The notes under the pieces were generated by a model. The model saw only the letters and a list, made by a program, of their open reading frames with translations. It was not told the DNA's origin and searched no databases. The translations under genes and the position numbers were made by a program. From Mitsuaria chitosanitabida ATCC BAA-476 = NBRC 102408 (GTDB taxonomy: Bacteria; Pseudomonadota; Gammaproteobacteria; Burkholderiales; Burkholderiaceae_C), in the NCBI RefSeq assembly GCF_001598255.1, contig NZ_BCYP01000014.1, positions 1-64,000 on the forward strand: a DNA stretch of 64,000 nt, written 5' to 3'. Every line of letters starts with the position of its first letter. Position 1 is the stretch's first letter. Shown here piece after piece: positions 1 to 64,000 of the stretch.

Positions 1-79
1 TCCGGCCCGCCGATCCTGTCTTGTCCGCCATGACCCCGTGCGAGCCTGGCGCTCGTCCCCAAGATCGAGGAGAGGGCGC

Positions 80-1135
80 TTGAACCCCACCGAACTGCTG
101 CTGCGTCCGGCCACGTCCGCCGACCTGCCCGCGCTGGAGCGCATTGCCGCGCGCAGCGTCCACGGCATCGGCTCGCTGCCGCAGGACCCGGCCAAGCTGA
201 GCCGTCGGCTCGCGCATGCCGAGCAGTCCTTCCAGTCCGAGGACGTCGCCAGCGGCGAGGAGTCCTACCTCTTCCTGCTGGAGCATGCGGGCCGGGTCGT
301 CGGCTGCAGTGGCATCGCCGCCAGCGCCGGCTTCCATGACCGCTTCTACAGCTATCGCAACGAGTTCATGGTCCATGGGTCGCGCGGCCTGCGCGTCACG
401 CGGCGCATGCATACGCTGCATCTGTGCCATGACCTGACGGGGGCGACGCTGCTGACCTCCTTCTACATCGAGCCCGAATACGAAGCCACGGTCGCGCCGG
501 AGCTGCTGTCGCGCGCGCGGCTGCTGTTCATCCGTCGCTTCGCGGATCGATTCGCGGGTGCCCGCATCGCGGCGGAGATGCCCGGCGTGTCCGATGAACA
601 AGGGCATTCGCCGTTCTGGTCGGCGGTGGGGGAGCGCTTCTTCAGGATGAGCTATCCGGAGGCGGAGCGAGTGAGCGAGGGCCGCAGCAAGTCCCTGATC
701 GCCGACCTGATGCCGCGCACGCCGATCTACGTCGGCCTGCTGCCGCCGCCGGCGCAGGTGAGCATCGGCCAGTTGCATCCGGTGGGCGAGCTGCCGTTCC
801 AGATCCTGTTCCGCGAGGGCTTCGAGACGGACACCTATGTCGACGTCTTCGACGCCGGGCCGACGGTGGTCGCGCACCTCGACCAGCTGGCGACGGTGCG
901 GGCGGCGCGCCGCTTGGCGGTGACGTCCGGCGAGCCGGGCCCAGCGGCGGCGTGGCATCTGGTCGCGGCGGGGGGCCGGGCCTCGTTCCGCGCCACGCTG
1001 GGCCTGGTGGGGCCGTCGACGACCACGCTGCGGTCCGGCGCCGAGGTCGCGCGGCGGCTGGGCCTGCAGTCCGGCGAGGAGGTGGACGTGGCGCCGCTCG
1101 TCGTGGCGACCGACGACGAGGAGGGCGCGCAATGA
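80..1135 (+). CDS. astA: Arginine N-succinyltransferase, AstA/AruG-type subunit
   Basis: Transfers succinyl from succinyl-CoA to the alpha-amine of arginine, the first step of the cytosolic ast catabolic route. The 351-residue product has the family length (about 340) and its hallmarks: an N-terminal GNAT-like half beginning LLLRPATSADLPALERIA, then GEESYLFLLE, the SAGF/YSYRNE stretch, LCHDLTGATLLTSFY, SDEQGHSPFWSAVG and, near the C-terminus, REGFETD..VFDAGPTV. I chose the TTG at 80 because a strong AGGAGAGG lies just upstream and the protein alignment begins there; a GTG at 38 in the same frame would add 14 unconserved residues. The start overlaps a TGA at 81-83 that would close an upstream frame open to the window edge, so the gene is probably internal to an operon. 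It overlaps the next gene by ATGA. Confidence in family is high; the AruF versus AruG assignment is not decided. Confidence 0.93.
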   Translation: MNPTELLLRPATSADLPALERIAARSVHGIGSLPQDPAKLSRRLAHAEQSFQSEDVASGEESYLFLLEHAGRVVGCSGIAASAGFHDRFYSYRNEFMVHGSRGLRVTRRMHTLHLCHDLTGATLLTSFYIEPEYEATVAPELLSRARLLFIRRFADRFAGARIAAEMPGVSDEQGHSPFWSAVGERFFRMSYPEAERVSEGRSKSLIADLMPRTPIYVGLLPPPAQVSIGQLHPVGELPFQILFREGFETDTYVDVFDAGPTVVAHLDQLATVRAARRLAVTSGEPGPAAAWHLVAAGGRASFRATLGLVGPSTTTLRSGAEVARRLGLQSGEEVDVAPLVVATDDEEGAQ

Positions 1136-1884
1136 AGGTCGAACGTGTCGACACCCCGGGCCTGCTGCCGGCCGACTGGCGCGAGGCGATGGCCACCTGG
1201 GTCAATCAGCTGGGCGAGCCCTTGCAGCGGTCGCTCGCGCCGGGTCACACGCTGTTCGTGTTGATGCACGAGCAGCGTCTCCTGGCCTGCGCGCGGTGGG
1301 TGCCGCCGATGTCGGCGACCGCCACGCACGGGGAGAGCGGGCCCGCCGGGACGATGTCAGGCGATGCGCTGCGCTTCCACTTCCATGTGGGCAAGCTGGT
1401 GCATCTGTCCGACGAACTGCGCCTGTTCAACCCGCAGCAGATCCTGCTGCTGGGCAACGACCTGTGCGATGCGGGCGAGATCACCGATCTGGCGGTCGAT
1501 CCGCACGCGCAGGAGGGCACGCTCAAGCTCCGACAGGTGCTCACGAGCATCGTGAAGTCGCACGACGGCGAGGGGCGCTTGGTCGTGGATCTGCAAGGCC
1601 ATCGCGACGAACAGGGCCTGTCGCCTTTCTGGCGGGGCCTGGGCGCGCGCTTCCTGCCTGAGCAGCCCGACGCCCCAGGCGTCGGCCCGCAATGGCGCCG
1701 TGACTTCGCCGAGCTGTTGCCTGCCTTGCCGCTCTATGCGTCGCTGATGGACGACGCGTCGCGCGCCTGCATCGGCAGGGTGGGGCCGGCGGCTCGCCTG
1801 GCGAGAGAAGCACTGCAGGCGGCCGGGTTCCGTCCGGGCGCGCACGTCAAGATCGACGATGCCGGGCCGATCTGGCAGCTTTGA
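1132..1884 (+). CDS. Second arginine N-succinyltransferase-like subunit (short)
   Basis: A 250-residue AstA relative translationally coupled to the preceding gene by an ATGA overlap. It keeps the family landmarks in order: LGNDLCDAGEITDLAVDP (counterpart of LCHDLTG..SFY), GHRDEQGLSPFWRGLG, FAELLPALPLYASLM and a final KIDDAGPIWQL that matches the VFDAGP motif of the full-length subunit. The protein ends right after that motif, so compared with the neighbour it lacks about 75 C-terminal residues. In pseudomonads the enzyme is a heteromer of AruF and AruG; here the pairing of a full-length and a short subunit suggests the same division of labour. The ATG at 1132 is the only start consistent with the overlap. 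That it is a functional subunit rather than an inactive partner is inference. Confidence 0.82.
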   Translation: MKVERVDTPGLLPADWREAMATWVNQLGEPLQRSLAPGHTLFVLMHEQRLLACARWVPPMSATATHGESGPAGTMSGDALRFHFHVGKLVHLSDELRLFNPQQILLLGNDLCDAGEITDLAVDPHAQEGTLKLRQVLTSIVKSHDGEGRLVVDLQGHRDEQGLSPFWRGLGARFLPEQPDAPGVGPQWRRDFAELLPALPLYASLMDDASRACIGRVGPAARLAREALQAAGFRPGAHVKIDDAGPIWQL

Positions 1885-1969
1885 TCGCAGGGACGACGAA
1901 GCTCGATGCAGGCCCTCGGCGGCCAGACCAGGCCGACTTGTTGCGCGCTGAAGCACGTGGACGAAGGGC

Positions 1970-2044
1970 GGCGCCAAGGTCGTGCCGGGCAGCGGCAATG
2001 CGAAATTGCGCGTTACCTTCTTCTGGCCGTTCTATGGCGACTAC
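1970..2044 (+). pseudogene. Remnant of a Blc-type lipocalin gene
   Basis: In one frame 25 codons read as a very lipocalin-like stretch: AKVV, GSGNAKLRV and FFWPFYGDY. The NAKL-V-FF-PF-GDYW pattern is the signature block in the second half of bacterial outer-membrane lipocalins (Blc). Sequence on both sides is not lipocalin-like: the conserved tryptophan after GDY is replaced by CPHP and no upstream G-W motif is seen, so only this block survives. The rest of the roughly 400-bp gap between the ast genes and the serine hydrolase shows no credible gene. Recognition is by eye from family knowledge. Confidence 0.55.
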
Positions 2045-2121
2045 TGTCCGCACCCCGCAAGGTCGGTCGCTTGCGGCGGTTGCGCCGACAGTCGCTCAGC
2101 AGCCGTGAGCGGTGGGGGCTT

Positions 2122-2155
2122 GGAACATTCGGTGCATTCCGTCCGGAACATTCGG
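2122..2155. repeat. 11-bp direct repeat GGAACATTCGG, two copies
   Basis: GGAACATTCGG occurs at 2122-2132 and again at 2145-2155, 23 bp apart, in the non-coding gap downstream of the ast genes. Two exact 11-mers about two helical turns apart could bind a dimeric regulator, or be debris of the decayed region; no gene start lies close enough to decide. Confidence 0.4.
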
Positions 2156-2288
2156 CTCGTCATCGGTGGCTACCTCAGCGATGTGCGTTCAGCCTCCATC
2201 TGAAAGACTGACAATGTGGATTATGTGTCTCCACTGCCGCAGCCGGCATTGCCAGCAGCCAGCCGAGCTCCGCCTTGAGGTCGCGACC

Positions 2289-3425
2289 TCACAAGCACAG
2301 AAGGACGTATCTGCACATCAGATCAAGTCCATCGGGTTGCAGCATTGACCACTGGAAGACACGGTGCTCGTCCGGCAGAGCGTTCTGAACGACAGGTTTC
2401 GCGATCGACAAGCCGCCCTCGCCGCTGCTCAGCAGAATCACCGCGTCGCCCGAGGCCGGACGCAGCATGACGAAGGCGCGATAGCCCGGGTTGTTGCCCC
2501 ACTGCCAAAGATACCGGCCCGAGGACGTCCGCTCGATGCCCCATCCCATGCCCCAGGCCAGGTTCAAGTCCGCATCCACGTCGATCGGCGCCAGCTCGAT
2601 CGTCTGCAGCAGCTCCCGGTCAGTCAGGACCGCCAGGACGAAGTGCGCGTAGTCCTCGGCGGTCGTGTAGAGGCTGAAGGCCGCGACGCCCTGCTTCAAG
2701 GGCCATGCCTCCCGCGGGGCGCCATTGACCTTCGCGCCGGGGATCAGCGCTTCTTGGACGGATGGCGTCCAGACGCAGCTGCTGCGAGTCATGCCCAAGG
2801 GGCGGAAGACCCGGTCCCGCATGATCGCCTCCAGGGGCTGGCTCATGATCGCCTCGACTGCGCGTTGCAGCAGCACGTAGCCCTCTCCGGAATAGGACCA
2901 ACGCAGCCCGGGCGTCCCTTCGAAGCGCAGCGGTCCGGACGACCAGTTGGGCAAGCCCGCGGTGTGCTGGAGCAGCATGCGGATCGTGACCGCTTCGAGC
3001 CGGGGATCGGCGACGTCGTCGGTCTTGCCGTCGCGATCCGGTCGGAGGGGATCGAAGGCATGCCGGTATCCGTGCGGCAGGTAGCGCATCACGGGCGCGT
3101 CGAGGTCCAGGACACCCTCCCGCGCCAGCTTCAAGACCGCATACGCGAACAGCGGCTTGCCCAGCGATGCCGCCTGGAACAGGCTGTCCGGCGAGGGTGT
3201 CGCCCAGCCAGGGCAACCCGAGGCCGTCGTCACGGACCGCAACGCATGCTGGCGGATGACGGCGACGGCCGCGCCGCAGACTTTGGACTGCACCACCAGC
3301 TGCTGCAGCGGCTGTGGGGACGAGCGCGTCGACGAGTCCTCCTCCCGGGAGGAGGCGCAGGCCGAGAGCAGCGTCAGGACAAGACTCGCGACGGCGAAGC
3401 GGTGTGGGAAGGGGGTCATGGGCAA
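2289..3425 (-). CDS. Serine hydrolase of the beta-lactamase / D-Ala-D-Ala carboxypeptidase class C family, lipoprotein
   Basis: A 378-residue exported serine hydrolase. The N-terminus has a signal peptide ending in the lipobox LLSAC, so it is probably a lipidated periplasmic or outer-membrane protein. Family motifs are in order: the catalytic SxxK as SLGK inside FQAASLGKPLFAYAVLKL, MLLQHTAGLPNW, the YxG/N element as YSGEGYVLLQ, MTRSSCVW, and a C-terminal WQWGNNPGYRAF in place of the KTG/HTG box. This layout matches the EstB/AmpC-like peptidase S12 group, whose members act on peptidoglycan peptides, esters or D-amino-acid peptides; the substrate cannot be read from sequence. It is divergent from the GNAT gene at 3657. 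The start could also be the second methionine two codons in. Confidence 0.85.
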   Translation of the reverse strand: MPMTPFPHRFAVASLVLTLLSACASSREEDSSTRSSPQPLQQLVVQSKVCGAAVAVIRQHALRSVTTASGCPGWATPSPDSLFQAASLGKPLFAYAVLKLAREGVLDLDAPVMRYLPHGYRHAFDPLRPDRDGKTDDVADPRLEAVTIRMLLQHTAGLPNWSSGPLRFEGTPGLRWSYSGEGYVLLQRAVEAIMSQPLEAIMRDRVFRPLGMTRSSCVWTPSVQEALIPGAKVNGAPREAWPLKQGVAAFSLYTTAEDYAHFVLAVLTDRELLQTIELAPIDVDADLNLAWGMGWGIERTSSGRYLWQWGNNPGYRAFVMLRPASGDAVILLSSGEGGLSIAKPVVQNALPDEHRVFQWSMLQPDGLDLMCRYVLLCL

Positions 3426-3656
3426 GCGCTTGGGTCGATGAGGAACGTGGTCGACTTCAGAGGGTGATCCGCTGCTTCAGGCCGGGCAGTGTGCGCAGCG
3501 GAACATGAAGAGTCGCTAAAGCGGATCGCGTCTCGCCGACTCCAGGAACCCGTACGGCTTGGTGTCAGCCTTCATTCTTCTCATACCTCCGTTGGGGGGC
3601 CCTCATCCCCAGGAACGACAGACGGCCACGCGCCGTGCCGGCTACGCTTCCGCGCC

Positions 3657-4433
3657 ATGTCGCCTGAACTCTCCCCCATCGATCACGCGGTCGCCGCCTG
3701 GCATGCCGCCATCAATGCATTCTGTCTTCTTCAGCCTGACGGCAGCGTGTACGTCGCCCCGCATGGGACGAAGGTCTACCGGACCGGCACGCCCGTGGCC
3801 GTTCTCAACGGCCTGATCGCGACCACGCCCGAGCCGCACCTGGAGGAACTGGCTGCGATGGTGGCCGATTACCGCGCCGCCGATGTGCCGTGGAGCCTTC
3901 AGTTGCGGCGCTCAGGCAGCAATCCCGCGGTCGAGCAACTCGCCGCTGGCCGCGGTCTGACGAAGTCCTTCCCGCTGCCGTTCATGACCAGGACGCTTGG
4001 CGAGCAGGATCTCCACATACCCGCATCGACCGCCATCGAGATTCGAGCCGTCCCCTCGGACGATGGACCGATCTACAGGGACGCGCTGGCCGCCGGTTAC
4101 GAGGCGCCCGCGGGTGTCTTCGAACGGTTCTGCACGCCGGGCGTGCTGTCGGCGCCGGGGATGACGGCCTATCTGGTGTACGAGGATGGCCTCCCGGTCT
4201 CGACCTCGTTCGGCGTGATGCGGGATCGCCACGTCGGCGTCTTCAACATCTCGACGCGCCCGACTCATCGCCTGCGCGGCTACGCGCGTCTCGCGACTCA
4301 AGCGGTACTGCGCGACGCCTATCTGAATGGCGCCCACACCGCGCTCCTGCACTGCACGCCGGCCGGTCGTCGAGTCTATGAATCTCTCGGATTCGAGGTC
4401 GTGGAGGAATGGCGGGTCTTTGTCGGTGGCTGA
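3657..4433 (+). CDS. GNAT family N-acetyltransferase
   Basis: A 258-residue predicted acetyltransferase. The C-terminal half carries the GNAT core: VGVFNISTRPTHRLRGYARLATQAVL, where RLRGYA is the acetyl-CoA pyrophosphate-binding loop of motif A, followed by ALLHCTP and the typical closing GRRVYESLGFEVVEEW. The N-terminal 130 residues are a separate alpha/beta region often seen in two-domain GNATs. The ATG at 3657 is chosen because residues upstream in the same frame are low-complexity. Substrate unknown. The next gene encodes a PaiB-like protein; Bacillus paiA/paiB pairs a GNAT with PaiB, but this protein is longer than PaiA and the 148-bp gap argues against a simple equivalent. Confidence 0.82.
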   Translation: MSPELSPIDHAVAAWHAAINAFCLLQPDGSVYVAPHGTKVYRTGTPVAVLNGLIATTPEPHLEELAAMVADYRAADVPWSLQLRRSGSNPAVEQLAAGRGLTKSFPLPFMTRTLGEQDLHIPASTAIEIRAVPSDDGPIYRDALAAGYEAPAGVFERFCTPGVLSAPGMTAYLVYEDGLPVSTSFGVMRDRHVGVFNISTRPTHRLRGYARLATQAVLRDAYLNGAHTALLHCTPAGRRVYESLGFEVVEEWRVFVGG

Positions 4434-4581
4434 GGTGGCACCAATTGCCCGAGGAGTCGGTTAGGAGAACTGACTGACTTCACCCTGGACGCGCCGTTCA
4501 CTGCGGCACCTGAGTGGTCGTCGTTGTCGATGTCCGACATGACTTCAAACCCACCCCCGAAAAGAATGCGAGAGTACAGCG

Positions 4582-5202
4582 ATGTACCTGCCCTCGCCAT
4601 TCGCCGAATCCCGTGTCTCCGAGCTCCACCGCCTGATGCGTGAGCATCCGCTCGGCATGCTCGTCACGCACGGCCATCACGGCCTCGACGCCAACCACCT
4701 CCCCTGCCTCCTGGACAGCGACGGCGGCCCTTTCGGCACGCTGACCGCGCACGTGGCCCGGGCCAATCCGGTCTGGCGCGAGATCGCCGAGGGGGCCTCG
4801 GTGCTCGTGGTGTTTCGAGGAGCTCAGGGCTACATCTCGCCGAACTGGTATCCCAGCAAGCAGGAGACGCATCGCCAGGTGCCGACCTGGAATTACGAGG
4901 TGGTGCACGCCCACGGGACGGTGCATGTGCGAGACGACGAAAAGTTCGTCCGCGGTCTCGTCGCCCGCCTCACGCGCGAGCACGAATCGCGTCAGCCGAC
5001 GCCCTGGAAGATGGGCGACGCGCCCGCCGACTTCATCGCCGATGAACTCCGGCAGATCGTCGGCATCGAAGTCCGCATCACGCGACTCGAGGGCAAGCGC
5101 AAGCTCGATCAGCATCAAGAGCCCGGAGATCGCGAAGGCGCGATCTCCGGGCTGGAGCGCTGCGGCAATCCGGCGCTGGCCAGAGCCATGAAAGGCGGTT
5201 GA
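4582..5202 (+). CDS. FMN-binding negative transcriptional regulator, PaiB family
   Basis: A 206-residue split-barrel flavin-binding protein. It begins MYLPSPFAES, the usual MYxPxxF start of PaiB proteins, and contains the family blocks HPLGMLVT, ANHLPCLLD, FGTLTAHVARANP, the strongly conserved YISPNWYPSK, VPTWNYEVVHAHG and, near the end, ITRLEGKRKLDQ. PaiB represses sporulation and protease genes in Bacillus; in proteobacteria the role is unclear and may be flavin or pyridoxal-phosphate related. The C-terminal GDREGAISGLE segment, conserved in the family, is here encoded by a perfect 14-bp inverted repeat. Confidence 0.92.
   Translation: MYLPSPFAESRVSELHRLMREHPLGMLVTHGHHGLDANHLPCLLDSDGGPFGTLTAHVARANPVWREIAEGASVLVVFRGAQGYISPNWYPSKQETHRQVPTWNYEVVHAHGTVHVRDDEKFVRGLVARLTREHESRQPTPWKMGDAPADFIADELRQIVGIEVRITRLEGKRKLDQHQEPGDREGAISGLERCGNPALARAMKGG
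5121..5152. repeat. Perfect 14-bp inverted repeat inside the paiB-like gene
   Basis: GCCCGGAGATCGCG at 5121-5134 and its exact reverse complement at 5139-5152 are separated by only AAGG. The stem lies about 50 nt before the stop codon and codes for the conserved PGDREGAISG segment. A GC-rich stem of this strength could slow elongation or protect a 3' end; there is no following T-run. Confidence 0.6.
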
Positions 5203-5286
5203 GGTGGCCCGGGGGACGCCTTCGTGGAGGAATCCACCGAGCCCTGCGCACGAGTGGACGCGCGGGGCTGAAAGGCGCGCCCGGCC

Positions 5287-7137
5287 TCAGCGCGCCGTGA
5301 AGGTCGGGCTCGCCGACACGAAGCTGATGGGAAGGAACAGGCCGCCGCCGACGTACTGCAGGTGCAAGGTGTCGCCCTGCCCCCCGGACAGTGAGCCGGC
5401 CACTCCCGGCGTGGTCGTCGGGCGGCGAAGCCCGGCGTAGAGTCCCGCGCCGGACTTGCTCGCCAGCAGGGTCTGGCCATCGGCGCTGCTGGCCACGGCC
5501 GACCAGGCTCCGCCGTCGGCCGTGGCCCGCCAGGTCAGGCCGCCGTCGACCGACTCGTACATCAGGCCACCACTCGTGGTCGCCACGACATAGCGACCGT
5601 CCGAAGACGTGGCGATGCCGCGCCAGTCGCGGTTCGCGGAGACCGCTTCCCAGGTGACGCCGAAGTCGTCGGAACGCCAGATCGCCCCGGTGTCCACCGT
5701 CGCGTACTGGCGCTTGCCGTCCGACGACACGGCGGTGCCCCACCAGAAGGCCGCGCTGGCCCGCGGCGTCCAGGAGGCGCCGTAATCGCTGGAGACATAC
5801 AGCTGGCCGCCGTTCGTCCCCGCGACCAGGACCCGACCATCGGCCGAAGCGCTGACCGTGCGCCAGGCCCGGCTCGACTCACGGGCGACCCAACTGCCGC
5901 CACCGTCCGAGGAGGTCCAGATCTGCCCCAGGTAGGCCGTGGCGACCAGCCGCAGACCGTCTGCCGAACTGGCCACCGCGCTCCAGGCACGACTGCTGCC
6001 ATCGTTGACCCAGGACCCGCCGCCGTCGGACGACGTGAACAGCGCCCCGCCATTGCTCGCGGCCAGGAGGCGATTGCCGGCGGCCGACATGGCCACGCCC
6101 GACCACGGCTGTCCCGTCAGACGCAGCGTCCAATGCGCGCCGCGGTCGCCGGAGGTGTAGAGCTCGCCCGACGCCCCTACCGCCACTTGGCTGGCGCCGT
6201 CCGTCGACAGGCTCACGGCGGACCAGGTCGCGGTCGGCGAGCCCGCCGTCGTCCAGTCGATGGTGTTGCCGCCGGGCAGCCCGACCGTCGAGATGCGCTG
6301 TCCGGCGTTCTGGGCGATGGTCCATCCGCCACTGCCGACGCCGGTGACCTTGATCCAGTCGCCGATGACCGGCGAGAGCGGCAGTGTGATGGCCACGCTG
6401 GCCGCCGCATTGGCCAGGTAGCCCGTGTTCGACTCCGCCTGGACGGAAGGACCGGTGACGTTCAGCCAGCGCGTGTCCGCCGGCGCCGCGCTGCAGAGAT
6501 AGGCCGTGCTGGTGACTTCGCCAGCGTCGAGCACGCCATTGCGATTGGCATCGCCGCCGGACTGCACACGCTGGCCGCCATAGGGGCAGTTCGTGCCGAC
6601 CGGCTCCGCAGCGAGCGCCACCAGCGCATCGAGGCCCGCGGACCCGGTGGCGCCATGGCAGACGTAGGCCACGCTGCCGGCCTCGTCCGCGTCGAGCACC
6701 CCGTTGCCGTTGACGTCCTGCCCGGCCAACACCGCCGAGCCGCCTTGCGCGCAGTTCGCGCCGGCGGCCTCGGCGCGCACGCGCACCAGCAAGGGCCTGC
6801 CGTCGCTGCCCGCCGCCCCGTTCACACCGTTGCAGACGTACTGGGTCGCGGACACTTCCCCGTCGGCGAGCACCCCGTTGGCATCCGTGTCAGGGCCCGA
6901 TTCGATGCGGGTACCGCCTGCGGGGCAATGCGTGCCCGCGGCCTCCACGGCGACGCGGACCAGCGTGGCCTTGGCCGTGCCAGGCGTTCCTTCAGGTTGG
7001 GTGTCGGGACCGGATGATCCCCCACCGCAGCCGGTCAGCAGGACCGTCGAGCCGACGATGCAGGCGGCCAGCCACAGGCGCGGCGAGGCATGAGGGCGCG
7101 CCTCGCGGGCGCGCCGATCCAGAGTGGGAAATGGCAT
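5287..7137 (-). CDS. Lipoprotein with three short calcium-loop-like repeats and a YCF48/BNR-type beta-propeller
   Basis: A 616-residue surface lipoprotein. After a signal sequence ending LLTGC (Cys37) come three tandem copies, about 60 residues each, of a module with a cysteine pair and an acidic loop: GTHCPAGG..DTDANGVLADGEV..YVC, GANCAQGG..DVNGNGVLDADEA..YVC and GTNCPYGG..DANRNGVLDAGEV..YLC. The D-x-N-x-N-G-x-L-D loop resembles calcium-binding loops and the module matches the DUF7151 type. From about residue 300 onward at least seven repeats of the form LYTSGDRGAHWT / IWTSSDGGGSWV / LMYESVDGGLTWR occur; the S-x-D-x-G-x-x-W Asp-box is typical of sialidase-like and YCF48 propellers. Function is unknown; surface adhesion or binding is a guess. 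Single gene, divergent from the diguanylate cyclase. Confidence 0.8.
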   Translation of the reverse strand: MPFPTLDRRAREARPHASPRLWLAACIVGSTVLLTGCGGGSSGPDTQPEGTPGTAKATLVRVAVEAAGTHCPAGGTRIESGPDTDANGVLADGEVSATQYVCNGVNGAAGSDGRPLLVRVRAEAAGANCAQGGSAVLAGQDVNGNGVLDADEAGSVAYVCHGATGSAGLDALVALAAEPVGTNCPYGGQRVQSGGDANRNGVLDAGEVTSTAYLCSAAPADTRWLNVTGPSVQAESNTGYLANAAASVAITLPLSPVIGDWIKVTGVGSGGWTIAQNAGQRISTVGLPGGNTIDWTTAGSPTATWSAVSLSTDGASQVAVGASGELYTSGDRGAHWTLRLTGQPWSGVAMSAAGNRLLAASNGGALFTSSDGGGSWVNDGSSRAWSAVASSADGLRLVATAYLGQIWTSSDGGGSWVARESSRAWRTVSASADGRVLVAGTNGGQLYVSSDYGASWTPRASAAFWWGTAVSSDGKRQYATVDTGAIWRSDDFGVTWEAVSANRDWRGIATSSDGRYVVATTSGGLMYESVDGGLTWRATADGGAWSAVASSADGQTLLASKSGAGLYAGLRRPTTTPGVAGSLSGGQGDTLHLQYVGGGLFLPISFVSASPTFTAR

Positions 7138-7251
7138 GACAGATCATCGTCGCGTCCTGGGTCACCGCACCTCGCGGCGCCCTCCCTGGCGCGAATAGTC
7201 GAAGTATCTTCAAATTCAGCCCAGCTTTCCTCACCCTCCGTCTCCCGGACC

Positions 7252-9474
7252 ATGCCGCTCAGCGATCAACAGCATCTGATGGACGCGCACGCCCACCGGC
7301 GGCGGCGGGCGGCGGCATGGCTGATCGGCATCAATGTGGCCATCGCCCTGGTCCTGTCCGCCCTCGCCTGGCTGGTGCTGGACAAGTCCCATCGCGCCTT
7401 CGAGCTCCAGGCCACCAATCGCGCCGAGAGCCTGGCCGCCCTCGCCCAGCTCAATGTCCGGGCGGAGATCGAGCGCGTCGACGGCGTGATCCGCGCCACC
7501 GCGTCCGAGATCGAGCGGCTGACGGCGAGCGCGACTCCCCCGCCCGACGCCACGCTCAACGAGGTCCTGCGCGCCCGCTTCGCGCTGCTCGACGGCATCG
7601 AGGGCTTCCGCCTCACCGACGCGGCGGGCCGCGTGCGCTGGGGGACCGACCTGCCCGCGGGGCCGCCCATCGACATCTCCGACCGCGACTACTTCCGCGA
7701 AGCCCGGCAGAGCGCCGAGCCGACGACGATCATCGGCGGCCCGCATACCTCGCGGGTCTCGCGTCACTGGGGCATCGCCTTCGTCCATCCGCTGCGCCAG
7801 CAGGGGCGCTTCGCCGGCGTGCTCTACATCACCATGAACGCGGCCCATTTCCAGCGCAACTTCGAGGCCTACGACCTGGAGCCGCTCGACTCCGTGTCCC
7901 TGCGGCGCAGTGACCGCCGGCTGGTCGCGCGCTACTCCCCGGGCAGCGCGACCCAGGGGGAGCCGGGCGATGCCGCCGTGTCGCCGGAGCTGGCCACGGC
8001 GATGGCGACTCAGCCCCAGGGCGGGCATTTCGTGGCGCGCGTGCGGCTGGACGGCGAGGAACGCACCGCCGCCTATCGCTCGCTGCAGCCCTGGCCCTTC
8101 ACCGTCTTCGTGGGCATCAGCAACGACCGCTTCTTCGATCCCTGGCGACAGCAGGTGCGCGTGGTCGTGGCCCTGGTCGTCTGCGTCTGGCTGCTGGCCG
8201 CCGGCGCGGCCTGGCTGGTGCATCGCGCCAATCGCCGCGAGGCCGAGGTGATGGCGGCCCTGCTCGCCCAGGGCAAGCGCTTCCAGGCGCTGCTGCGCAC
8301 CGCGGGCGACGGCATCCACATCACCGACGGCAACGGGCACCTCGTCGAGATGAGCGACTCCTTCGCGGAGATGCTCAAGTCCACGCGGGACCGGCTGCTG
8401 GGGCGGCACATCGCCAGCTGGGACGTGAATCAGGACGAGACCGCCATCCGCGCCTGGCTCGCCAAGATCAAGGCCGGCGACCGGCAGCGGGTCGACGTGC
8501 AGCACCGCCGCGACGACGGTCAGATCATCGACGTGGAGATGCAGCTGAGCATCGCGGAGATCGCCGGCAGCCTCTTCGTCTTCTCGTCCTCGCGCGACGT
8601 GACGGAGCAGCGCCGTGTCCTGCGCGACCAGGCCGCCATGCTGGAGAGCGATCTCGTGGGGATGGCCAAGGTCCGGGACCGCGTCATCACCTGGCGCAAT
8701 CGTGCCGCCGAGCGCCTGCTCGGCTACGGGCCGGGGGAGCTCGAGGGACGCCCCGTGCGCGAGGTCTACTGGGACGACGCCGAGTACCAGCGCGTGGGCA
8801 GCGAAGGCTACGAGGCGCTGCGCAAGGAGGGCTACTACCGCGCGCAGCTGCGCATGCGCAGGAAGTCCGGCGAGATGGTCTGGGTGGACTTCGGCGCGGT
8901 GCCGCTCTCGCCGACGGAGCTCTTCGTCGTGCTGGTCGACATCACGGCCATGAAGTCCGCCAACGACAGCCTGGCCCACGCCGCCTTCCACGATCCGTTG
9001 ACCCAGCTGCCCAACCGCCTGCTGCTGCTCGACCGGATCGGCCAGGCGCAGGCCGCCGCCCGTCGCGACGGGCGGGAGGTCGCCGTCTGCTACCTGGACC
9101 TCGACGGCTTCAAGCCCGTCAACGACGAGCATGGGCACGAAGCCGGCGACCAGCTCCTCAAGGTCATCGCGCAGCGCATGCGCGACGCGATCCGCCCCTC
9201 CGACACCGCGGCCCGCGTGGGCGGCGACGAGTTCGTGCTGGTGCTCGCTCCCGTCGACGCCGACGGCTGGCAGCCGATCCTGGACCGGGTCGTCCAGTCC
9301 ATCCGCGAGACCATCCGGCTCGACTCCGGCGTGCAGGTGCGCGTGGGCGTGACCGTCGGCGTGGCGATGACCCGCGAGGGCGAGGCCGCCACGCCCGACG
9401 AGCTGATCGGCCAGGCCGACCACCTCATGCTGCGGGCCAAGCGCAGCGGCAAGCGCCGGCGTCAGGTCGGCTGA
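7252..9474 (+). CDS. Membrane diguanylate cyclase: dCache-like sensor, two PAS domains, GGDEF
   Basis: A 740-residue signalling protein that should make cyclic di-GMP. A first membrane helix (AWLIGINVAIALVLSALAWL, about residues 22-42) and a second (VVVALVVCVWLLAAGAAWLV, about 305-325) enclose a periplasmic region with FRLTDAAGRVRWG and ISDRDYFREAR, typical of dCache_1 sensors. Two PAS units follow (GDGIHITDGNGHLVEMSD and an R-A-A-E-R-L-L-G-Y unit with its PAC tail). The C-terminal domain has DPLTQLPNR and the intact active site RVGGDEFVLVL (GGDEF at residues 657-661); RPSD at 648-651 lies five residues before it and fits the inhibitory I-site. ATG 7252 is chosen; ATG 7279 is the alternative. 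No EAL domain is present. Confidence 0.92.
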   Translation: MPLSDQQHLMDAHAHRRRRAAAWLIGINVAIALVLSALAWLVLDKSHRAFELQATNRAESLAALAQLNVRAEIERVDGVIRATASEIERLTASATPPPDATLNEVLRARFALLDGIEGFRLTDAAGRVRWGTDLPAGPPIDISDRDYFREARQSAEPTTIIGGPHTSRVSRHWGIAFVHPLRQQGRFAGVLYITMNAAHFQRNFEAYDLEPLDSVSLRRSDRRLVARYSPGSATQGEPGDAAVSPELATAMATQPQGGHFVARVRLDGEERTAAYRSLQPWPFTVFVGISNDRFFDPWRQQVRVVVALVVCVWLLAAGAAWLVHRANRREAEVMAALLAQGKRFQALLRTAGDGIHITDGNGHLVEMSDSFAEMLKSTRDRLLGRHIASWDVNQDETAIRAWLAKIKAGDRQRVDVQHRRDDGQIIDVEMQLSIAEIAGSLFVFSSSRDVTEQRRVLRDQAAMLESDLVGMAKVRDRVITWRNRAAERLLGYGPGELEGRPVREVYWDDAEYQRVGSEGYEALRKEGYYRAQLRMRRKSGEMVWVDFGAVPLSPTELFVVLVDITAMKSANDSLAHAAFHDPLTQLPNRLLLLDRIGQAQAAARRDGREVAVCYLDLDGFKPVNDEHGHEAGDQLLKVIAQRMRDAIRPSDTAARVGGDEFVLVLAPVDADGWQPILDRVVQSIRETIRLDSGVQVRVGVTVGVAMTREGEAATPDELIGQADHLMLRAKRSGKRRRQVG

Positions 9475-9579
9475 ACGCGGCGCCGCCCCGACTGGGCGGA
9501 TCGCGACGCCGGCCTCGCCCGCGAACGGCCGCCCCGCGTGAGAATCGGCGCCATCGAGCACTCCCAGCGCCCTCCCCGC

Positions 9580-10494
9580 ATGCATTTCGATCTTGCCGAT
9601 CTGCGGCTCATGGTCCGCATCGCCGAAGCCAACAGCCTGACGCGCGGCGCGGAGGCCGCCTTCTTGTCGCTGCCCGCGGCCAGCACGCGGATCAAGAACC
9701 TCGAGGAGAAGATCGGCGCGAAGCTGCTCTACCGCACCAGCCAGGGCGTGACGCTGACGCCGCCGGGCCAGGCCTTCGTGCATCACGCGCGCACGGTGCT
9801 GGCGCAGCTGGAGCACCTGGCCGGCGACATGCAGGAGTACGCGCACGGCGTCAAAGGCCATCTGCGCATCGCCAGCACCACCACCGCCCTGAGCGAATAC
9901 CTGCCGCCGGTGCTGCGCCTGTTCCTGCAGGCGCATCCCGATGTCGACGTCGACCTGCACGAGCGCCCCAGCCAGGAGATCGTCCGCGCGGTCTGCGAGA
10001 GCCAGACCGACATCGGCCTGGTCGCGGGGCCGGTGCGGACGGAGTCGCTGCAGGCCATCCCCTACCGGTCGGACCGGCTGGTGCTGGTGGTCAGCAAGGA
10101 ACACGCGCTGGCCGCGGAGACCCGCGTGCCCTTCCGCAGCACGCTGGACTGCAACCACGTCGGCCTGCACAAGAGCAGCGCCATCCACGCCTTCCTGCGC
10201 GAGGTGAGCACCCAGCTCAACCGCACGCTGCGCATGCGGATCGAGGTCAGCAACTTCGAGACGGTGTGCCGCATGATCGACGCCAACGTCGGCGTGGGCG
10301 TGGTGCCGCTGTCCTCCGCGAAGCGGCACGCGGCCAATCTCGCCGTCCAGATCGTCGACCTCGAGGACGAGTGGGCGCTGCGCCAGCAGTACATCCTCGT
10401 GCGGGACCTCGAGGGCCTGCCCAGCTTCGGACGCGACCTCGTCGAGCTGCTGGTCGCGGACGCCCGCGACGCCAGCGGCGACGCGACCCGATAG
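9580..10494 (+). CDS. LysR-type transcriptional regulator
   Basis: A 304-residue regulator with the LysR winged helix-turn-helix at the N-terminus (LRLMVRIAEANSLTRGAEAAFLSLPAASTRIKNLEEKIG, residues about 6-45, written here as its span; key elements are SLTRGAEA and PAASTRI) followed by LLYRTSQGVTLTPPGQAF and a periplasmic-binding-protein-like effector domain with DIGLVAGPV. The ATG at 9580 starts the conserved MHFDLADLRL. It converges on the MmgE/PrpD gene with 24 bp between stops, so it may regulate the CoA pathway at 10.5-17.4 kb, though LysR genes more often sit divergent from targets. The effector is unknown. Confidence 0.9.
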   Translation: MHFDLADLRLMVRIAEANSLTRGAEAAFLSLPAASTRIKNLEEKIGAKLLYRTSQGVTLTPPGQAFVHHARTVLAQLEHLAGDMQEYAHGVKGHLRIASTTTALSEYLPPVLRLFLQAHPDVDVDLHERPSQEIVRAVCESQTDIGLVAGPVRTESLQAIPYRSDRLVLVVSKEHALAAETRVPFRSTLDCNHVGLHKSSAIHAFLREVSTQLNRTLRMRIEVSNFETVCRMIDANVGVGVVPLSSAKRHAANLAVQIVDLEDEWALRQQYILVRDLEGLPSFGRDLVELLVADARDASGDATR

Positions 10495-10518
10495 GGCCTG
10501 CGTCGCCGCGTGAGGACC

Positions 10519-11982
10519 TCAGGCCTGGGGCCAGCGGCCGATGGGCGCGTCCGCGTCCAGCGCCCAGACACGGGCGATGAGCGCGCGCATCTCGGCCTCG
10601 GTGGCCCCGTCGCGGTAGCCGCCGAGCTTCAAGGCCTTCTCTTCCAGCTCATCCCGGCTCAGCGTGTTCTCCGGATCGCCCTTGGGCACATCGACGCGCC
10701 CGTGCAAGCGCCGGCCATCACGCGTGAGCACCTCCACCTTGCCGATCCAGCGCGCCGGGTAGGCCTGGTCGACCTCCTCGTCCAGCGCCATGGAGACGCG
10801 CTCCCGGAAGGCCCGCACGGCCGTGGCCTGATGCTCGGCATCGAACTCGCCGAGTCCGGCGTGGCCATGCCGGCCCGCGAGCGCGAGCACCGTCCCCATG
10901 GAGAACTTGGCCTGGTGCACGGTCCGTGGATCCGTCACCGGCCCGAGCACGTCGATGGCGCCCTGATGCACCCGGGCGACGACCGATTCGATGTCGTCGA
11001 GGCCCAGCGCGTGGTCGCGCATCACCTGCACCAGCGCGTCCGCGGCGGGATGCGTGTGGCGGCAGGACGCGTGGTACTTGAAGGAGGTCTCCGCCGTGGC
11101 CCAGCGCTGGCCGAGCCGGTCCGTCAATCGACGCGGATCGGCATCGGTCGACATGCCGGCCGCCAGGCCTTGCGGCCCTTCCAGGATGTGGCGGGCGCCC
11201 GTGAAGCCGGAGGCGGCCAGGCAGGCCGCGGTCAGTCCGGTCGACGCCGCGTGCGCCGTGTGCAGTTGCTTGGAGTCGGCCGCATCGCGCAGGAACTCCC
11301 AGAGGCCGGCCGCCTGGGTGCCCGCCGATCCGAAGGCGTGCAGCATGGTCGTCGCGTCCAGCCCCAGCAGATGCCCCGCGGTGGCCGCGGCCGCCAGCGA
11401 TCCCGCCGTGCCGGTGGTGTGGAAGATGCGGTAGTGCGAGCGGCCGAGGAACTCCCCGACGCGGATGCCGACCTCGTAGCCCGCGACCGCGGCCACGAGC
11501 AGCTCGCGTCCGCTGCGGCCCAGCGATTGCGCCATCGCCAGCGCCACCGGGAAGACGACGGTCGCGGGATGGAAGACCGAGCCGTTGTGGACATCGTCCT
11601 GCTCCGCGTGGTGCGAGGACGCGGCGTTGATCGCCGCGGCGACCATCGGGCTGCTGGTGCGGCGATGGATGAGGACGTCGCAGGGACCGGTCGCCGGCCC
11701 TTGCGACAACCAGAAGCTCGCCAGGGTCTCCACGGGGCGGGCGCCGCGACCGGCCAGCGCCGAGGCGATCCAGTCCAGGAACAGGTCCTCGGTGCGCCGG
11801 AGCACGGCCGCCGGAATGTCGGCGTGGCGCAGGCTCGACGCGAAGGCCGCGAGCTGGGCGCTGGGCGCGAGATTGGGCGGATGTCCGGGCTGCGCGCCAT
11901 GGCGTGCCACCGAGGGATCGCTGGTCGAGGCCCCCTGCGGGAGGCCGGTCGGGGATGGGCAGTGGGCTCGAGCTTGGGTCAT
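10519..11982 (-). CDS. MmgE/PrpD family protein (2-methylcitrate dehydratase / cis-aconitate decarboxylase fold)
   Basis: A 487-residue member of the MmgE/PrpD family, which includes 2-methylcitrate dehydratase PrpD, cis-aconitate decarboxylase and iminodisuccinate epimerase. Recognisable blocks: LRRTEDLFLDWIASALAG, the conserved N-A-A-S-S-H-H-A-E-Q-D-D-V-H segment (counterpart of NG-x-x-x-H-x-x-D-x-D-D), HPATVVFPVALAMAQ, AVAGYEVGIRVG, FHTTGTAGSLAAAA, FKYHASCRHTHPAADAL and QAKFSMGTVLAL. It is the last gene of a six-gene same-strand run and its start overlaps the MaoC gene by ATGA, so it is co-translated with the CoA-ester enzymes. Its neighbours point to a substrate that is a branched C5 or C6 di- or tricarboxylate; the exact reaction cannot be read off. 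Confidence 0.88.
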   Translation of the reverse strand: MTQARAHCPSPTGLPQGASTSDPSVARHGAQPGHPPNLAPSAQLAAFASSLRHADIPAAVLRRTEDLFLDWIASALAGRGARPVETLASFWLSQGPATGPCDVLIHRRTSSPMVAAAINAASSHHAEQDDVHNGSVFHPATVVFPVALAMAQSLGRSGRELLVAAVAGYEVGIRVGEFLGRSHYRIFHTTGTAGSLAAAATAGHLLGLDATTMLHAFGSAGTQAAGLWEFLRDAADSKQLHTAHAASTGLTAACLAASGFTGARHILEGPQGLAAGMSTDADPRRLTDRLGQRWATAETSFKYHASCRHTHPAADALVQVMRDHALGLDDIESVVARVHQGAIDVLGPVTDPRTVHQAKFSMGTVLALAGRHGHAGLGEFDAEHQATAVRAFRERVSMALDEEVDQAYPARWIGKVEVLTRDGRRLHGRVDVPKGDPENTLSRDELEEKALKLGGYRDGATEAEMRALIARVWALDADAPIGRWPQA

Positions 11983-12965
11983 TCGGTGATCGCCTCCGCG
12001 CGCATGGTCAGGTGTCCTTCGTGATCCCGCGTCCAGAGCGGGAATCTCGATCCGCCCTCGTCCCGGCCGCAGACCTCGAAGGCATGCAGGTCGAAGACGG
12101 GCTTGAGCGCGGTGAAGCTGAAGCGCTTCACCCGCGCGCCGGGGCGCTCGCGTCGCAGCAGGTCCAGCAGCAGCGTCGCGATCAGCGGGCCGTGCACGAT
12201 CAGGCCGGGGTAGCCCTCCTCCTGCGTCACGTAGCTGCGGTCGTAATGGATGCGGTGGCCGTTGAAGGTCAGCGCCGAGTAGCGGAACAGCATCACCGGG
12301 TCGGGCACAATGCGCCGCTCGAAGCTGCTGTCCGTCGGCGCCGTCTCCGGCGTCGGGGCGACGTCGCCCGGGCGGGCGGCCTCGCGGTAGACGATGTCGT
12401 GGTCCTCGACGATCGCGACGCCGCGACCGTTGGCGACCTCATGCCGGACGGTGACGAAGACCAGCGGCCCGCTGCGCCCCCGCTTGGCATCGACCTTGAG
12501 GATGCGCGAGCTGCGGGAGATGTCCTCGCCGACCTGCAGCGGATGGCGGAATTCCAGGCGTCCCCCGGCCCACATGCGTCGCGGCAAGGGGACCGGCGGC
12601 AGGAAGTCGCCGCGCCTGGCGTGCCCGTCGGGGCCGATCGCGTGCTGCGGCACGCGGGGAAGGAAGTACATCCAGTGGGCGAGCGGCGCGATGTCGGTGC
12701 CGGGCAGCGGCTCCGGGTCGTCGCGGTCCAGGGTCGCCGACAGGCCCGCCAGCGGCGCGGCGCTCGCCTGGTCGTCGCGACGTTCGGTGCGGCCGACCCA
12801 TTGCTGCCACACCCGCAGCTCGGCGGCGAGATCAGCCGCACCGACACCGTCGGTCATGCCGCCGGCGGCACCTTGGCTGGCGGCATCGTGGTTGTTGGCG
12901 TTGGCGTGCGCGCGGTCGTGATCATGGTCGTGGGCGGCGGCAGAGCGGCTCATGGAGGTGGTCAT
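11979..12965 (-). CDS. MaoC / hot-dog acyl-CoA hydratase, mesaconyl- or itaconyl-CoA hydratase-like
   Basis: A 328-residue double hot-dog hydratase. After a His/Asp/Asn-rich leader (HDHDHDRAHANANNHD, unusual) the FAS1-like dehydratase half contains HWMYFLPRVPQHAIGPDGH and LPRRMWAGGRLEFRHPLQVGE, a pattern shared by mesaconyl-C4-CoA hydratase (Meh of Chloroflexus) and itaconyl-CoA hydratases. The second half has the catalytic-type MaoC motif FRYSALTFNGHRIHYDRSY and the closing GYPGLIVHGPLIATLLLD. In those pathways the enzyme adds water to give (S)-citramalyl-CoA. The neighbouring CitE-like lyase and CaiB-type CoA transferase support this. Start set at 12965 because residues upstream in frame are not family-like. 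It overlaps the MmgE/PrpD gene by ATGA. Confidence 0.85.
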   Translation of the reverse strand: MTTSMSRSAAAHDHDHDRAHANANNHDAASQGAAGGMTDGVGAADLAAELRVWQQWVGRTERRDDQASAAPLAGLSATLDRDDPEPLPGTDIAPLAHWMYFLPRVPQHAIGPDGHARRGDFLPPVPLPRRMWAGGRLEFRHPLQVGEDISRSSRILKVDAKRGRSGPLVFVTVRHEVANGRGVAIVEDHDIVYREAARPGDVAPTPETAPTDSSFERRIVPDPVMLFRYSALTFNGHRIHYDRSYVTQEEGYPGLIVHGPLIATLLLDLLRRERPGARVKRFSFTALKPVFDLHAFEVCGRDEGGSRFPLWTRDHEGHLTMRAEAITE

Positions 12966-12982
12966 CGTGTGGGGCTCCCAGG

Positions 12983-13942
12983 TCAGGTGGCGCCGCGCAG
13001 GCGGGCGTACAGGTCCAGCGTCTTGCGCGCCCGCAGGACCACGGGCGCGTCGATCATTCGTCCGTCGAGCCGCACCGCGCCGCCGGCCGAGGCCTGGTCC
13101 GCCGCGACCACGCGCCGGGACCAGTCCACCTCGTCGGCGTCCGGCGCGAAGCCCCGGTGCACGCCGTCGATCTGGCGCGGATGGATGCACAGCTTCCCCA
13201 GGAAGCCGAAGCGCAAGGACCGCGCGACGTCCCGGGCCAGCAGCGCCTCCTCCTGGATCTCGACGGTCACGCCGTCGATCGGTGGCGGCAGATCCGCCTC
13301 CCGGCTGGCCATCGCGATGGCGAAGCGGGCCGGGTCGAGTTCGCGCTCGTCGTCGCCCGGGCGGAGCCCCGTGTCCGCGATGAAGTCCAGGTGTCCGAAG
13401 GCGAGCCGGACCACGCCGGGCGCCTGCGCCACATCGCGGACCTGCCAGTAGCCGCGGGCCGATTCGATGATGGGCACGATCGCCAGCGACGGCAGCCGGT
13501 TCGCGATCGTCTCGATCGCGCAGGCCGACTCGGCCTTCGGCGCGAGGATCCCGACGATGCCGGGGGTGCGTGCGAGCCAGTCCAGGTCGGCGCGGCCCAG
13601 GTCCGTCGTCGAGGCGTTGATGCGCACCAGCAGGCCGGCGGTGCTCCGGCTCGGGAGGCTCGAATGACCGCGAAGCGCGCGATCGCCCTCGTGGCCATCG
13701 TGCTCAGGCGTCCGGCTTTCGTGGCGCATGGCCGCGAAGGCGGCGATCGCCTCACGGGCCGCGACCTTCTGATCCGGCCCCACCGCGTCCTCCAGGTCCA
13801 GCACCACGGCGTCGGCGCCGCTGGCCAGGGCCTTCTCGAAGCGCTCGGGGCGGTTGCCCGGCACGAACAGGAAGCTGCGCGCTTGCGCGATCGCGGCGCG
13901 CGCGGCGGCCGCGCCGACCATGGCGTTCGAGGCCGCGCTCAT
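12983..13942 (-). CDS. HpcH/HpaI family CoA-ester lyase (citramalyl/malyl-CoA lyase, CitE-like)
   Basis: A 319-residue class of TIM-barrel lyase that cleaves beta-hydroxyacyl-CoA esters, such as citramalyl-CoA to acetyl-CoA and pyruvate. Motifs in order: RSFLFVPGNRPERFEKAL, ADAVVLDLEDAVGPDQK (the Mg-binding acidic segment), LLVRINAS, GILAPKAES, IVPIIESARGYW, RLAFGHLDFIADTGL and a C-terminal GKLCIHPRQIDGVHRGFAP. About 30 extra residues (RHESRTPEHDGHEGDRALRG and on) are inserted between the second and third motifs, where relatives have a short loop. The start ATG overlaps the stop of the CoA transferase gene by ATGA. Whether the substrate is citramalyl-, malyl- or another CoA ester is inferred from neighbours only. 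Confidence 0.9.
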   Translation of the reverse strand: MSAASNAMVGAAAARAAIAQARSFLFVPGNRPERFEKALASGADAVVLDLEDAVGPDQKVAAREAIAAFAAMRHESRTPEHDGHEGDRALRGHSSLPSRSTAGLLVRINASTTDLGRADLDWLARTPGIVGILAPKAESACAIETIANRLPSLAIVPIIESARGYWQVRDVAQAPGVVRLAFGHLDFIADTGLRPGDDERELDPARFAIAMASREADLPPPIDGVTVEIQEEALLARDVARSLRFGFLGKLCIHPRQIDGVHRGFAPDADEVDWSRRVVAADQASAGGAVRLDGRMIDAPVVLRARKTLDLYARLRGAT

Positions 13943-15132
13943 ACCGCCCCCTCCTGCCGCCACCGGGCGATCTGCGCGGTCGAATGACCGAGCTCGGCCA
14001 GGATCGCGTCGGTGTGCTCGCCCAGCGCCGGAATCGCATCCATGCGCGGCGTCCAGCTGTCGGTGCGGCCGGGCGGCAGCAAGGCGCCGATGGCGCCGCC
14101 GGGCGATCCGACCTCGGTCCACCGTCCGCGCGCCTGGAGCTGCTCATGCGACCAGACCTCGCGCATGGTGTTGACCCGTGCGTTGGCGATCTGCGCCTCC
14201 TCCAGACGCTCCAGGACCTGGGCCGTGCTCAGCGTCGCGAAGCGCGCCACGATCAGCGCCCGCAGCGCCTCGCGGTGCTGGCTGCGCGCCGCGTTGGACG
14301 CGAAGCGCTCGTCGCCGGCCAGCGCCTCCTCGCGCAGCACCACGCGGCAGAAGGCCAGCCACTCGCGCTCGTTCTGGAGCCCCAGCATCACCGTCCCGCC
14401 ATCGCCCGCCGGGAACGGCCCGTACGGATAGATGGTCGCGTGCGACGCGCCCGCGCGCGGCGGAGGCGCCGCCCCGTCGAAGGCGTAGTACATCGGGTAG
14501 CCCATCCACTCGACCATGCTCTCCAGCATGGACACGTCGATGCGGCAGCCCTGCCCGGTGCGGCCGCGCTGCAGCAGCGCCGCCAGCACCTGGCTGTAGG
14601 CGTACATGCCGGCGGCGATGTCCGCGATCGAGCAGCCGGCCTTGGCCATGCCCTCCCCCTCCCCGGTGACGGAGAGGAAGCCGGACTCGCTCTGGATCAG
14701 CAGGTCGTAGGCCTTGCGATCCCGGTGCGGCCCGTCCGCGCCGTAGCCCGAGATGTCGCAGACGATCAGCCGCGGGTGGGTCTCGTGCAGCGTCTCGAAG
14801 CTCAAGCCCAGTCGCGCCGCCGCCCCGGGGGCCAGGTTTTGCACCAGCACGTCGGCGTCGGCCAGCAGCGCGTCGAGGATGCCCTTCGCGGCCGGATGCT
14901 TGACGTCCAGGCTGAGGCTCTCCTTGGACCGGTTGGTCCAGACGAAGTGGGAGGCCTGACCCTTGACGCGGCTGTCGTAGGCGCGCGCGAAGTCGCCCAC
15001 GCCGGGACGCTCGACCTTGATCACGCGGGCGCCCAGGTCCGCGAGCTGGCGGGTGCAGAACGGCGCGGCGATCGCGTGTTCCAGCGTGACGACCTTGATG
15101 CCGTCCAGCGGACGGGGATTCGGGGTGCTCAT
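13939..15132 (-). CDS. CaiB/BaiF family (class III) CoA transferase
   Basis: A 397-residue class III CoA transferase that moves CoA from a donor such as succinyl-CoA to a carboxylate. Typical blocks: LDGIKVVTLEHAIAAPFCTRQLAD at the N-terminus, ARVIKVERPGVGDFARAYD, FVWTNRSKESLSLD, VLVQNLAPGAAARLGL and KAYDLLIQSESGFLSVTG, where Asp143 is the expected covalent catalytic aspartate. It sits 10 bp downstream of the acyl-CoA dehydrogenase and overlaps the lyase gene, indicating one transcript. Class III transferases work on succinate, itaconate, mesaconate, citramalate, oxalate and others; the adjoining hydratase and lyase make a C5 dicarboxylate the best guess. Confidence 0.92.
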   Translation of the reverse strand: MSTPNPRPLDGIKVVTLEHAIAAPFCTRQLADLGARVIKVERPGVGDFARAYDSRVKGQASHFVWTNRSKESLSLDVKHPAAKGILDALLADADVLVQNLAPGAAARLGLSFETLHETHPRLIVCDISGYGADGPHRDRKAYDLLIQSESGFLSVTGEGEGMAKAGCSIADIAAGMYAYSQVLAALLQRGRTGQGCRIDVSMLESMVEWMGYPMYYAFDGAAPPPRAGASHATIYPYGPFPAGDGGTVMLGLQNEREWLAFCRVVLREEALAGDERFASNAARSQHREALRALIVARFATLSTAQVLERLEEAQIANARVNTMREVWSHEQLQARGRWTEVGSPGGAIGALLPPGRTDSWTPRMDAIPALGEHTDAILAELGHSTAQIARWRQEGAV

Positions 15133-15142
15133 CGCCGCCTCC

Positions 15143-16303
15143 TCAGAACGACCGCGGCAGGCCCAGCAGGTGCTCGGCCACGTAGGAGTAGATGAGGTTG
15201 GTCGAGATCGGCGCGACCTGGTAGAGGCGCGTCTCGCGGAACTTGCGCTCGATGTCGTACTCGTGCGCGAAACCGAACCCCCCGTGGGTCTGCAGGCAGA
15301 CGTTGGCCGCCTCCCAGGAGGCCTTGGCCGCCAGGTACTTGGCCATGTTGGCCTGCGCGCCGCAGGGCTGGCCGGCGTCGAAGCGCTCCGCCGCCTGGAA
15401 GCGCATCAGGTTGGCGGCCTCCAGCTCGATGAAGGCGTCCGCGATCGGGAACTGCACGCCCTGGTTCTTGCCGATGGGTCGGCCGAACACGACGCGCTCG
15501 TTGGCGTACCGCGTGGCGCGGTCGATGAACCAGTAGCCGTCGCCGATGCATTCGGCGGCGATCAGGGTGCGCTCGGCATTGAGGCCGTCGAGGATGTAGC
15601 GGAAGCCCTGCCCTTCCACGCCGATCAGGTTCTCCTCGGGGATCTCGAGGTTGTCGAAGAACAGCTCGTTGGTCTCGTGGTTGACCATGTTGGGGATGGG
15701 CCGCACCGTCAGCCCCTTCCCGATCGCCTGCCGCAGGTCGACGATGAAGGTGGACATGCCCTCGGACTTCTTCTTCACCTCCGACAGCGGCGTGGTGCGC
15801 GCCAGCAAGATCATCAGGTCCGAGTGCTGCACCCGGGAGATCCATACCTTCTGCCCGTTGACGACGTAGCGGCCGTCCTTCTTCACGGCGGTGGTCTTGA
15901 GCTGGGTGGTGTCGGTGCCGGTGGTGGGCTCCGTCACCGCCATGGACTGGATGCGCAGCCGCCCCGCGGCGATGTCGGGCAGGTACTTGTCCTTCTGCGC
16001 CGGGCTGCCGTTGCGCAGCAGCGTGCCCATGTTGTACATCTGGCCGTGCACCGCGCCGGAGTTGCCGCCCGAGCGGTTGATCTCCTCCATGATCACCGAC
16101 GCCGCGGTCAGGCCCAGTCCCGTGCCACCGTAGGCCTCCGGGATCATCGCGGCCAGCCAGCCGGCCGCCATCAGCGCATCGACGAACTGCTCGGGATAAC
16201 CGCGCGCCTCGTCGATCTGGCGGTGGTACTCGTCGGGGAACTGCTTGCACAGCGCGCGGATCGCGTCCCGGATTTCCTGATGGGCATCAGGCTCATTGAA
16301 CAT
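15143..16303 (-). CDS. Acyl-CoA dehydrogenase
   Basis: A 386-residue FAD-dependent acyl-CoA dehydrogenase with three-domain architecture. Visible signatures: AAMIPEAYGGTGLGL, QSMAVTEPTTGTDTTQLKT (flavin-contact region), VNGQKVWISRVQHSD, VVFGRPIGKNQGVQFPIAD and LQTHGGFGFAHEYDIERKFRETRLYQVAPISTN. At the place where medium-chain enzymes carry the catalytic glutamate (Y-E-G-T) this protein has LYQVAP, so that base is absent; a glutamate in LNAERTL occupies the alternative position used by isovaleryl-CoA and long-chain dehydrogenases. As the first CoA-enzyme of the run it could oxidise a branched dicarboxylyl-CoA such as methylsuccinyl-CoA; this is inference. Confidence 0.9.
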   Translation of the reverse strand: MFNEPDAHQEIRDAIRALCKQFPDEYHRQIDEARGYPEQFVDALMAAGWLAAMIPEAYGGTGLGLTAASVIMEEINRSGGNSGAVHGQMYNMGTLLRNGSPAQKDKYLPDIAAGRLRIQSMAVTEPTTGTDTTQLKTTAVKKDGRYVVNGQKVWISRVQHSDLMILLARTTPLSEVKKKSEGMSTFIVDLRQAIGKGLTVRPIPNMVNHETNELFFDNLEIPEENLIGVEGQGFRYILDGLNAERTLIAAECIGDGYWFIDRATRYANERVVFGRPIGKNQGVQFPIADAFIELEAANLMRFQAAERFDAGQPCGAQANMAKYLAAKASWEAANVCLQTHGGFGFAHEYDIERKFRETRLYQVAPISTNLIYSYVAEHLLGLPRSF

Positions 16304-16419
16304 GCATCACTCCTGAGAACGGGGGGATGTCGCCCGGGGGCGACGGCATCGGTCGGGCTCGCGGGCCGCGCGCCCGCGGGCACCCGGACCGATGCGGGGA
16401 TCGGTGGCTCGGTCGGCGC

Positions 16420-17409
16420 TCAATCGGCGAATTCACCCGCGGCGCGGATCACCGTGCCCCAGCGGTCGGTCTCGCTCTTGAGCCAGGTGCGCAGGCCCTC
16501 GGGCGTCTGCTTGGACTCGGGGACGATCTCGGCGCCGAGGTCGGCCATGCGCTGGCGCACCGTGGCGTCCTTGAGCGCCACCTTCAACGCCGCGTTCACG
16601 CGGTCGAGCACCGGCCTGGGCGTGCCCTTGGGCGCGTAGATGCCGTGCCAGACGACCACCTGGAAGCCCTTGAGACCCTGCTCGTCCAGCGTCGGCGTCT
16701 CGGGCATCGCCTTGAGGCGCTGCAGCGTGGTCACGCCGTAGAGCTTCACGCTGCCGGCCTTGATGTAGGCGGTGGTCTGGGTGGTCTGGTCGCACAGCAG
16801 GTCGACCTGACCGCCGAGCAGGTCCGTCATGGCCGGCGCCGTGCCCTTGTAGGGCACGGTCTGGAGCTGCACGCCGATGGCCTGCTGGAAGATCACGCCG
16901 CACAGCTGCGACACCGCGCCCAGGCCCGCGTGCGCCAGCGTGAGCTTGCTAGCGTTGGCCTTGATGTAGGGGATGAGCTCGGGGAGGTTCTTCGGCGGCA
17001 GGTCCTTGCGGCCCAGCAGCGTCATCGGCACGTCGACGACCTGGCCGACGTACTCGAAGTCGGTCAGCGGATTGAACTGGAGCTTGCGGTACAGGGCCGG
17101 CGCGGTGGCCATGCCGTTGTGGTGGATGAACAGCGTGTAGCCGTCCGGCTGCGCCCGGGCGACCGAGCCCGCGGCCAGCGTGCCGCCGGCGCCGAGCTTG
17201 TTCTCGACCACGATGGGCTGCCCGAGCTGCTTGCTCATGGCCAGGCCGACGGCCCGCGCCACCACGTCGGTGGGACCGCCGGCGGCGAAGGGCACGACCA
17301 GGGTGATGGGGCGGCTGGGGTAGGCGTCGGCCGCCAGCGCCGGGGCCGTGGCGGCCAGGGTGGACACGGCCAACATCGCGCCGGCCGTCAGGGATCGGAA
17401 CACGCTCAT
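16420..17409 (-). CDS. Bug family tripartite tricarboxylate transporter receptor
   Basis: A 329-residue periplasmic solute receptor. The signal peptide (residues 1-27, ending APALA) is followed by AYPSRPITLVVPFAAGGPTDVVAR, the near-invariant Bug start, then VVENKLGAGGTLAAGSVARAQPDGYTL, VPYKGTAPAMTDLLGGQVDLLCDQ and PETPTLDEQGLKGFQVVVWHGIYAPKGTP. Bug receptors bind carboxylates with two water-bridged carboxylate contacts and feed TctAB channels; no TctA/TctB genes are in the window, as is common for the expanded Bug family. Located directly upstream of the CoA-pathway genes on the same strand (116-bp gap), it probably captures the pathway substrate or acts in sensing it. Confidence 0.93.
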   Translation of the reverse strand: MSVFRSLTAGAMLAVSTLAATAPALAADAYPSRPITLVVPFAAGGPTDVVARAVGLAMSKQLGQPIVVENKLGAGGTLAAGSVARAQPDGYTLFIHHNGMATAPALYRKLQFNPLTDFEYVGQVVDVPMTLLGRKDLPPKNLPELIPYIKANASKLTLAHAGLGAVSQLCGVIFQQAIGVQLQTVPYKGTAPAMTDLLGGQVDLLCDQTTQTTAYIKAGSVKLYGVTTLQRLKAMPETPTLDEQGLKGFQVVVWHGIYAPKGTPRPVLDRVNAALKVALKDATVRQRMADLGAEIVPESKQTPEGLRTWLKSETDRWGTVIRAAGEFAD

Positions 17410-17594
17410 GAAGTCTCCTGTCGGGCGGTCGTGAAGGTGCCGACCCGTGGGGCGAGATGTTCATGGCGCCGGCCCCCGCCGGCAATTTCAGTTTCTGGAA
17501 GGCGGTCTTCAGGCGGATGAAACCGGACACCGCCGCCCGGGGCGTCCCTCGCCCGGTGGTCTCGCCCGGCGCGCGCGATCCGGCCGGGAGAGGA

Positions 17595-18458
17595 TCAGCT
17601 CGCGCGTCCCTCGCGCAGCGTCGACAGCAACATCCGATGCAGGCTGTCGACCGCCTTGGAGCCGCGCGACGCGGTGCTGCGGACCACCGCCACCTGCATC
17701 GGCGCCATCGGCCCGAGGCCGTGCTCGGCGCCAAGCAGCTGCAGGTGGGACGGCGCGCTGCACTGCGTCAGCGCGGCCACCGCCAGGCCGCTCTCCACCG
17801 CCGCGATCTGGCCCGCGAGGCTGGAGCTGTTGTAGACGATCTTGAAGGCCCGGCCCTGCTGGGCGAGCGATTCCATCGCGCTGCGGCGGCCCAGGCTGGT
17901 CGCCTCGTAGACCGCGATGGGCAGGGGATCGCGGGACCAGATGTCGAATTGCGGCGAGCCGACCCATACCATCGGTTCATGGAACAGCAGCGTGCCGCGA
18001 CGCGCGTGGTCGCGCGAGACCAGCACCAGGTCCAGGTCCCCGGCAGCGACTCGCGGGATCAGCGAGGTCGACTGCTCGCAGCTGAGCTGGATCTCCACGC
18101 CGCCATGCCGCGGCGCGTAGCGCTTGAGCACGGGCGTCAGGTAGCGCCGGGCATAGTCGTCGGGCACGCCCATGCGGACCACGCCCGACACCGCCTCCTG
18201 GCTGAGCGCGGACTGGGCCTCGCTCTCCAGATCCAGCATCCGCCGCGCGTAGCCGAGCAGCGTCTGCCCCTCGACCGTCAGCGCGAGCGCGCGGGGACCG
18301 CGGTCCAGCAAGCGGTGCCCGACCGCCTCCTCCAGCTTCTTGATCTGCATGCTCACCGCCGATTGCGAGCGGTGGACCTCCGCCGCCGCGCCCGACAGCG
18401 AGCCCGCGTCCACCGTCGCCACGAAGCACTTCAGCCAATCCAGTTGCAGGTTGTTCAT
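17595..18458 (-). CDS. LysR-type transcriptional regulator
   Basis: A 287-residue LysR protein. The N-terminal helix-turn-helix spans about residues 3-60 with LDWLKCFVATVDAGSLSGAA, HRSQSAVSMQIKKLEEAVG and LLDRGPRALALTVEGQTLLGYAR, followed by an effector domain containing VRMGVPDDYARRYLTPVL and LDLVLVSRDHA. It is transcribed toward the Bug/CoA genes and divergent from the EamA transporter gene; the 183-bp space to the latter contains a perfect 17-bp palindrome and two others, so control of the exporter and itself is the most likely role. Close in type to LrhA/HexA-like and exporter-controlling LysR proteins. Confidence 0.92.
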   Translation of the reverse strand: MNNLQLDWLKCFVATVDAGSLSGAAAEVHRSQSAVSMQIKKLEEAVGHRLLDRGPRALALTVEGQTLLGYARRMLDLESEAQSALSQEAVSGVVRMGVPDDYARRYLTPVLKRYAPRHGGVEIQLSCEQSTSLIPRVAAGDLDLVLVSRDHARRGTLLFHEPMVWVGSPQFDIWSRDPLPIAVYEATSLGRRSAMESLAQQGRAFKIVYNSSSLAGQIAAVESGLAVAALTQCSAPSHLQLLGAEHGLGPMAPMQVAVVRSTASRGSKAVDSLHRMLLSTLREGRAS

Positions 18459-18505
18459 CGCGTTGCCGTTTCAAGCGGGTGGTTCCCCGATGTCCGCGCC
18501 GGAGC

Positions 18506-18519
18506 GCCGATCGATCGGC
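18506..18519. promoter_or_regulatory. 14-bp perfect palindrome GCCGATCGATCGGC
   Basis: Self-complementary over all 14 bases in the divergent LysR/EamA intergenic region, close to the LysR gene start. It is followed by a second GC palindrome (GGCCGGCCGGCC, 18524-18535) and then four exact GGGATC hexamers (18536-18559). Regulatory meaning is inferred from position alone. Confidence 0.4.
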
Positions 18520-18535
18520 CAGAGGCCGGCCGGCC

Positions 18536-18559
18536 GGGATCGGGATCGGGATCGGGATC
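18536..18559. repeat. Four tandem GGGATC hexamers
   Basis: GGGATC repeated four times without interruption between the divergent LysR and EamA genes. A slippage-prone hexanucleotide tract here would change spacing between neighbouring palindromes in steps of 6 bp without touching a coding frame. Confidence 0.55.
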
Positions 18560-18567
18560 GAAGCATG

Positions 18568-18584
18568 CATTCGATCATCGAATG
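18568..18584. promoter_or_regulatory. Putative operator: CATTCGAT-C-ATCGAATG
   Basis: A perfect 8-bp inverted repeat with a single central base, located 58 bp upstream of the EamA start codon and 109 bp upstream of the LysR start. The T-N11-A spacing is compatible with a LysR box, and no other function explains it. A further perfect 12-bp palindrome, GGAGAATTCTCC, lies at 18612-18623, nearer the EamA start. Confidence 0.55.
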
Positions 18585-18641
18585 ACAGGCGTGAGAATTA
18601 TGCGATTTTCGGGAGAATTCTCCGGAGACAGACTGCGCCCC

Positions 18642-19775
18642 ATGAGCAGTACGTCCACCCCCGCGGTCACGCCCGTCTCGGCCTCCGTGTCCGCCGCCCG
18701 CCCCGGTGCCGCTGCGTGCGCCGCGCCGGTCGCTTCCGCCGGTGTGCTGGCCGGGACGCCCGGGCATCCCGCGCCGGCCGCGAGCGACGCCCTCGCGCCA
18801 GGCGACACCGCCACGCCCGGTCCGCTGGACCTGCGCGCGATCGGAATCATGCTGGTGCTCTGCCTGACCTGGAGCCTGCAGCAGATCTCGCTGAAGGCGG
18901 CCGCGGCATCGGCCAGCCCGATGGGCCTGGTGGCGGTGCGATCGCTGATCGCCGCCGCCCTGCTGGCCCTGCTGATGTGGCGTCGTGGCGAGCGTCCGTC
19001 CCGATCGCGCTGGCGGGCGGGCCTGGGCGCCGGCACCTTGTTCGCGCTCGAGTTCCTGCTCGTGTCCCAGGCGCTTCAGCTGACGCAGGCCTCGCACGTG
19101 GTGATCTTTCTCTATGCGGCGCCGATCTTCGCCGCCTTGGGTCTGCAGGCGAGGATCCCGGCCGAGCGGCTCAGCCCGGTCCAGTGGGGGGGCATCCTGA
19201 TCGCCTTCGGCGGCATCGCCACGGCCTTCCTCTTCAATGACGGCGGTGGCGCGCAGCTCGCTCAGCACGCCGGCGCCGCGCGGTCCGCCCCCGCGGCGAC
19301 CGTCTGGCTGACCACGCTGGCGGGCGGTCGCGCCGCGATCCTCGGAGACGCGCTCGCGCTGCTGGCCAGCGTCTGCTGGGGCGCGACCACGGTGACCATC
19401 CGCTGCAGCGCGCTGTCGCGGGCGCCGGCCAGCGAGACGCTGCTCTATCAGCTGCTCTGCGCCGCCGCGATCCTGCTGCCGGCCAGCCATCTGCTCGGCG
19501 AGGCCCATTTCGACGGCTCCGCGCTCGCCTGGAGCCATCTGGCCTTCCAGACCGTGGTCGTGTCCTTCGCCAGTTTCCTGACCTGGTTCTGGATGCTGCG
19601 GCGCTATCTGGCCTCGCCGCTGGGCGTGCTGACCTTTCTGACGCCCCTGCTCGGCGTGCTGCTGGGCGTCTGGCTGCTCGGCGAGCGGCTGCAACCGACC
19701 TTCCTCCTCGGTGGGGCCCTGGTGCTCGCCGGGATCCTGATGGTGAGCGCTCCGCGCTACTTCTCCCGGTCGTAG
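18642..19775 (+). CDS. EamA/DMT family transporter
   Basis: A 377-residue inner-membrane protein of the drug/metabolite transporter superfamily, with two EamA repeats and about ten hydrophobic helices beginning at IGIMLVLCLTWSLQQISLKA. Landmarks: MGLVAVRSLIAAALLALLMW, the repeated L-Y-x-x-P-I/L pattern in IFLYAAPIFAALGLQ, GILIAFGGIATAFLF and, in the second repeat, LGVLTFLTPLLGVLLGVWLLGE. The first 65 residues are Ala/Pro/Thr-rich and unlike the family, so translation may begin later, but ATG 18642 is the first start after the palindromes. Divergent from a LysR gene, the usual arrangement for exporters under metabolite control. It overlaps the unknown gene on the other strand by 19 bp at the 3' end. 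Confidence 0.88.
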   Translation: MSSTSTPAVTPVSASVSAARPGAAACAAPVASAGVLAGTPGHPAPAASDALAPGDTATPGPLDLRAIGIMLVLCLTWSLQQISLKAAAASASPMGLVAVRSLIAAALLALLMWRRGERPSRSRWRAGLGAGTLFALEFLLVSQALQLTQASHVVIFLYAAPIFAALGLQARIPAERLSPVQWGGILIAFGGIATAFLFNDGGGAQLAQHAGAARSAPAATVWLTTLAGGRAAILGDALALLASVCWGATTVTIRCSALSRAPASETLLYQLLCAAAILLPASHLLGEAHFDGSALAWSHLAFQTVVVSFASFLTWFWMLRRYLASPLGVLTFLTPLLGVLLGVWLLGERLQPTFLLGGALVLAGILMVSAPRYFSRS

Positions 19776-21388
19776 CTCCCGGTCCCGATGTAGACCGATT
19801 GCCTGGCGTCGTCGACCGGGAAGCTCAGCAGCCGCTCCTTGTGGCCGTCGTCGTACTCGAGCGTGATCGCGTAGCCGCCGAGTCGATAGCGGCCGCGGCG
19901 GCTCGCCCCGTCGTCCCTCGCGCGCGTCCCGCTGCTGACGCCCACCGTGCCGGTGCCCGTCCCCACGGTCGCGGTGCCGGTGCGGCTGCTCCCCGTCCCG
20001 TCGCCCTGCGACGAGCCTGCCACCACCGTCCCGGTGATGGCCTGCAGGCTGCCGGTGCTCGACAAGGCGGTGAAGCTGCGCTCGAAGCGCCCGTCCTGGG
20101 TGAAGCGGATCCCGCGCGTGGACGAGGTGCCACCCGTGACCATGCTGCCGGTGAAGGCCGAGCGGGTGAAGCTGCCCGCCAGCCGCGCATCGGCGGGCCA
20201 CGGCCGCACGGCCTCGTGGCGCTCTGGCTTCCAGTCGCCGGCGGGATGCCCGTCGTCGTCCTGCGCCTGCATCTCGTAGCCCTTGCCGGCGGCCCGCCAT
20301 CGGCCCCAGCGTTGCGGCTCCAGCCGGCGCGAGGCGGCCACGTCGAGCTGGTCCGGCGGCATCTCCGTGCGCCGATAGACGCTGCCGTCCCTCAGCAGGA
20401 ATCGCACGTCCTCGTCCCAGCGGGTGCCTTGCACGGAATTGGCCTCGCCGTGGACGACGACGGCCGCCAGGTCCCGGTCGCCCAGCCCCTGGCCGGGCGC
20501 GGTCGTCACGCGCTGGATCGGGACCGCCTGGCGTGCCAGCGGTGTCTGCGGCAGCGGGGACAGGCTCAGCCCCGACGGATCGCTCACCAGCGCGGCGCCC
20601 GCCAGGTCCATCGAGAGCCGATTCAGCGAGGTCACCATGCCCCGCAGCACGATCTCGCGACCGACCCAGGGCTCGGCGTTGAACTTCAGGTCGATCCGCT
20701 GCGGCGAGCGACGATCGCCCTGCGCCAGCACGAGGTGGAAGTTCTCCGGCCGGCTCAGGTCCCGGGCCACCAGGCCCTTCACGTAGACCGGTCCCAGCCG
20801 GCGCCGCGCGGCCTCCTCCGAGATGACCAGCCAGTTCCCATGCCGCTCCGTGAGCGCGATCACTTGCGTGGGGAGCAAGACCTGGCCCCGCGCGGGCTCG
20901 GTGGCCACGGGCAGCGGCGTGGGCGGCATCACCAGCTTGGCCTGGACCAGCGCGCGCGCGACCCCTGGCGCCCGCGGGAAGCGCGCGCCGATGTCCATCC
21001 CGGGGTCCTGCAGTTCCTGCGGGAGCGCGGCGCAGGCGCGCTCGGGATCGGGGGCGTCGAGCAGCTTCTGGCGGGTGGGCGTCGCGATCCTGTCCCAAGG
21101 CGGGTCGCCGCTGCGACGCTGCATCGCGCGGGTCAGCACCACCCGCATCGGGGCGATCTGATGGCGCGTGCGCCACGCCACCCAGGCCTCGCGCAAGCGC
21201 GCGGCGCTGCTGGCGCCCAGGTCGTCGCAGGCGCCGAGCGCGGCCTCGGACACCACGTCCAGGCTGACCGCCTCGACCAGTTGATTCATGGCGGCGGGGT
21301 CCGCGGCCGGATTCCCGGCATCGGCCCCCGCATGGGCCAGTCCCACGCCCGCCGACAGGGCGAGCGCGAGCAGGCGTGGCGTGCTCAA
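19757..21388 (-). CDS. Hypothetical secreted protein
   Basis: A 543-residue protein with a probable signal peptide (LLALALSAGVGLAHA) and no domain I recognise. The first 140 residues are helical with two cysteines (LGACDDLG, ERACAALP); a middle region has beta-rich segments with VALTERHGNWLVI-like and VGREIVLRGMV patterns; residues about 420-500 are Gly/Ser/Thr-rich with GTGTGTVGVSSGT-type low complexity before a final YRLGGYAITLEYDDGHKERLLSFPVDD, a segment that resembles the terminal beta-strand pair of lipocalin-like or heat-shock HslJ-type barrels. It is the third gene of a run with a PEP-CTERM protein and an S53-like peptidase, overlapping the peptidase by ATGA, so a role in the same extracellular function is likely. 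Confidence 0.7.
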   Translation of the reverse strand: MSTPRLLALALSAGVGLAHAGADAGNPAADPAAMNQLVEAVSLDVVSEAALGACDDLGASSAARLREAWVAWRTRHQIAPMRVVLTRAMQRRSGDPPWDRIATPTRQKLLDAPDPERACAALPQELQDPGMDIGARFPRAPGVARALVQAKLVMPPTPLPVATEPARGQVLLPTQVIALTERHGNWLVISEEAARRRLGPVYVKGLVARDLSRPENFHLVLAQGDRRSPQRIDLKFNAEPWVGREIVLRGMVTSLNRLSMDLAGAALVSDPSGLSLSPLPQTPLARQAVPIQRVTTAPGQGLGDRDLAAVVVHGEANSVQGTRWDEDVRFLLRDGSVYRRTEMPPDQLDVAASRRLEPQRWGRWRAAGKGYEMQAQDDDGHPAGDWKPERHEAVRPWPADARLAGSFTRSAFTGSMVTGGTSSTRGIRFTQDGRFERSFTALSSTGSLQAITGTVVAGSSQGDGTGSSRTGTATVGTGTGTVGVSSGTRARDDGASRRGRYRLGGYAITLEYDDGHKERLLSFPVDDARQSVYIGTGSYDREK

Positions 21389-23298
21389 GGCAGCTTGTTG
21401 ATCGCGTTCTGCGCGTCGATCAGACCGAAGCCGTCATACACGCTCCAGCTCTTCACCGCCGCCGAGCCCGCGGGCGAGTACGGGGGCACGCGCGCCGCCG
21501 GCGTGGTCTGCAGGATGCTCTTGACCTGCTTGGGCGTCAGCCGGGTCGGACCGCCGGCCTTCTGCAGCATCAGCGCCGCGACCCCCGCCGCATGCGGCGC
21601 GGCCGCGCTGGTGCCGAAGAAGTTGTTGAAGCCGTCGCCTTCCCAGTCCGAGTTCTTGTAGAAGAAGGTCGTGTTGCCGCCGTCCGGCGCCGCGAAGTCG
21701 GGCTTCTTGCGGGTCTCCGGCACGGCCAGGCGGTTGCCGCTCGCATCGAAGGCGATGGTGACCGGGCCGGGGCTGCTGAAGGACTCGAAACCGGGGATGA
21801 ACGGGTTCTGCTGCGACGCGGTGTAGGTGTAGCGGTAGGCCGCCACGCTGTTGGCCGCCGCCGCCGCGCTGTGGCCGAAGGTGGTCGGGCTGGTGCGCGT
21901 CTGGAAGGCCGGGCCGCCCCACCCTTCCACGTTGACCAGGCGCACGCGCGAGGCCAGTTTCGAACCCGCGCTCGTGCGGGCGATCATGATCCGGTAGGTC
22001 CCCGACGGGCCGCCGCTCAGACCGACGATCTCGGTGCCGTTGTCCACCGCGAAGTTGTCGTTGGCGAACGTGAACACGCATTCGCCGGTGCTGTCGATCA
22101 GGTAGAAGTTCAGGTCGGTCGTGACCTTGCCCTGATAGAACGGGTCGTCCCACTGCACCAGCATGCGCGACAGGTTGGCGTCATAGGTCACCGGCAGCGC
22201 GTACACGCCGCCGCCGAAGTCCAGAAAGCCGCCGCCCACGTCGGACGCCGTGCCACCGGTCGAGGGCGAGCCCTCGCAGGCCGTCACCGAGGCCAGGTTG
22301 ACGTTGCCCAGGTTGGTGGGCGTGGTGGAGAAGGTGGCCACCGGGATGTCGATGGAGCCGCCACCGCCCGAGGCGCCCTGGTTGCCCGCCGACGAGAAGT
22401 AGGACACCGGCTTGCCGGCCAGCGTGGTGCTGTTGACGACGTCGGTGACCGCCTGCGCGATCTGGCCGTCCGAGAAGATGGGCTCGTCGAAGTAGAAGAC
22501 GTCGTCGACGATGACGTCCGCGTTGCAGCGCGAGTCGGTGCGCAGCACGCGGATGAAGTTGGCGAAGGCCGAAGCGCCCGCGAACGCGGTCGCGAAGCAC
22601 TGGTCGGCCTGCGGCGCCACGTCCTGGACGATCTGCATCATCGCGCGTCCCTCGTCGGTGGCGCTGGACGACGGGGCCAGGTCGATGACGAACTTGGGCG
22701 GACGCAGATCGCCGGAGGCGATGTCGTTGGCCGCGCGGACGGTGGTGAAGCTCAGCGGCGAGGCGTTGTAGGAGTCGGACAGCACGCCCACGGTGATGCC
22801 CGCGCCGGTCCAGCCGGCCGCGTTGACCGCGGTGCTGCGCAGCACGGTCGTGCCCTGCGAGGTCACGGCACCGACGTTGCGCTGCGGGCGGTGCGCCATC
22901 TTCACGACGTTCAGGCCGCCGATGCCGGCCACGGTGCTGAGCGCGGACGTCGGCACGTAGGCCGAGATCGCGCCGCCGGCGAAGGCGGGGTTGACGCCGG
23001 TGATGTCGGCGCCGGCGGCCGCCAGCGCGGCCTGCACGCCGGGCAGCGAGGCGCCCGGCCGGACGTAGATGTCGACCAGCACGCGGCCTTGCGCGTCGGT
23101 CATCGCGCCCTGGTCGGCGCGGAGGGTGTTGGCCACGGCCAGGCGCGCGGTGCGGCGCACCTGCTGCTGGTCGACCAGGTCGGACAGCGCGCCGTCGAGA
23201 CGGGCGTGCTGGGCCTGCGCGGCGCCGCAGGCGGCGAGCGCCACCAGCGCGCTCAGCACGCGCAGGCGGGGGAAGGGATGGCGAATGGAAGTCGTCAT
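21385..23298 (-). CDS. Secreted S8/S53-superfamily serine peptidase with Glu in place of the subtilisin His
   Basis: A 637-residue exported peptidase. The N-terminus is either a plain signal peptide (GAAQA cut) or a lipoprotein signal (ALAAC). A prodomain-like region (residues about 30-140) is followed by the catalytic core: VGVLSDSYN with the aspartate, SSATDEGRAMMQIVQDVAP at the position of the subtilisin HGT motif, YFSSAGNQGA (oxyanion Asn) and the nucleophile block NNFFGTSAAAPHAAGVAALML. The replacement of HGTH by DEGRAM is typical of an S53-like (sedolisin-like, Glu/Asp/Ser) branch and not of classical subtilisins. A roughly 230-residue insertion with two cysteines and beta-rich sequence sits between Asn and Ser. 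Operon with a PEP-CTERM protein upstream (16 bp) and an unknown gene downstream. Confidence 0.85.
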   Translation of the reverse strand: MTTSIRHPFPRLRVLSALVALAACGAAQAQHARLDGALSDLVDQQQVRRTARLAVANTLRADQGAMTDAQGRVLVDIYVRPGASLPGVQAALAAAGADITGVNPAFAGGAISAYVPTSALSTVAGIGGLNVVKMAHRPQRNVGAVTSQGTTVLRSTAVNAAGWTGAGITVGVLSDSYNASPLSFTTVRAANDIASGDLRPPKFVIDLAPSSSATDEGRAMMQIVQDVAPQADQCFATAFAGASAFANFIRVLRTDSRCNADVIVDDVFYFDEPIFSDGQIAQAVTDVVNSTTLAGKPVSYFSSAGNQGASGGGGSIDIPVATFSTTPTNLGNVNLASVTACEGSPSTGGTASDVGGGFLDFGGGVYALPVTYDANLSRMLVQWDDPFYQGKVTTDLNFYLIDSTGECVFTFANDNFAVDNGTEIVGLSGGPSGTYRIMIARTSAGSKLASRVRLVNVEGWGGPAFQTRTSPTTFGHSAAAAANSVAAYRYTYTASQQNPFIPGFESFSSPGPVTIAFDASGNRLAVPETRKKPDFAAPDGGNTTFFYKNSDWEGDGFNNFFGTSAAAPHAAGVAALMLQKAGGPTRLTPKQVKSILQTTPAARVPPYSPAGSAAVKSWSVYDGFGLIDAQNAINKLP

Positions 23299-23314
23299 GG
23301 GCGGCTCCTCGGGG

Positions 23315-24007
23315 TCAGGCGTTGACGGCGGCCGGGGCGGCCTTGCGACGGCGGATCAGGCCGGCGGCGCCGAGCGCCGCGCCGACCAGCAGCAGGCTGC
23401 CCGGTTCCGGCACCGCGGCCTGGGCGCCGGTGAGGACGATCTCGTAATCGCCGAACTCGCTGGTGACGCTGTTCCAGCCGGTCAGCGGACCCGCGCCCGC
23501 GTTGGCCGCGACGTTGCCGGTCGTGCCCAGCAGCGACGGGAAGATGCCCGCGCCGCCGCTCACCGGGGTGTAGCCGGCGCCGGTGATGGCCAGGTAGTAG
23601 AGGCCGCTGACGGACGGGATGAAGTTGGCGATGGTCGACTGCGAGCCGCCGAAGTCACCGTCGTCGTCGTTGGCGAACAGGCCCTTGCCCGCGGCGTCGA
23701 ACAGGAAGAGCACCGTGTCGAAGGCGTTGTAGGTGAAGCCGGAGGCCGTGGTCGTCGCGCTGAACGCGGTGCCCGCGGTCAGGTAGATCGCGAACAGGTC
23801 GGCGGCGTCGACGCCACCGCCGAGGGTGCCGCGGATGGCATCGATGGTGCCGGCGCCGGAGACCGGCGCGGCGGTGGTGATCAGTTCCCCCACGTCGCTG
23901 CCGCCTTCGTTGTAGACCGCGGCGGCCTGCGCGGACGTCGCCGCGCCGAGGGCCAGCATCGCGACCGGCAGCCAAATGTTCTTGAAGCGCTTGAATCTCG
24001 TGGACAT
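23315..24007 (-). CDS. PEP-CTERM sorting domain protein
   Basis: A 230-residue exported protein with a signal peptide ending ATSAQA, a beta-rich middle (AFSATTTASGFTYNAFDTVLFLFDAAG, split by loops, and GLYYLAITGAGYTPVSGG) and a C-terminal sorting signal VPEPGSLLLVGAALGAAGL followed by IRRRKA. The middle resembles the DVUA0089/pre-peptidase C-terminal type beta-sandwich (LFANDDDGDFGGSQST). PEP-CTERM signals are processed by exosortase EpsH/XrtA-type enzymes in bacteria that make exopolysaccharide. The ATG at 24007 has a good GGGAG spaced upstream; longer frames upstream are spurious. First gene of a three-gene run with the S53-like peptidase. No exosortase gene lies in the window. Confidence 0.9.
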   Translation of the reverse strand: MSTRFKRFKNIWLPVAMLALGAATSAQAAAVYNEGGSDVGELITTAAPVSGAGTIDAIRGTLGGGVDAADLFAIYLTAGTAFSATTTASGFTYNAFDTVLFLFDAAGKGLFANDDDGDFGGSQSTIANFIPSVSGLYYLAITGAGYTPVSGGAGIFPSLLGTTGNVAANAGAGPLTGWNSVTSEFGDYEIVLTGAQAAVPEPGSLLLVGAALGAAGLIRRRKAAPAAVNA

Positions 24008-24234
24008 GCAGGATCTCCCAGGATGGTGCGGGCTCGCCCCACCGGCTTCGGCGCACGGTGCGGTACGGCACGCGTCATCAAGTTGCATGACGTGTGCCAG
24101 CGAGATCCCAAGGTCTAGGGGGATGGCCGGAACACCCCATGAACACGGGGCTTGCGGCGATCGGTCACTTGCCGTCGGATGTACGGTGGACCTTGTCACG
24201 GCGCGGACGCCGTCCGGGTGTAAAGCGGACCGAC

Positions 24235-24846
24235 TCAGGGTTTCCGCTGGAACGCCGATTGCCCGGGGCCGCGCAACAGCGTCGGCAAACGGGCCCGCAG
24301 CCACTCGAGCGTCGGCGGCCGCGGCGCGAAGAGCAGGCGGTAGAGAATGGGCGCGATCAGGTCGTCCATCAGCGCGTCGGCCGTCGGCAGGCCGCGCTCG
24401 CCACGCTGGCGGGCCCGCTCGAGGATGGTCTCCAGCTGCGACTCGGTGAACGCGTGGCAGCGGCAGGAGGCCGGATCGTCGGCCGAGGGCGGCGTGCTGC
24501 CGCCCAGCACATCGCGCACCATCGCCTGTCCGATCTCGGACGACATCTCCTCCAGGTACAGCTCCGACCAGGCCGCGAGGTCGCCCAGCAGGGTCCCCGT
24601 GTCCGGCGGATCCCCGTCCGGCCGCAGCAGCTCGACGGCCACGTCGGCCAGCAGGGCCGACAGATCGCCCCAGCGCCGATAGATGGTGGAGGGGGTGACG
24701 CCCGCCCGCGCCGCGACCAGCGGCACGGTGAGGTCGGAGGTCGGCATCTCCGCCTGCAGCGCCTTGACGGCCGCATGCACGGCGGCCTGCACGCGGGCGG
24801 CGCGGCCGCCCGGTCGGGGGCCCGATCGCGAGGAGGTGACAAGCAT
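24235..24846 (-). CDS. TetR/AcrR family repressor
   Basis: A 203-residue regulator with the TetR N-terminal helix-turn-helix (VQAAVHAAVKALQAE, then LTVPLVAARAGVTPSTIYRRWGDLSALLADV) and a TetR_C-type ligand domain containing LAAWSELYLEEMSSEIGQAMVRD and AFTESQLETILERARQRGE. Transcribed divergently from an MFS exporter, with a perfect inverted repeat between them, which is the standard arrangement of a drug-responsive repressor and its pump. Ligand unknown. Confidence 0.93.
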   Translation of the reverse strand: MLVTSSRSGPRPGGRAARVQAAVHAAVKALQAEMPTSDLTVPLVAARAGVTPSTIYRRWGDLSALLADVAVELLRPDGDPPDTGTLLGDLAAWSELYLEEMSSEIGQAMVRDVLGGSTPPSADDPASCRCHAFTESQLETILERARQRGERGLPTADALMDDLIAPILYRLLFAPRPPTLEWLRARLPTLLRGPGQSAFQRKP

Positions 24847-24856
24847 GCGGGGATAT

Positions 24857-24877
24857 TAAAGCAATGAATTTGCTTTA
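24857..24877. promoter_or_regulatory. TetR operator: TAAAGCAA-n5-TTGCTTTA
   Basis: A perfect 8-bp inverted repeat with a 5-bp spacer lies 10 bp from the TetR gene start, in the only AT-rich stretch of the intergenic region. A second, imperfect copy (AAAGCAAA-CTC-TTTGCGTTT) is at 24904-24923. Both share the AAGCAA half-site, so two repressor dimers may bind. Their position argues that the exporter starts at 24945 and not at the upstream ATG at 24897. Confidence 0.75.
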
Positions 24878-24944
24878 GTCGAGACCAGGGCCTAGGATGG
24901 CCAAAAGCAAACTCTTTGCGTTTGTTCCCCCTCCTGGAGATCCC

Positions 24945-26207
24945 ATGGCCCTCACCGACCCGCCGATCGCCGCCCCGGCCGCCCTGCCCGCCAGTGGATC
25001 CCCTCACGCGTCCCGCGCCGCCGCCGGCACACGCGGGCTCTCCCCAAGCCAGTCGCTGGTGCTGCTCGCGTCCATCGTGGTGGCCTTCCTCGCGGCCTCG
25101 AGCGCGCCCTCGCCGCTCTATGCGCTGTATCGCGAGGCCTGGGGCTTCTCCGCGCTGATGCTCACGCTGATCTTCGCCGTGTACGCCTTCGCGCTGCTGG
25201 CCGGCCTGCTCGTCTTCGGCGGGCTGTCCGACCACATCGGCCGGCGTCCGGTCCTGGTGACGGCCTTGCTGCTGGAGCTCGGTTCGGTGCTGCTGTTCCG
25301 CTTCGCCACGGACGTGTCCTGGCTGCTGGCCGCGCGCTCGCTGCAAGGCCTGGCCACCGGCATCGCGACCGCGACGCTGAGCGCCGCCCTGCTCGACCTG
25401 AACCGCGAGCGCGGCGCGCTCGTCAACAGCGTCGCGCCCATGCTGGGGATGGCCCTCGGCGCGCTGGGCGCGGGCGCGATCGCGCAGTACGCCGACCAGC
25501 CGGCGGGACCGATCTTCGATCTGCTCTTCGTGCTGCTGGGATTGCAGCTGCTGCCCTCGCTGGCGCTGTCGGAGACCGCGCCGCGCCGGGATGGCGCCTG
25601 GCAGTCGCTGAAGCCGCGGCTCGCGGTGCCGGCGCAGGCCTGGTCGACGATGCGCCTGATCCTGCCGATGAACTCGGCGCAGTGGGCGCTGGGCGGCTTC
25701 TTCCTGTCCCTGGGGCCCAGCCTGGCGCGCAGCGTGACCGGCCTGCACGCGCCGCTGATCGGCGCGAGCCTGATCGCCACGCTGGTGCTCAGCGGCGCCG
25801 TCAGCGTGATGGCGATGCGCGGCCGCCCGCCGTTGCAGGCCCTGCGCCTGGCCGCGGTGGCCTCGGTGCTGGGGCTGCTGCTGACGCTCTGGGGCGTTCG
25901 GGCGCACGGCGTGGCGCTGCTCTACGTGGGCAGCGCGATCGCGGGCATCGGCTTCGGCGCGGGCTTCAACGCCTCGGTGCGCAGCCTGGTGCCGCTGGCG
26001 CCCGACCATCAGCGCGGCGCGATGATGGCCGCCTTTTTCGTGTTCAGCTACCTGGCGTTCAGCATGCCGGCGCTGCTCGCGGGCCTGGCGGTCGGACGCT
26101 TCGGGCTGGAACCGACCGCCCTGGGCTTCGCCGTGGTCCTGCTGCTGCTCTGCGCCGGCGCGCTCTGGGCGATCTCGCGGGCCGCGCCGCGTCGCTCCAG
26201 CCCGTGA
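24945..26207 (+). CDS. MFS transporter
   Basis: A 420-residue major facilitator with twelve predicted helices. Helix 1 is LVLLASIVVAFLAASSAPSP; the loop between helices 2 and 3 carries the MFS motif A as GGLSDHIGRRPVL; helix 4 starts AARSLQGLATGIATATLSAAL, similar to drug:H+ antiporters. The start at 24945 has GGAGA five bases upstream and leaves both operator-like repeats outside the gene. Divergent from the TetR gene, so likely an efflux pump induced by its own substrate. Its 3' end overlaps the ABC permease gene on the opposite strand by 160 bp, an unusually long convergent coding overlap. Confidence 0.9.
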   Translation: MALTDPPIAAPAALPASGSPHASRAAAGTRGLSPSQSLVLLASIVVAFLAASSAPSPLYALYREAWGFSALMLTLIFAVYAFALLAGLLVFGGLSDHIGRRPVLVTALLLELGSVLLFRFATDVSWLLAARSLQGLATGIATATLSAALLDLNRERGALVNSVAPMLGMALGALGAGAIAQYADQPAGPIFDLLFVLLGLQLLPSLALSETAPRRDGAWQSLKPRLAVPAQAWSTMRLILPMNSAQWALGGFFLSLGPSLARSVTGLHAPLIGASLIATLVLSGAVSVMAMRGRPPLQALRLAAVASVLGLLLTLWGVRAHGVALLYVGSAIAGIGFGAGFNASVRSLVPLAPDHQRGAMMAAFFVFSYLAFSMPALLAGLAVGRFGLEPTALGFAVVLLLLCAGALWAISRAAPRRSSP

Positions 26208-26857
26208 GCCAGGCGCGACAGACCGAAGCACAGCACGAAGTAGCTGGCCGCCAGCGTGCCGTAGACCGCCACCGGCTGCACCAGCACCTGGGCGTTGATC
26301 TGGTTGGCGATGAAGGAGAGCTCGCTCAGGCCGATGATGGTGCCCAGCGAGGTCTGCTTGATCGTCGACGCGAGCTGGTTCACCAGCGAGGGCAGCATGC
26401 GCCGCAGCGCCTGCGGCAGCAGCACGAAGCGCAAGGCCTGACCCTGGGTCATGCCCAGCGCCCTCGCCGCCTGCAGCTGACCCTCGGGCAGCGCGCTCAG
26501 GCCGGCGCGGACGATCTCCGCCAGGTAGGCGGCATCGAAGATCACCAGTGCCGCCAGCATGGTCGCGAACTGCCCGGTCTTCTGGCCGGTGACGCTGGGC
26601 AGGAAGAAGTAGGCCCAGAAGACCACCATCAGCAAGGGCGTGCCGCGCACCACGAAGACCCAGGCGGTCACCGGCCAGCGCAGCCAGGCGCGCGGGCTGA
26701 CGCGGGCGATGCCCAGCGCCACGCCCAGCGGCAGCGCGAGCCCCATGCCCGCCAGCGCCAGCAGCACCGTCAGCGCGAGGCCGCCCAGCGGTCCCTTCGG
26801 ATACTGGCCCACGAGCGCGTAGAGCCAGTAGACATCGAGCATCTCGGCCAGGTTCAT
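26048..26857 (-). CDS. Polar amino acid ABC transporter permease (HisM type)
   Basis: A 269-residue inner-membrane permease. Core features: GGLALTVLLALAGMGLALPLG, the FVVRGTPLLMVVFW segment, FDAAYLAEIVRAGLSALPEGQLQAARALGMT (the EAA loop that docks the ATPase) and PQALRRMLPSLVNQLASTIKQTSL. Family members usually end about 45 residues earlier; here a basic, Ser/Pro-rich tail (from RGAAREIAQSAPAQSSS) is encoded opposite the end of the MFS gene. Adjacent to a second permease (16 bp) and a receptor, but no ATPase gene follows; the ATPase may be supplied by another locus. Confidence 0.92.
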   Translation of the reverse strand: MNLAEMLDVYWLYALVGQYPKGPLGGLALTVLLALAGMGLALPLGVALGIARVSPRAWLRWPVTAWVFVVRGTPLLMVVFWAYFFLPSVTGQKTGQFATMLAALVIFDAAYLAEIVRAGLSALPEGQLQAARALGMTQGQALRFVLLPQALRRMLPSLVNQLASTIKQTSLGTIIGLSELSFIANQINAQVLVQPVAVYGTLAASYFVLCFGLSRLAHGLERRGAAREIAQSAPAQSSSRTTAKPRAVGSSPKRPTARPASSAGMLNAR

Positions 26858-26873
26858 GAGAAGGTCCCGGGCG

Positions 26874-27575
26874 TCATCGCGTCGCGGCCCGGACCGGGAA
26901 TCGCCATTGGTAGAGCGCCCCGGCGGCCGTGATCAGCAGCGACACGCCCAGATAGACGCAGGTCGCCACGAGGAAAGTCTCGAAGCCGCGGAAGCTGGCC
27001 GACTCCACGCGCTGCGCCTGGGTCATGAGCTCCGCGGTGCCGATGACGCTGGCGATGCTGGTGTTCTTCCACAGGTTCAGGGTCTGCGAGATCAGCGGCG
27101 GCACGGTGGCCCGCAGCGCCTGCGGCAGCACGACCCAGCGCAGCGCCGCGGACCCGCTCATGCCCAGCGAGCGCGCCGCCAGCCACTGCCCCTCCGGCAC
27201 CGAGCGCAGGCCCGAGCGGATGTCCTCGGCCAGGTAGGCGGCGGTGTAGACCACCAGTCCCGCCACGGCGGCGGCGGCCTCGATGTGGCCCTCGTAGAGC
27301 CAGGTCTTGAGCGCGTCGGGCAGCAGCTCCGGCACGGCGAAGTACCAGAACAGCAGGTGTGCCAGCAGCGGGATGTTGCGCACCGCCTCGACGTAGGTCC
27401 AGGCCAGCGCGGACAGCGGCCGCCAGGGCGACAGCCGCATCAGCGCCACGCCCAGGCCCAGCGGCAGCGACAGCAGCAGCGCCGCCGCGGTGAGCCGCAG
27501 GGACAGCCCCACCCCGGCGACCAGCCAGTCCAGGAACTGGCCGTGCAGGATCGCGGCCAGGTCGAGCGTCGGCAT
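26874..27575 (-). CDS. Polar amino acid ABC transporter permease (HisQ type)
   Basis: A 233-residue permease of the His/Glu/Gln/Arg/opine family: LRLTAAALLLSLPLGLGVALMRLSPW, YVEAVRNIPLLAHLLFWYF, YTAAYLAEDIRSGLRSVPEGQWLAARSLGMS (EAA loop) and PQALRATVPPLISQTLNLWKNTS. It pairs with the downstream permease to form a heterodimeric channel; both read from the receptor gene 15 bp upstream. Position and family point to uptake of an amino acid or an amino-acid conjugate. Confidence 0.93.
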   Translation of the reverse strand: MPTLDLAAILHGQFLDWLVAGVGLSLRLTAAALLLSLPLGLGVALMRLSPWRPLSALAWTYVEAVRNIPLLAHLLFWYFAVPELLPDALKTWLYEGHIEAAAAVAGLVVYTAAYLAEDIRSGLRSVPEGQWLAARSLGMSGSAALRWVVLPQALRATVPPLISQTLNLWKNTSIASVIGTAELMTQAQRVESASFRGFETFLVATCVYLGVSLLITAAGALYQWRFPVRAATR

Positions 27576-27590
27576 CGTCCGGCGCCGGGA

Positions 27591-28427
27591 TCAGCTCTGC
27601 ACCTGATCGCTGTCGAACTTGAAGTCGCGAGTGGGGAACTTCAGCCGCGTGTTCGGGCCGTACCACTTGACGAAGAGCTGGTGCGCGGCGCCGCTGGCCT
27701 CGAGCTCGCGCAGCGCGGCGTCGATCTGGGCCTTGAGGCCCTTCTCCCCTTTTCGGATGCCCAGCGCGAGCGGCTCCACGCTCAGGTTGGTGGGCAGGAT
27801 GCGGTACTGCGACGCGGCCGGCCCGAGCTTGGCGAACTGATCCAGCAGCGACACCTCGTCGTTGACGAACGCGATGCCCTTGCCCTGCTGCAGCGCCTGG
27901 AAGGCCTGGGGGCCCGTGTCGAAGGTGACGACCTCGACGCTGGGCACGGCACGGCGCACGTTGGGCTCCTGCGTGCCGCCCTTGACCGTGACGACCTTCT
28001 TGCCGGCGAGCTGGCCCAGCGACTGGATGCCGCTGTCCTTCTTCACCAGCACCTTCTGGCCGGTGACGAAGGTGGTCAGCGAGAAGTCGATGACCGCCTC
28101 GCGTTCCTTGTTGTGGGTGAGGCTGGCGGCCAGGAGGTCGACCTGGCCCTGCTGCAGCTCGGGGATGCGGGCGGCGACGGCCAGCTGCTTCAGGCGCAGT
28201 TTCACGCCCAGCTTGTCGGCGATGGCCTTGGCCAGGTCCACCTCGTAGCCCACGATCTCGCGGGTCTTGGGATCGATGAAGCTGTTGGGCTCGTCGGTGC
28301 CGAGCACGCCGACGACGAGCTCGCCCCGTTGCTTCACGTCGGCGAGCTGGTCGGCATGGGCCACGCCCAGCATCGAGGCCGTGGTGGCGAGGATCAGGAG
28401 GGCGCGTCGGGTCAGGCTCTGCGTCAT
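27591..28427 (-). CDS. Polar amino acid ABC transporter substrate-binding protein
   Basis: A 278-residue periplasmic receptor with a signal peptide (RRALLILATTASMLGVAHA) and the SBP_bac_3 fold: LADVKQRGELVVGVLGTDEP, REIVGYEVDLAKAIADKLGV, RIPELQQGQVDLLAASLTH and SLGQLAGKKVVTVKGGTQE. Relatives in this clade serve glutamate/aspartate, cystine or S-containing amino acids. It heads a receptor-permease-permease run and is divergent from the TonB-dependent receptor gene, with 295 bp between the starts. The start at 28427 is the only one giving a signal peptide. Confidence 0.92.
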   Translation of the reverse strand: MTQSLTRRALLILATTASMLGVAHADQLADVKQRGELVVGVLGTDEPNSFIDPKTREIVGYEVDLAKAIADKLGVKLRLKQLAVAARIPELQQGQVDLLAASLTHNKEREAVIDFSLTTFVTGQKVLVKKDSGIQSLGQLAGKKVVTVKGGTQEPNVRRAVPSVEVVTFDTGPQAFQALQQGKGIAFVNDEVSLLDQFAKLGPAASQYRILPTNLSVEPLALGIRKGEKGLKAQIDAALRELEASGAAHQLFVKWYGPNTRLKFPTRDFKFDSDQVQS

Positions 28428-28722
28428 GGCATCGGGCCGGCGGCGAGCGCCGGACAGGAAGTGGATGTGGAAGCGCAGCGTAGGCAGCGCGCGACCATTG
28501 CCCAACGAAGCAGAGCGCATATGCATGCGCGGTGCGCCGAAACCACGATGAACAGGGCGACATAAGCAATCGCGCTTTGCGCAGTTGGGTCGCGGCGAGG
28601 CCGTCGATATGGTCCGGCTGCGCCACAAGCCGCGACCTCGACGCCGTGCGCCGGACACCTCCCCGGCGCCGGACCGCTCGATCCCCACGAGCCTCCCCGG
28701 TTCTCCTTGCCCAACACCAACA
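28428..28722. other. Divergent control region between ABC receptor and TonB receptor genes
   Basis: Just under 300 bp without a gene. It must hold the promoters for the two divergent transport units. It contains a locally AT-richer patch (CGACATAAGCAATCGCGC around 28558-28575) and the palindromic ATATGCATGCGCGGTGCG area near 28519, but I see no clear sigma-70 boxes or a known operator. Confidence 0.4.
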
Positions 28723-31323
28723 ATGCCTACCTCTCCAAGGTCCCTCGGGTTCATCGGCACCATCGCCACCACCACCGACGCCACGCCTCGTCCCACCGCC
28801 GACCACGCCGCCGACCACGCCGCCAGCCGCTTGCGCCGGCACGCGATCGCGAGCGCTGTCGCCACCGCGCTGGCGGCCCTGCCCGTCGCCGCGATGGCGC
28901 AGGGCGCCGCGACCGACGCGGCCTCCCCTGCCGCCGCCAGCGACGACGCGCCGACCCGCGTGCTGGACGTCGTGCTGACGACCGGCACCCGCGGCGCGCC
29001 CCGCACCGTCGCCGACAGCCCGGCGCCCATCGACGTGATCGGCGGCGAGCAGCTGCAGAAGCTGGGCGGCAACACGGCGCTGCGCGACGCCTTGTCCCAG
29101 CTGTTGCCGTCCTTCCTGACGACGACGCAATCCAGCCTGTCGGCGGACAGCATCGCCCGACCGGCCGGGCTGCGCGGCCTGAGCGGTGCGCATGTGCTGG
29201 TGCTGGTGAACGGCAAGCGCCGGCACAACAGCTCGATCATCAGCCTGGCGCCCAACAACCAGAGCAACGGCTCCAACCCGGTCGACATCGACCTGATCCC
29301 GGTCAGCGCGATCGACCACATCGAGGTGCTGCGTGACGGCGCCGCGGCCCAGTACGGCTCGGACGCGATCGCGGGGGTGCTCAACATCATCCTGAAGCGC
29401 GGCGACCAGGGCGGCGGCAGCACCACGACGCTGGGGACCCGCCACCACTACGACAACGGCGGCCACGACAACGGCACGACCGTGCAGGAGGCCTTCGACG
29501 TCGGCTTCGCGCTGCCCGGCCAGGGCTTCCTGCGTGTCGCGCTCGACGGGAAGCTCCAGGAGGCGGCCGTGCGCAACACCGACGCCACGGGCAACTTCTA
29601 CTTCCCGGTCAACGGCCAGCCCGATCCGCGCGAGTCCACCGTCAACAAGAAGGTCTACGCCGGCGGGCTGCCGGAGATCAAGGCGCTGAACCTGTCCTAC
29701 AACGCGGAGCGGTCCTTCGACGACACGATCAGCGGCTACTCCTTCGGCACGGTCAGCGTGCGCAAGGGCCGCGTCGGGCAGAACTTCCGCCGGCCCAACT
29801 CGCTGAACATCATTCCCTCCCTCTATCCGGACGGCACCGCGCCGGTCTACACGCTGGACGAGCGCGACTTCCAGTTCACCGCCGGCGTGCTGATCGAGCG
29901 CGGCGGCTGGAACTGGGACCTGAGCAGCAGCTACGGGCTGAATCACGTGGACAACGGCTCGGACCACACGCTCAACGCCTCGCTGGGACCGACCAGCCCG
30001 ACGCGCTTCGACACCTTCTCCTCGCGCTTCACGCAGTGGACCAACAACCTCGACGCCACGCGCGCCTTCGACGTCGGCCTGGCCAAGCCGCTGCAGGCCT
30101 CCTGGGGCCTCGAGCATCGGCAGGAGACGTACCGCACCCGGTCCGGCGATCCGTTGTCCTATGCCTTCGGCGGCTACGTCTTCCCCAGCGGTCCGCTGGC
30201 GGGCAGCCTGGCGACGACCGGCGCGCAAGGGGCGATCACCGTCACGCCGGCCGACGAGGCCGACCTGCGGCGCAACAGCGTCGCGGCCTATGTCGACTTC
30301 GGCCTGACGCCGGTGAAGGCCCTGTTCATCGGCCTGGCCGCGCGGGCCGAGCATTACGACGACGGATCGGGCAACACGGCCAGCGGCAAGCTCAGCGCGC
30401 GCTATGAGCTGAGCTCGGCGCTCGCGCTGCGGGCGACGGTCAGCAACGGCTTCCGTGCGCCGGCCCTGCCGCAATCGGGCTTCGCCCAGACCTCCAACCA
30501 GTACAACATCGTCAACGGCGTCAGCCAGTTCGTGCAGTCCAAGTCGGTGCAGGTGAACTCGGCGATCGGCCAGGCACTGGGCGCGAGGACGCTCAAGCCG
30601 GAGAAGTCGACCAACTTCAGCGCCGGGCTGACCTGGTCGCCGAGCCGGGAGCTCAACGTGACGCTCGACGCCTACCGCATCGACCTGAAAGACCGGATCG
30701 CGCAGACCGGATTCCTGGCGGGGGCGGCGGTGAACCAGCTGCTGATCGCGAGCGGCTTCCAGTCGGGGCAATCGATCAAGTACTTCGCCAACGCCATCGA
30801 CACCCGCACCAGCGGCCTCGATCTGGTCGGCGACTACACGCAGGACCTGAGGTCGCGGGGCACCTTGCGATGGACGCTGGGGTTCAATCTCAACAAGACC
30901 AGGATCACGCGGATCGCCGACAACCCGAGCCAGCTGGCGGGGCTGGGCCTCACGCTGTTCGACCGTGCCGCGCAAGGCGCGATCACCGACTCGACGCCCA
31001 GGTCCAAGCTCATCCTCGGCGCGGCCTGGCGCGTCGCGGACTGGGACCTGACGCTGCGCACCACGCGCTACGACAAGAACCGGCTGCTCAACGTGAACCC
31101 GCAGTTCGATCAGGCCTATGCGGCCAGGTGGGTGACCGATCTGGACGTCGGCTACCGCCTCAACGCCCGCACGACGGTCGCGGTAGGCGCCAACAACCTG
31201 TTCAACATCTACCCCAGCAAGAACACGGTGCCCGATACCAACGGCTTCCCGCCGTATTCGAGCATCTCGCCGTTCGGGATCTATGGCGCGTACTACTACG
31301 CGCGGGTGGGTGTGACGTTCTAA
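28723..31323 (+). CDS. TonB-dependent outer-membrane receptor
   Basis: An 866-residue outer-membrane receptor. After a long leader and signal peptide (ALAALPVAAMAQ) comes the plug domain (DSPAPIDVIGGEQLQKLG, ARPAGLRGLSGAHVLVLVNGKRRH, HIEVLRDGAAAQYGSDAIAGVLNIILK) and a 22-strand barrel ending with the aromatic YYYARVGVTF typical of outer-membrane proteins. Extended TonB box-like LDVVLTTGTR precedes the plug. Next to amino-acid-type ABC importers and monooxygenases, it probably brings the substrate across the outer membrane. The start at 28723 is chosen for the signal peptide; a REP hairpin lies 35 bp after the stop. Confidence 0.92.
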   Translation: MPTSPRSLGFIGTIATTTDATPRPTADHAADHAASRLRRHAIASAVATALAALPVAAMAQGAATDAASPAAASDDAPTRVLDVVLTTGTRGAPRTVADSPAPIDVIGGEQLQKLGGNTALRDALSQLLPSFLTTTQSSLSADSIARPAGLRGLSGAHVLVLVNGKRRHNSSIISLAPNNQSNGSNPVDIDLIPVSAIDHIEVLRDGAAAQYGSDAIAGVLNIILKRGDQGGGSTTTLGTRHHYDNGGHDNGTTVQEAFDVGFALPGQGFLRVALDGKLQEAAVRNTDATGNFYFPVNGQPDPRESTVNKKVYAGGLPEIKALNLSYNAERSFDDTISGYSFGTVSVRKGRVGQNFRRPNSLNIIPSLYPDGTAPVYTLDERDFQFTAGVLIERGGWNWDLSSSYGLNHVDNGSDHTLNASLGPTSPTRFDTFSSRFTQWTNNLDATRAFDVGLAKPLQASWGLEHRQETYRTRSGDPLSYAFGGYVFPSGPLAGSLATTGAQGAITVTPADEADLRRNSVAAYVDFGLTPVKALFIGLAARAEHYDDGSGNTASGKLSARYELSSALALRATVSNGFRAPALPQSGFAQTSNQYNIVNGVSQFVQSKSVQVNSAIGQALGARTLKPEKSTNFSAGLTWSPSRELNVTLDAYRIDLKDRIAQTGFLAGAAVNQLLIASGFQSGQSIKYFANAIDTRTSGLDLVGDYTQDLRSRGTLRWTLGFNLNKTRITRIADNPSQLAGLGLTLFDRAAQGAITDSTPRSKLILGAAWRVADWDLTLRTTRYDKNRLLNVNPQFDQAYAARWVTDLDVGYRLNARTTVAVGANNLFNIYPSKNTVPDTNGFPPYSSISPFGIYGAYYYARVGVTF

Positions 31324-31357
31324 GTGCCTCGCGCCAAGGCGCTCGGAGTCGTTGAAT

Positions 31358-31380
31358 CCTCTCCCGCCGCGCGGGAGAGG
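31358..31380. repeat. REP-like hairpin A
   Basis: CCTCTCCCGC-CGC-GCGGGAGAGG, a perfect 10-bp stem, 35 bp after the TonB receptor stop. It is preceded by GTGCCTCGCGCCAAGGCGCTCGG, a second conserved element that recurs near other copies (40628 and, inverted, 32050). It may also act as the receptor gene's 3' end, though no T-run follows. Confidence 0.8.
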
Positions 31381-31438
31381 ATCTGAGCAGCACCCGTCGA
31401 CCGACTCCCGCCGTCAACGCACCTTGTTCAAACGTTCT

Positions 31439-31910
31439 CCCTCTCCCGCTCGCGGGAGAGGGTTGGGGTGAGGGTCTTCGAGCGCTCACTCAGTCCCCAT
31501 GAACGCCCCCAACCGGCCCTCCCAAGACCCGAAGATCAACGCCCGGCGCCTCCGCAGCGCCGCCACCGACGCTGAGCGGTCCCTCTGGAGCTGCCTGCGA
31601 GATCGGCGACTCGACGGCCACAAGTTCAGGCGACAGCATCCGGTGAACCGCTACATCGCGGACTTCGTCTGCTTGGAGGCGCGCTTGATCGTGGAGCTTG
31701 ATGGCGGGCAGCACTTCGACCCTGCCGGCGCCGCGGCCGATGCGGCTCGAACGGCAAAGATGGAGGCGCTGGGATTTCACGTCATGCGCTTCAGCAATCT
31801 TGAGGTGTTGCATCAGCGGGAGGCGGTGGTTTCAGTCATTCTGGGATGGCTGACTTCGGGAGATCGCGGAAGACCCTCACCCCAGCCCTCTCCCGCAGAG
31901 CGGGAGAGGG
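31439..31910 (+). mobile_element. 472-bp REP-DUF559 cassette, copy 1
   Basis: A left hairpin (stem 31439-31462 with tail GTTGGGGTGAGGGTCTTCG) and an inverted right hairpin (tail CGGAAGACCCTCACCCC at 31867-31883, stem 31886-31910) enclose a DUF559 nuclease gene starting exactly 60 bp from the left edge. Copy 2 at 40704-41175 has the same total length and the same internal distances with no insertion or deletion; the 60-bp leader differs at six positions. Nuclease gene between inverted repeats is the layout of a mobile unit, but no target-site duplication is obvious. Confidence 0.6.
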
Positions 31911-31918
31911 AGCCGTAA
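31499..31918 (+). CDS. DUF559 (Vsr-like PD-(D/E)XK) endonuclease-domain protein
   Basis: A 139-residue protein with the DUF559 core: NARRLRSAATDAERSLW, LDGHKFRRQHPVNRYIADF, and LIVELDGGQHFD. The aspartate in ADF plus the E-x-D of VELDG match the metal-binding residues of very-short-patch-repair and related PD-(D/E)XK nucleases. The last 16 residues (GRPSPQPSPAEREREP) are simply the translation of the right REP hairpin, so the stop codon lies just past the stem. About 108 of 139 positions are identical to the copy at 40764 in an ungapped hand alignment. Role unknown; DUF559 proteins have been suggested as DNA nicking or repair enzymes. Confidence 0.85.
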   Translation: MNAPNRPSQDPKINARRLRSAATDAERSLWSCLRDRRLDGHKFRRQHPVNRYIADFVCLEARLIVELDGGQHFDPAGAAADAARTAKMEALGFHVMRFSNLEVLHQREAVVSVILGWLTSGDRGRPSPQPSPAEREREP

Positions 31919-31999
31919 CCACCGAGCGCTTGGGGCGAGGACTGTTGAACCGTTCGGGCGTGCGGACGAATGCACCGGGGTGGTGATGGGCGGGGGAGC

Positions 32000-32044
32000 G
32001 CGGAAGACCCTCACCCCAGCCCTCTCCCGCTGGGCGGGAGAGGG
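32000..32044. repeat. REP-like hairpin D
   Basis: CGGAAGACCCTCACCCCAGC tail followed by CCCTCTCCCGC-TGG-GCGGGAGAGGG (32020-32044), same orientation as the right end of cassette 1. It is followed by AGCCATAGGCACCGAGCGGC, the inverted form of the second conserved REP-associated element. Confidence 0.85.
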
Positions 32045-32111
32045 AGCCATAGGCACCGAGCGGCTTGCCGCGAGGCACTTCGATGGGCCTACCGCCGTCA
32101 ACGCGCCTTGT

Positions 32112-33161
32112 TCAGACGTTCTCCCTCTCCCGCTTGCGGGAGAGGGTTGGGGTGAGGGTCTTCAGCGACGGCGCGATCAACCGCGCCGCGTCCTCGATGA
32201 TCTGCAGGTACTGCTCCGGCTCGAGGTCATACGGCAGCTCAAGCCGGAACTCGCTGACCCGCGGCAGGATCGGATCGCGGGCAAGCGCGGACAGGATCTC
32301 GTCCGCGCTGCCGATCAGGTCGGAGGCGAACAGCGTCCGCCGCTCCCCTTGCGGTGCCAGTGTCCGCGCCTGCCGGCTCTCCGCGAACTCGCGGTATCGC
32401 CGGCGCGAGGCCGCGTCCGCGCCGTCCGTCGGGACGATCACCCGGCCCAGCGCGACCCGAGGCACGCGGGCATGTCCTGCCGCGCCCCAATGCGTCAGAT
32501 AGCGGTCCAGCTGCTGAGCCTGCGCGGTGAAGAGGTCATCGCTCTGCTCCCCCCGGCTGATGTTGCCGATCAGCAGGTTAAAGCCGTGCTGCCCCGCCCA
32601 CTGCGCCGAGTACAGCGAGCCTCCGCCATACCAGAGCCGGTCGGCAAGACCTGGCGCCACCGGGTGCAGCCGCGGGCGCTGGCGACCGGCGGGGGACTCG
32701 ATCCAGGCCTCCTCGTCGCCGAAGCGCTCGTCACGGAGGTTGTCCCGCAGCCGCAGCACGCGCGCATGCGAGTAGTCGACCCCGCTCGGATCCCCGTCGT
32801 GGAAACGATCACCCAGCAGCGCGCCATACAGCGGCGCGCCGGCGCTCAGTCCGACCTGCAGCCGCGAGCGGCTCAGCGTGTCCGCGGTGGCCAGATCCTC
32901 GGCGAGCCGGAACGGGTTCTCGTAGCCCATCTGGATGACCGCGGCGCCCAGCTCGATGCGGCGGGTGCGCTGGCTCGCGGCGGCGAGGAAGGTCGAGGCC
33001 GAGGACACGCCGCGCTCCAGGTGGCGTTGCCGCACCCAGGCGCTGTCGAAGCCGAGCGCCTCCGCGCGGGTGAAGAGATTCAGCGTCGCGTCCAGCCCGG
33101 CGAAGGGATCGGACGCGACGAAGTTGCCCGGAATCAACAGGGCCAGGTGGTCGATGCTCAT
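32112..33161 (-). CDS. LLM class flavin-dependent oxidoreductase (luciferase-like)
   Basis: A 349-residue bacterial luciferase-fold enzyme that uses reduced flavin from a separate reductase. Markers: AEALGFDSAWVRQRHLERG, TRRIELGAAVIQMGYENPFRLAEDLATAD, SRSRLQVGLSAGAPLYG and LADRLWYGGGSLYSAQWAGQHGFNLLIGN, separated by loops. The substrate is not predictable alone; sharing an island with two other LLM enzymes, a GNAT, an M20 deacylase and an amino-acid-type importer suggests C-S or C-N bond oxidation. The final 16 residues (KTLTPTLSRKRERENV) come from REP hairpin E, meaning the original stop codon was lost or the repeat landed inside the gene end. Confidence 0.88.
   Translation of the reverse strand: MSIDHLALLIPGNFVASDPFAGLDATLNLFTRAEALGFDSAWVRQRHLERGVSSASTFLAAASQRTRRIELGAAVIQMGYENPFRLAEDLATADTLSRSRLQVGLSAGAPLYGALLGDRFHDGDPSGVDYSHARVLRLRDNLRDERFGDEEAWIESPAGRQRPRLHPVAPGLADRLWYGGGSLYSAQWAGQHGFNLLIGNISRGEQSDDLFTAQAQQLDRYLTHWGAAGHARVPRVALGRVIVPTDGADAASRRRYREFAESRQARTLAPQGERRTLFASDLIGSADEILSALARDPILPRVSEFRLELPYDLEPEQYLQIIEDAARLIAPSLKTLTPTLSRKRERENV
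32123..32163. repeat. REP-like hairpin E
   Basis: CCCTCTCCCGC-TT-GCGGGAGAGGG with the GTTGGGGTGAGGGTCTTC tail, same orientation as the left end of cassette 1. The 40 bp before it (ACCGCCGTCAACGCGCCTTG and on) also precede the left hairpin of cassette 1 at about 31410, so a unit of about 80 bp is duplicated. The element overlaps the 3' end of the monooxygenase gene at 32112. Confidence 0.85.
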
Positions 33162-33180
33162 GCGGTGGGCGCCTCGTGCG

Positions 33181-34221
33181 TCAGAACTTGGGCAGGCCCG
33201 GCGGGTTCGTCTGCGACTGCGCGACCGCCTCCTCGCCGGTGCCCCAGCGGGCCAGCGTCTGGCCGTACTTGCCGTTGCGGATCAAGGTGTTGGTCGCCAC
33301 CGTCAGCGCCTGCGCCAGGCCGTTGCCCTTGCGGGTGGCCACCGCGACGTCGGCCTTCAACGGCCAGCCCGCATTGACCGTGCCCACGAGCCGGGTCTTG
33401 CCCTCCTTGGCCGCGAGGTAGGCGAGCGGTCCGAACGGATTGAAGTGCGCATCGGCGCGCCCCGTCTCCAGGGCGAGCTTGGCCGCCACGATGTCGTCGA
33501 AGTACAGCAGCTGGACGGGCTTCAGATGCTGCGCCTCGTTGAGCCGGTTCCACTCCAGCAGGATGCGCTCCTGGATCGTGCCGGAGCCCGTGATGATGCG
33601 CAGCCCGGCGATGTCCTTGGGCTCCCTGATCGACTGGATCGCGCTGTCCTTCCGGACGAAGAAGCCGTGCAGGCCCAGGCGGTAGGTCGAGAAGTCGAAT
33701 TTCTGCTTGCGCTCCTCGGTCACGCCGACGTTGGAGATCACGGCGTCGTACTTGCCGGAAGCCAGGCCCAGCGGCCAGTCCGGCCAGGCGACCGACACCA
33801 GGTTGAGCTTCAGCCCCAGCGCCTCGGCGAGCTGATGGGCGTGGTCGGCGTCGGAGCCGACGATGGTCCGGGCATCGGTCGCGTAGGTGGACGCCGGTGC
33901 CACCGCCGCCGTGATGGCCACGGTGAACACGCCGGGCGTCACGAACTTGAAGTCCTTGGGCAAGGCCTGGATCGCCGCGGGATCGCGCTCGGCATGGATG
34001 CGGCCCAGCTGCGCCGGGGTGAGGTCGATCGTCCAGGAGGTCGGCACGGTCGGCACGGTCGGCGTGGGAGCGGTGATCGGCGCGGCGACGGAAGCGGTCG
34101 AGGCCTGCGCCTGGCCTTGCGGACCGGCCCAGACCGGGGCCGTCACTGCGAGCGCGGCGGCGGCCGCGACGGCGACCGATGCCCACCCGTGCCGAGCGGC
34201 GTCATGGCGTTGTTGAATCAT
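33181..34221 (-). CDS. Amino-acid-type ABC transporter substrate-binding protein
   Basis: A 346-residue periplasmic receptor with a signal peptide (VAVAAAAALAVTAPVWA) and a Thr/Pro/Ala-rich linker before the SBP_bac_3 domain. The domain has VTPGVFTVAIT, the DADHAHQLAEALGLKLNLVSVAWPDWPLGLASGKYDAVISNVGVTEERKQKFDF region (given as span, key part GLASGKYDAVISN) and ETGRADAHFNPFGPLAYLA. Of this type are receptors in clusters with NtaA/DszA-like monooxygenases. The start overlaps the stop of the permease-ATPase gene by 20 bp, so they are one transcript. Confidence 0.88.
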   Translation of the reverse strand: MIQQRHDAARHGWASVAVAAAAALAVTAPVWAGPQGQAQASTASVAAPITAPTPTVPTVPTSWTIDLTPAQLGRIHAERDPAAIQALPKDFKFVTPGVFTVAITAAVAPASTYATDARTIVGSDADHAHQLAEALGLKLNLVSVAWPDWPLGLASGKYDAVISNVGVTEERKQKFDFSTYRLGLHGFFVRKDSAIQSIREPKDIAGLRIITGSGTIQERILLEWNRLNEAQHLKPVQLLYFDDIVAAKLALETGRADAHFNPFGPLAYLAAKEGKTRLVGTVNAGWPLKADVAVATRKGNGLAQALTVATNTLIRNGKYGQTLARWGTGEEAVAQSQTNPPGLPKF

Positions 34222-36142
34222 GAGAGCTACCTTGGAGGGGGAGTGAGACGCCCGACGACGCGAGGAAGGTCGCGGTGCGTGCCTGCGTGGGGCGGTCGAA
34301 GAGCTGATCGGGATGGCCGATCTCGACGACGCGCCCCTGCTCCATGAAGACCACCTGGTCGGCGACCTCCCGGGCGAATGCGAGTTCATGGGTGACGACG
34401 ACCAGCGTCGTGCCGGAGCGGGCCAGCTCGCGGATGACGGCCAGCACCTCGCCGACCAGTTCCGGGTCGAGCGCCGAGGTCGGCTCGTCGAAGAGCAGCA
34501 CCTTGGGCTGGAGGGCCATCGCGCGCGCGATCGCGACGCGTTGCTGCTGGCCGCCGGACAGCTGGCGCGGATAGGCGTCGGCCTTGTCGGCCAGGCCGAC
34601 GCGCGCCAGCAGCAGACGTGCCCGGGCCTCGGCCTCCGCGGGGAGCACGCCGCGCACCGACACCGGCGCCTCGACGAGGTTCTGCAGCACGGTCATGTGC
34701 GGGAACAGGTGGAAGCCCTGGAAGACCATGCCGATGTCGGCGCGGCGGCGCAGGATCTCGCTCTCGCGCAGCTCGTGGAGCGTGTCGCCGATCTGGCGGT
34801 AGCCGATGAGCTCGCCATCCAGCGCGATGAAGCCCTCGTCGACGCGCTCCAGGTGGTTGATGCTGCGCAGCAGCGTCGACTTGCCCGAGCCCGACGGGCC
34901 CAGGATCACCGTCACCGCGCCGGCGGGGATCGTCAGCGACACCTCGTCCAGCACGCGCAGCGCGCCGTACTGCTTGCTCACGCCGTGCACCATGATCTCG
35001 CCGCCCGGGACCGGAGAAGCGCCCCAGGCCGCCACGGCGACGCCATCGGCCGCGGGGGTGGCCGTCCGGACGTCGCCCGATGCCGGCACCGCCTCGCGTG
35101 TCGTCACCGCCACCGAGGCGACGGAAGGCGCCGCCTCTCTCGTCGCGGCGACCTTGGCCCTGGAACGGATCGAACGGAGCGACCGGGTCGATCGCCCTCC
35201 TTCGCGCAATGCGCCGCGCGCGAAATGGCGCTCGATCTGGCGCTGGATCAGCGACAGCACGGTGAGGATCACCAGGTACCAGGCGGTGGCGACCATCAGC
35301 AGCGGGATCACCTCCAGGTTGCGGCGATAGATGACCTGGATCGTGTAGAAGAGCTCCGGCAGCGCCAGCACGTAGACGACCGAGGTGCCCTTCGTGAGCC
35401 CGATGATCGCGTTGAAGCCGTTGGGCAGGATGGACCGCATCGCCTGCGGCAGCACGATGCGCCAGGCCTGGCGCGGTCTGGACAGGCCCAGCGCGGCCGC
35501 GGCCTCGTGCTGGCCGGGGTCGACGGACAGGATGCCGCCGCGGATGATCTCGGCGGCGTAGGCGGACTGGTTCAGCGTCAGGCCCACGATCGCCGCGGCG
35601 AACGGGCTCAGCAACTGCGTCGTCGGCACGGAGAACCAGACCCAGTGGGTGAGCGGAACGCCGATGGTGACGGTCTCGTAGAGGTAGCCGAGGTTGTTGA
35701 TGAGCAGCAGCAGCACCAGTGGCGGAATGGACCGGAACAGCCAGACGTAGCCGAACGAGAAGCTCGACAGGATCGTCGACCCCGACACCCGCGCCAAGGC
35801 CAGCAGCGTCCCCAGCGAGAAGCCCAGCGCCGCGCTGAGCACCGTCAGCAGCAGCGTGCGGCCCAGCCCGACCAGCACCGCCTCGTCGAAGAACCATTCG
35901 GCGAAGACACGCCAGCCCCACTTCTCGTTGGTGATCACCGAATGCGCGATCAGCCCCAGCAGCAGGAGCGCGAGCACCGTTCCCACGGTCCGCGCCGGGT
36001 AGCGCGCGGGCACCACGCGCAGGTGGGCGTAGCGATGCGGGCCGGCGGCCGCGAGCCGCGTGGGCGAGGCGACGGCCGGCGGCGCGGCGTTGGCGCCGGC
36101 GTGGGAGGACTCGGCGCCGAAGGGAAGGACGGTGGTGTTCAT
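34202..36142 (-). CDS. Fused amino-acid ABC transporter permease and ATP-binding protein
   Basis: A 646-residue single chain combining two usually separate subunits. Residues about 55-320 are a HisM-type permease (GLGRTLLLTVLSAALGFSLG, YVWLFRSIPPLVLLLLIN, QSAYAAEIIRGGILSVDPGQ with the EAA loop, QAMRSILPNGFNAIIGLTKG). An Arg/Ala-rich linker (about 320-395) leads to a complete ATPase: Walker A GPSGSGKST, Q-loop VFQGFHLFP, signature LSGGQQQRVAIARAMA, Walker B KVLLFDEPTSALD and the switch VVVTHE. A fixed 1:1 ratio would give two ATPase and two permease domains per homodimer. The start overlaps the GNAT stop by ATGA. Confidence 0.92.
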   Translation of the reverse strand: MNTTVLPFGAESSHAGANAAPPAVASPTRLAAAGPHRYAHLRVVPARYPARTVGTVLALLLLGLIAHSVITNEKWGWRVFAEWFFDEAVLVGLGRTLLLTVLSAALGFSLGTLLALARVSGSTILSSFSFGYVWLFRSIPPLVLLLLINNLGYLYETVTIGVPLTHWVWFSVPTTQLLSPFAAAIVGLTLNQSAYAAEIIRGGILSVDPGQHEAAAALGLSRPRQAWRIVLPQAMRSILPNGFNAIIGLTKGTSVVYVLALPELFYTIQVIYRRNLEVIPLLMVATAWYLVILTVLSLIQRQIERHFARGALREGGRSTRSLRSIRSRAKVAATREAAPSVASVAVTTREAVPASGDVRTATPAADGVAVAAWGASPVPGGEIMVHGVSKQYGALRVLDEVSLTIPAGAVTVILGPSGSGKSTLLRSINHLERVDEGFIALDGELIGYRQIGDTLHELRESEILRRRADIGMVFQGFHLFPHMTVLQNLVEAPVSVRGVLPAEAEARARLLLARVGLADKADAYPRQLSGGQQQRVAIARAMALQPKVLLFDEPTSALDPELVGEVLAVIRELARSGTTLVVVTHELAFAREVADQVVFMEQGRVVEIGHPDQLFDRPTQARTATFLASSGVSLPLQGSSHDSTTP

Positions 36143-36765
36143 GCCGGGTGGGAGTGGGCCGGAGAGAGGTGGAGCGAGGTCGCGGCCGACGAAGCGGCGG
36201 ACTGCGGGAGCGACGAGGTGGCCGGCGATGCGGCGCTGATGGGCTCGGGACCGGTCGGCGCAGCGTGGCGCGGCCGGAGCAGCTTGTCGAAGGGCAAGGT
36301 GCGCAGCGCCTCGTGATCGCCGTCGAGGTCGAAGCGCGGCGTGTAGCCGTGCCGCAGGTAGAGGCCGACTGCCTCGGGCTGGCGGCAGCCGGTGGTCAGG
36401 AAGATGCGCTCATAGCCCTGGCGGACGGCGTGGGCCTCGAGCTCCGCGAGGACGCGGCCGGCCAAGCCCTGGCGGCGGAACCGGCGGTCCGTCCAGATGC
36501 GCTTGAACTCCGCCGTGCGCGGATCGGGATGTCGCTTGAAGGCGCCGCCCGCGATGGCCTCGCCGTCACGCAGCAGGAGCAGGAACTGCCCGCCGCCGGC
36601 CGGCGTGAACAGCGCCGGCGCATAGCGCTTGAGCTCGATCTCCGCGGACTCCCCGTCGATCCGGTACAGGTCCTCGTAACGGGTCTGGTACTCGACCGCG
36701 AGCGCGGCGATCAAGGGTTGCGCGCGGGGATCGGCCGGGCTGGTCTGGATGAAGGTCTCGGGCAT
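36139..36765 (-). CDS. GNAT family N-acetyltransferase
   Basis: A 208-residue acetyltransferase: a GNAT core with GGQFLLLLRDGEAIAGGAF, AEFKRIWTDRRFRRQGLAGRVLAELE (the RRQGLA loop binds acetyl-CoA) and FLTTGCRQPEAVGLYLRHGYTPRFD. The last 50 residues are a Pro/Ser/Ala tail. It begins the ABC-transporter run, overlapping the fused transporter by ATGA. In Bacillus the SnaA/SnaB acetyltransferases, encoded with an ABC importer, LLM monooxygenases and an M20 deacylase, N-acetylate S-(2-succino)cysteine or other S-modified cysteines before C-S cleavage; the same context here supports, but does not prove, that activity. Confidence 0.85.
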   Translation of the reverse strand: MPETFIQTSPADPRAQPLIAALAVEYQTRYEDLYRIDGESAEIELKRYAPALFTPAGGGQFLLLLRDGEAIAGGAFKRHPDPRTAEFKRIWTDRRFRRQGLAGRVLAELEAHAVRQGYERIFLTTGCRQPEAVGLYLRHGYTPRFDLDGDHEALRTLPFDKLLRPRHAAPTGPEPISAASPATSSLPQSAASSAATSLHLSPAHSHPA

Positions 36766-36841
36766 GACAGACTCCTTCGCGTCCACGTGGAAGGCGCTCT
36801 GCGCCGTTGCGGGCCGGACCGTCGCCGCATCGCGGGCCCGG

Positions 36842-38086
36842 TCAGGCGAGGTAGCGCTCGACCAGCCGCGACCAGTAGGTGGCGGCGGGCGCGAGCACCG
36901 CATCGTTGAAGTCGTAGCGCGGGCTGTGCAGCGGCGCGCTGTCGCCGTTCCCGATGAACAGGTAGCTGCCCGGCCGCGCCTGCAACATGTAGGCGAAGTC
37001 CTCGCTCGCCGTGCGGGGCCGGAACCCGGCCTCGACCTTGTCGGCGCCCAGCGCCTCCAGCGCGACCTCGCGGGCGAAGGCGGTCTCCCCCTCGTGGTTG
37101 AGGACGGCCGGATAGCCGAGCCGGTAGTTCACCTCGGCGGTCGCGCCGAAGCTCTCGGCCTGCGCGCGGGCCAGGGCCGGCACGCGCTGGCGCAGGACCT
37201 CGCGGACCTCCGGCCGGAAGGCGCGCGCGGTCAGCTGCAGCTCCACGCTGTCCGGGATCACGTTGGCCGCGAAGCCGCCATGGATCGAGCCCACGGTGAC
37301 CACGCCCATGTCCAGCGGATCGACGTTGCGCGCCACCACGGTCTGCAGCGCCGAGATCAGCTGCGCGCTGACGACGATGGGGTCGACGGTCTCATGCGGC
37401 TGCGCGCCGTGACCGCCCTTCCCTCGCACGATGATCTGGGCCTGGTCCACCGAGGCCATCGCTGGCCCCGAGACGCACCCCAGGTGCCCGGCGCTCACGC
37501 AGGGCCAGTTGTGCAGGCCGAAGACCGCGTCCACCGGGAACCGCTCGAACAGGCCGTCGTCGATCATGCGCTGCGCGCCGCCGCCCATCTCCTCCGCGGG
37601 CTGGAAGATCAGCTGCAGCGTGCCGTCGAAGTCGCCGTGCCGGGCCAGGTAGTGCGCGGCCGTCAGCAGCGCCGTCGTATGGCCGTCATGGCCGCAGGCG
37701 TGCATGACGCCGCCGTGGACGCTGGCGTAGGGCAGACCGGTCGCCTCGGTGATGGGCAGCGCGTCCATGTCGGCGCGCAGGCCCAGGCGCTTGCCGCCCG
37801 AGCCCCCGGCCCCACCGCTTCCCCGGCGCAGCGTGCCGACGACGCCGGTCCCGGCGATGCCCGTGGTGACCTCGTACCCCCAGTCGCGCAGCCGCTCCGC
37901 GACGAGCGCCGAGGTGCGGTGCTCCTGGAAGGCGAGTTCCGGATGCCGGTGGATATCGCGCCGCAGCGCGATGAAGGGCTCGATGTCGGCGGCGATGCGG
38001 GCGCCGATGCGCTCGGACGCCTCGCGAGCCAGGGTCTGCGCGAGCGAGGGGGCGCGTTGCAGCGCCTGGCTGTCGTCGACGCCCAT
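36842..38086 (-). CDS. M20 family metallo-amidohydrolase (N-acyl amino acid deacylase type)
   Basis: A 414-residue M20D peptidase/hippurate-hydrolase relative. Metal-site and catalytic motifs: HRHPELAFQEHRTS, LRADMDALPITE, VMHACGHDGHTTALL (Cys, His, Asp), FQPAEEMGGGAQRMIDDG (catalytic Glu pair), GLHNWP and, in the lid domain, GKGGHGAQPHETVDPI and TASEDFAYM. Enzymes of this clade remove N-acetyl or other acyl groups from amino acids. It sits one base overlapped with the NtaA-type monooxygenase (TGATG), a pairing seen in Bacillus S-modified cysteine salvage (acetylate, oxidise, deacetylate). Confidence 0.92.
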   Translation of the reverse strand: MGVDDSQALQRAPSLAQTLAREASERIGARIAADIEPFIALRRDIHRHPELAFQEHRTSALVAERLRDWGYEVTTGIAGTGVVGTLRRGSGGAGGSGGKRLGLRADMDALPITEATGLPYASVHGGVMHACGHDGHTTALLTAAHYLARHGDFDGTLQLIFQPAEEMGGGAQRMIDDGLFERFPVDAVFGLHNWPCVSAGHLGCVSGPAMASVDQAQIIVRGKGGHGAQPHETVDPIVVSAQLISALQTVVARNVDPLDMGVVTVGSIHGGFAANVIPDSVELQLTARAFRPEVREVLRQRVPALARAQAESFGATAEVNYRLGYPAVLNHEGETAFAREVALEALGADKVEAGFRPRTASEDFAYMLQARPGSYLFIGNGDSAPLHSPRYDFNDAVLAPAATYWSRLVERYLA

Positions 38087-39438
38087 CACGCGGCGGCCGC
38101 GCGGTCGGCGTCGGCTTGAACGTCGGCGCCGGCGGCGTAGCGGCTCTCCTTGCGCGGCAGGCCCAGGTGGTCTCGCAACGTCGATCCGGTGAGCTCGCGC
38201 TGGTAGCGACCCCGCGCCTCCAGCACCGGGATCACATGGGTGATGAAGTCCTGCAGCCCCTCGGCCTGCACCGGGAAGCCGAGGATGAAGCCGTCGGCCG
38301 CGCCGGCGTCGATCCACCGGATGATCTCGTCGGCCACGCGCTCCCCGCTGCCGACGAAGTTGGAGGACGGCGTGGCCGATTGCAGCGCGACCTCGCGCAG
38401 CGTCAGTCCCTTCGCCTTGGCGTCGGCCTTGATGCGGTCGGTCGTCGACTGGAAGCTGTTCTTGCCGATGTCGCCCAGGTCGGGGAACGGTCCGTCGATC
38501 GGGTACTGGCTGAAGTCGTGGTGATCGAAGAAGCGGCCCAGGTAGGCCAGCGCGTCCTCGACGCTGAGCAGCTCGCGGATGACCTGCAGCTTGGCCTGCG
38601 CCTCCGCCTCGGTCGCGCCGACGACGGGCCCGATGCCGGGATAGATCTTCACCGCGTCGGCCGGGCGGCGATGCGCGACGGCGCTGTTGCGCACCTGCTG
38701 GCGGAACTTGCGTGTCTCCTCCAGATTGGGCGAGTGGGTGAAGACGGCGTCGGCGAACTTGCCGGCCAGCGCGATGCCCGCCTCCGACGATCCGGCCTGG
38801 AAGATCACCGGCTGACCCTGCGGCGAGCGGCCGATGTTGAGCGGCCCGGCGACCTCGAAGAAGCGGCCCTTGTGGTCGAGCGTGTGCAGCTTGCCGGCCT
38901 CGAAGAACTTGCCCGTCACGCGGTCGCGGACGATGGCGTCCTCGTCCCAGCTGTCCCACAGCCCCTGCGTGACCTGCAGGTACTCGTCGGCGATCTCGTA
39001 GCGCAGCGCGTGGTCGGGATGCTCGCGGTTGTAGTTCTTCGCCGAGCCCTCGAGCGGCGTCGTCACCACGTTCCAGCCGGCGCGGCCGCCGCTGATCAGG
39101 TCCAGCGACGCGAACTGACGCGCGACCGTGAAGGGGTCGCTGTAGCTGGTGCTGACGGTCCCCGCCAGGCCGATGCGGGCCGTCGAGGTCGCCAGCGCCG
39201 AGAGGATGGTCAGGGGTTCGAACCGGTTGAGGAAGTGCGGGATGGACTTCTCGTTGATGTAGAGCCCGTCGGCGACGAAGGCGAAGGCGATGCCGGCGGC
39301 CTCGGCCTTGCGCGTGGTCTCGACGATGAAGCCGAGGTTGACGCTGGCATCGGCGGGGCCGCCGGGATGGCGCCACGAGTTCATGTGGCCGCCGGCGCCG
39401 TGCAACATGATGCCGAAGGAGATGAGCGGTTGGGTCAT
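38086..39438 (-). CDS. NtaA/SnaA/DszA family flavin-dependent monooxygenase
   Basis: A 450-residue member of the nitrilotriacetate-monooxygenase branch of luciferase-like enzymes. Diagnostic stretches: ADGLYINEKSIPHFLNRFEP, IGLAGTVSTSYSDPFTVARQFASLDLISGGRAGWNVVTT (span; key part SGGRAGWNVVTT), NYNREHPDHALRYEIADEYL, FFEVAGPLNIGRSPQGQPVI and FQAGSSEAGIALAGKFADAVF. Relatives include desulfurisation enzyme DszA and the Bacillus CmoJ/ScmK monooxygenases that open S-alkyl-N-acetylcysteines. Reduced FMN must come from a reductase not seen here. Translationally coupled to the M20 gene. Confidence 0.92.
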   Translation of the reverse strand: MTQPLISFGIMLHGAGGHMNSWRHPGGPADASVNLGFIVETTRKAEAAGIAFAFVADGLYINEKSIPHFLNRFEPLTILSALATSTARIGLAGTVSTSYSDPFTVARQFASLDLISGGRAGWNVVTTPLEGSAKNYNREHPDHALRYEIADEYLQVTQGLWDSWDEDAIVRDRVTGKFFEAGKLHTLDHKGRFFEVAGPLNIGRSPQGQPVIFQAGSSEAGIALAGKFADAVFTHSPNLEETRKFRQQVRNSAVAHRRPADAVKIYPGIGPVVGATEAEAQAKLQVIRELLSVEDALAYLGRFFDHHDFSQYPIDGPFPDLGDIGKNSFQSTTDRIKADAKAKGLTLREVALQSATPSSNFVGSGERVADEIIRWIDAGAADGFILGFPVQAEGLQDFITHVIPVLEARGRYQRELTGSTLRDHLGLPRKESRYAAGADVQADADRAAAA

Positions 39439-39532
39439 GGGTCGGGCCTCTTGGATCGGGGTCGTGGAGAGTCGTCGGGTCGGATGGGATGAGCTCGGGC
39501 GGCGTCTCGGCCGCGCGCGGGGTCGGGTGTTG

Positions 39533-40537
39533 TCAGCTCACGCGCGCGGGCGCGAGCACGCTGGCGAGCAGCTCGATGGACCTGAGCCGCGCGGCGTAGT
39601 CGGAGACCGGCATCTCGACGAGGAACTCGTCGACGCCGTGGCGCTCGTGCAGCGCGTCGAGCTCGGCGCGCACCTCCGCGGCGGTGCCGGCGACGACATG
39701 CGGCGTCAGCACCTCGGTGCGGTAGTCGGTGTCGCCGGCCGCGCGGGCGAAGTCGGCCGCGGCCTCGAGCGTGGGCAGGTTGACGCTCTTGCCGGTCGAC
39801 AGATGCAGCTTGATCATCTGCTTGGCACCGGCCAGGCGCTGGGCCTCCTCGCGGGTCTCGGCGACGAAGGCGAACAGCGCCAGCAGCGGCGCGCGGCCGC
39901 TGGCCTCCCGGTAGGCCGTCAGCGATCGTTCGACATTCAGCGGATCGCCGTTGAAGTGGCCCGCGTAGCAGAAGCCCCAACCGCGATCGGCCGCCGACTT
40001 CGCGCTGCCCGGGCTGCCGCCCAGGAGGATCCGCGACGGCGGCACCGGTGGCACGGGCCGCGCGAGCGCGCCCGCGAGCGGGTGATCGGCGGGCAGCTTG
40101 TCGTCGATGAAGGCGTCCAGGTCGGCGAGTTGCTGGTCGAAGGACGCGGGGTGGGCCCGGTCATGCAGGGCCTGCAGGGCTTTCGTCGTGGCGGGCAGCC
40201 CGCCGGGCGCCTTGCCGATGCCCAGGTCGACGCGTCCCGGCGCGAGCGCGGCCAGCACCTTGAAGACCTCGGCGACCTTGAACGGGCTGTAGTGCTGCAG
40301 CATGACGCCGCCCGAGCCCACGCGGATGCTGCTGGTGCGGGCCAGCAGGTAGGCGATGAGCACCTCGGGCGCGGAGCCGGCGAGCTGGTCGTTGCCGTGG
40401 TGCTCGTTCAGCCAGAAGCGGTGATAGCCGAGGGCCTCGGCGCGCTGGGCCAGCAAGGTGGTGCGATGCAGCGCCTCGGCGGCGGTCGATCCGGCGGGGA
40501 TCAGGCTCTTTTCGAGCAGCGAGAGCTTGTAGGTCAT
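39533..40537 (-). CDS. LLM class flavin-dependent oxidoreductase (MsnO8-like)
   Basis: A 334-residue luciferase-like oxidoreductase: SLLEKSLIPAGSTAAEAL at the start, ALGYHRFWLNEHHG, IRVGSGGVMLQHYSPFKVAEVF, LAPGRVDLGIGKAPGG and a substrate-side SPGSAKSAADRGWGFCYAGHF. The NEHHG motif is typical for this class of alkanal-type monooxygenases. First gene on this strand of the 32-40.5 kb island, 94 bp upstream of the NtaA-type gene. Alternative: an F420-independent oxidoreductase of other function; the family assignment is firm, the substrate is not. Confidence 0.92.
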   Translation of the reverse strand: MTYKLSLLEKSLIPAGSTAAEALHRTTLLAQRAEALGYHRFWLNEHHGNDQLAGSAPEVLIAYLLARTSSIRVGSGGVMLQHYSPFKVAEVFKVLAALAPGRVDLGIGKAPGGLPATTKALQALHDRAHPASFDQQLADLDAFIDDKLPADHPLAGALARPVPPVPPSRILLGGSPGSAKSAADRGWGFCYAGHFNGDPLNVERSLTAYREASGRAPLLALFAFVAETREEAQRLAGAKQMIKLHLSTGKSVNLPTLEAAADFARAAGDTDYRTEVLTPHVVAGTAAEVRAELDALHERHGVDEFLVEMPVSDYAARLRSIELLASVLAPARVS

Positions 40538-40703
40538 GGCGGCGGCCTGTGGGGGACGCGCCGATTCTGGAAGCCTGACCCGTCCGGCCCAAGCTCGTTC
40601 TGCACATGACGATATGCCGGTGGTCGAGTGCCTCGCGCCAAGGCGCTCGGTGGTCGTTGCTCCCCCCAGGTGCCTCGCGCGAAGGCGCTCGGTGCCGATG
40701 GCT

Positions 40704-41175
40704 CCCTCGCCCGCTTGCGGGAGAGGGTTGGGGAGAGGGTCTTCGAACGCTCACTAAGTCCTCATGAACGACCCCGACACCCCCTCACAAGATCCCAAGA
40801 TCAACGCCCGGAGGCTGCGAAGCGCGACCACCGCGGCGGAGCTCGCCCTCTGGCATTGCCTACGAGCCAAACGCCTCGATGGCCACAAGTTCAGGCGTCA
40901 GCATCCGGTGAACCGATACATCGTGGACTTCATCTGCATGGAGACGCGATTGATCATCGAACTCGATGGAGGACAGCACTTCGAGCCAGGCACCGCGGCG
41001 GCGGATGCGGCGCGGACCGCCAAGCTGGAGAAGCTGGGGTTCCACGTCATGCGTTTCACCAATCTTGAGGTGATGCGACAGAGGGAAGCGGTTGTCTCGA
41101 CCATCCTGGAGTGGCTGACTGCGAGAGCGCGCGGAAGACCCTCTCCCCTGCCCTCTCCCGCTGGGCGGGAGAGGG
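40704..41175 (+). mobile_element. 472-bp REP-DUF559 cassette, copy 2
   Basis: Same architecture as the cassette at 31439: left hairpin (CCCTCGCCCGC-TT-GCGGGAGAGGG, 40704-40727) with tail GTTGGGGAGAGGGTCTTCG, DUF559 gene starting at +60, inverted right hairpin (tail from 41131, stem 41151-41175). Both cassettes point the same way and are 9265 bp apart. Upstream are two copies of the GTGCCTCGCG-C-AAGGCGCTCGGTG element (40628 and 40670). Downstream (41184-41307) the inverse form recurs in decayed copies. Confidence 0.6.
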
Positions 41176-41183
41176 AGTCCTAG
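40764..41183 (+). CDS. DUF559 (Vsr-like PD-(D/E)XK) endonuclease-domain protein, second copy
   Basis: A 139-residue paralogue of the protein at 31499: NARRLRSATTAAELALW, GHKFRRQHPVNRYIVDF, LIIELDGGQHFE, with the presumed metal ligands Asp (VDF) and E-x-D (IELDG) kept. Substitutions are mostly conservative (V/I, M/L, D/E, S/T), which suggests both copies have been under selection for function. The C-terminal GRPSPLPSPAGRERES again derives from the right hairpin. Confidence 0.85.
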   Translation: MNDPDTPSQDPKINARRLRSATTAAELALWHCLRAKRLDGHKFRRQHPVNRYIVDFICMETRLIIELDGGQHFEPGTAAADAARTAKLEKLGFHVMRFTNLEVMRQREAVVSTILEWLTARARGRPSPLPSPAGRERES

Positions 41184-41307
41184 ACACCGAGCGCTTGAGC
41201 GCGAAGGAACTTGAGCGAGAGGGAACTTGAATGGTCCTAGACATCGAGCGCACCTTGGCGCGAGGTCGAGGCGCTGGCGCGGCCCGCGCGCGTCGATCAG
41301 GGGTTCT

Positions 41308-41349
41308 CCCTCTCCCGCTTGCGGGAGAGGGTTGGGGAGAGGGTCTTCG
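41308..41349. repeat. REP-like hairpin H
   Basis: CCCTCTCCCGC-TT-GCGGGAGAGGG with tail GTTGGGGAGAGGGTCTTCGG, between cassette 2 and the convergent MFS gene end at 41370. Its variant tail (GGGGAGAGGG) matches the left hairpin of cassette 2 more closely than those of cassette 1. Confidence 0.85.
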
Positions 41350-41369
41350 GGCTCAGCCCTCGCGCCAGA

Positions 41370-42557
41370 TCACGAGCCCTCGCCGCCCTCCCTTGCCCTA
41401 CTGCTGAACAGCAAGGGCACGGCGAGCAGGTACAGCGCCGCCGCGACCAGCCAGGTGAGGCCCGGCCAGGTGTGATGCGTCGCCGCGAATGCCGCTGTCG
41501 CGACCAGCGGGCCGGCGATGCCGATCAGGCTGCCGATGCTGGCCAGCGTGCCTTGCAGCTCGCCTTGATGCGCGGCGTCGACCTGCTTGGCGAGCATCGC
41601 CTGCAGCGCGGGCAATGCCAGCCCGCCGATCGCGAAGAACGGCAGGAAGGCGAACGGCATCCAGCCCGCCGTGGCGACGCCCATCAGGACGAAGCCCAGT
41701 CCGTCCGCGGCCATGCCGACGAGCAGGGACCGCCGCTCGCCCAGCCGGCCCACCATGGCGCCGGTCACGAAGGCCTGCGAGATCGCGTGCAGCCCGCCAT
41801 AGCAGGCGAGCGACAGGCCCGCGATCCACGCCGTCCAGCCGTAGCGGTCCTGGCCGTACAGGATCCACAGCGCGCCGGGCACCTGCGACACCAGCATCAC
41901 CACCGCGAAGACGCCGACCAGCGGCAGCAGCGGCGGCTTGCCGCTCAGGCGATGCAGCGCGGAGAAGGCGTTGAGCTTGGCCAGGTCGATCCGCGGTGTG
42001 CGGTGCTGGTTGGACTCGGGCAGCATGAACCAGGCCATCGCCAGGTTGATGGCGTTCATCACCGCCGCGCCGACGAAGGGCGCGCGCAGGGACCACTCGC
42101 CCAACGCACCGCCGATGAGCGGTCCGACGACGAAGCCCAGCCCGAGCGCCGCGCCCATCTGGCCGTAGCGCTTGGCGCGGTCGGGCTCGGGCGTGACGTC
42201 GGTCAGGTAGGCCGTGCCGACGGCCATGCTCGCGCCGGTGATGCCGGACAGCACGCGGCCGATGTAGAGCCAGGTCAGGCTGGGTGCCATCGCCATCAGC
42301 ACGTAGTCCGCGGCCGCGCCGGCCAGCGAGACCAGCAGCACGGGCCGACGCCCGAAGCGGTCGCTCAAGGCGCCGAGCACGGGCGCGAACAGGAACTGCA
42401 TCGCCGCGTAGACCGCGAGCAAGGCGCCATAGTGGGTGGTGGCCGAGGCCTCGCCGCCCAGCTCGCGCAGCAGGCCGGGCAGGATGGGGAACACCAGGCT
42501 CATGCCCACGGCGTCCAGCAGCAGCGTCATCAGGATGACGATCAGGGCTCGATTCAC
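41370..42557 (-). CDS. TCR/Tet-type MFS efflux transporter
   Basis: A 395-residue twelve-helix transporter, the same length as class A/C TetA proteins. Features: VILMTLLLDAVGMSLVFPILPGLLREL (helix 1 with the D-x-x-G-x-x-x-x-x-P pattern of TetA), GALSDRFGRRPVLLVSL (motif A), RVLSGITGASMAVGTAYLTDVTP (motif C region) and GAALGLGFVVGPLIGG. Substrate could be tetracycline or another drug; no tetR lies next to it. It starts at GTG 42557. Upstream is a 453-bp REP-rich gap. Confidence 0.9.
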   Translation of the reverse strand: MNRALIVILMTLLLDAVGMSLVFPILPGLLRELGGEASATTHYGALLAVYAAMQFLFAPVLGALSDRFGRRPVLLVSLAGAAADYVLMAMAPSLTWLYIGRVLSGITGASMAVGTAYLTDVTPEPDRAKRYGQMGAALGLGFVVGPLIGGALGEWSLRAPFVGAAVMNAINLAMAWFMLPESNQHRTPRIDLAKLNAFSALHRLSGKPPLLPLVGVFAVVMLVSQVPGALWILYGQDRYGWTAWIAGLSLACYGGLHAISQAFVTGAMVGRLGERRSLLVGMAADGLGFVLMGVATAGWMPFAFLPFFAIGGLALPALQAMLAKQVDAAHQGELQGTLASIGSLIGIAGPLVATAAFAATHHTWPGLTWLVAAALYLLAVPLLFSSRAREGGEGS

Positions 42558-43010
42558 TCACGACCTCTCAACTTTGGAGGCGGGATTCTGATCGCCGGGA
42601 ACCTCGATGCCAAAAGGCATCGCGGGCGTCCCGCAAGTCACGGGAGCGAGGTCTGGGATCGGGGGGGGCGACGGACCCCGAAGACCCTCACCCCTGCCCT
42701 CTCCCGCAAGCGGGCGAGGGGGCCGCCAGCGCTCAGGCACTTGCGCGGCGGAGAGGGCTGGGCAGCACCTGACACCAAAGAGAGATGTCGAGTTCGTCGA
42801 TGCTTGGTGAGACAGGTAGTGCCTGACGCGGCGTCAACCAGAGAAAGTGGCATCCATCCTGTCTGCCGCTTTCGACCAGAAGGCTGAGCGCATCGTTGCC
42901 CCTCGCCCACGGAGTGGGAGAGGGGTTTGGGGTGAGGGCCGGTGAAGTCAGCGAGCCTGGATCTCCCTCGCCCGCTTGCGGGAGAGGGTTGGGGTGAGGG
43001 TCTTCGGGCG
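42558..43010. repeat. Gene-free 453 bp with REP-like hairpins I, J and K
   Basis: Hairpin I (tail from 42679, stem 42697-42720, CCCTCTCCCGC-AA-GCGGGCGAGGG), hairpin J (42899-42923, CCCTCGCCCAC-GGA-GTGGGAGAGGG, the GTGGG variant, tail to 42940) and hairpin K (42965-42988, tail to 43006). Hairpin K ends five bases before the livF stop. J together with its following 25 bp (GGTGAAGTCAGCGAGCC) is repeated almost exactly at 58022. Between I and J (42721-42898) no gene or known motif is seen. A G-run of eight lies at 42660-42668. Confidence 0.8.
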
Positions 43011-43796
43011 CTACACCCCGAGCAACCCGCTCAACCCCGGATCGGCGGCCACCGCCTCGGCCGATCCGGCCAACGCCACCCGCCCCTTCTGCAGCACGAC
43101 CGCCCGATTGCTGTGCGCCAGCACCTTCCGGTAGTCGCGATCGACGATGACCGTCGCCAGCCCCGCTTCCCTGATCTGCGCGATCACGCGCCAGATCTCC
43201 GCCACCACCAGCGGGGCCAGGCCCTCGGTCGCCTCGTCCAGGATGACCAGCTCCGGATGCGTCATCAGCGCGCGGCCGATGGACACCATCTGCTGCTCGC
43301 CGCCGGACAGCTGTCCCCCCTGATGGTGGAGGCGCTCGGCCAGGCGCGGGAACACGCTCAGCACCCGCTCCAGGGTCCAATCCTTGCGACCGTCGAGCGA
43401 CGGCCTCGCGGCCATCACCAGGTTCTCCTTCACCGACAGGTTCGGAAACACGCCCCGCCCTTCCGGCACATACGCGATTCCCAGCCGCGAGACCTCATGC
43501 GGCCTCGCCCGCGACACGTCGCGTCCGCCGATCAGGATCTCCCCTTCCCGGCGCGCGACATGCCCGAGCAGGCTGCGGATCAGCGTGCTCTTCCCCATCC
43601 CGTTGCGGCCCAGCAGCCCCACCGTCTCGCCCTTGCCCACCGTGATGTCGATCCCGTGCAGCACGTGGCTGCTGCCGTACCAGGCCTGCACGCCGCGCGC
43701 CTCCAGCAACGGGGCCGCCAGACTGGTCGAGGTCGCCATGCCGGACGCGCGCGACGCGTCCCCGGCCGACCGCGTCGGGGTGTGGGTCGCGCTCAT
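43011..43796 (-). CDS. livF: Branched-chain-type ABC transporter ATP-binding protein LivF
   Basis: A 261-residue ATPase of the LivF type. Sequence: LEARGVQAWYGSSHVLHGID, Walker A GRNGMGKST, the LivF-typical YVPEGRGVFPNLSVKENL, signature LSGGEQQMVSIGRALM, Walker B ELVILDEATEGLAPL. About 25 extra residues precede the usual start, so a later methionine (residue 20) may be used. Overlaps livG by ATGA. Lies next to the benzoate pathway, so uptake of benzoate or a related aromatic acid is more likely than of leucine. Confidence 0.92.
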   Translation of the reverse strand: MSATHTPTRSAGDASRASGMATSTSLAAPLLEARGVQAWYGSSHVLHGIDITVGKGETVGLLGRNGMGKSTLIRSLLGHVARREGEILIGGRDVSRARPHEVSRLGIAYVPEGRGVFPNLSVKENLVMAARPSLDGRKDWTLERVLSVFPRLAERLHHQGGQLSGGEQQMVSIGRALMTHPELVILDEATEGLAPLVVAEIWRVIAQIREAGLATVIVDRDYRKVLAHSNRAVVLQKGRVALAGSAEAVAADPGLSGLLGV

Positions 43797-44542
43797 GCGT
43801 GCTCTCCCAGATAGGCCGTCTGCACTTGCGGATCCGCGCGCACCGCCGCCGGATCGCCGCAGCAGATCACCTTCCCGTTGACCATCACCGTGATGCGATC
43901 GGCGATGCGGAACACGGCCTCCATGTCGTGCTCGACCAGCAGGATCGCGTGCTCCCGCTTGAGCTCGGCCAGCAGCGCGAGCATCCGCTCCGTCTCGTCC
44001 GCGCCCATGCCCGCCAGCGGCTCGTCCAGCAGCAGCACCTGCGGCGTCGTCGCCAGGCACATCGCAATCTCGAGCTGCCGCTTCTGCCCATGGCTGAGCG
44101 CGCCCGCGCTCGCCCCGAGCGCCTCCCCCAGCCCCGCCCGCCGGGCGCTGTCCCGCGCCCGATCGACGACCGCCGCCTGTCGATGCGCCGCGCGCCACCA
44201 GCGCCACGGATCCTGCAGCCGCGCCTGCGCCGCGAGGCGGCAGTTCTCCTCGACGCTGAACTCCGGATAGATCGTGTTGCGCTGATAACTGCGACCCAAG
44301 CCCGCCCGCGCGCGGCGCGGTTGCGGCCAGCGCGAGATGTCCTCGCCCAGCAGTTCCACCTTGCCGGCGCTGGGCGGAAACTCCCCCGACAGCAGGTTGA
44401 TCAAGGTGCTCTTGCCGGCGCCGTTGGTGCCGATCACCGCATGGACTTCGCCGCGGCGCAGGTCCAGCGAGACCTCGTCCACCGCCACCAGGCCGCCCCA
44501 GCGTCGCGTCAGCCGCTCGGCGCGCAGAAGGATCTCGCTCAT
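43793..44542 (-). CDS. livG: Branched-chain-type ABC transporter ATP-binding protein LivG
   Basis: A 249-residue ATPase: LTRRWGGLVAVDEVSLDLRRGEVHAVIGTNGAGKSTLINLLSG in outline (Walker A GTNGAGKST), GLGRSYQRNTIYPEFSVEEN, signature LSHGQKRQLEIAMCLA, Walker B VLLLDEPLAGMG and switch VEHDMEAVF. Partner of LivF; overlaps both livF and livM by ATGA, showing tight translational coupling. Confidence 0.93.
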   Translation of the reverse strand: MSEILLRAERLTRRWGGLVAVDEVSLDLRRGEVHAVIGTNGAGKSTLINLLSGEFPPSAGKVELLGEDISRWPQPRRARAGLGRSYQRNTIYPEFSVEENCRLAAQARLQDPWRWWRAAHRQAAVVDRARDSARRAGLGEALGASAGALSHGQKRQLEIAMCLATTPQVLLLDEPLAGMGADETERMLALLAELKREHAILLVEHDMEAVFRIADRITVMVNGKVICCGDPAAVRADPQVQTAYLGEHA

Positions 44543-45588
44543 GCGTTGCGCTCCCGCTTGAGGGCGGCCGCCAGCGCCGAGCGTGGCCGGGCCCTCGTCG
44601 CTCGCGGCTGCCCGCGCATCGCCCATGCGTCCCGCAGCTGACCGGGGACGCCCACCAGCCCGCGCGGCATCCACGCCACGCTCAGGATAATCACGACGCC
44701 CAGCCCCAGCTGCCAATGCTTGGCGAAGGCTCCGAAGATCGCCTCGCTCTTGAACAGCTCCTGCAGCAGCGTGAACGCGAACGCCCCCACCACCGCGCCG
44801 CGCAGATGCCCCAGGCCGCCCAGGATGATCATGATCAGCACCGCGCCGCTGAGGTGCCAGCTCATGAGCTCCGGGTTGACGGCGCCGTCCTTCACCGCGA
44901 AGAGGAAGCCCGCCCAGCCCGCCAGCGCGCCCGACAAGGTGAAGGCCGCGAGCTTGTACGGGTAGGTCGAGAAGCCGGTCGCGCGCATGCGCTGCTCGTT
45001 GACGCGGATGCCGGCCAGCGCGCGGCCGAAGTGCGAGCGCCCCAGCACGGCCAGCAGCACGAACATCGCCAGCAGGCTGCCCCAGGTGAAGGCGTACAGG
45101 TGCAGCGGCTGGTCCAGGTCGATCCAGCGGCCCAGCACCGGCTTGGCGTAGAGGTAGATCCCGTCCGACCCGCCGCCCAGCGGCGTGTCGTGGACCACGT
45201 AGTAGGCCATCTGCGCGAAGGCCAGCGTGACCATGATGAAGTAGACCCCGCGCGTGCGCAGCGACAGCGCGCCCGTCAACAGCGCATATCCGCCGGCCAG
45301 CAGCACGGCCGCCGGCAGCGCCAGCGCGAGGGACGCCGGCTCCCCGCTCTCGGGCGCGAGCTTGACCGCCGCGTAGGCGCCGATGCCGAAGAAGGCGGCC
45401 TGGCCGAAGCACACCAGGCCGGTGCCGCCGACCAGCAGCTCCAGGCTGAGCGCCAGCATCGCGTAGACCATGATCTTGGTGATCAGGTCCACCACGTAGC
45501 CGCCGCTGAAGACGGGCACCGCCGCCAGCACCGCGAACCCGAGGCCGACGAAGGCCGCGCGTCCGGACAAGAGATTGAGCATCACCAT
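44539..45588 (-). CDS. livM: Branched-chain-type ABC transporter permease LivM
   Basis: A 349-residue permease with eight or so membrane helices: ITKIMVYAMLALSLELLVGGTGLVCFGQAAFFGIGAYAA is the characteristic opening (key parts LSLELLVG and FGQAAFFGIGAY), then YFIMVTLAFAQMAYYV, GRALAGIRVNEQRMRATGFSTYPYKLAAF (the ATPase-docking loop) and GGLGHLRGAVVGAFAFTLLQE. An Arg-rich C-terminal tail follows. Gap to livH is 9 bp. Confidence 0.93.
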   Translation of the reverse strand: MVMLNLLSGRAAFVGLGFAVLAAVPVFSGGYVVDLITKIMVYAMLALSLELLVGGTGLVCFGQAAFFGIGAYAAVKLAPESGEPASLALALPAAVLLAGGYALLTGALSLRTRGVYFIMVTLAFAQMAYYVVHDTPLGGGSDGIYLYAKPVLGRWIDLDQPLHLYAFTWGSLLAMFVLLAVLGRSHFGRALAGIRVNEQRMRATGFSTYPYKLAAFTLSGALAGWAGFLFAVKDGAVNPELMSWHLSGAVLIMIILGGLGHLRGAVVGAFAFTLLQELFKSEAIFGAFAKHWQLGLGVVIILSVAWMPRGLVGVPGQLRDAWAMRGQPRATRARPRSALAAALKRERNA

Positions 45589-45597
45589 TCCCCGGCC

Positions 45598-46476
45598 TCA
45601 GGCCTTGAACAGCCCGGCGGGCTTCCACAGCAGGATCGCCGCCATCAGCACGTAGATCAGCACGCCCGAGGCCTGCGGCAGGAAGACCTTGCCGAAGGTG
45701 TCCACCACGCCGATCAGCAGCGCCGCCAGCAGCGCCCCCTTCACCGACCCGATGCCCCCGATCACCACGACCACGAAGCAGATGATCAGCACGTGGCCGC
45801 CCATGCCCGGATAGACGCTGGACACCGGCGCGGCCACCATGCCCGCGAGCGCCGCCAGCGCCACGCCGCCCGCGAAGACCAGCCGCATCAGCCGCTGCAC
45901 GTCGATGCCCAGGCTCTGGACCATCTCGCGGTTGACGCTGCCGGCGCGGATCATCATCCCCAGCCGCGTCCGGGCGAAGACCCACCACATGCCCGCGGCC
46001 AGCGCCAGGCACACCGCGCTGACGAAGAGCCGGTAGACCGGATAGGTCATCAGGTCGCCCAGGGGAATGGACCCGGCCAGCAGCGCGGGCGCGTCGACCG
46101 CATGCACGTCGTCGCCGACCAGCAGGCTGCGGCATTCCTCGAAGATCAGGATCAGCCCGTAGGTCATGAGCACCTGCTGCAGGTGGTCGCGCTCGTAGAG
46201 GAAGCTGAAGAAGGCCCACTCGAGCACGTAGCCCAGCAGCACCGCCACGACGACCCCCACCAGCAGCGTCGTGAAGAAGCCGCCGCCCAGCACCGCGCCG
46301 ACCCAGGGGGCCAGCGCGAAGGCCATGTAGGCGCCGATCATGTAGAAGCTGCCGTGGGCCAGGTTGATCACGCCCATGATCCCGAAGATCAGCGTGAGCC
46401 CCGAGGCCACGAGGAACAGCAGCAGCCCGTACTGCAGCGCGTTCAGGCACTGGATGAGGAACGTCGTCAGGTCCAT
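45598..46476 (-). CDS. livH: Branched-chain-type ABC transporter permease LivH
   Basis: A 292-residue permease: CLNALQYGLLLFLVASGLTLIFGIMGVINLAHGSFYMIG (key parts GLTLIFGIMGVINLAHG), GMMIRAGSVNREMVQSLGIDVQRL as the docking loop, and FVVVVIGGIGSVKGALLAALLIGVVD near the end. Forms the membrane heterodimer with LivM. Confidence 0.93.
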   Translation of the reverse strand: MDLTTFLIQCLNALQYGLLLFLVASGLTLIFGIMGVINLAHGSFYMIGAYMAFALAPWVGAVLGGGFFTTLLVGVVVAVLLGYVLEWAFFSFLYERDHLQQVLMTYGLILIFEECRSLLVGDDVHAVDAPALLAGSIPLGDLMTYPVYRLFVSAVCLALAAGMWWVFARTRLGMMIRAGSVNREMVQSLGIDVQRLMRLVFAGGVALAALAGMVAAPVSSVYPGMGGHVLIICFVVVVIGGIGSVKGALLAALLIGVVDTFGKVFLPQASGVLIYVLMAAILLWKPAGLFKA

Positions 46477-46552
46477 CGGGACCCTCCTTGCGCGAGCGCG
46501 CCGGCCGCGCGGACCGGCGCTGTCGAGGCGATGGGCTCCGCGAGCCCGGTCA

Positions 46553-47713
46553 TCACATGCGGCAGCCGCGGCCCGGATCCGCCAGGGCCTTGGCGGCCAC
46601 GCTGGTCAGCTTGTTCTCCTTGGCGGAGACCTGGCGCAGGTAGATGTCCTGCACCGGGTTGTGGGCGCGCGAGAGCGTGAAAGTCCCGCGCGGGCTGTCG
46701 ATCCTGGCCTTGCGCAGCGCCTCGGCGAAGACAGCCGCGTTTTTAGCGTCGCCCTTGGTCGCCGTCAGGCCGATGCCCAGCATCTGCGCCGCGTCGTAGC
46801 CCTGGATCGCGTACACGTCCGGCTGCAGCTTGTAGGCCTTGGCGTAGGCCAGCCGGAAGGCGTTGTCGCGCGGCGTGTTCAGGCCGTCGGCGTAGTGCAG
46901 CGTGGTCATGAGGCCGTCGGCGTCGGCGCCCTGCGCCTCCAGCGTCCCGTCGGTGAGGAAGCCCGCGCCGTACAGCGGGATGTTCTTCTTGAGGCCCGCG
47001 GCGGCGTAGTCCTTGACGAACTTCACCGCGCCCGCGCCGGCGAAGAAGGTGTAGACCGCGTCGGGCTTGGTGGCGGCGATCTCGGTCAGCAGCGCCTGGA
47101 ACTCGACGTTGGGGAACGGCAGCGACAGCTCCTTGACCACGTTGCCGCCGTTCTTCTCGAAGGCCTCCTTGAAGGCCTTCACCGACTCGTCGCCGGCCGC
47201 GTACTTCCAGGTGATGGTCACGACCTTCTTCAGGCCGCGCTTGGCCATGACCTCGCCCATCGCGTAGCCCGGCTGCCAGTTGCTGAAGCTGGAGCGGAAG
47301 ATGTTGGGCGCGCACATCGGGCCGGTGATCGGGTCCGAGCCCGCGTTGGGGACGATCAGCAGCGTGCCCGATTCCTTGGCCGCCTTGGCCATGGCCATCG
47401 CGACGCCGCTGTGCACCGTGCCGATCAGCACGTCGACGTTGTCGCGCTTGATCAGCTTGTTGACGTTGTCGGTGGCCTTGGCGGGATCGGACTCGTCGTC
47501 CACGCGGACGTACTCGACCTCGCGCCCGGCGATCTTGCCGCCCTGCTCGGCCACGTAGAGCCGGAAGCCGTTGTCGATGGCCGTGCCCAGCTGGGCGTAG
47601 GTGCCGGTGGCCGGCAGCATGAAGCCGACCTTGAGCTTGGCCTGCGCGAAGGCGGGCGTGGCGATCGCCGTCGTCAGGGCGACGGCGATGGCGGCGTGGG
47701 CGAAGCAGTTCAT
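46553..47713 (-). CDS. Branched-chain-type ABC transporter substrate-binding protein
   Basis: A 386-residue periplasmic receptor with a signal peptide ending TPAFA. The Peripla_BP_6 domain starts KLKVGFMLPATGTYAQLGTAIDNGFRLYV, then EYVRVDDESDPAKATDNVNKLI and HSGVAMAMAKAAKESGTLLIVPNAGSD. ATG 47713 has AGGAGACAAACC upstream, a strong ribosome site. Relatives in the same place of box and other aromatic clusters bind benzoate and hydroxybenzoates. First gene of the transporter run, 167 bp from the benzoate-CoA ligase stop. Confidence 0.92.
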   Translation of the reverse strand: MNCFAHAAIAVALTTAIATPAFAQAKLKVGFMLPATGTYAQLGTAIDNGFRLYVAEQGGKIAGREVEYVRVDDESDPAKATDNVNKLIKRDNVDVLIGTVHSGVAMAMAKAAKESGTLLIVPNAGSDPITGPMCAPNIFRSSFSNWQPGYAMGEVMAKRGLKKVVTITWKYAAGDESVKAFKEAFEKNGGNVVKELSLPFPNVEFQALLTEIAATKPDAVYTFFAGAGAVKFVKDYAAAGLKKNIPLYGAGFLTDGTLEAQGADADGLMTTLHYADGLNTPRDNAFRLAYAKAYKLQPDVYAIQGYDAAQMLGIGLTATKGDAKNAAVFAEALRKARIDSPRGTFTLSRAHNPVQDIYLRQVSAKENKLTSVAAKALADPGRGCRM

Positions 47714-47880
47714 GGTTTGTCTCCTGGATGCGCGATGCGTGCCGCGCTGTTTTGGATCTGCTGCTGTGGCCGCGATACCGCCGGCGGCCTCGTTCGGGTC
47801 GTCCACGTCGCCGACCGTTCCCGCGCGCCGGCCAAGGCCGGGCCGCGAGGGAGACAGGTCAGCGCGGGGTCATTCCGCGA

Positions 47881-49482
47881 TCAAGCCGCGACGGCGCCGA
47901 GCTGGCGCAGCTTGAAGCGCTGGATCTTGCCAGTCGCCGTCTTCGGCAACTCGGCGATGAACTCGATCTGGCGTGGGTATTTATACGGAGCCAGCCGCTC
48001 CTTGACGAAGGCCTTGAGCTCGTCGTCGGTGACCGTCCGTCCCTCCCGCACCACGACGTAGGCCTTGGTCTTCATGAGGCCGTCTTCGTCGGCGACCCCG
48101 ATGACGGCGGCCTCCAGCACGCTGGGATGCTGCACCAGCGTGGCCTCGACCTCGAAGGGGCTGACGTAGATGCCGCTGACCTTCAGCATGTCGTCGCTGC
48201 GGCCGCAATAGGTGTAGGTCCCATCGGCGTTGCGGATGTACTTGTCGCCGCTCTTGGTCCAGCCGCCCTGGAAGGTCTCGCGGCTCTTCTCGCGATTGCC
48301 CCAGTACATGATGGCGGCGCTGGGGCCGGCGATGAACAGGTCGCCGGGTTCGCCGTCCTTGACCGCCTGGCCGTCCTCGCCGCGCAGCTCGATGCGGTAG
48401 CCGGGCACCGGCCAGCCCGTGGTGCCGTAGGCCACCGCGTCGGGCCGGTTGGACAGGAAGATGTGCAGCATCTCGGTCGAGCCGATCCCGTCCACGATGT
48501 CCACGCCGAAGTGCGCCTTGAAGCGATGACCGAGCTCGGCCGGCAGGGCCTCGCCGGCGCTGGACACCAGGCGCAGCGCGGTGGCGGACGCGGGCGGCAG
48601 ATCCGCCGACGCCAGCATCGCCGCGAAGCCCGTGGGCGCGCCGAAGAACACGGTGGGCCTCACGCCGCGGCTCTCCCCGCGCAACCGCTTGAAGCTGGCG
48701 GCCGGCGTGGGGCGCTCCGCCATCAGCACGGTGCAGGCGCCGACGCACAGCGGGAAGGTCAGCGCGTTGCCCAGCCCATAGGCGAAGAACAGCTTGGCGG
48801 CGGAGAAGCAGACGTCGTCCTCGCGCAGGTTCAGGACGCGCTTGCCGTAGAGCTCGGCGGTCCAGTACGGATTGCCGTGCGAATGCACCGTGCCCTTGGG
48901 GCGGCCTGTCGAGCCCGACGAATACAGCCAGAAGCCCGGATCGTCCGCATGCGTGCCCGCCGGCGCGGCCAGCGGCGCGTGCGCGGCGACGAAGGCGTCG
49001 AAATCGGTGTGACCGAACGCCAGCGCGTCCACCGGCCGCGAGACGACCACGCGCTGCACCTCGTGCGCCGGGCACTTGCGCAGCGCGCCCTGGAGCGCCG
49101 GCAGCAGCGCGCCGGAAACCAGCACCACCTGCGCGCGCGAGTGCTCCAGCATGTAGGCGTAGTCCTCCTCGGTCAGCAGCGTGTTGACGGCCACGGGCAC
49201 CGCGCCGATGTACATCGCGCCGAGGAAGCTGGCGGGCCAGTCCAGCGTGTCCTGCATCATCAGCAGCACACGCTCCTCGCGCTTGACGCCGCTGGCGCGC
49301 AGCGCGGCGGCCACGCGGCGCACGCGCTCGTCCAGTTCCCCGTAGGTCAGCGAGCCCAGGTCGTCGACATAGGCCAGGCGGTCCGGCCGCGACTGGTTGA
49401 GCGCGAGCAGATGGCCGGCGAAGTTGAACGGGTCCGGAAGCGCCGCGACATCGGGCGGGCTGTCGACGGTCGAGGGGCTCAT
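47881..49482 (-). CDS. bclA: Benzoate-CoA ligase
   Basis: A 533-residue acyl-CoA synthetase of the ANL superfamily that activates benzoate with ATP and CoA. Visible: FNFAGHLLALNQSRPDRLAY, the P-loop WLYSSGSTGRPKGTVHSH, KLFFAYGLGNALTFPL, VFFGAPTGFAAML, GIGSTEMLHIFLSNRPD (A5-type motif), GRSDDMLKVSGIYVSPFEVE (hinge) and the catalytic lysine in PKTATGKIQRFKLR. The F-F-A-Y-G-L-G-N and G-S-T-E-M-L-H-I-F segments are typical for benzoate/4-hydroxybenzoate ligases. One base separates it from the boxD stop, so both form one transcript that diverges from boxR. Confidence 0.95.
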   Translation of the reverse strand: MSPSTVDSPPDVAALPDPFNFAGHLLALNQSRPDRLAYVDDLGSLTYGELDERVRRVAAALRASGVKREERVLLMMQDTLDWPASFLGAMYIGAVPVAVNTLLTEEDYAYMLEHSRAQVVLVSGALLPALQGALRKCPAHEVQRVVVSRPVDALAFGHTDFDAFVAAHAPLAAPAGTHADDPGFWLYSSGSTGRPKGTVHSHGNPYWTAELYGKRVLNLREDDVCFSAAKLFFAYGLGNALTFPLCVGACTVLMAERPTPAASFKRLRGESRGVRPTVFFGAPTGFAAMLASADLPPASATALRLVSSAGEALPAELGHRFKAHFGVDIVDGIGSTEMLHIFLSNRPDAVAYGTTGWPVPGYRIELRGEDGQAVKDGEPGDLFIAGPSAAIMYWGNREKSRETFQGGWTKSGDKYIRNADGTYTYCGRSDDMLKVSGIYVSPFEVEATLVQHPSVLEAAVIGVADEDGLMKTKAYVVVREGRTVTDDELKAFVKERLAPYKYPRQIEFIAELPKTATGKIQRFKLRQLGAVAA

Positions 49483-49483
49483 G

Positions 49484-51049
49484 TCATGTCTCCTGGAGCT
49501 GCGTGAGGACGGATGGCCCGCTCTGGATGGCGGTTCTCCGGTGATAGAAGTTCAGCGCGCGCAGGCCGCCGAGTTCCTCGCCGCCGCCGGCGCGGCCGGG
49601 CCCGCCGTGCAGCGATTGCGGCATCACGTTGCCGTGGCCGGTGTGGAGGGCGGCGGTCTGCGGCGTGACCACGTGGACCCGGCCGTGACCAGGCGCCAGC
49701 GCGAGCGCCGCGCGGGCGAGCGCGGCATCGTCGGCGCCGTAGACCGAGGCCACCAGCGAACCCTGCCCGCGCCGGATCTGGGCGAGGCCGCGCGGCAGGT
49801 CGGCGTAGGGGAGCAGCGCGGCGACGGGGCCGAAGACCTCGATGTCGTGGACCGCGGCGGTGGCCTCGACCGCCTCGGGCGTGTCCAGGCCGAGCAGCGT
49901 CGGCCCGAGGCAGCAGGCGACCTTGGGATCGGCGTCGACGATGGGGGCGGCGTTGCCGTCGAGCAGCGTGCGCGTGTGGCGCTGCAGCTGGGACAGGCCC
50001 TCGCGCACGGCGGAGAGCTGCGCGCGGCTGACCAGCGCGCCCATGCGGACCGTCTCGTTGCGCGGATTGCCGACGACCACCTTGGCCAGGCGCTCGCGCA
50101 GCGCGGTGGCGACGTCGTCATGGAGCGCCGCCGGCACGAAGGCGCGGCGGATCGCGGTGCACTTCTGACCGGACTTCACGGTCATCTCGCGCGCGACCTC
50201 CTTGATGAAGGCGTCGAAGGTGGCATCGCCGGCGCGGGTGTCGGGCATCAGCAGCGCGCTGTTGATGCTGTCGGCCTCGATGTTGGTGCGGACGGACAGG
50301 CGCGTCACCGCGGCGTGGGAGCGGAGGGTCGCGGCCGTCTCGGCGGAGCCGGTGAAGGACAGCACGTCGAAGGGCTCGAGGGCATCGAGCAGTCCGGCGG
50401 AGCTCCCGCACACGACCGACAGCGCGCCCGCGGGCAGGATGCCGGCGTCGACGACGTCCTTGACCATGCGCTGCGTCAGCCAGGCCGTCGCGGTCGCCGG
50501 CTTCACGACGACGGGCACGCCGGACAGCAGCGCGGGGGCGGCCTTCTCCCACAAGCCCCAGGACGGGAAGTTGAAGGCGTTGATGAAGAGCGCCAGCCCG
50601 GCGACCGGCGTCTGCACGTGCAGGGACTGGAAGGCGGCGTCCTTGGCGAGCGAGGCGGGCTCGCCCTCGCGGAGGAAATGCGCGTCGGGCAGCGAGGCGC
50701 CCAGCTTGGCGTAGGTGCCGACGGTGTAGATCGCGCCATCGATGTCGATCGCCGAATCGTTCTTCACCGTGCCGCTGTTGGCGAGCGCGATCTCGTAATA
50801 GGCGTCGCGGTGCTTCTGCAGCAGCTGGGCGATCGCGGCGAGCAGCTCGGCCCGCTCGCGGTAGGTCAGCGCGCGCAGCGCCGCCCCGCCCTGCTCCCGC
50901 GCGAAGCGAAAGCCGTCCTTCAGATCCAGCCCGGTCGCATCGACCTGGACCAGGGCGGTGCCCAGCACTGGATCGAAGAGCGAGGTCGGCGTGCCGGTGC
51001 CGGAGATCCAGCGGCCGCCGAGGTAATTGGGGAGCCGCTCAAGGCTCAT
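49484..51049 (-). CDS. boxD: 3,4-dehydroadipyl-CoA semialdehyde dehydrogenase
   Basis: A 521-residue aldehyde dehydrogenase that oxidises the ring-opened aldehyde of the box pathway with NADP+. It matches the PaaZ-type N-terminal dehydrogenase: LPNYLGGRWISGTGTPTSLFDP, ALFINAFNFPSWGLWEKAAPALLSGVPVVVKPAT (key part INAFNFP), LSFTGSAETA, EADSINSALL and the catalytic cysteine in KSGQKCTAIRRAFVP, then PQSLHGGPGRAGGGEELGGLRALNFY. ATG 51049 is chosen as the conserved MSLERLPNYLGG start. Control region upstream holds a TGCA-N6-TGCA site. Confidence 0.93.
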   Translation of the reverse strand: MSLERLPNYLGGRWISGTGTPTSLFDPVLGTALVQVDATGLDLKDGFRFAREQGGAALRALTYRERAELLAAIAQLLQKHRDAYYEIALANSGTVKNDSAIDIDGAIYTVGTYAKLGASLPDAHFLREGEPASLAKDAAFQSLHVQTPVAGLALFINAFNFPSWGLWEKAAPALLSGVPVVVKPATATAWLTQRMVKDVVDAGILPAGALSVVCGSSAGLLDALEPFDVLSFTGSAETAATLRSHAAVTRLSVRTNIEADSINSALLMPDTRAGDATFDAFIKEVAREMTVKSGQKCTAIRRAFVPAALHDDVATALRERLAKVVVGNPRNETVRMGALVSRAQLSAVREGLSQLQRHTRTLLDGNAAPIVDADPKVACCLGPTLLGLDTPEAVEATAAVHDIEVFGPVAALLPYADLPRGLAQIRRGQGSLVASVYGADDAALARAALALAPGHGRVHVVTPQTAALHTGHGNVMPQSLHGGPGRAGGGEELGGLRALNFYHRRTAIQSGPSVLTQLQET

Positions 51050-51132
51050 GAGGGGCACCGGATGACTTGAGGATTCATGACTGGCTCCTGGCGGCGATGA
51101 CGTAGAGTGCAGGCCTTGCGGCGCCTCACGCC

Positions 51133-51147
51133 ATGCAGTATCGTGCA
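51133..51147. promoter_or_regulatory. BoxR operator, boxD-boxR divergent region
   Basis: TGCA-GTATCG-TGCA at 51134-51147 has the TGCA-N6-TGCA form described for BoxR and BzdR. The 14-mer ATGCAGTATCGTGC recurs with one change, on the other strand, at 52262-52275 before boxC. TGCATGCA at 51144-51151 overlaps the site. It lies 30 bp upstream of boxR and 84 bp upstream of boxD and would control both. Confidence 0.75.
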
Positions 51148-51176
51148 TGCAGGCAATCTAGAGCCGGTCAAAAATC

Positions 51177-52109
51177 ATGTCAAGCAATATAGTGCCTGTT
51201 GACGGGTTAACCCCTACCGCCCCGGAGGCGGAGGAACCGGCGAAACACCCCTTCCTGATGCAGCTGGGCGATCGCGTCCGCGGCTTGCGCTCGCGCAAGG
51301 GGATGACGCGCAAGGCGCTCGCCACCGTGGCGGACGTGAGCGAACGGCATCTGGCGAATCTGGAATATGGCGCGGGCAATCCGTCCATCCTGATCCTGCT
51401 GCAGGTCGCGCAGGCGCTGCAATGCCCGATGGCGGAGCTGCTCGGCGACGTCACGACGACCAGCGCGGAGTGGCTGCTGCTGCGCGAGCTGCTGGAGGGG
51501 CGCGACGAGGCGACCTTGCATCGGGTGCGTGTGGCGGTGGGCGAGTTGCTCGGCACCGGCGGCGCGCAGGGGCATGGGCAGCCGCGCAGCCACCGGGTGG
51601 CGCTGATCGGCTTGCGCGGCGCGGGCAAGTCCACGCTGGGCGCGATGCTGGCGGAGACGCTGGATTACCCGTTCGTCGAGCTGAGCCGGGAGATCGAGAA
51701 GTTCGCGGGTTGCAGCGTCGGGGAGATCCAGGCGCTGTATGGCCAGGCGGCGTATCGGCGCTACGAGCGGCGGGCGCTGGAGGAGGCGATCCAGATCTAT
51801 CCGGAAGCGGTGATCGCCACGCCGGGTGGGATCGTGTCGGATCCGGCGACCTTCAATCTGCTGCTGGCGCATTGCAGCACCGTGTGGCTGCAAGCGGATC
51901 CGGAGGACCACATGCAGCGGGTCGTCGCGCAAGGCGACACGCGGCCGATGGCGGCAAGCAAGGAAGCGATGGACGATTTGAGGTCCATTCTTCATGGGCG
52001 CGCGGCGTTCTATGCGAAGGCGGAGCTGCATGTCGATACGAGCGCGCAGCCGCTGGCGGAGACGTTTGGGATCTTGGAGCGGCGGGTTCGGGAGCTCATC
52101 GCGCGCTAA
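51177..52109 (+). CDS. boxR: BoxR: benzoyl-CoA-responsive regulator with HTH and shikimate-kinase-like domain
   Basis: A 310-residue regulator. Residues about 28-90 form a XRE-type helix-turn-helix (LGDRVRGLRSRKGMTRKALA, VSERHLANLEYGAGNPSI). After a helical linker (about 95-135) comes a shikimate-kinase-like ligand domain: RVALIGLRGAGKSTLGAMLA with a P-loop, LSREIEKFAGCSVGEIQALYGQAAYRRYE and GGIVSDPATFN. BoxR represses box genes and is released by benzoyl-CoA. GTTGACGGGTTAACCCC within its first codons contains a GGGTTAACCC palindrome that is repeated 100 bp after the stop. Gap to boxC, 218 bp, holds a REP hairpin and more operators. Confidence 0.95.
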   Translation: MSSNIVPVDGLTPTAPEAEEPAKHPFLMQLGDRVRGLRSRKGMTRKALATVADVSERHLANLEYGAGNPSILILLQVAQALQCPMAELLGDVTTTSAEWLLLRELLEGRDEATLHRVRVAVGELLGTGGAQGHGQPRSHRVALIGLRGAGKSTLGAMLAETLDYPFVELSREIEKFAGCSVGEIQALYGQAAYRRYERRALEEAIQIYPEAVIATPGGIVSDPATFNLLLAHCSTVWLQADPEDHMQRVVAQGDTRPMAASKEAMDDLRSILHGRAAFYAKAELHVDTSAQPLAETFGILERRVRELIAR

Positions 52110-52176
52110 TCCTTCATGCGCCGCCAACCACCGCGCTTCGTGGGCGAATCACCCCGCTGCGCGGGCGAATGAGGGC

Positions 52177-52202
52177 CCCTCTCCCACTCCGTGGGCGAGG
52201 GG
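52177..52202. repeat. REP-like hairpin L (GTGGG variant)
   Basis: CCCTCTCCCAC-TCC-GTGGGCGAGGGG between boxR and boxC. Preceded by GCGCGGGCGAAT, and immediately followed by AAAAACGGGTTAACCC. It could end boxR transcription or give differential mRNA stability. Confidence 0.8.
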
Positions 52203-52229
52203 AAAAACGGGTTAACCCGCATCGATAGA

Positions 52230-52310
52230 TGCACTAACCTGCTTGCAATCGCCAAACACAAGCACCATACTGCATGCAACCCCGCAGCGCATTCGCTGCA
52301 CGTTCCTGCA
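52230..52310. promoter_or_regulatory. boxC control region with BoxR-type sites
   Basis: Three sites: TGCA-CTAACC-TGCT at 52230-52243 (one mismatch), TGCA-GTATGG-TGCT on the minus strand at 52261-52274 (sharing 13 of 14 bases with the boxD-boxR site), and a perfect TGCA-CGTTCC-TGCA at 52297-52310, 18 bp from the boxC start. A further TGCATGCA is at 52271-52278. Together they suggest a separate BoxR-controlled promoter for boxCBA. Confidence 0.7.
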
Positions 52311-52327
52311 TGTCGATGGAGCCCCGA

Positions 52328-54010
52328 ATGAGCGATCTCTCCGACCTCACCGCCACCCGCGTCGATTACCAGACACATCCTTCGCGCTACCGCCACTGGA
52401 AGCTGTCCTTCGAAGGCCCGGTGGCCACGCTGGCCGCCGACTTCGACGAGAACGGCGGCCTGCGCCCCGGCTACAAGCTCAAGCTCAACAGCTACGACCT
52501 GGGCGTCGACATCGAGCTCAACGACGCGCTCCAACGCATCCGCTTCGAGCACCCCGAGGTCCGCACCGTCGTCGTGACCAGCGCCAAGGACAAGATCTTC
52601 TGCTCCGGCGCCAACATCTACATGCTGGGCGTCTCCAGCCACGGCTGGAAGGTGAACTTCTGCAAGTTCACCAACGAGACCCGCAACGGCATGGAGGATT
52701 CCAGCCAGCACAGCGGTCTGAAGTTCCTCGCCGCCATCAACGGCGCCTGCGCCGGCGGCGGCTATGAGCTCGCCCTCGCCTGCGACGAGCTGCTGCTGGT
52801 CGACGACCGCTCCAGCGCGGTCAGCCTGCCCGAGGTGCCGCTGCTGGGCGTGCTGCCGGGCACCGGCGGCCTGACCCGCGTCACCGACAAGCGCAAGGTC
52901 CGCCACGACCTCGCAGACATCTTCTGCACGACCAATGAAGGCGTGCGCGGCAAGAAGGCCAAGGACTGGCGCCTGGTCGACGACATCGTCAAGCCGGCCC
53001 AGTTCTCCGCCAAGGTCCAGGAGCGCGCCCTCTCGCTCGCCGAAGGCAGCGACCGCCCCGCCGACGGCAAGGGCGTCGTCTTCGGCCCGCTGCAACGCAC
53101 GATCGAACCGGACGCGCTGCGCTACCGCCACGTGACCGTCGAGATCGACCGCGCCCGCCGCGTCGCCAGCTTCACCGTGAACGGTCCCAGCGGTCCGATC
53201 AACGCGCTGCCCTCGACCATCGCCGAGATCGAGGCCGCCGGCGCCGACTGGTACCCGCTCGCCCTCGCCCGCGATCTGGAGGACGCGATCCTCTCGATGC
53301 GCACCAACGAGCTGGACATCGGCACCTGGCTGATCCGCACGCAGGGCGACGCGGCCGCGGTGCTCGCCTCGGACGGCGTGCTGGCCGAGCACGCCCATCA
53401 CTGGCTGGTACGCGAGACCATCGGCTATCTGCGCCGCACCTTCAGCCGCGTCGACGTCTCCTCGCGCAGCCTGTTCGCGCTGATCGAGCCAGGCTCCTGC
53501 TTCGCGGGCTCGCTGCTGGAGCTCGCGCTGGCCTGCGATCGCAGCTACATGCTCGCGCTGCCCGACGAGCCGGAACGCGCGCCCAAGCTCTTCATCGGCG
53601 AGACCAACTTCGGTCTGCTGCCGATGGCCACGGGGCAGAGCCGGCTCGAGCGCCGTTTCTACGAGGACGCCGATCAGATCGAGCAATGCCGCGCCAACGC
53701 CGGCATGCCGCTCGACGCCGATGCCGCGTTCCAACTCGGTCTGGTGACCAGCAACCCCGACGACATCGACTGGGCCGACGAGACCCGCATCGCCATCGAG
53801 GAGCGCGTGTCCATGAGCCCGGACGCCCTCACCGGCATGGAGGCCAACCTGCGCTTCAACGGCCCGGAGAACATGGTCACGCGCGTCTTCGGCCGCCTGA
53901 CCGCCTGGCAGAACTGGATCTTCCAGCGCCCCAACGCCGTCGGCGAGAAGGGCGCGCTGAAGGTCTTCGGCAAGGGCGACAAGGCGCAGTTCGACTGGAA
54001 CCGCGTCTGA
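52328..54010 (+). CDS. boxC: 2,3-epoxybenzoyl-CoA dihydrolase (benzoyl-CoA-dihydrodiol lyase)
   Basis: A 560-residue crotonase-superfamily enzyme made of two enoyl-CoA-hydratase-like halves; it opens the ring of 2,3-epoxybenzoyl-CoA to 3,4-dehydroadipyl-CoA semialdehyde and formate. Visible: VDYQTHPSRYRHWKLSFEGP, NSYDLGVDIELNDALQRIRFEHPEVRTVVVTSAKDKIFCSGANIYMLG in outline (oxyanion segment KDKIFCSGANIY), NGACAGGGYELALACDELLLVD, and in the second half PGSCFAGSLLELALACDRSYML. Start at 52328 matches the usual family start; earlier methionines at 52274 and 52316 would overlap the operators. Followed by boxB after 70 bp. Confidence 0.95.
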   Translation: MSDLSDLTATRVDYQTHPSRYRHWKLSFEGPVATLAADFDENGGLRPGYKLKLNSYDLGVDIELNDALQRIRFEHPEVRTVVVTSAKDKIFCSGANIYMLGVSSHGWKVNFCKFTNETRNGMEDSSQHSGLKFLAAINGACAGGGYELALACDELLLVDDRSSAVSLPEVPLLGVLPGTGGLTRVTDKRKVRHDLADIFCTTNEGVRGKKAKDWRLVDDIVKPAQFSAKVQERALSLAEGSDRPADGKGVVFGPLQRTIEPDALRYRHVTVEIDRARRVASFTVNGPSGPINALPSTIAEIEAAGADWYPLALARDLEDAILSMRTNELDIGTWLIRTQGDAAAVLASDGVLAEHAHHWLVRETIGYLRRTFSRVDVSSRSLFALIEPGSCFAGSLLELALACDRSYMLALPDEPERAPKLFIGETNFGLLPMATGQSRLERRFYEDADQIEQCRANAGMPLDADAAFQLGLVTSNPDDIDWADETRIAIEERVSMSPDALTGMEANLRFNGPENMVTRVFGRLTAWQNWIFQRPNAVGEKGALKVFGKGDKAQFDWNRV

Positions 54011-54080
54011 ACGCGCCACCGAGCGCCTGCCTGCCCCATCGCGCCGATCGCATCGGCGACAAGACACCCAGGAGACCCCG

Positions 54081-55514
54081 ATGACCGTCAGCACCATCGA
54101 CTACAGCCAGAAGATCCCCAACAACGTCAACCTCAACGAGGACCGCACGCTGCAGCGTGCGCTCGAGGGCTGGCAGCCCAACTTCCTCTCGTGGTGGGAG
54201 GACATGGGGCCCGACGGCTCGCACAACTTCGACGTCTACCTGCGCACGGCCACCAGCGTCGATCCGCAGGGCTGGGCCACCTTCGGCCACGTGAAGATGC
54301 CGGACTACCGCTGGGGCATCTTCCTGAACCCCGCCGAGCAGAACCGCAAGATCCATTTCGGCGATCACAAGGGCGAGGACGCCTGGCAGGACATCCCCGG
54401 CGAGTACCGCGCCAACCTGCGCCGCATCATCGTCACGCAGGGCGACACCGAGCCCGCGAGCGTCGAGCAGCAGCGCCATCTCGGCCTGACCGCCCCCAGC
54501 CAGTACGACCTGCGCAACCTCTTCCAGGTCAACGTCGAGGAAGGCCGTCACCTGTGGGCGATGGTCTACCTGCTGCACAAGTACTTCGGCCGTGACGGCC
54601 GCGAGGAAGGCGCCGCGCTGCTGGAGCGCCGCAGCGGCCAGGAGAACAACCCCCGCATCCTGCAGGCCTTCAACGAGCCGACGCCGGACTGGCTGTCCTT
54701 CTTCATGTTCACCTACTTCACCGATCGTGACGGCAAGTTCCAGCTGTGCGCGCTGGCGGAGAGCAGCTTCGATCCCCTGGCCCGCACGACCAAGTTCATG
54801 CTGACCGAGGAAGCGCATCACATGTTCGTCGGCGAGTCCGGCGTGAGCCGCGTGATCCAACGCACCTGCCAGGCGATGAACGAGCTCAAGACCGACGACC
54901 CGGCCAAGCTGCGCGCCGCCGGCGTGATCGATCTGCCCACGCTGCAGCGCTACCTGAACTTCCACTTCAGCGTCACCATCGACCTCTTCGGCGCGGACGA
55001 GAGCTCCAACGCGGCGACCTTCTACTCGACCGGTCTGAAGGGCCGCTACGAGGAGGGCAAGCGCCAGGACGATCATGTGCTCAAGGGCCAGTTCTATCCG
55101 GTGCTGGCGATCGAGGGCGGCCGCTTCGTCGAGCGCCAGGTGCCGATGCTCAACGCGCTCAACGAGGTGCTGCGTGACGACTTCATCCGCGACAGCGTCG
55201 GCGGCGTGGACCGCTGGAACAAGGTCATCGAGAAGGCCGGCCTGCCGCATCGCCTGAAGACGCCGCACAAGGCCTTCCACCGCAGCATCGGCACGCTGTC
55301 GGGGGCGAAGGTCTCGCCCGAGGGCCAGATCGTCAGCGAGGCCGAATGGGCCGCGCGCGTCGACCAGTGGCTGCCGTCCGTGGGCGATCGCCAGTTCGTC
55401 GCGAGCCTGATGGGCCGCGTCGTCGAGCCTGGCAAGTTCGCGAACTGGATCGCGCCGCCCGTCATGGGCATCAACCGCCAGCCGGTCGATTTCGAGTACG
55501 TTCGCTTCAATTGA
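54081..55514 (+). CDS. boxB: Benzoyl-CoA 2,3-epoxidase, oxygenase subunit
   Basis: A 477-residue class I diiron enzyme that epoxidises benzoyl-CoA with O2. Characteristic stretches: [20 protein letters not shown] at the start, [18 protein letters not shown], and the diiron ligand helices [24 protein letters not shown] (Glu, His) and [20 protein letters not shown] (Glu, His), then VDFEYVRFN at the end. Reducing equivalents come from BoxA, encoded 43 bp downstream. Length equals the Azoarcus and Burkholderia enzymes. Confidence 0.96.
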
Positions 55515-55557
55515 ACGCCCGCGAGCCAGGAGACAAGGCGACCCCCGTGGAGGCGAC

Positions 55558-56862
55558 ATGGACATGACGGAAGCGATCCTCATCAAGCAGCACGTGATCG
55601 ATCCGGAGATCTGCATCCGGTGCAACACCTGCGAGGCCACCTGTCCGGTGGGCGCGATCACGCACGACTCGCGCAACTACGTGGTGGACGCGGAAAAGTG
55701 CAATCTGTGCATGGCCTGCGTGCCGCCCTGCCCGACCGGCAGCATCGACAACTGGCGCACGATGCCCAAGGCGCTGGCCTACAGCATCGAGGCGCAGCTG
55801 GGCTGGGACAGCCTGCCCGAGGAGCTTCCGCCCGGCGCATTGGCCGAGGCCGGCGCCGAGGTGTCCTTGAACGATGTGCCCGCGCCCGTCGAGCCGTCCG
55901 GCGCCGACGTGGCGAGCGCCTCCAGCGCCGCGGTCGAGCCGATCTTCCGCAGCGCGGATTACGGCGCGGTGATTCCGCCGTGGTCGGCCGCGCATGCGTA
56001 CACCAACCTCTACGGCCCCAAGGCCGCGCAGAAGACGGTGACGGCCACGGTCACCGGCAACGTCCGCGTGACCGAGGTCGGCGACACGGGCTCGGACTAC
56101 GACACCCATCATCTGGTGCTGGATTTCGGGGCCATGCCCTTCCCGGTGCTGGAAGGCCAGAGCATCGGCATCGTGCCGCCCGGGCTCGACGAGCAAGGCC
56201 GCGCGCACTTCCCGCGCCAATACTCGATCGCAAGCCCGCGCAACGGCGAGCGGGCCGGCTACAACAATGTCTCGCTGACCATCAAGCGCGTGCTGGAGGA
56301 CTACGACGGCAAGCCGGTGCGGGGCGTCGGCAGCAACTACATGTGCGACCTGGAGGTGGGCGCGCAGGTGCAGGTGGTGGGGCCTTTCGGCAGCAGCTTC
56401 CTGATGCCGAATCATCCGCGCAGCCACGTGGTCATGATCTGCACTGGCACGGGCTCGGCGCCGATGCGAGCCATGACCGAGTGGCGCCGCCGGTTGCGGC
56501 AGTCCGGCAAGTTCGAGGGCGGCAAGCTGATGCTGTTCTTCGGCGCGCGCTCCCCGCAGGAGCTGCCCTACTTCGGTCCCTTGCAGAAGCTGCCCAAGGA
56601 CTTCATCGACGTGAACCTGGCATTCAGCCGCGTGCCGGGCGAGCCGCGCCGATACGTGCAGGACCTGATGCGCGAGCGCGCGGCCGACCTGGCGGAGATG
56701 CTGCGCGATCCGCAGGCCCACTTCTACGTCTGTGGCCTGAAGGCGATGGAGGAAGGCGTGGTGCTGGCGTTGCGCGACATCGCGGTGCAAGCGGGCGCGG
56801 ATTGGGACGCCCTCTCGGGCAGCCTCAAGCGCGAGGGGCGATTGCATCTGGAGACGTATTGA
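55558..56862 (+). CDS. boxA: Benzoyl-CoA oxygenase component A (ferredoxin / FAD reductase)
   Basis: A 434-residue reductase that passes electrons from NADPH to BoxB. The N-terminus has two 4Fe-4S motifs, [12 protein letters not shown] and [12 protein letters not shown]. After an Ala/Pro/Glu linker (about residues 85-150) comes a ferredoxin-NADP+ reductase module: [13 protein letters not shown] (FAD-binding R-x-Y-S), [28 protein letters not shown] (key GPFGSSF), [13 protein letters not shown] (NADP-binding) and [12 protein letters not shown]. Ends the boxCBA run; a REP hairpin begins 25 bp after the stop. Confidence 0.96.
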
Positions 56863-56886
56863 TTGCGGGAGAGGACTCGTATGGCC

Positions 56887-56928
56887 CCCTCTCCCGCTTG
56901 CGGGAGAGGGCTGGGGTGAGGGTCTTCG
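56887..56928. repeat. REP-like hairpin M
   Basis: CCCTCTCCCGC-TT-GCGGGAGAGGG with tail CTGGGGTGAGGGTCTTCG, between boxA and the alpha/beta hydrolase gene. May separate expression of the hydrolase from the box genes. Confidence 0.85.
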
Positions 56929-56987
56929 ACGGCCCGCCGGTCGCCCCGGTGACGCCCAGCGAGGGCCTCAACAGCTCTAATCGCGAC

Positions 56988-57806
56988 ATGACACAGCCCC
57001 ACGATCCAGCCCCGTCCGCCGAGGCGACCTGCGAGGTCGCCGTCCATGCCCTCCCCTACAACGGCGGCACGCTGCACGCGCGCAGCTGGACACCGGCGTC
57101 CGCGAGCGCGGCCACGCCGCCGATCGTCCTGCTGCATGACTCGCTGGGCGCGGTGAGCCTGTGGCGGAGCTTCCCCGAGGCGCTCGCGCTGGCCACCGGG
57201 CGGCAGGTCGTGGCCTATGACCGCGCGGGATTCGGTGAATCCAGCCCGCGCGTGGATACGCTGACGCCGAGTTTCGTGGCCGATGAGGCGAGCACCGGAC
57301 TGTCGGCGGTCGTCGACCGGCTCGGCATCGAGCGCTTCGTCGCGATGGGCCACAGCGTCGGCGGCGGCATGGCCATCGAAGCGGCGGCGCAACTGCCGGG
57401 CCGCGTGGATCGCCTCATCACGATTGCAGCGCAAGTCTTCGCCGAGGACCGCACGCTGACCGGCATTCGCGCGGCGCGCGAGGACTTCAAGGCACCGGAA
57501 CAGCTGGACCGCTTGCGCCGGTATCACGGCGTCAAGGCGCCGTGGGTGTTGAGCGCGTGGACGGAGACGTGGTTGTCCGCGGCCTTCGCCGACTGGTCCC
57601 TGTGCGAGGTGCTGACGCGCGTGCAATGCCCGACGCTGACGATCCATGGCGGGCTCGACGAATTCGGGTCGACGATCCATCAGGAGCTGATCCGCGATCG
57701 GGTGTCGGGCCAGGCGCGCAAGCTGCTGCTGCCGGAGAACGGACACATGCCGCATCGCGAGGCGCCGGAGGTGGTGCTGGCGGAGATTCGGCGCTTCCTG
57801 GCGTAG
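56988..57806 (+). CDS. Alpha/beta hydrolase
   Basis: A 272-residue alpha/beta-hydrolase fold enzyme. Features: IVLLHDSLGAVSLWRSFPEAL (oxyanion HDS), VVAYDRAGFGESS, nucleophile elbow AMGHSVGGGMAIE (Ser), the acid in HGGLDEFGSTIH and the catalytic His in PENGHMPHREAPE. Hydrolases of this type lie downstream of boxA in several beta-proteobacterial box clusters and may hydrolyse a lactone or CoA ester by-product; no direct evidence. ATG 56988 is the first start after the REP hairpin; the frame upstream is open but not homologous. Confidence 0.85.
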   Translation: MTQPHDPAPSAEATCEVAVHALPYNGGTLHARSWTPASASAATPPIVLLHDSLGAVSLWRSFPEALALATGRQVVAYDRAGFGESSPRVDTLTPSFVADEASTGLSAVVDRLGIERFVAMGHSVGGGMAIEAAAQLPGRVDRLITIAAQVFAEDRTLTGIRAAREDFKAPEQLDRLRRYHGVKAPWVLSAWTETWLSAAFADWSLCEVLTRVQCPTLTIHGGLDEFGSTIHQELIRDRVSGQARKLLLPENGHMPHREAPEVVLAEIRRFLA

Positions 57807-57810
57807 CCGC

Positions 57811-57853
57811 CGAAGACCCTCACCCCCCGCCCTCTCCCGCAAGCGGGCGAGGG
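57811..57853. repeat. REP-like hairpin N
   Basis: Tail CGAAGACCCTCACCCCCCG then CCCTCTCCCGC-AA-GCGGGCGAGGG (57830-57853), four bases after the hydrolase stop. Inverted orientation relative to hairpin M, so the hydrolase gene is enclosed by inverted REP units in the same way as the DUF559 genes. Confidence 0.85.
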
Positions 57854-57919
57854 AGCCACCAGCGCCCAAGCCTTGATGTGGCAACCAAACCAAGCAACAC
57901 GTCCCCCATCAACACGCGG

Positions 57920-57994
57920 CCCTTTGACATGTGGCCCTTTGACATGTGGCCCTTTGACATGTGGCCCTTTGACATGTGGTCCGTTGACATGTGG
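57920..57994. repeat. 15-bp tandem repeat CCCTTTGACATGTGG, four exact copies plus one variant
   Basis: Exact units start at 57920, 57935, 57950 and 57965; the fifth (57980) is TCCGTTGACATGTGG, and a decayed sixth (TCTATCGAGACATG) follows. Each unit includes TTGACAT, a perfect -35 hexamer. The unit length of 15 keeps reading frame; open frames through it give P-F-D-M-W repeats on one strand and H-M-S-K-G repeats on the other. Lower GC than the surroundings. Lies in a 439-bp gap (57807-58245) that otherwise holds REP hairpins N, O1, O2 and an RcnR site. Confidence 0.9.
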
Positions 57995-58024
57995 TCTATC
58001 GAGACATGCTGTGCGCCACGTGGC

Positions 58025-58153
58025 CCCTCGCCCACGGAGTGGGAGAGGGGTTTGGGGTGAGGGCCGTTGAAGTCAGCGAGCCCTGCACTCCCTCGCCCGC
58101 CTCCTCCTGCCCCCTCGCCCGCTTGCGGGAGAGGGTTGGGGTGAGGGTCTTCG
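58025..58153. repeat. REP-like hairpins O1 and O2
   Basis: O1 at 58025-58049 is CCCTCGCCCAC-GGA-GTGGGAGAGGG with tail GTTTGGGGTGAGGGCC; O2 at 58112-58135 is CCCTCGCCCGC-TT-GCGGGAGAGGG with tail to 58153. O1 plus about 30 bp after it repeats the J unit near 42900 with a single mismatch in the first 60 bp. Here an extra CTCGCCCGCCTCCTCCTGCC has been inserted before O2. Confidence 0.85.
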
Positions 58154-58175
58154 GGGTCGCCCCTGAAGGCTCCGA

Positions 58176-58189
58176 TGCTGGGGGGAGTA
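58176..58189. promoter_or_regulatory. Probable RcnR operator upstream of rcnR
   Basis: TGCT-GGGGGG-AGTA, 56 bp upstream of rcnR. RcnR of E. coli binds TACT-G6-N-AGTA; here one base of the left arm differs and the spacer base is absent. Confidence 0.6.
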
Positions 58190-58245
58190 CCCGCCTATCA
58201 TTCGGGGTCGTCCCCAGATGCTGGCCGTCGAGCCGGTCTTCCCCC

Positions 58246-58521
58246 ATGGCACACACCATCACCGGCAAGAAGGGCTTGCTCACCCGCGTGCGGCGCATCG
58301 CAGGCCAGGTCGCGGCGCTCGAGCGCGCGCTGGAGAGCGAAGCCGAATGCGCCGGCGTGCTGCAGCAGATCGCCGCGATCCGTGGCGCGACCAACGGCCT
58401 GATGGCCGAGGTCCTGGAGGGGCATGTCCGCGAGCACCTCGGCGACCCCTCCCACTCCCCAGAAACGCGAGAGGCTGACATGGATCTCGTCATCGACGCC
58501 GTACGCCGCTACATCCGTTGA
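58246..58521 (+). CDS. rcnR: RcnR-type Ni/Co-responsive repressor (CsoR/RcnR/FrmR family)
   Basis: A 91-residue all-helical repressor. His3, Cys35, His60 and His64, the four cobalt/nickel ligands of E. coli RcnR, are all present in MAHTITGK, EAECAGVLQQIAAIRG and VLEGHVREHL. Formaldehyde sensor FrmR, the closest alternative, lacks His3 and His64. The next gene is an RcnA-type exporter, and both gene fronts carry the expected G-tract operator. Metal binding should release it from DNA. Confidence 0.88.
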   Translation: MAHTITGKKGLLTRVRRIAGQVAALERALESEAECAGVLQQIAAIRGATNGLMAEVLEGHVREHLGDPSHSPETREADMDLVIDAVRRYIR

Positions 58522-58557
58522 ACCTCGGTCCGGAAGGGCCATTCCATCGCGATTCAT

Positions 58558-58574
58558 ATACTGGGGTAGAGTAT
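58558..58574. promoter_or_regulatory. Probable RcnR operator upstream of rcnA
   Basis: ATACT-GGGGTAG-AGTAT: a perfect 5-bp inverted repeat with a seven-base G-rich spacer, the TACT-N7-AGTA layout of RcnR sites. It is 39 bp upstream of the rcnA start in a locally AT-rich promoter-like stretch. Confidence 0.72.
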
Positions 58575-58612
58575 CAGGCACTGATCCTCTCCGACCTGCC
58601 GTCGCCTCGTCC

Positions 58613-59536
58613 ATGACCGATTTCGTTTCCCTGCTCCAGCAAGGCAATGCCTGGCTCTTCGTCCCCAGCGCGATTCTGCTGGGCGGCTTGCACGGTCTGG
58701 AGCCGGGGCACTCGAAGACGATGATGGCGGCCTTCATCGTCGCGATCCGCGGGACGCTGGGGCAGGCGGTCTTGCTGGGGCTGTCGGCGACGATCTCCCA
58801 CACGGCCGTGGTGTGGCTGGTCGCGCTGGCGGGGCTGCACTTCGGCCGCAACTGGAATGCCGAGACCACCGAGCCCTACTTCCAGGTCGCCTCTGGCGTC
58901 CTGATCCTGCTGGTGGCCGGATGGATGCTGTGGCGCACCTGGCGCGATCAGCATGGTCACGACCACGACCACGACCACGACCACGCGCATGGCCATGCGC
59001 ACGATCACAAGCACCCGCATGTCCCCGAGGGCCGCCACGATCATGATCAAGGGCACGGCCATGACGGTCACGGCCATGACGGTCACGCCCATCCCCATCC
59101 GCCTGCCACGCCCGCCCGGGCGCAGGCGTCGGTCGCGCTGGACCTGGGCGGCGACGGCTACCAGGACGCCCACGAACGGGCGCATGCCGCCGACATCCAA
59201 CGCCGCTTCGGCAATCGCCAGGTGACCACCGGCCAGATCATCGTCTTCGGTCTGACCGGCGGCCTGATCCCCTGCCCCGCCTCCATCACCGTGCTGCTGC
59301 TGTGCCTGCAGCTCAAGCAGTTCACGCTGGGCGCGGCCCTCGTGCTGTGCTTCAGCATCGGCCTGGCGCTGACCATGATCGCCTCCGGGGCGATGGCCGC
59401 CCTCTCCGTCAAGCATGTCTCCAAGCGCTGGTCCGGCTTCGGCGAGTTCGCCCGCAAGGCCCCGTACTTCTCGAGCGCGCTGATCATCCTGGTCGGTCTC
59501 TACGTCCTCTGGCACGGGGCCCGCGCGCTGCTCTGA
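58613..59536 (+). CDS. rcnA: Nickel/cobalt efflux protein RcnA
   Basis: A 307-residue inner-membrane exporter of the NicO family. Motifs: LLGGLHGLEPGHSKTMMAAFIVAIRGT (signature H-x-x-E-P-G-H-S-K), TISHTAVVWLVAL, then a cytoplasmic His/Asp/Gly-rich loop (residues about 120-165, with HDHDHDHDHAHGHAHDH) for metal sequestration, and GLTGGLIPCPASITVLLLCLQLKQ in the second half. About six helices. Expressed under RcnR control. Confidence 0.94.
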   Translation: MTDFVSLLQQGNAWLFVPSAILLGGLHGLEPGHSKTMMAAFIVAIRGTLGQAVLLGLSATISHTAVVWLVALAGLHFGRNWNAETTEPYFQVASGVLILLVAGWMLWRTWRDQHGHDHDHDHDHAHGHAHDHKHPHVPEGRHDHDQGHGHDGHGHDGHAHPHPPATPARAQASVALDLGGDGYQDAHERAHAADIQRRFGNRQVTTGQIIVFGLTGGLIPCPASITVLLLCLQLKQFTLGAALVLCFSIGLALTMIASGAMAALSVKHVSKRWSGFGEFARKAPYFSSALIILVGLYVLWHGARALL

Positions 59537-59617
59537 GGCCTTCGGGCCGCCGTCCGCTCACGCCTCGACACCGTCGAGCGATCGGAGGTGTCACCGAGCT
59601 GGCCGAGAATCACGGCC

Positions 59618-60229
59618 ATGAGAAAGCTGATTCAAAACCTGCACGACCGCCTGCCCGCCTGGGCCTCGGAGTGGCTGGACATCCTGGTGCCGACCATCGA
59701 GGTCGTGCTCATCGTGCTGGGCGCGTGGCTGCTGGTCCGCGTCGCGCGACTGCTGACGCGCCGGCTCACCGCCGCCTACGCGCTGCCCGTCACGGTCGCC
59801 ACCGTGTTCCTGCGCATCGTGGCCGCGCTGATCTACAGCGGCGCGCTGCTGTGGGCGCTGGAGCGCATGGGAGTGTCCGGCGGCGTGCTGTGGACGGCCT
59901 TCACCGGCTTCGCCACCGTCGGCGCGGTCGCGTTCTTCGCGGCCTGGAGCGTGCTGTCCAACCTGTTCTGCGCGCTGCTGATCTACGTGACCCGCGCCTT
60001 CCGCGTCGGCGACGTGGTCGAGCTGCTGGAGTCCGGTGACAAGCCCGGCATGAAGGGCCGCGTGGTCGAGATCAACCTCGTCTACACGACCCTGCTGGAG
60101 TCCGGCGACCACATCAACGGCTCCAGCCTGCAGCTGCCCAACAGCCTCTTCTTCCAGCGCGCGCTGCGCCGCTGGCACGGTCCGGCCGCCGACGAGATGG
60201 CCGTGCCGATGCATGAGATCAAGCTCTGA
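59618..60229 (+). CDS. Small MscS-like mechanosensitive channel protein
   Basis: A 203-residue membrane protein. Helix 1 (LVPTIEVVLIVLGAWLLV), helix 2 (VFLRIVAALIYSGALLWAL) and the pore-type helix (FATVGAVAFFAAWSVLSNLFCALLIYVTRAFRVGDVVEL, key parts FFAAWSVLSNL and RAFRVGD) match MscS TM1-3 and the first beta-strand; LQLPNSLFFQRALRR corresponds to the middle-domain P-N-x-x-x motif. The alpha-beta C-terminal vestibule of E. coli MscS (286 residues) is missing. It converges with the sensor kinase gene and overlaps it by 11 bp. ATG 59618 is chosen over a GTG at 59588. Confidence 0.82.
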   Translation: MRKLIQNLHDRLPAWASEWLDILVPTIEVVLIVLGAWLLVRVARLLTRRLTAAYALPVTVATVFLRIVAALIYSGALLWALERMGVSGGVLWTAFTGFATVGAVAFFAAWSVLSNLFCALLIYVTRAFRVGDVVELLESGDKPGMKGRVVEINLVYTTLLESGDHINGSSLQLPNSLFFQRALRRWHGPAADEMAVPMHEIKL

Positions 60230-61744
60230 GCGGCCCCGGGTCGATGCTGAATCCCACCGTCGTGACGCCGTCCGACGAACGCGCCTCGGCGCGCCCGCCG
60301 TGCATGCGCGCGACGGCGGCCACGATGGACAGGCCCAGGCCGTGATGGCGGCTCGCGCCTGAGCGCGAGGGGTCGACGCGATAGAAGCGGTCGAAGAGCC
60401 GCGGCAGATGCTTCGGCGCGATCGCCGCGCCGACATTGACGACGTCGATCCGGATCGGGCGCCCGCCGACGGCGCCTTGCCCCGCCGACATCGTCTCCGA
60501 CGCACCCGCACCGGCACCGGGGCTGGCGCTGGCGCTGACGCTGGCATCGACCGACCCGTCCGCGTCGGCGACGGCCCCGCGCGTGATCACCACCTCCACC
60601 ACGGTCCCGGGTGTCGCATAGCGGGTCGCGTTGCTGACCAGGTTGGCGATGGCGCGCTGGAGCAGCCCGGCGTCCACCCGCGCCCTCGCCTCGCCGCGCA
60701 CCACCGCGCCGAGGTGCGCCGCTCGCAGCCCGTCCTCGTGATAGTCGATGACCTCGGCGGCGAGCTCGCTCAGCTCGACCTCCTCCTCGCGGCTGGCCGT
60801 GGCGCCGCGCTGCGCGTTTGCCAGGAAGAGCATGTCCGCGACGATGCGCGCGATCCGATGCAGCTCCTCCAGGTTGGAGGCCAGCGCCTCCTTGAGCTCC
60901 TCCGGCGAGCGCGGCCGCCGAAGCGCCAGCTCGCAGCTGTTCACGAGGATCGCGATCGGGGTGTTGAGCTCGTGCGCCACGTCCGCGTTGAAGGACTCCA
61001 TCTGCCGGTAGGCGCCCGCCAGCCGGTCCAGCAGCTCGTTGATCTGCAGGATCAGCGGCTGCAGTTCCTCCACCTGATCGCGACCGTCCAATCGCAGCTC
61101 CAGACGATCGACGCCGACGGCCGCCGCCTGCTTCACCAGGGCGCGCAGCGGGGCCAGCTCGCGCCGGACACCGATGGCCGCGGCCGCCGACAGGACCACC
61201 GTTCCCCCGATCGCCGCCAAGATCAGCGTCCACCCCAGCCGCGCCAGCAGCGCGTCGTCCCGTCGCTTGTCGAAGACCAGCACCGCCGTGCCGCGGCCGC
61301 CGAGTTCCGCCGGCAGCGCCACGTCGAAGCGCAGCTGCTTGGCCCGCGCGCCCGCCGGCATCGGTCGGATCGGCGTGAGCAAGACCTGGCCCTCGCGGTC
61401 CGCGACGCGCAGCGTGAGCTCGTCATGCCCGGCCAGGAAGTCCGTGAGCAGGTGCCGCACGGCGGCCAGGTCATGGGCGCCGCGCTGCTCGGTGAGCAGG
61501 TGCGTGACGGCCTCGCGCTTCTGCGCGAGCGTCTCGTCCTGCCGCTGATCCAGGGTCAGGAAGATCACGAGGTAGACCGCCACGCAGACGGCCCCCAGGC
61601 CCGACATCGACTGCAAGGCCAGGCGGACGAGCAGTCGCAATCGGAGGCTGCCCGCGTGCCGCTCGCGGGCGTTCACGTGCTCGGGCACCTGAGCCCCCTT
61701 GTCCTCGGGCGCCGGCCTGGTCACCCGGGCGGTCTCGCGCGCGC

Positions 61745-61748
<4 letters not shown>
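60219..61748 (-). CDS. Heavy-metal-type sensor histidine kinase
   Basis: A 509-residue membrane kinase. Two helices (SGLGAVCVAVYLVIFLTL, about residues 50-67, and LILAAIGGTVVLSAAAAIGV, about 175-195) bound a periplasmic sensor; HAMP-like region, then H-box FNADVAHELNTPIAILVNS, N-box ANLVSNATRYATPGT, and G-boxes VVNVGAAI / RLFDRFYRVDPSRSGASRHHGLGLSIV. About 35 Ala/Ser/Gly residues are inserted between the N- and G1-boxes. The GTG start at 61748 overlaps the regulator stop (GTGA). Resembles CzcS/CusS/IrlS sensors. Confidence 0.92.

Positions 61749-64000
<2,252 letters not shown>

Follow-up and report, generated by a model that had tools for sequence, protein, structure and literature searches.

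DUF559-family nuclease genes are paired with triplex-motif hairpin repeats in bacterial genomes

Across bacteria, a gene for a DUF559 nuclease and its own type of hairpin tend to occur together, and this suggests that a widespread DNA repeat has a partner that has so far gone unrecognised. Triplex hairpins are thereby tied to one small gene family, represented in Escherichia coli by ycjD, and the origin of the repeat is therefore testable in a laboratory strain. The nuclease and the hairpins that surround it probably make up one cognate nuclease–repeat system that spreads in genomes. Two such genes are found in the window, the whole stretch of 64,000 nucleotides of Mitsuaria chitosanitabida DNA that was analysed.

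Results

The window contains two cassettes of 472 bp each, at 31439-31910 and 40704-41175, and in both a DUF559 gene lies between inverted hairpins, as the original prediction had stated. The cassettes align without gaps and are identical at 383 of 472 bases; the number of differences between the leaders (six of 60 bases) and between the proteins (31 of 139 residues), and the placing of the start codons at +60 (31499 in copy 1 and 40764 in copy 2), were also as predicted. Copy 1 begins with the left hairpin CCCTCTCCC-GCTCGC-GGGAGAGGG, defined by its sequence (31439-31462, + strand), followed by a third arm, TTG-GGGTGAGGG, directed into the cassette (31463-31474, +) and by the nuclease gene of 139 amino acids (31499-31918, +; PF04480, Pfam E 2.1e-38); the right third arm, CTG-GGGTGAGGG (31874-31885), and the inverted right hairpin (31886-31910) are on the - strand. 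In copy 2 the left hairpin (40704-40727, +) has a single stem mismatch, CCCTCGCCC, which corrects the earlier description, and it is followed by the third arm TTG-GGGAGAGGG (40728-40739, +), the 139 amino acid gene (40764-41183, +; PF04480, Pfam E 1.9e-39) and, on the - strand, the right third arm (41139-41150) and the inverted right hairpin (41151-41175). Both reading frames extend across the right hairpin and end 8 bp past it, and the repeat therefore encodes the last residues of the protein. The two genes are under purifying selection, with a dN/dS of 0.19 between them (123 codons).

When the cassettes were aligned for insertion boundaries, a sharp edge was seen on the left. Base 31439, where the left hairpin has its outer edge, is the exact start of homology between copy 1 and a third flanked copy on the contig (C14:69236-69511, about 5 kb outside the window), and also between copy 1 and the copy in a same-genus genome; beyond this edge copies 1 and 2 agree at 22 of 60 bases. 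The right boundary is less sharp because 16 of the first 20 outer bases are shared (29 of 60 overall), and the BLAST match between copies 1 and 2 spans 31437-31932. Extra hairpins beside the cassettes are located at 31356 (31356-31382, unstranded and with no clear third arm), at 32020 (32008-32044 with its third arm, -), at 32123 (32123-32158 with its third arm, +, forming a gene-less pair with the hairpin at 32020) and at 41308 (41308-41343 with its third arm, +), and dispersed hairpins with third arms lie at 42685-42720 (-), 42965-43000 (+), 56887-56922 (+) and 58112-58147 (+). The repeat is not private to the cassette region, as the genome has 170 exact hairpins and none when the pattern is read backwards.

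Intrastrand triplex motifs, or PIT repeats, were reportedly described by Hoyne in 2000. Judged by sequence, the hairpin and the extra purine arm together represent this already known motif, since the stem CCCTCTCCC/GGGAGAGGG and a subsequent third purine arm are present in the window motifs just as in the motif table of PMC4666352. According to the available text of that paper the motif is known from over 260 bacterial genomes, among them that of E. coli, a G/C-rich version has been reported to form a triplex in solution, triplex motifs are tied to instability, no mobility gene was found close to the E. coli copies, the gene contexts never showing transposase or integrase remnants, and all five E. 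coli doublets pair a type A (TTA) with a type B (CCG) motif. The hairpins had been described as inverted and REP-like; they are inverted, and they are not classical REPs, as the GTAG at the hairpin foot that the available text of PMC3733652 uses as a REP criterion is absent from all 11 window motifs, which have CT or CC as outer bases and TTG, CTG or CAG as inner bases. No link between DUF559 and hairpins was reported in the titles and abstract openings among the literature matches listed, preprints being outside the scope of the search.

From its profile matches the window nuclease is classed as a DUF559 protein of the YcjD type, related to Vsr and the EDxHD nucleases. Copies 1 and 2 match PF04480 with 131 and 134.3 bits, exceeding the curated Pfam cut-off of 20.6 bits. 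Among 65 aligned DUF559 proteins E26, W30, Q46, D55, E66, D68, G69, D81, R84 and R97 are invariant and H72 is conserved in at least 90%. Solved relatives are the endonuclease-like 3hrl (profile E 3.7e-37) and, remotely, the mobile intron protein 3r3p (E 4.9e-6, profile A1), which we take to be I-Bth0305I, an EDxHD homing endonuclease. Padloc returned no match for copy 1 and a weak DpdF match for copy 2 (E 3e-4).

In the phylum of the window we surveyed 69 genomes, with one strong DUF559 gene each, for hairpins within 300 bp of that gene. Hairpins were found near the gene in 68 of the 69, so that the expectation that most DUF559 genes are flanked was borne out; they were on both sides in 42 cases, on one in 26 and on neither in one, compared with 6, 47 and 406 of 459 control ORFs, and 25 of the 26 one-sided loci had at least two hairpins on that side. 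A stricter detector gave 25, 14 and 1 of 40 DUF559 loci against 3, 38 and 479 of 520 controls. Similar hairpins also lie on both sides of DUF559 loci from Bacteroidota, Deinococcota and cyanobacteria, and around E. coli ycjD motifs are seen on one side only and are decayed. We conclude that DUF559 genes are associated with hairpins in loci of four phyla. Around the genes, most of the pairs that could be scored in the window's phylum have third arms that point inward, and in Deinococcus and the scorable Bacteroidota loci the arms point outward. The gene-less pairs of the window's genome have outward third arms, so these pairs are not cassettes that have simply lost the gene by deletion.

Hairpin abundance was profiled over 299 genomes with a threshold of at least five hairpins, which was reached by 71 of the 86 genomes that had a strong DUF559 match and by 13 of the 213 others (Fisher 7e-40, kinship being ignored). 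The 13 genomes that reached it with no strong DUF559 were G261 (147 hairpins), G069 (65), G188 (42), G064 (24), G230 (17), G158 (16), G252 (13), G033 (12), G041 (8), G100 (8), G232 (8), G246 (6) and G162 (5), and G125 has 14 CCCTCTTT hairpins and no DUF559 match.

A potential explanation that would reduce the DUF559 gene to a passenger is that a RAYT (Y1) transposase encoded elsewhere in the genome moves the hairpins as a REP family. There are indeed two Y1_Tnp genes, one of them with a single hairpin at a distance of about 400 bp; both are outside the window, in agreement with the earlier statement that no RAYT lies within it, and the two 3.3-kb loci contain one hairpin and none, respectively. 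At least five hairpins were present in 37 of 156 genomes with Y1_Tnp compared with 47 of 143 without, and in 40 of 47 genomes with DUF559 and no Y1_Tnp compared with 6 of 117 with Y1_Tnp and no DUF559. The latter split largely refutes a RAYT-driven repeat, the probability of which we consider negligible, and we conclude that abundance of the repeat depends on the DUF559 family and not on Y1 transposases. Abundance together with a transposase gene is in itself a weak criterion for REPs, because the available text of PMC3733652 finds no obvious correlation of this kind for REPs either.

DUF559 copies within one genome have differing hairpins, and the two ends of each copy match. The left arm equals the right arm in 61 of 70 loci, and within single genomes arms were identical in 34 of 39 comparisons for the same copy and in 22 of 106 comparisons of different copies (permutation p ≤ 0.0005). 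Of 54 copies in multi-copy genomes, 35 share their arm with the gene of the closest protein in another genome (expected 19.2 ± 3.1), a value reached in 0 of 5000 within-genome shuffles; this nearest-neighbour test was picked after a linear protein–hairpin correlation (Mantel, within-genome shuffling) had not been significant, with 144 of 2000 shuffles reaching the observed value. Where the gene lies between CCCCTCCCG hairpins, as in G143 and G262, the CCCCTCCCG type accounts for 69 and 18 hairpins in the genome and the common type for 2 and 0. G102 has a CCCCTCCCG-flanked gene, yet only 2 CCCCTCCCG hairpins, and hairpins of this type occur in G204 (34), G161 (13) and G198 (13), none of whose examined DUF559 copies (5, 1 and 1) is of that type. 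We conclude that nuclease and hairpin are cognate pairs within genomes.

This pairing bears on two further readings. The hairpins could serve a selfish gene merely as terminators or insulators and be unrelated to the dispersed copies, and G/C-rich stems do adjoin a short gene in intergenic spaces; this reading is very unlikely and was rejected, as the two ends match in sequence, the hairpin type tracks the protein and these hairpins also occur as dispersed pairs. Alternatively, the protein could be a Vsr-like repair enzyme that resolves hairpin trouble, is needed by hairpin-bearing genomes and is kept beside the hairpins. The available text of PMC12907096 describes the DUF559 protein VsrA of Caulobacter as Vsr-like, with the SOS response triggered when its methylase partner is absent, and the instability noted above for triplex motifs (PMC4666352) would fit such a role. 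However, a repair enzyme would need neither matching ends nor one hairpin type per gene copy, the word 'hairpin' has 0 occurrences in the available text on VsrA, and we regard this explanation as distinctly unlikely.

Hairpins are also dispersed as gene-less doublets. In G143 at least 24 pairs, 61-104 bp apart, were found among 66 of its 69 hairpins, and an xxA end was joined to an xxG end in 17 of the 18 that could be scored, just as type A is paired with type B in the E. coli doublets. Empty alleles were found for elements of relatives: the site of the DUF559 element of G187 holds only 25-44 bp in 11 of 28 same-genus genomes examined, and a hairpin doublet of E. coli K-12 is absent from other E. 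coli strains. For the window's own cassettes, a 5-kb search of 16 same-genus genomes gave no usable syntenic empty allele among the matches listed. The E. coli doublet occupies the place of about 12 other bp in strains without it, the G187/G332 joints are ragged, and in neither comparison was there a clear target-site duplication or clean joint. The E. coli fabI-sapF interval was rejected as an empty site for ycjD; three ycjD-less strains have efflux and TetR genes there, and it is therefore not a clean empty allele. We conclude that doublets with unequal ends are dispersed and that relatives have empty sites. Together with the hairpins near DUF559 genes in 68 of 69 genomes, these empty alleles of relatives' elements support the original reading of a mobile element or REP-type system.

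In G332 a gene-less doublet has the same ends as the full element of G187 and shares one flank with it, the other flank being rearranged. This comparison would also suit a homing-type gene, the nuclease of which would cut gene-less hairpin sites so that the gene is copied in by recombination through the arms, with the hairpins spreading by other means. The resemblance of the family to the mobile-intron endonuclease 3r3p, the placing of a DUF559 gene in the EDxHD homing family in the available text of PMC9403480 and the start of cassette homology at the left hairpin edge all point the same way. However, hairpins are scarce without the DUF559 family, Y1 transposases do not account for them, and a search confined to Y1_Tnp found no other disperser. 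A homing-type gene therefore seems unlikely.

Discussion

If nuclease and hairpins form a single cognate system, the recognition end would be the hairpin plus the third purine arm, exposed in single-stranded or extruded DNA, and each nuclease copy would be adapted to the sequence of its own hairpin. The nuclease may nick or cut at such ends, and this cutting would be what causes dispersal. A nuclease of this fold is expected to hydrolyse DNA without joining it and re-insertion would be supplied by the host, whose replication and repair could copy or re-insert a unit bounded by two ends; here we infer the repair step and the strand. The mobile unit would be either the gene together with both its ends or a doublet of two unequal ends (about 90-290 bp) that lacks the gene and is moved in trans, and the scattered triplex-motif repeat would be such a doublet.

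There is perhaps an even chance that the DUF559/YcjD proteins supply the mobilising activity so far missing for bacterial intrastrand-triplex hairpins, and that they represent a second, independently evolved REP-like class with a stand-alone Vsr-related nuclease reading the hairpin/triplex end, with unequal ends and with several parallel specificities within one genome. If this is true, DNA repeats can be spread by a nuclease without joining activity, outside the known transposase classes, and the many natural nuclease–hairpin pairs within and between genomes are a ready set for learning the recognition code.

The system can be compared with several that are already known. It shares sequence, architecture and inverted A (TTA) plus B (CCG) pairs with the triplex motifs of PMC4666352, a paper that connects the motif with instability and the available main text of which has no mention of DUF559, ycjD or nuclease. 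Vsr-like VsrA belongs to the same domain family, as stated in PMC12907096, unlike the present system in that the available text contains no mention of hairpins. YcjD of E. coli (b1289; NCBIfam PRK09767) is homologous (NF007294 E 1.4e-28, a match below the NF007294 cut-off) and its gene is followed by hairpin-motif remnants, but it has no intact bracketing pair and is absent from the site in many strains. The EDxHD homing endonucleases such as I-Bth0305I are distantly related in sequence, through 3r3p, whereas the genes described here are free-standing ORFs bracketed by hairpin repeats, with putative target cleavage. The REP/REPIN elements with their RAYT (TnpA_REP), or REPtrons, described in part in the available text of PMC3733652, likewise have a gene enclosed by palindromic repeats in inverted orientation, inverted pairs dispersed without the gene and several repeat classes per genome, every class having a gene copy of its own; here, however, the enzyme is a DUF559 protein and not an HUH/Y1 transposase, the hairpins have a third purine arm in place of a GTAG foot, and their abundance does not track Y1_Tnp. 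The system is probably best read as analogous to REP/RAYT, with a non-HUH nuclease.

Two hairpin-bracketed DUF559 cassettes

The window holds two cassettes of 472 bp (copy 1, 31439-31910; copy 2, 40704-41175), each a 139-aa DUF559 gene between inverted CCCTCTCCC-loop-GGGAGAGGG hairpins, with a further purine arm on the gene side of each hairpin. The genes match PF04480 in Pfam with E 2.1e-38 and 1.9e-39. The original prediction of two equal cassettes lacking indels was borne out by a gap-free alignment in which 383 of 472 bases are identical; the left hairpin of copy 2 has one stem mismatch, and dN/dS between the copies is 0.19 (123 codons). When copy 1 was compared with a third hairpin-bracketed DUF559 copy, on the same contig just beyond the window, or with the one in a genome of the same genus, homology started at 31439, the outermost base of the left hairpin; the right edge, compared between copies 1 and 2, is less sharp, with 16 of the first 20 outside bases agreeing. 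The whole genome has 170 exact hairpins and none of the backward pattern. Directly after the third cassette, at the contig end (L003:1921-2006; G000:C14 right end, ~69.7 kb), CCGTGCT-like short units lie head to tail.

In an alignment of 65 proteins, E26, W30, Q46, D55, E66, D68, G69, D81, R84 and R97 are invariant and H72 nearly so. Solved relatives are the endonuclease-like protein 3hrl (E 3.7e-37) and, at E 4.9e-6, the mobile intron protein 3r3p, which we take to be the homing endonuclease I-Bth0305I. A DUF559 gene has been assigned to the EDxHD homing family (PMC9403480), the enzymes of which are described as metal-dependent hydrolases (PMC3943268), and a Caulobacter DUF559 protein, termed Vsr-like, is reported to give an SOS response if its methylase partner is missing (PMC12907096).

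Hairpins flank DUF559 genes

Of 299 genomes surveyed from the window's phylum, which we take from named relatives to be Pseudomonadota, 112 have PF04480, 86 with strong matches (best E <= 1e-12) and 26 with weak ones only. We examined one strong gene per genome in 69 of the 86, accepting hairpins with at most one stem mismatch within 300 bp of the gene. The supposed link of the gene with flanking hairpins was supported, in that 68 of the 69 loci had some, 42 on both sides and 26 on one, against 6 on both, 47 on one and 406 on neither for 459 control ORFs (forty 20-kb loci, >1.5 kb away, unmatched for intergenic-space length). Since 25 of the 26 one-sided loci had at least two hairpins on that side, a gene beside a pair is a common second layout. 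With a stricter detector, 40 of these loci gave 25 both, 14 one and 1 none (controls 3, 38 and 479; n=520), and 40 further gene copies from multi-copy genomes gave 30, 8 and 2. All 123 scored loci came to 82, 40 and 1, with repeated genes included (L110-L139 partly repeat L017-L033; L111, L132, L133 and L137 were dropped for no recovered domain). Among 16 genomes of its own genus, the strong type occurs only in the genome of the window and in G005. The seven loci with weak matches (L004, L011-L016), searched with a single pattern, contained no such hairpins.

Third arms of the 42 two-sided pairs pointed inward at both ends in 19 and at the one scorable end in 10, with 2 conflicting and 11 unscorable. 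Arrays of spaced hairpins of one type stand beside DUF559 in L047 (~10 on one side) and L041 (8). Two oppositely oriented 20-kb stretches on one contig of Rhodanobacter sp. C06 (L020, L021) are identical at 20,344/20,345 positions, which may reflect a palindrome made in assembly.

In other phyla, Bacteroidales DUF559 loci have matching hairpins on both sides, many ends being like AGACTCTCCCCCC; among nine named Bacteroidota loci the third arms are outward in all four that could be scored. Of 40 plasmid records with a match, eight were examined. Both ends are present in all three Deinococcus plasmid loci, with third arms outward in 3/3 and an inverted repeat extending past the hairpin in two. 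Among the cyanobacterial plasmids, two loci are flanked by hairpins on both sides, in one case CCCCCAATTCTGGGGG-type, and a third locus on a single side.

Hairpin abundance follows DUF559

At least five CCYTCYCCC-type hairpins were found in 71 of the 86 strong-DUF559 genomes and in 13 of the 213 others (Fisher 7e-40, ignoring kinship). For Y1_Tnp, the RAYT-type transposase family, the figures were 37/156 with and 47/143 without (p 0.09); this abundance was reached in 40/47 genomes with DUF559 and no Y1_Tnp, and in 6/117 with the reverse. Hairpin abundance follows DUF559, and there is no such link for Y1_Tnp. The pattern recurs within genera: G105 has four genes and 232 hairpins, its congeners G109 and G263 neither; in another genus, G058 and G224 have two genes each with 37 and 32 hairpins, and G122 neither. 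A contrary case is G069, with 65 hairpins and no DUF559, where most of the genus have none.

A different type is used in some of the 15 strong-DUF559 genomes that are poor in this one. Where CCCCTCCCG hairpins flank DUF559, copies of that type number 69 in G143, 18 in G262 and only 2 in G102. It is present in 11 of 18 genomes queried, occurs without any examined gene copy bearing it in G204 (34), G161 (13) and G198 (13), and is absent from the genome of the window, G225 and G187. Of 16 CCCTCTTT hairpins in G026, 8 lie within 1.6 kb of its gene; G125, a counterexample, has 14 and no DUF559 match.

The backward control, in which the purine arm comes first, matches 5-19 times in four genomes of the same class without strong DUF559 (G213, G247, G271, G305), which have no forward match; these may be another hairpin family. 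A Y1_Tnp gene of the window's genome (G000:C1:36987-37694; L241) has one triplex hairpin ~400 bp away, the only one in the 3.3-kb locus.

Gene copies carry their own hairpin type

Left and right arms are the same in 61 of 70 loci with both ends scored (18% when shuffled between genomes), and the hairpins often differ between DUF559 copies of one genome. Across 12 genomes with 39 copies, ends match in 34/39 within a copy and 22/106 between copies (within-genome permutation p <= 0.0005). The arm is that of the nearest protein of another genome in 68/110 cases (random 19%). Protein similarity and hairpin similarity showed a linear correlation that was significant under free shuffling and lost significance under within-genome hairpin swaps (144/2000 reached it); a nearest-neighbour measure, picked after that result, gave 35/54 against 19.2 +- 3.1, reached by 0/5000 within-genome shuffles. 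We take these results to mean that each nuclease probably has specificity for its own hairpin. That the nuclease serves in maintenance appears very unlikely to us, as it leaves one hairpin type per gene copy unexplained.

Gene-less doublets and empty sites

Among 66 of the 69 hairpins of G143 there are 24 pairs 61-104 bp apart. By a rule-based reading of 20, both third arms are inward in 18, and 17 of these 18 join an xxA end and an xxG end after the stem (binomial p 7e-5). CT stands directly outside the stem in 21/21 xxG ends; among 17 xxA ends, T occupies -2 in 16 and C occupies -1 in 13. In E. coli K-12, four doublets have GTC-stem-TTA at one end (4/4) and a different opposite end, and PMC4666352 describes 5/5 E. 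coli pairs as type A (TTA) plus type B (CCG). Gene-less pairs of the window's genome are unlike the gene bracket in arm direction: the window and 20 sampled stretches gave eight close pairs scorable at both arms, of which six are outward, two in the same direction and none inward.

The notion of a mobile element gained from empty alleles in relatives. A DUF559 element of G187, with ~105-bp inverted ends, lies between two apparently convergent genes. Of 41 genomes of that genus searched, 28 were examined at this site, and in 11 of the 28 the space measures only 25-44 bp; in others it is filled differently, in some by hairpin doublets of another type. The ends recur as pairs elsewhere in G187 and in its nearest relative, G332, at ~80-98% identity, and at one place in G332 a 290-bp doublet shares its right flank with a full G187 element having the same ends, the left flank being rearranged. 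Entry of the gene into doublets, as in homing, would be accounted for by a homing-type reading, which gives no account of the scarcity of doublets without the gene; we consider it unlikely and favour a nuclease that reads the ends. By eye, the 105-bp ends of G187 and G332 elements (L164, L200, L202, L203) seem to hold a second hairpin in which the changes between copies are paired, which suggests selection on the folded single strand.

In K-12 a doublet lies between hrpB and mrcB (801-bp query); two strains without it (699 bp) have ~12 bp in its place, and comparison with K-12 gave no clear target-site duplication. Each of two other strains is short of one hairpin, the first at hrpB-mrcB and the second at alx-sstT, as by deletion between repeats.

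Discussion

The hairpin with an extra purine arm is the intrastrand triplex motif known from >260 bacterial genomes (PMC4666352). According to that paper, remnants of transposases or integrases were never seen in the gene contexts of the E. coli motifs. The motif table of that paper has an E. coli copy at 1,351,204-1,351,239, ~170 bp from ycjD (1,351,407-1,351,760), the DUF559 gene of E. coli. The repeat is already known; its link with DUF559 was not found in print among the matches listed by literature searches on both. Coverage of the ycjD region reaches 80% or more in 3362/5426 E. coli genomes. Upstream, a palindrome with ~19-bp arms (TCACCTCATTCTGACAAGA in L037) overlaps the ycjD start in L034 and L037 and is unlike the triplex motif; in the fabI-sapF interval, three strains without ycjD (L035, L036, L040) have instead, next to fabI, genes for an efflux adaptor and a TetR regulator.

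The findings would be accounted for most economically by an end-reading nuclease that spreads two-ended units. The nuclease would read its own hairpin end, and units with two unequal ends, gene-bearing or gene-less, would spread by way of host replication and repair; that the nuclease cuts, on which strand, and how repair proceeds are our inference. Two defining features of REP/RAYT, the GTAG foot and the HUH enzyme, are both missing, and we therefore reject membership of that class. The label REP-like, given to the hairpins in the original prediction, fails as to identity but holds for the proposed way of working, in which the DUF559-hairpin system would be similar to REP/RAYT.
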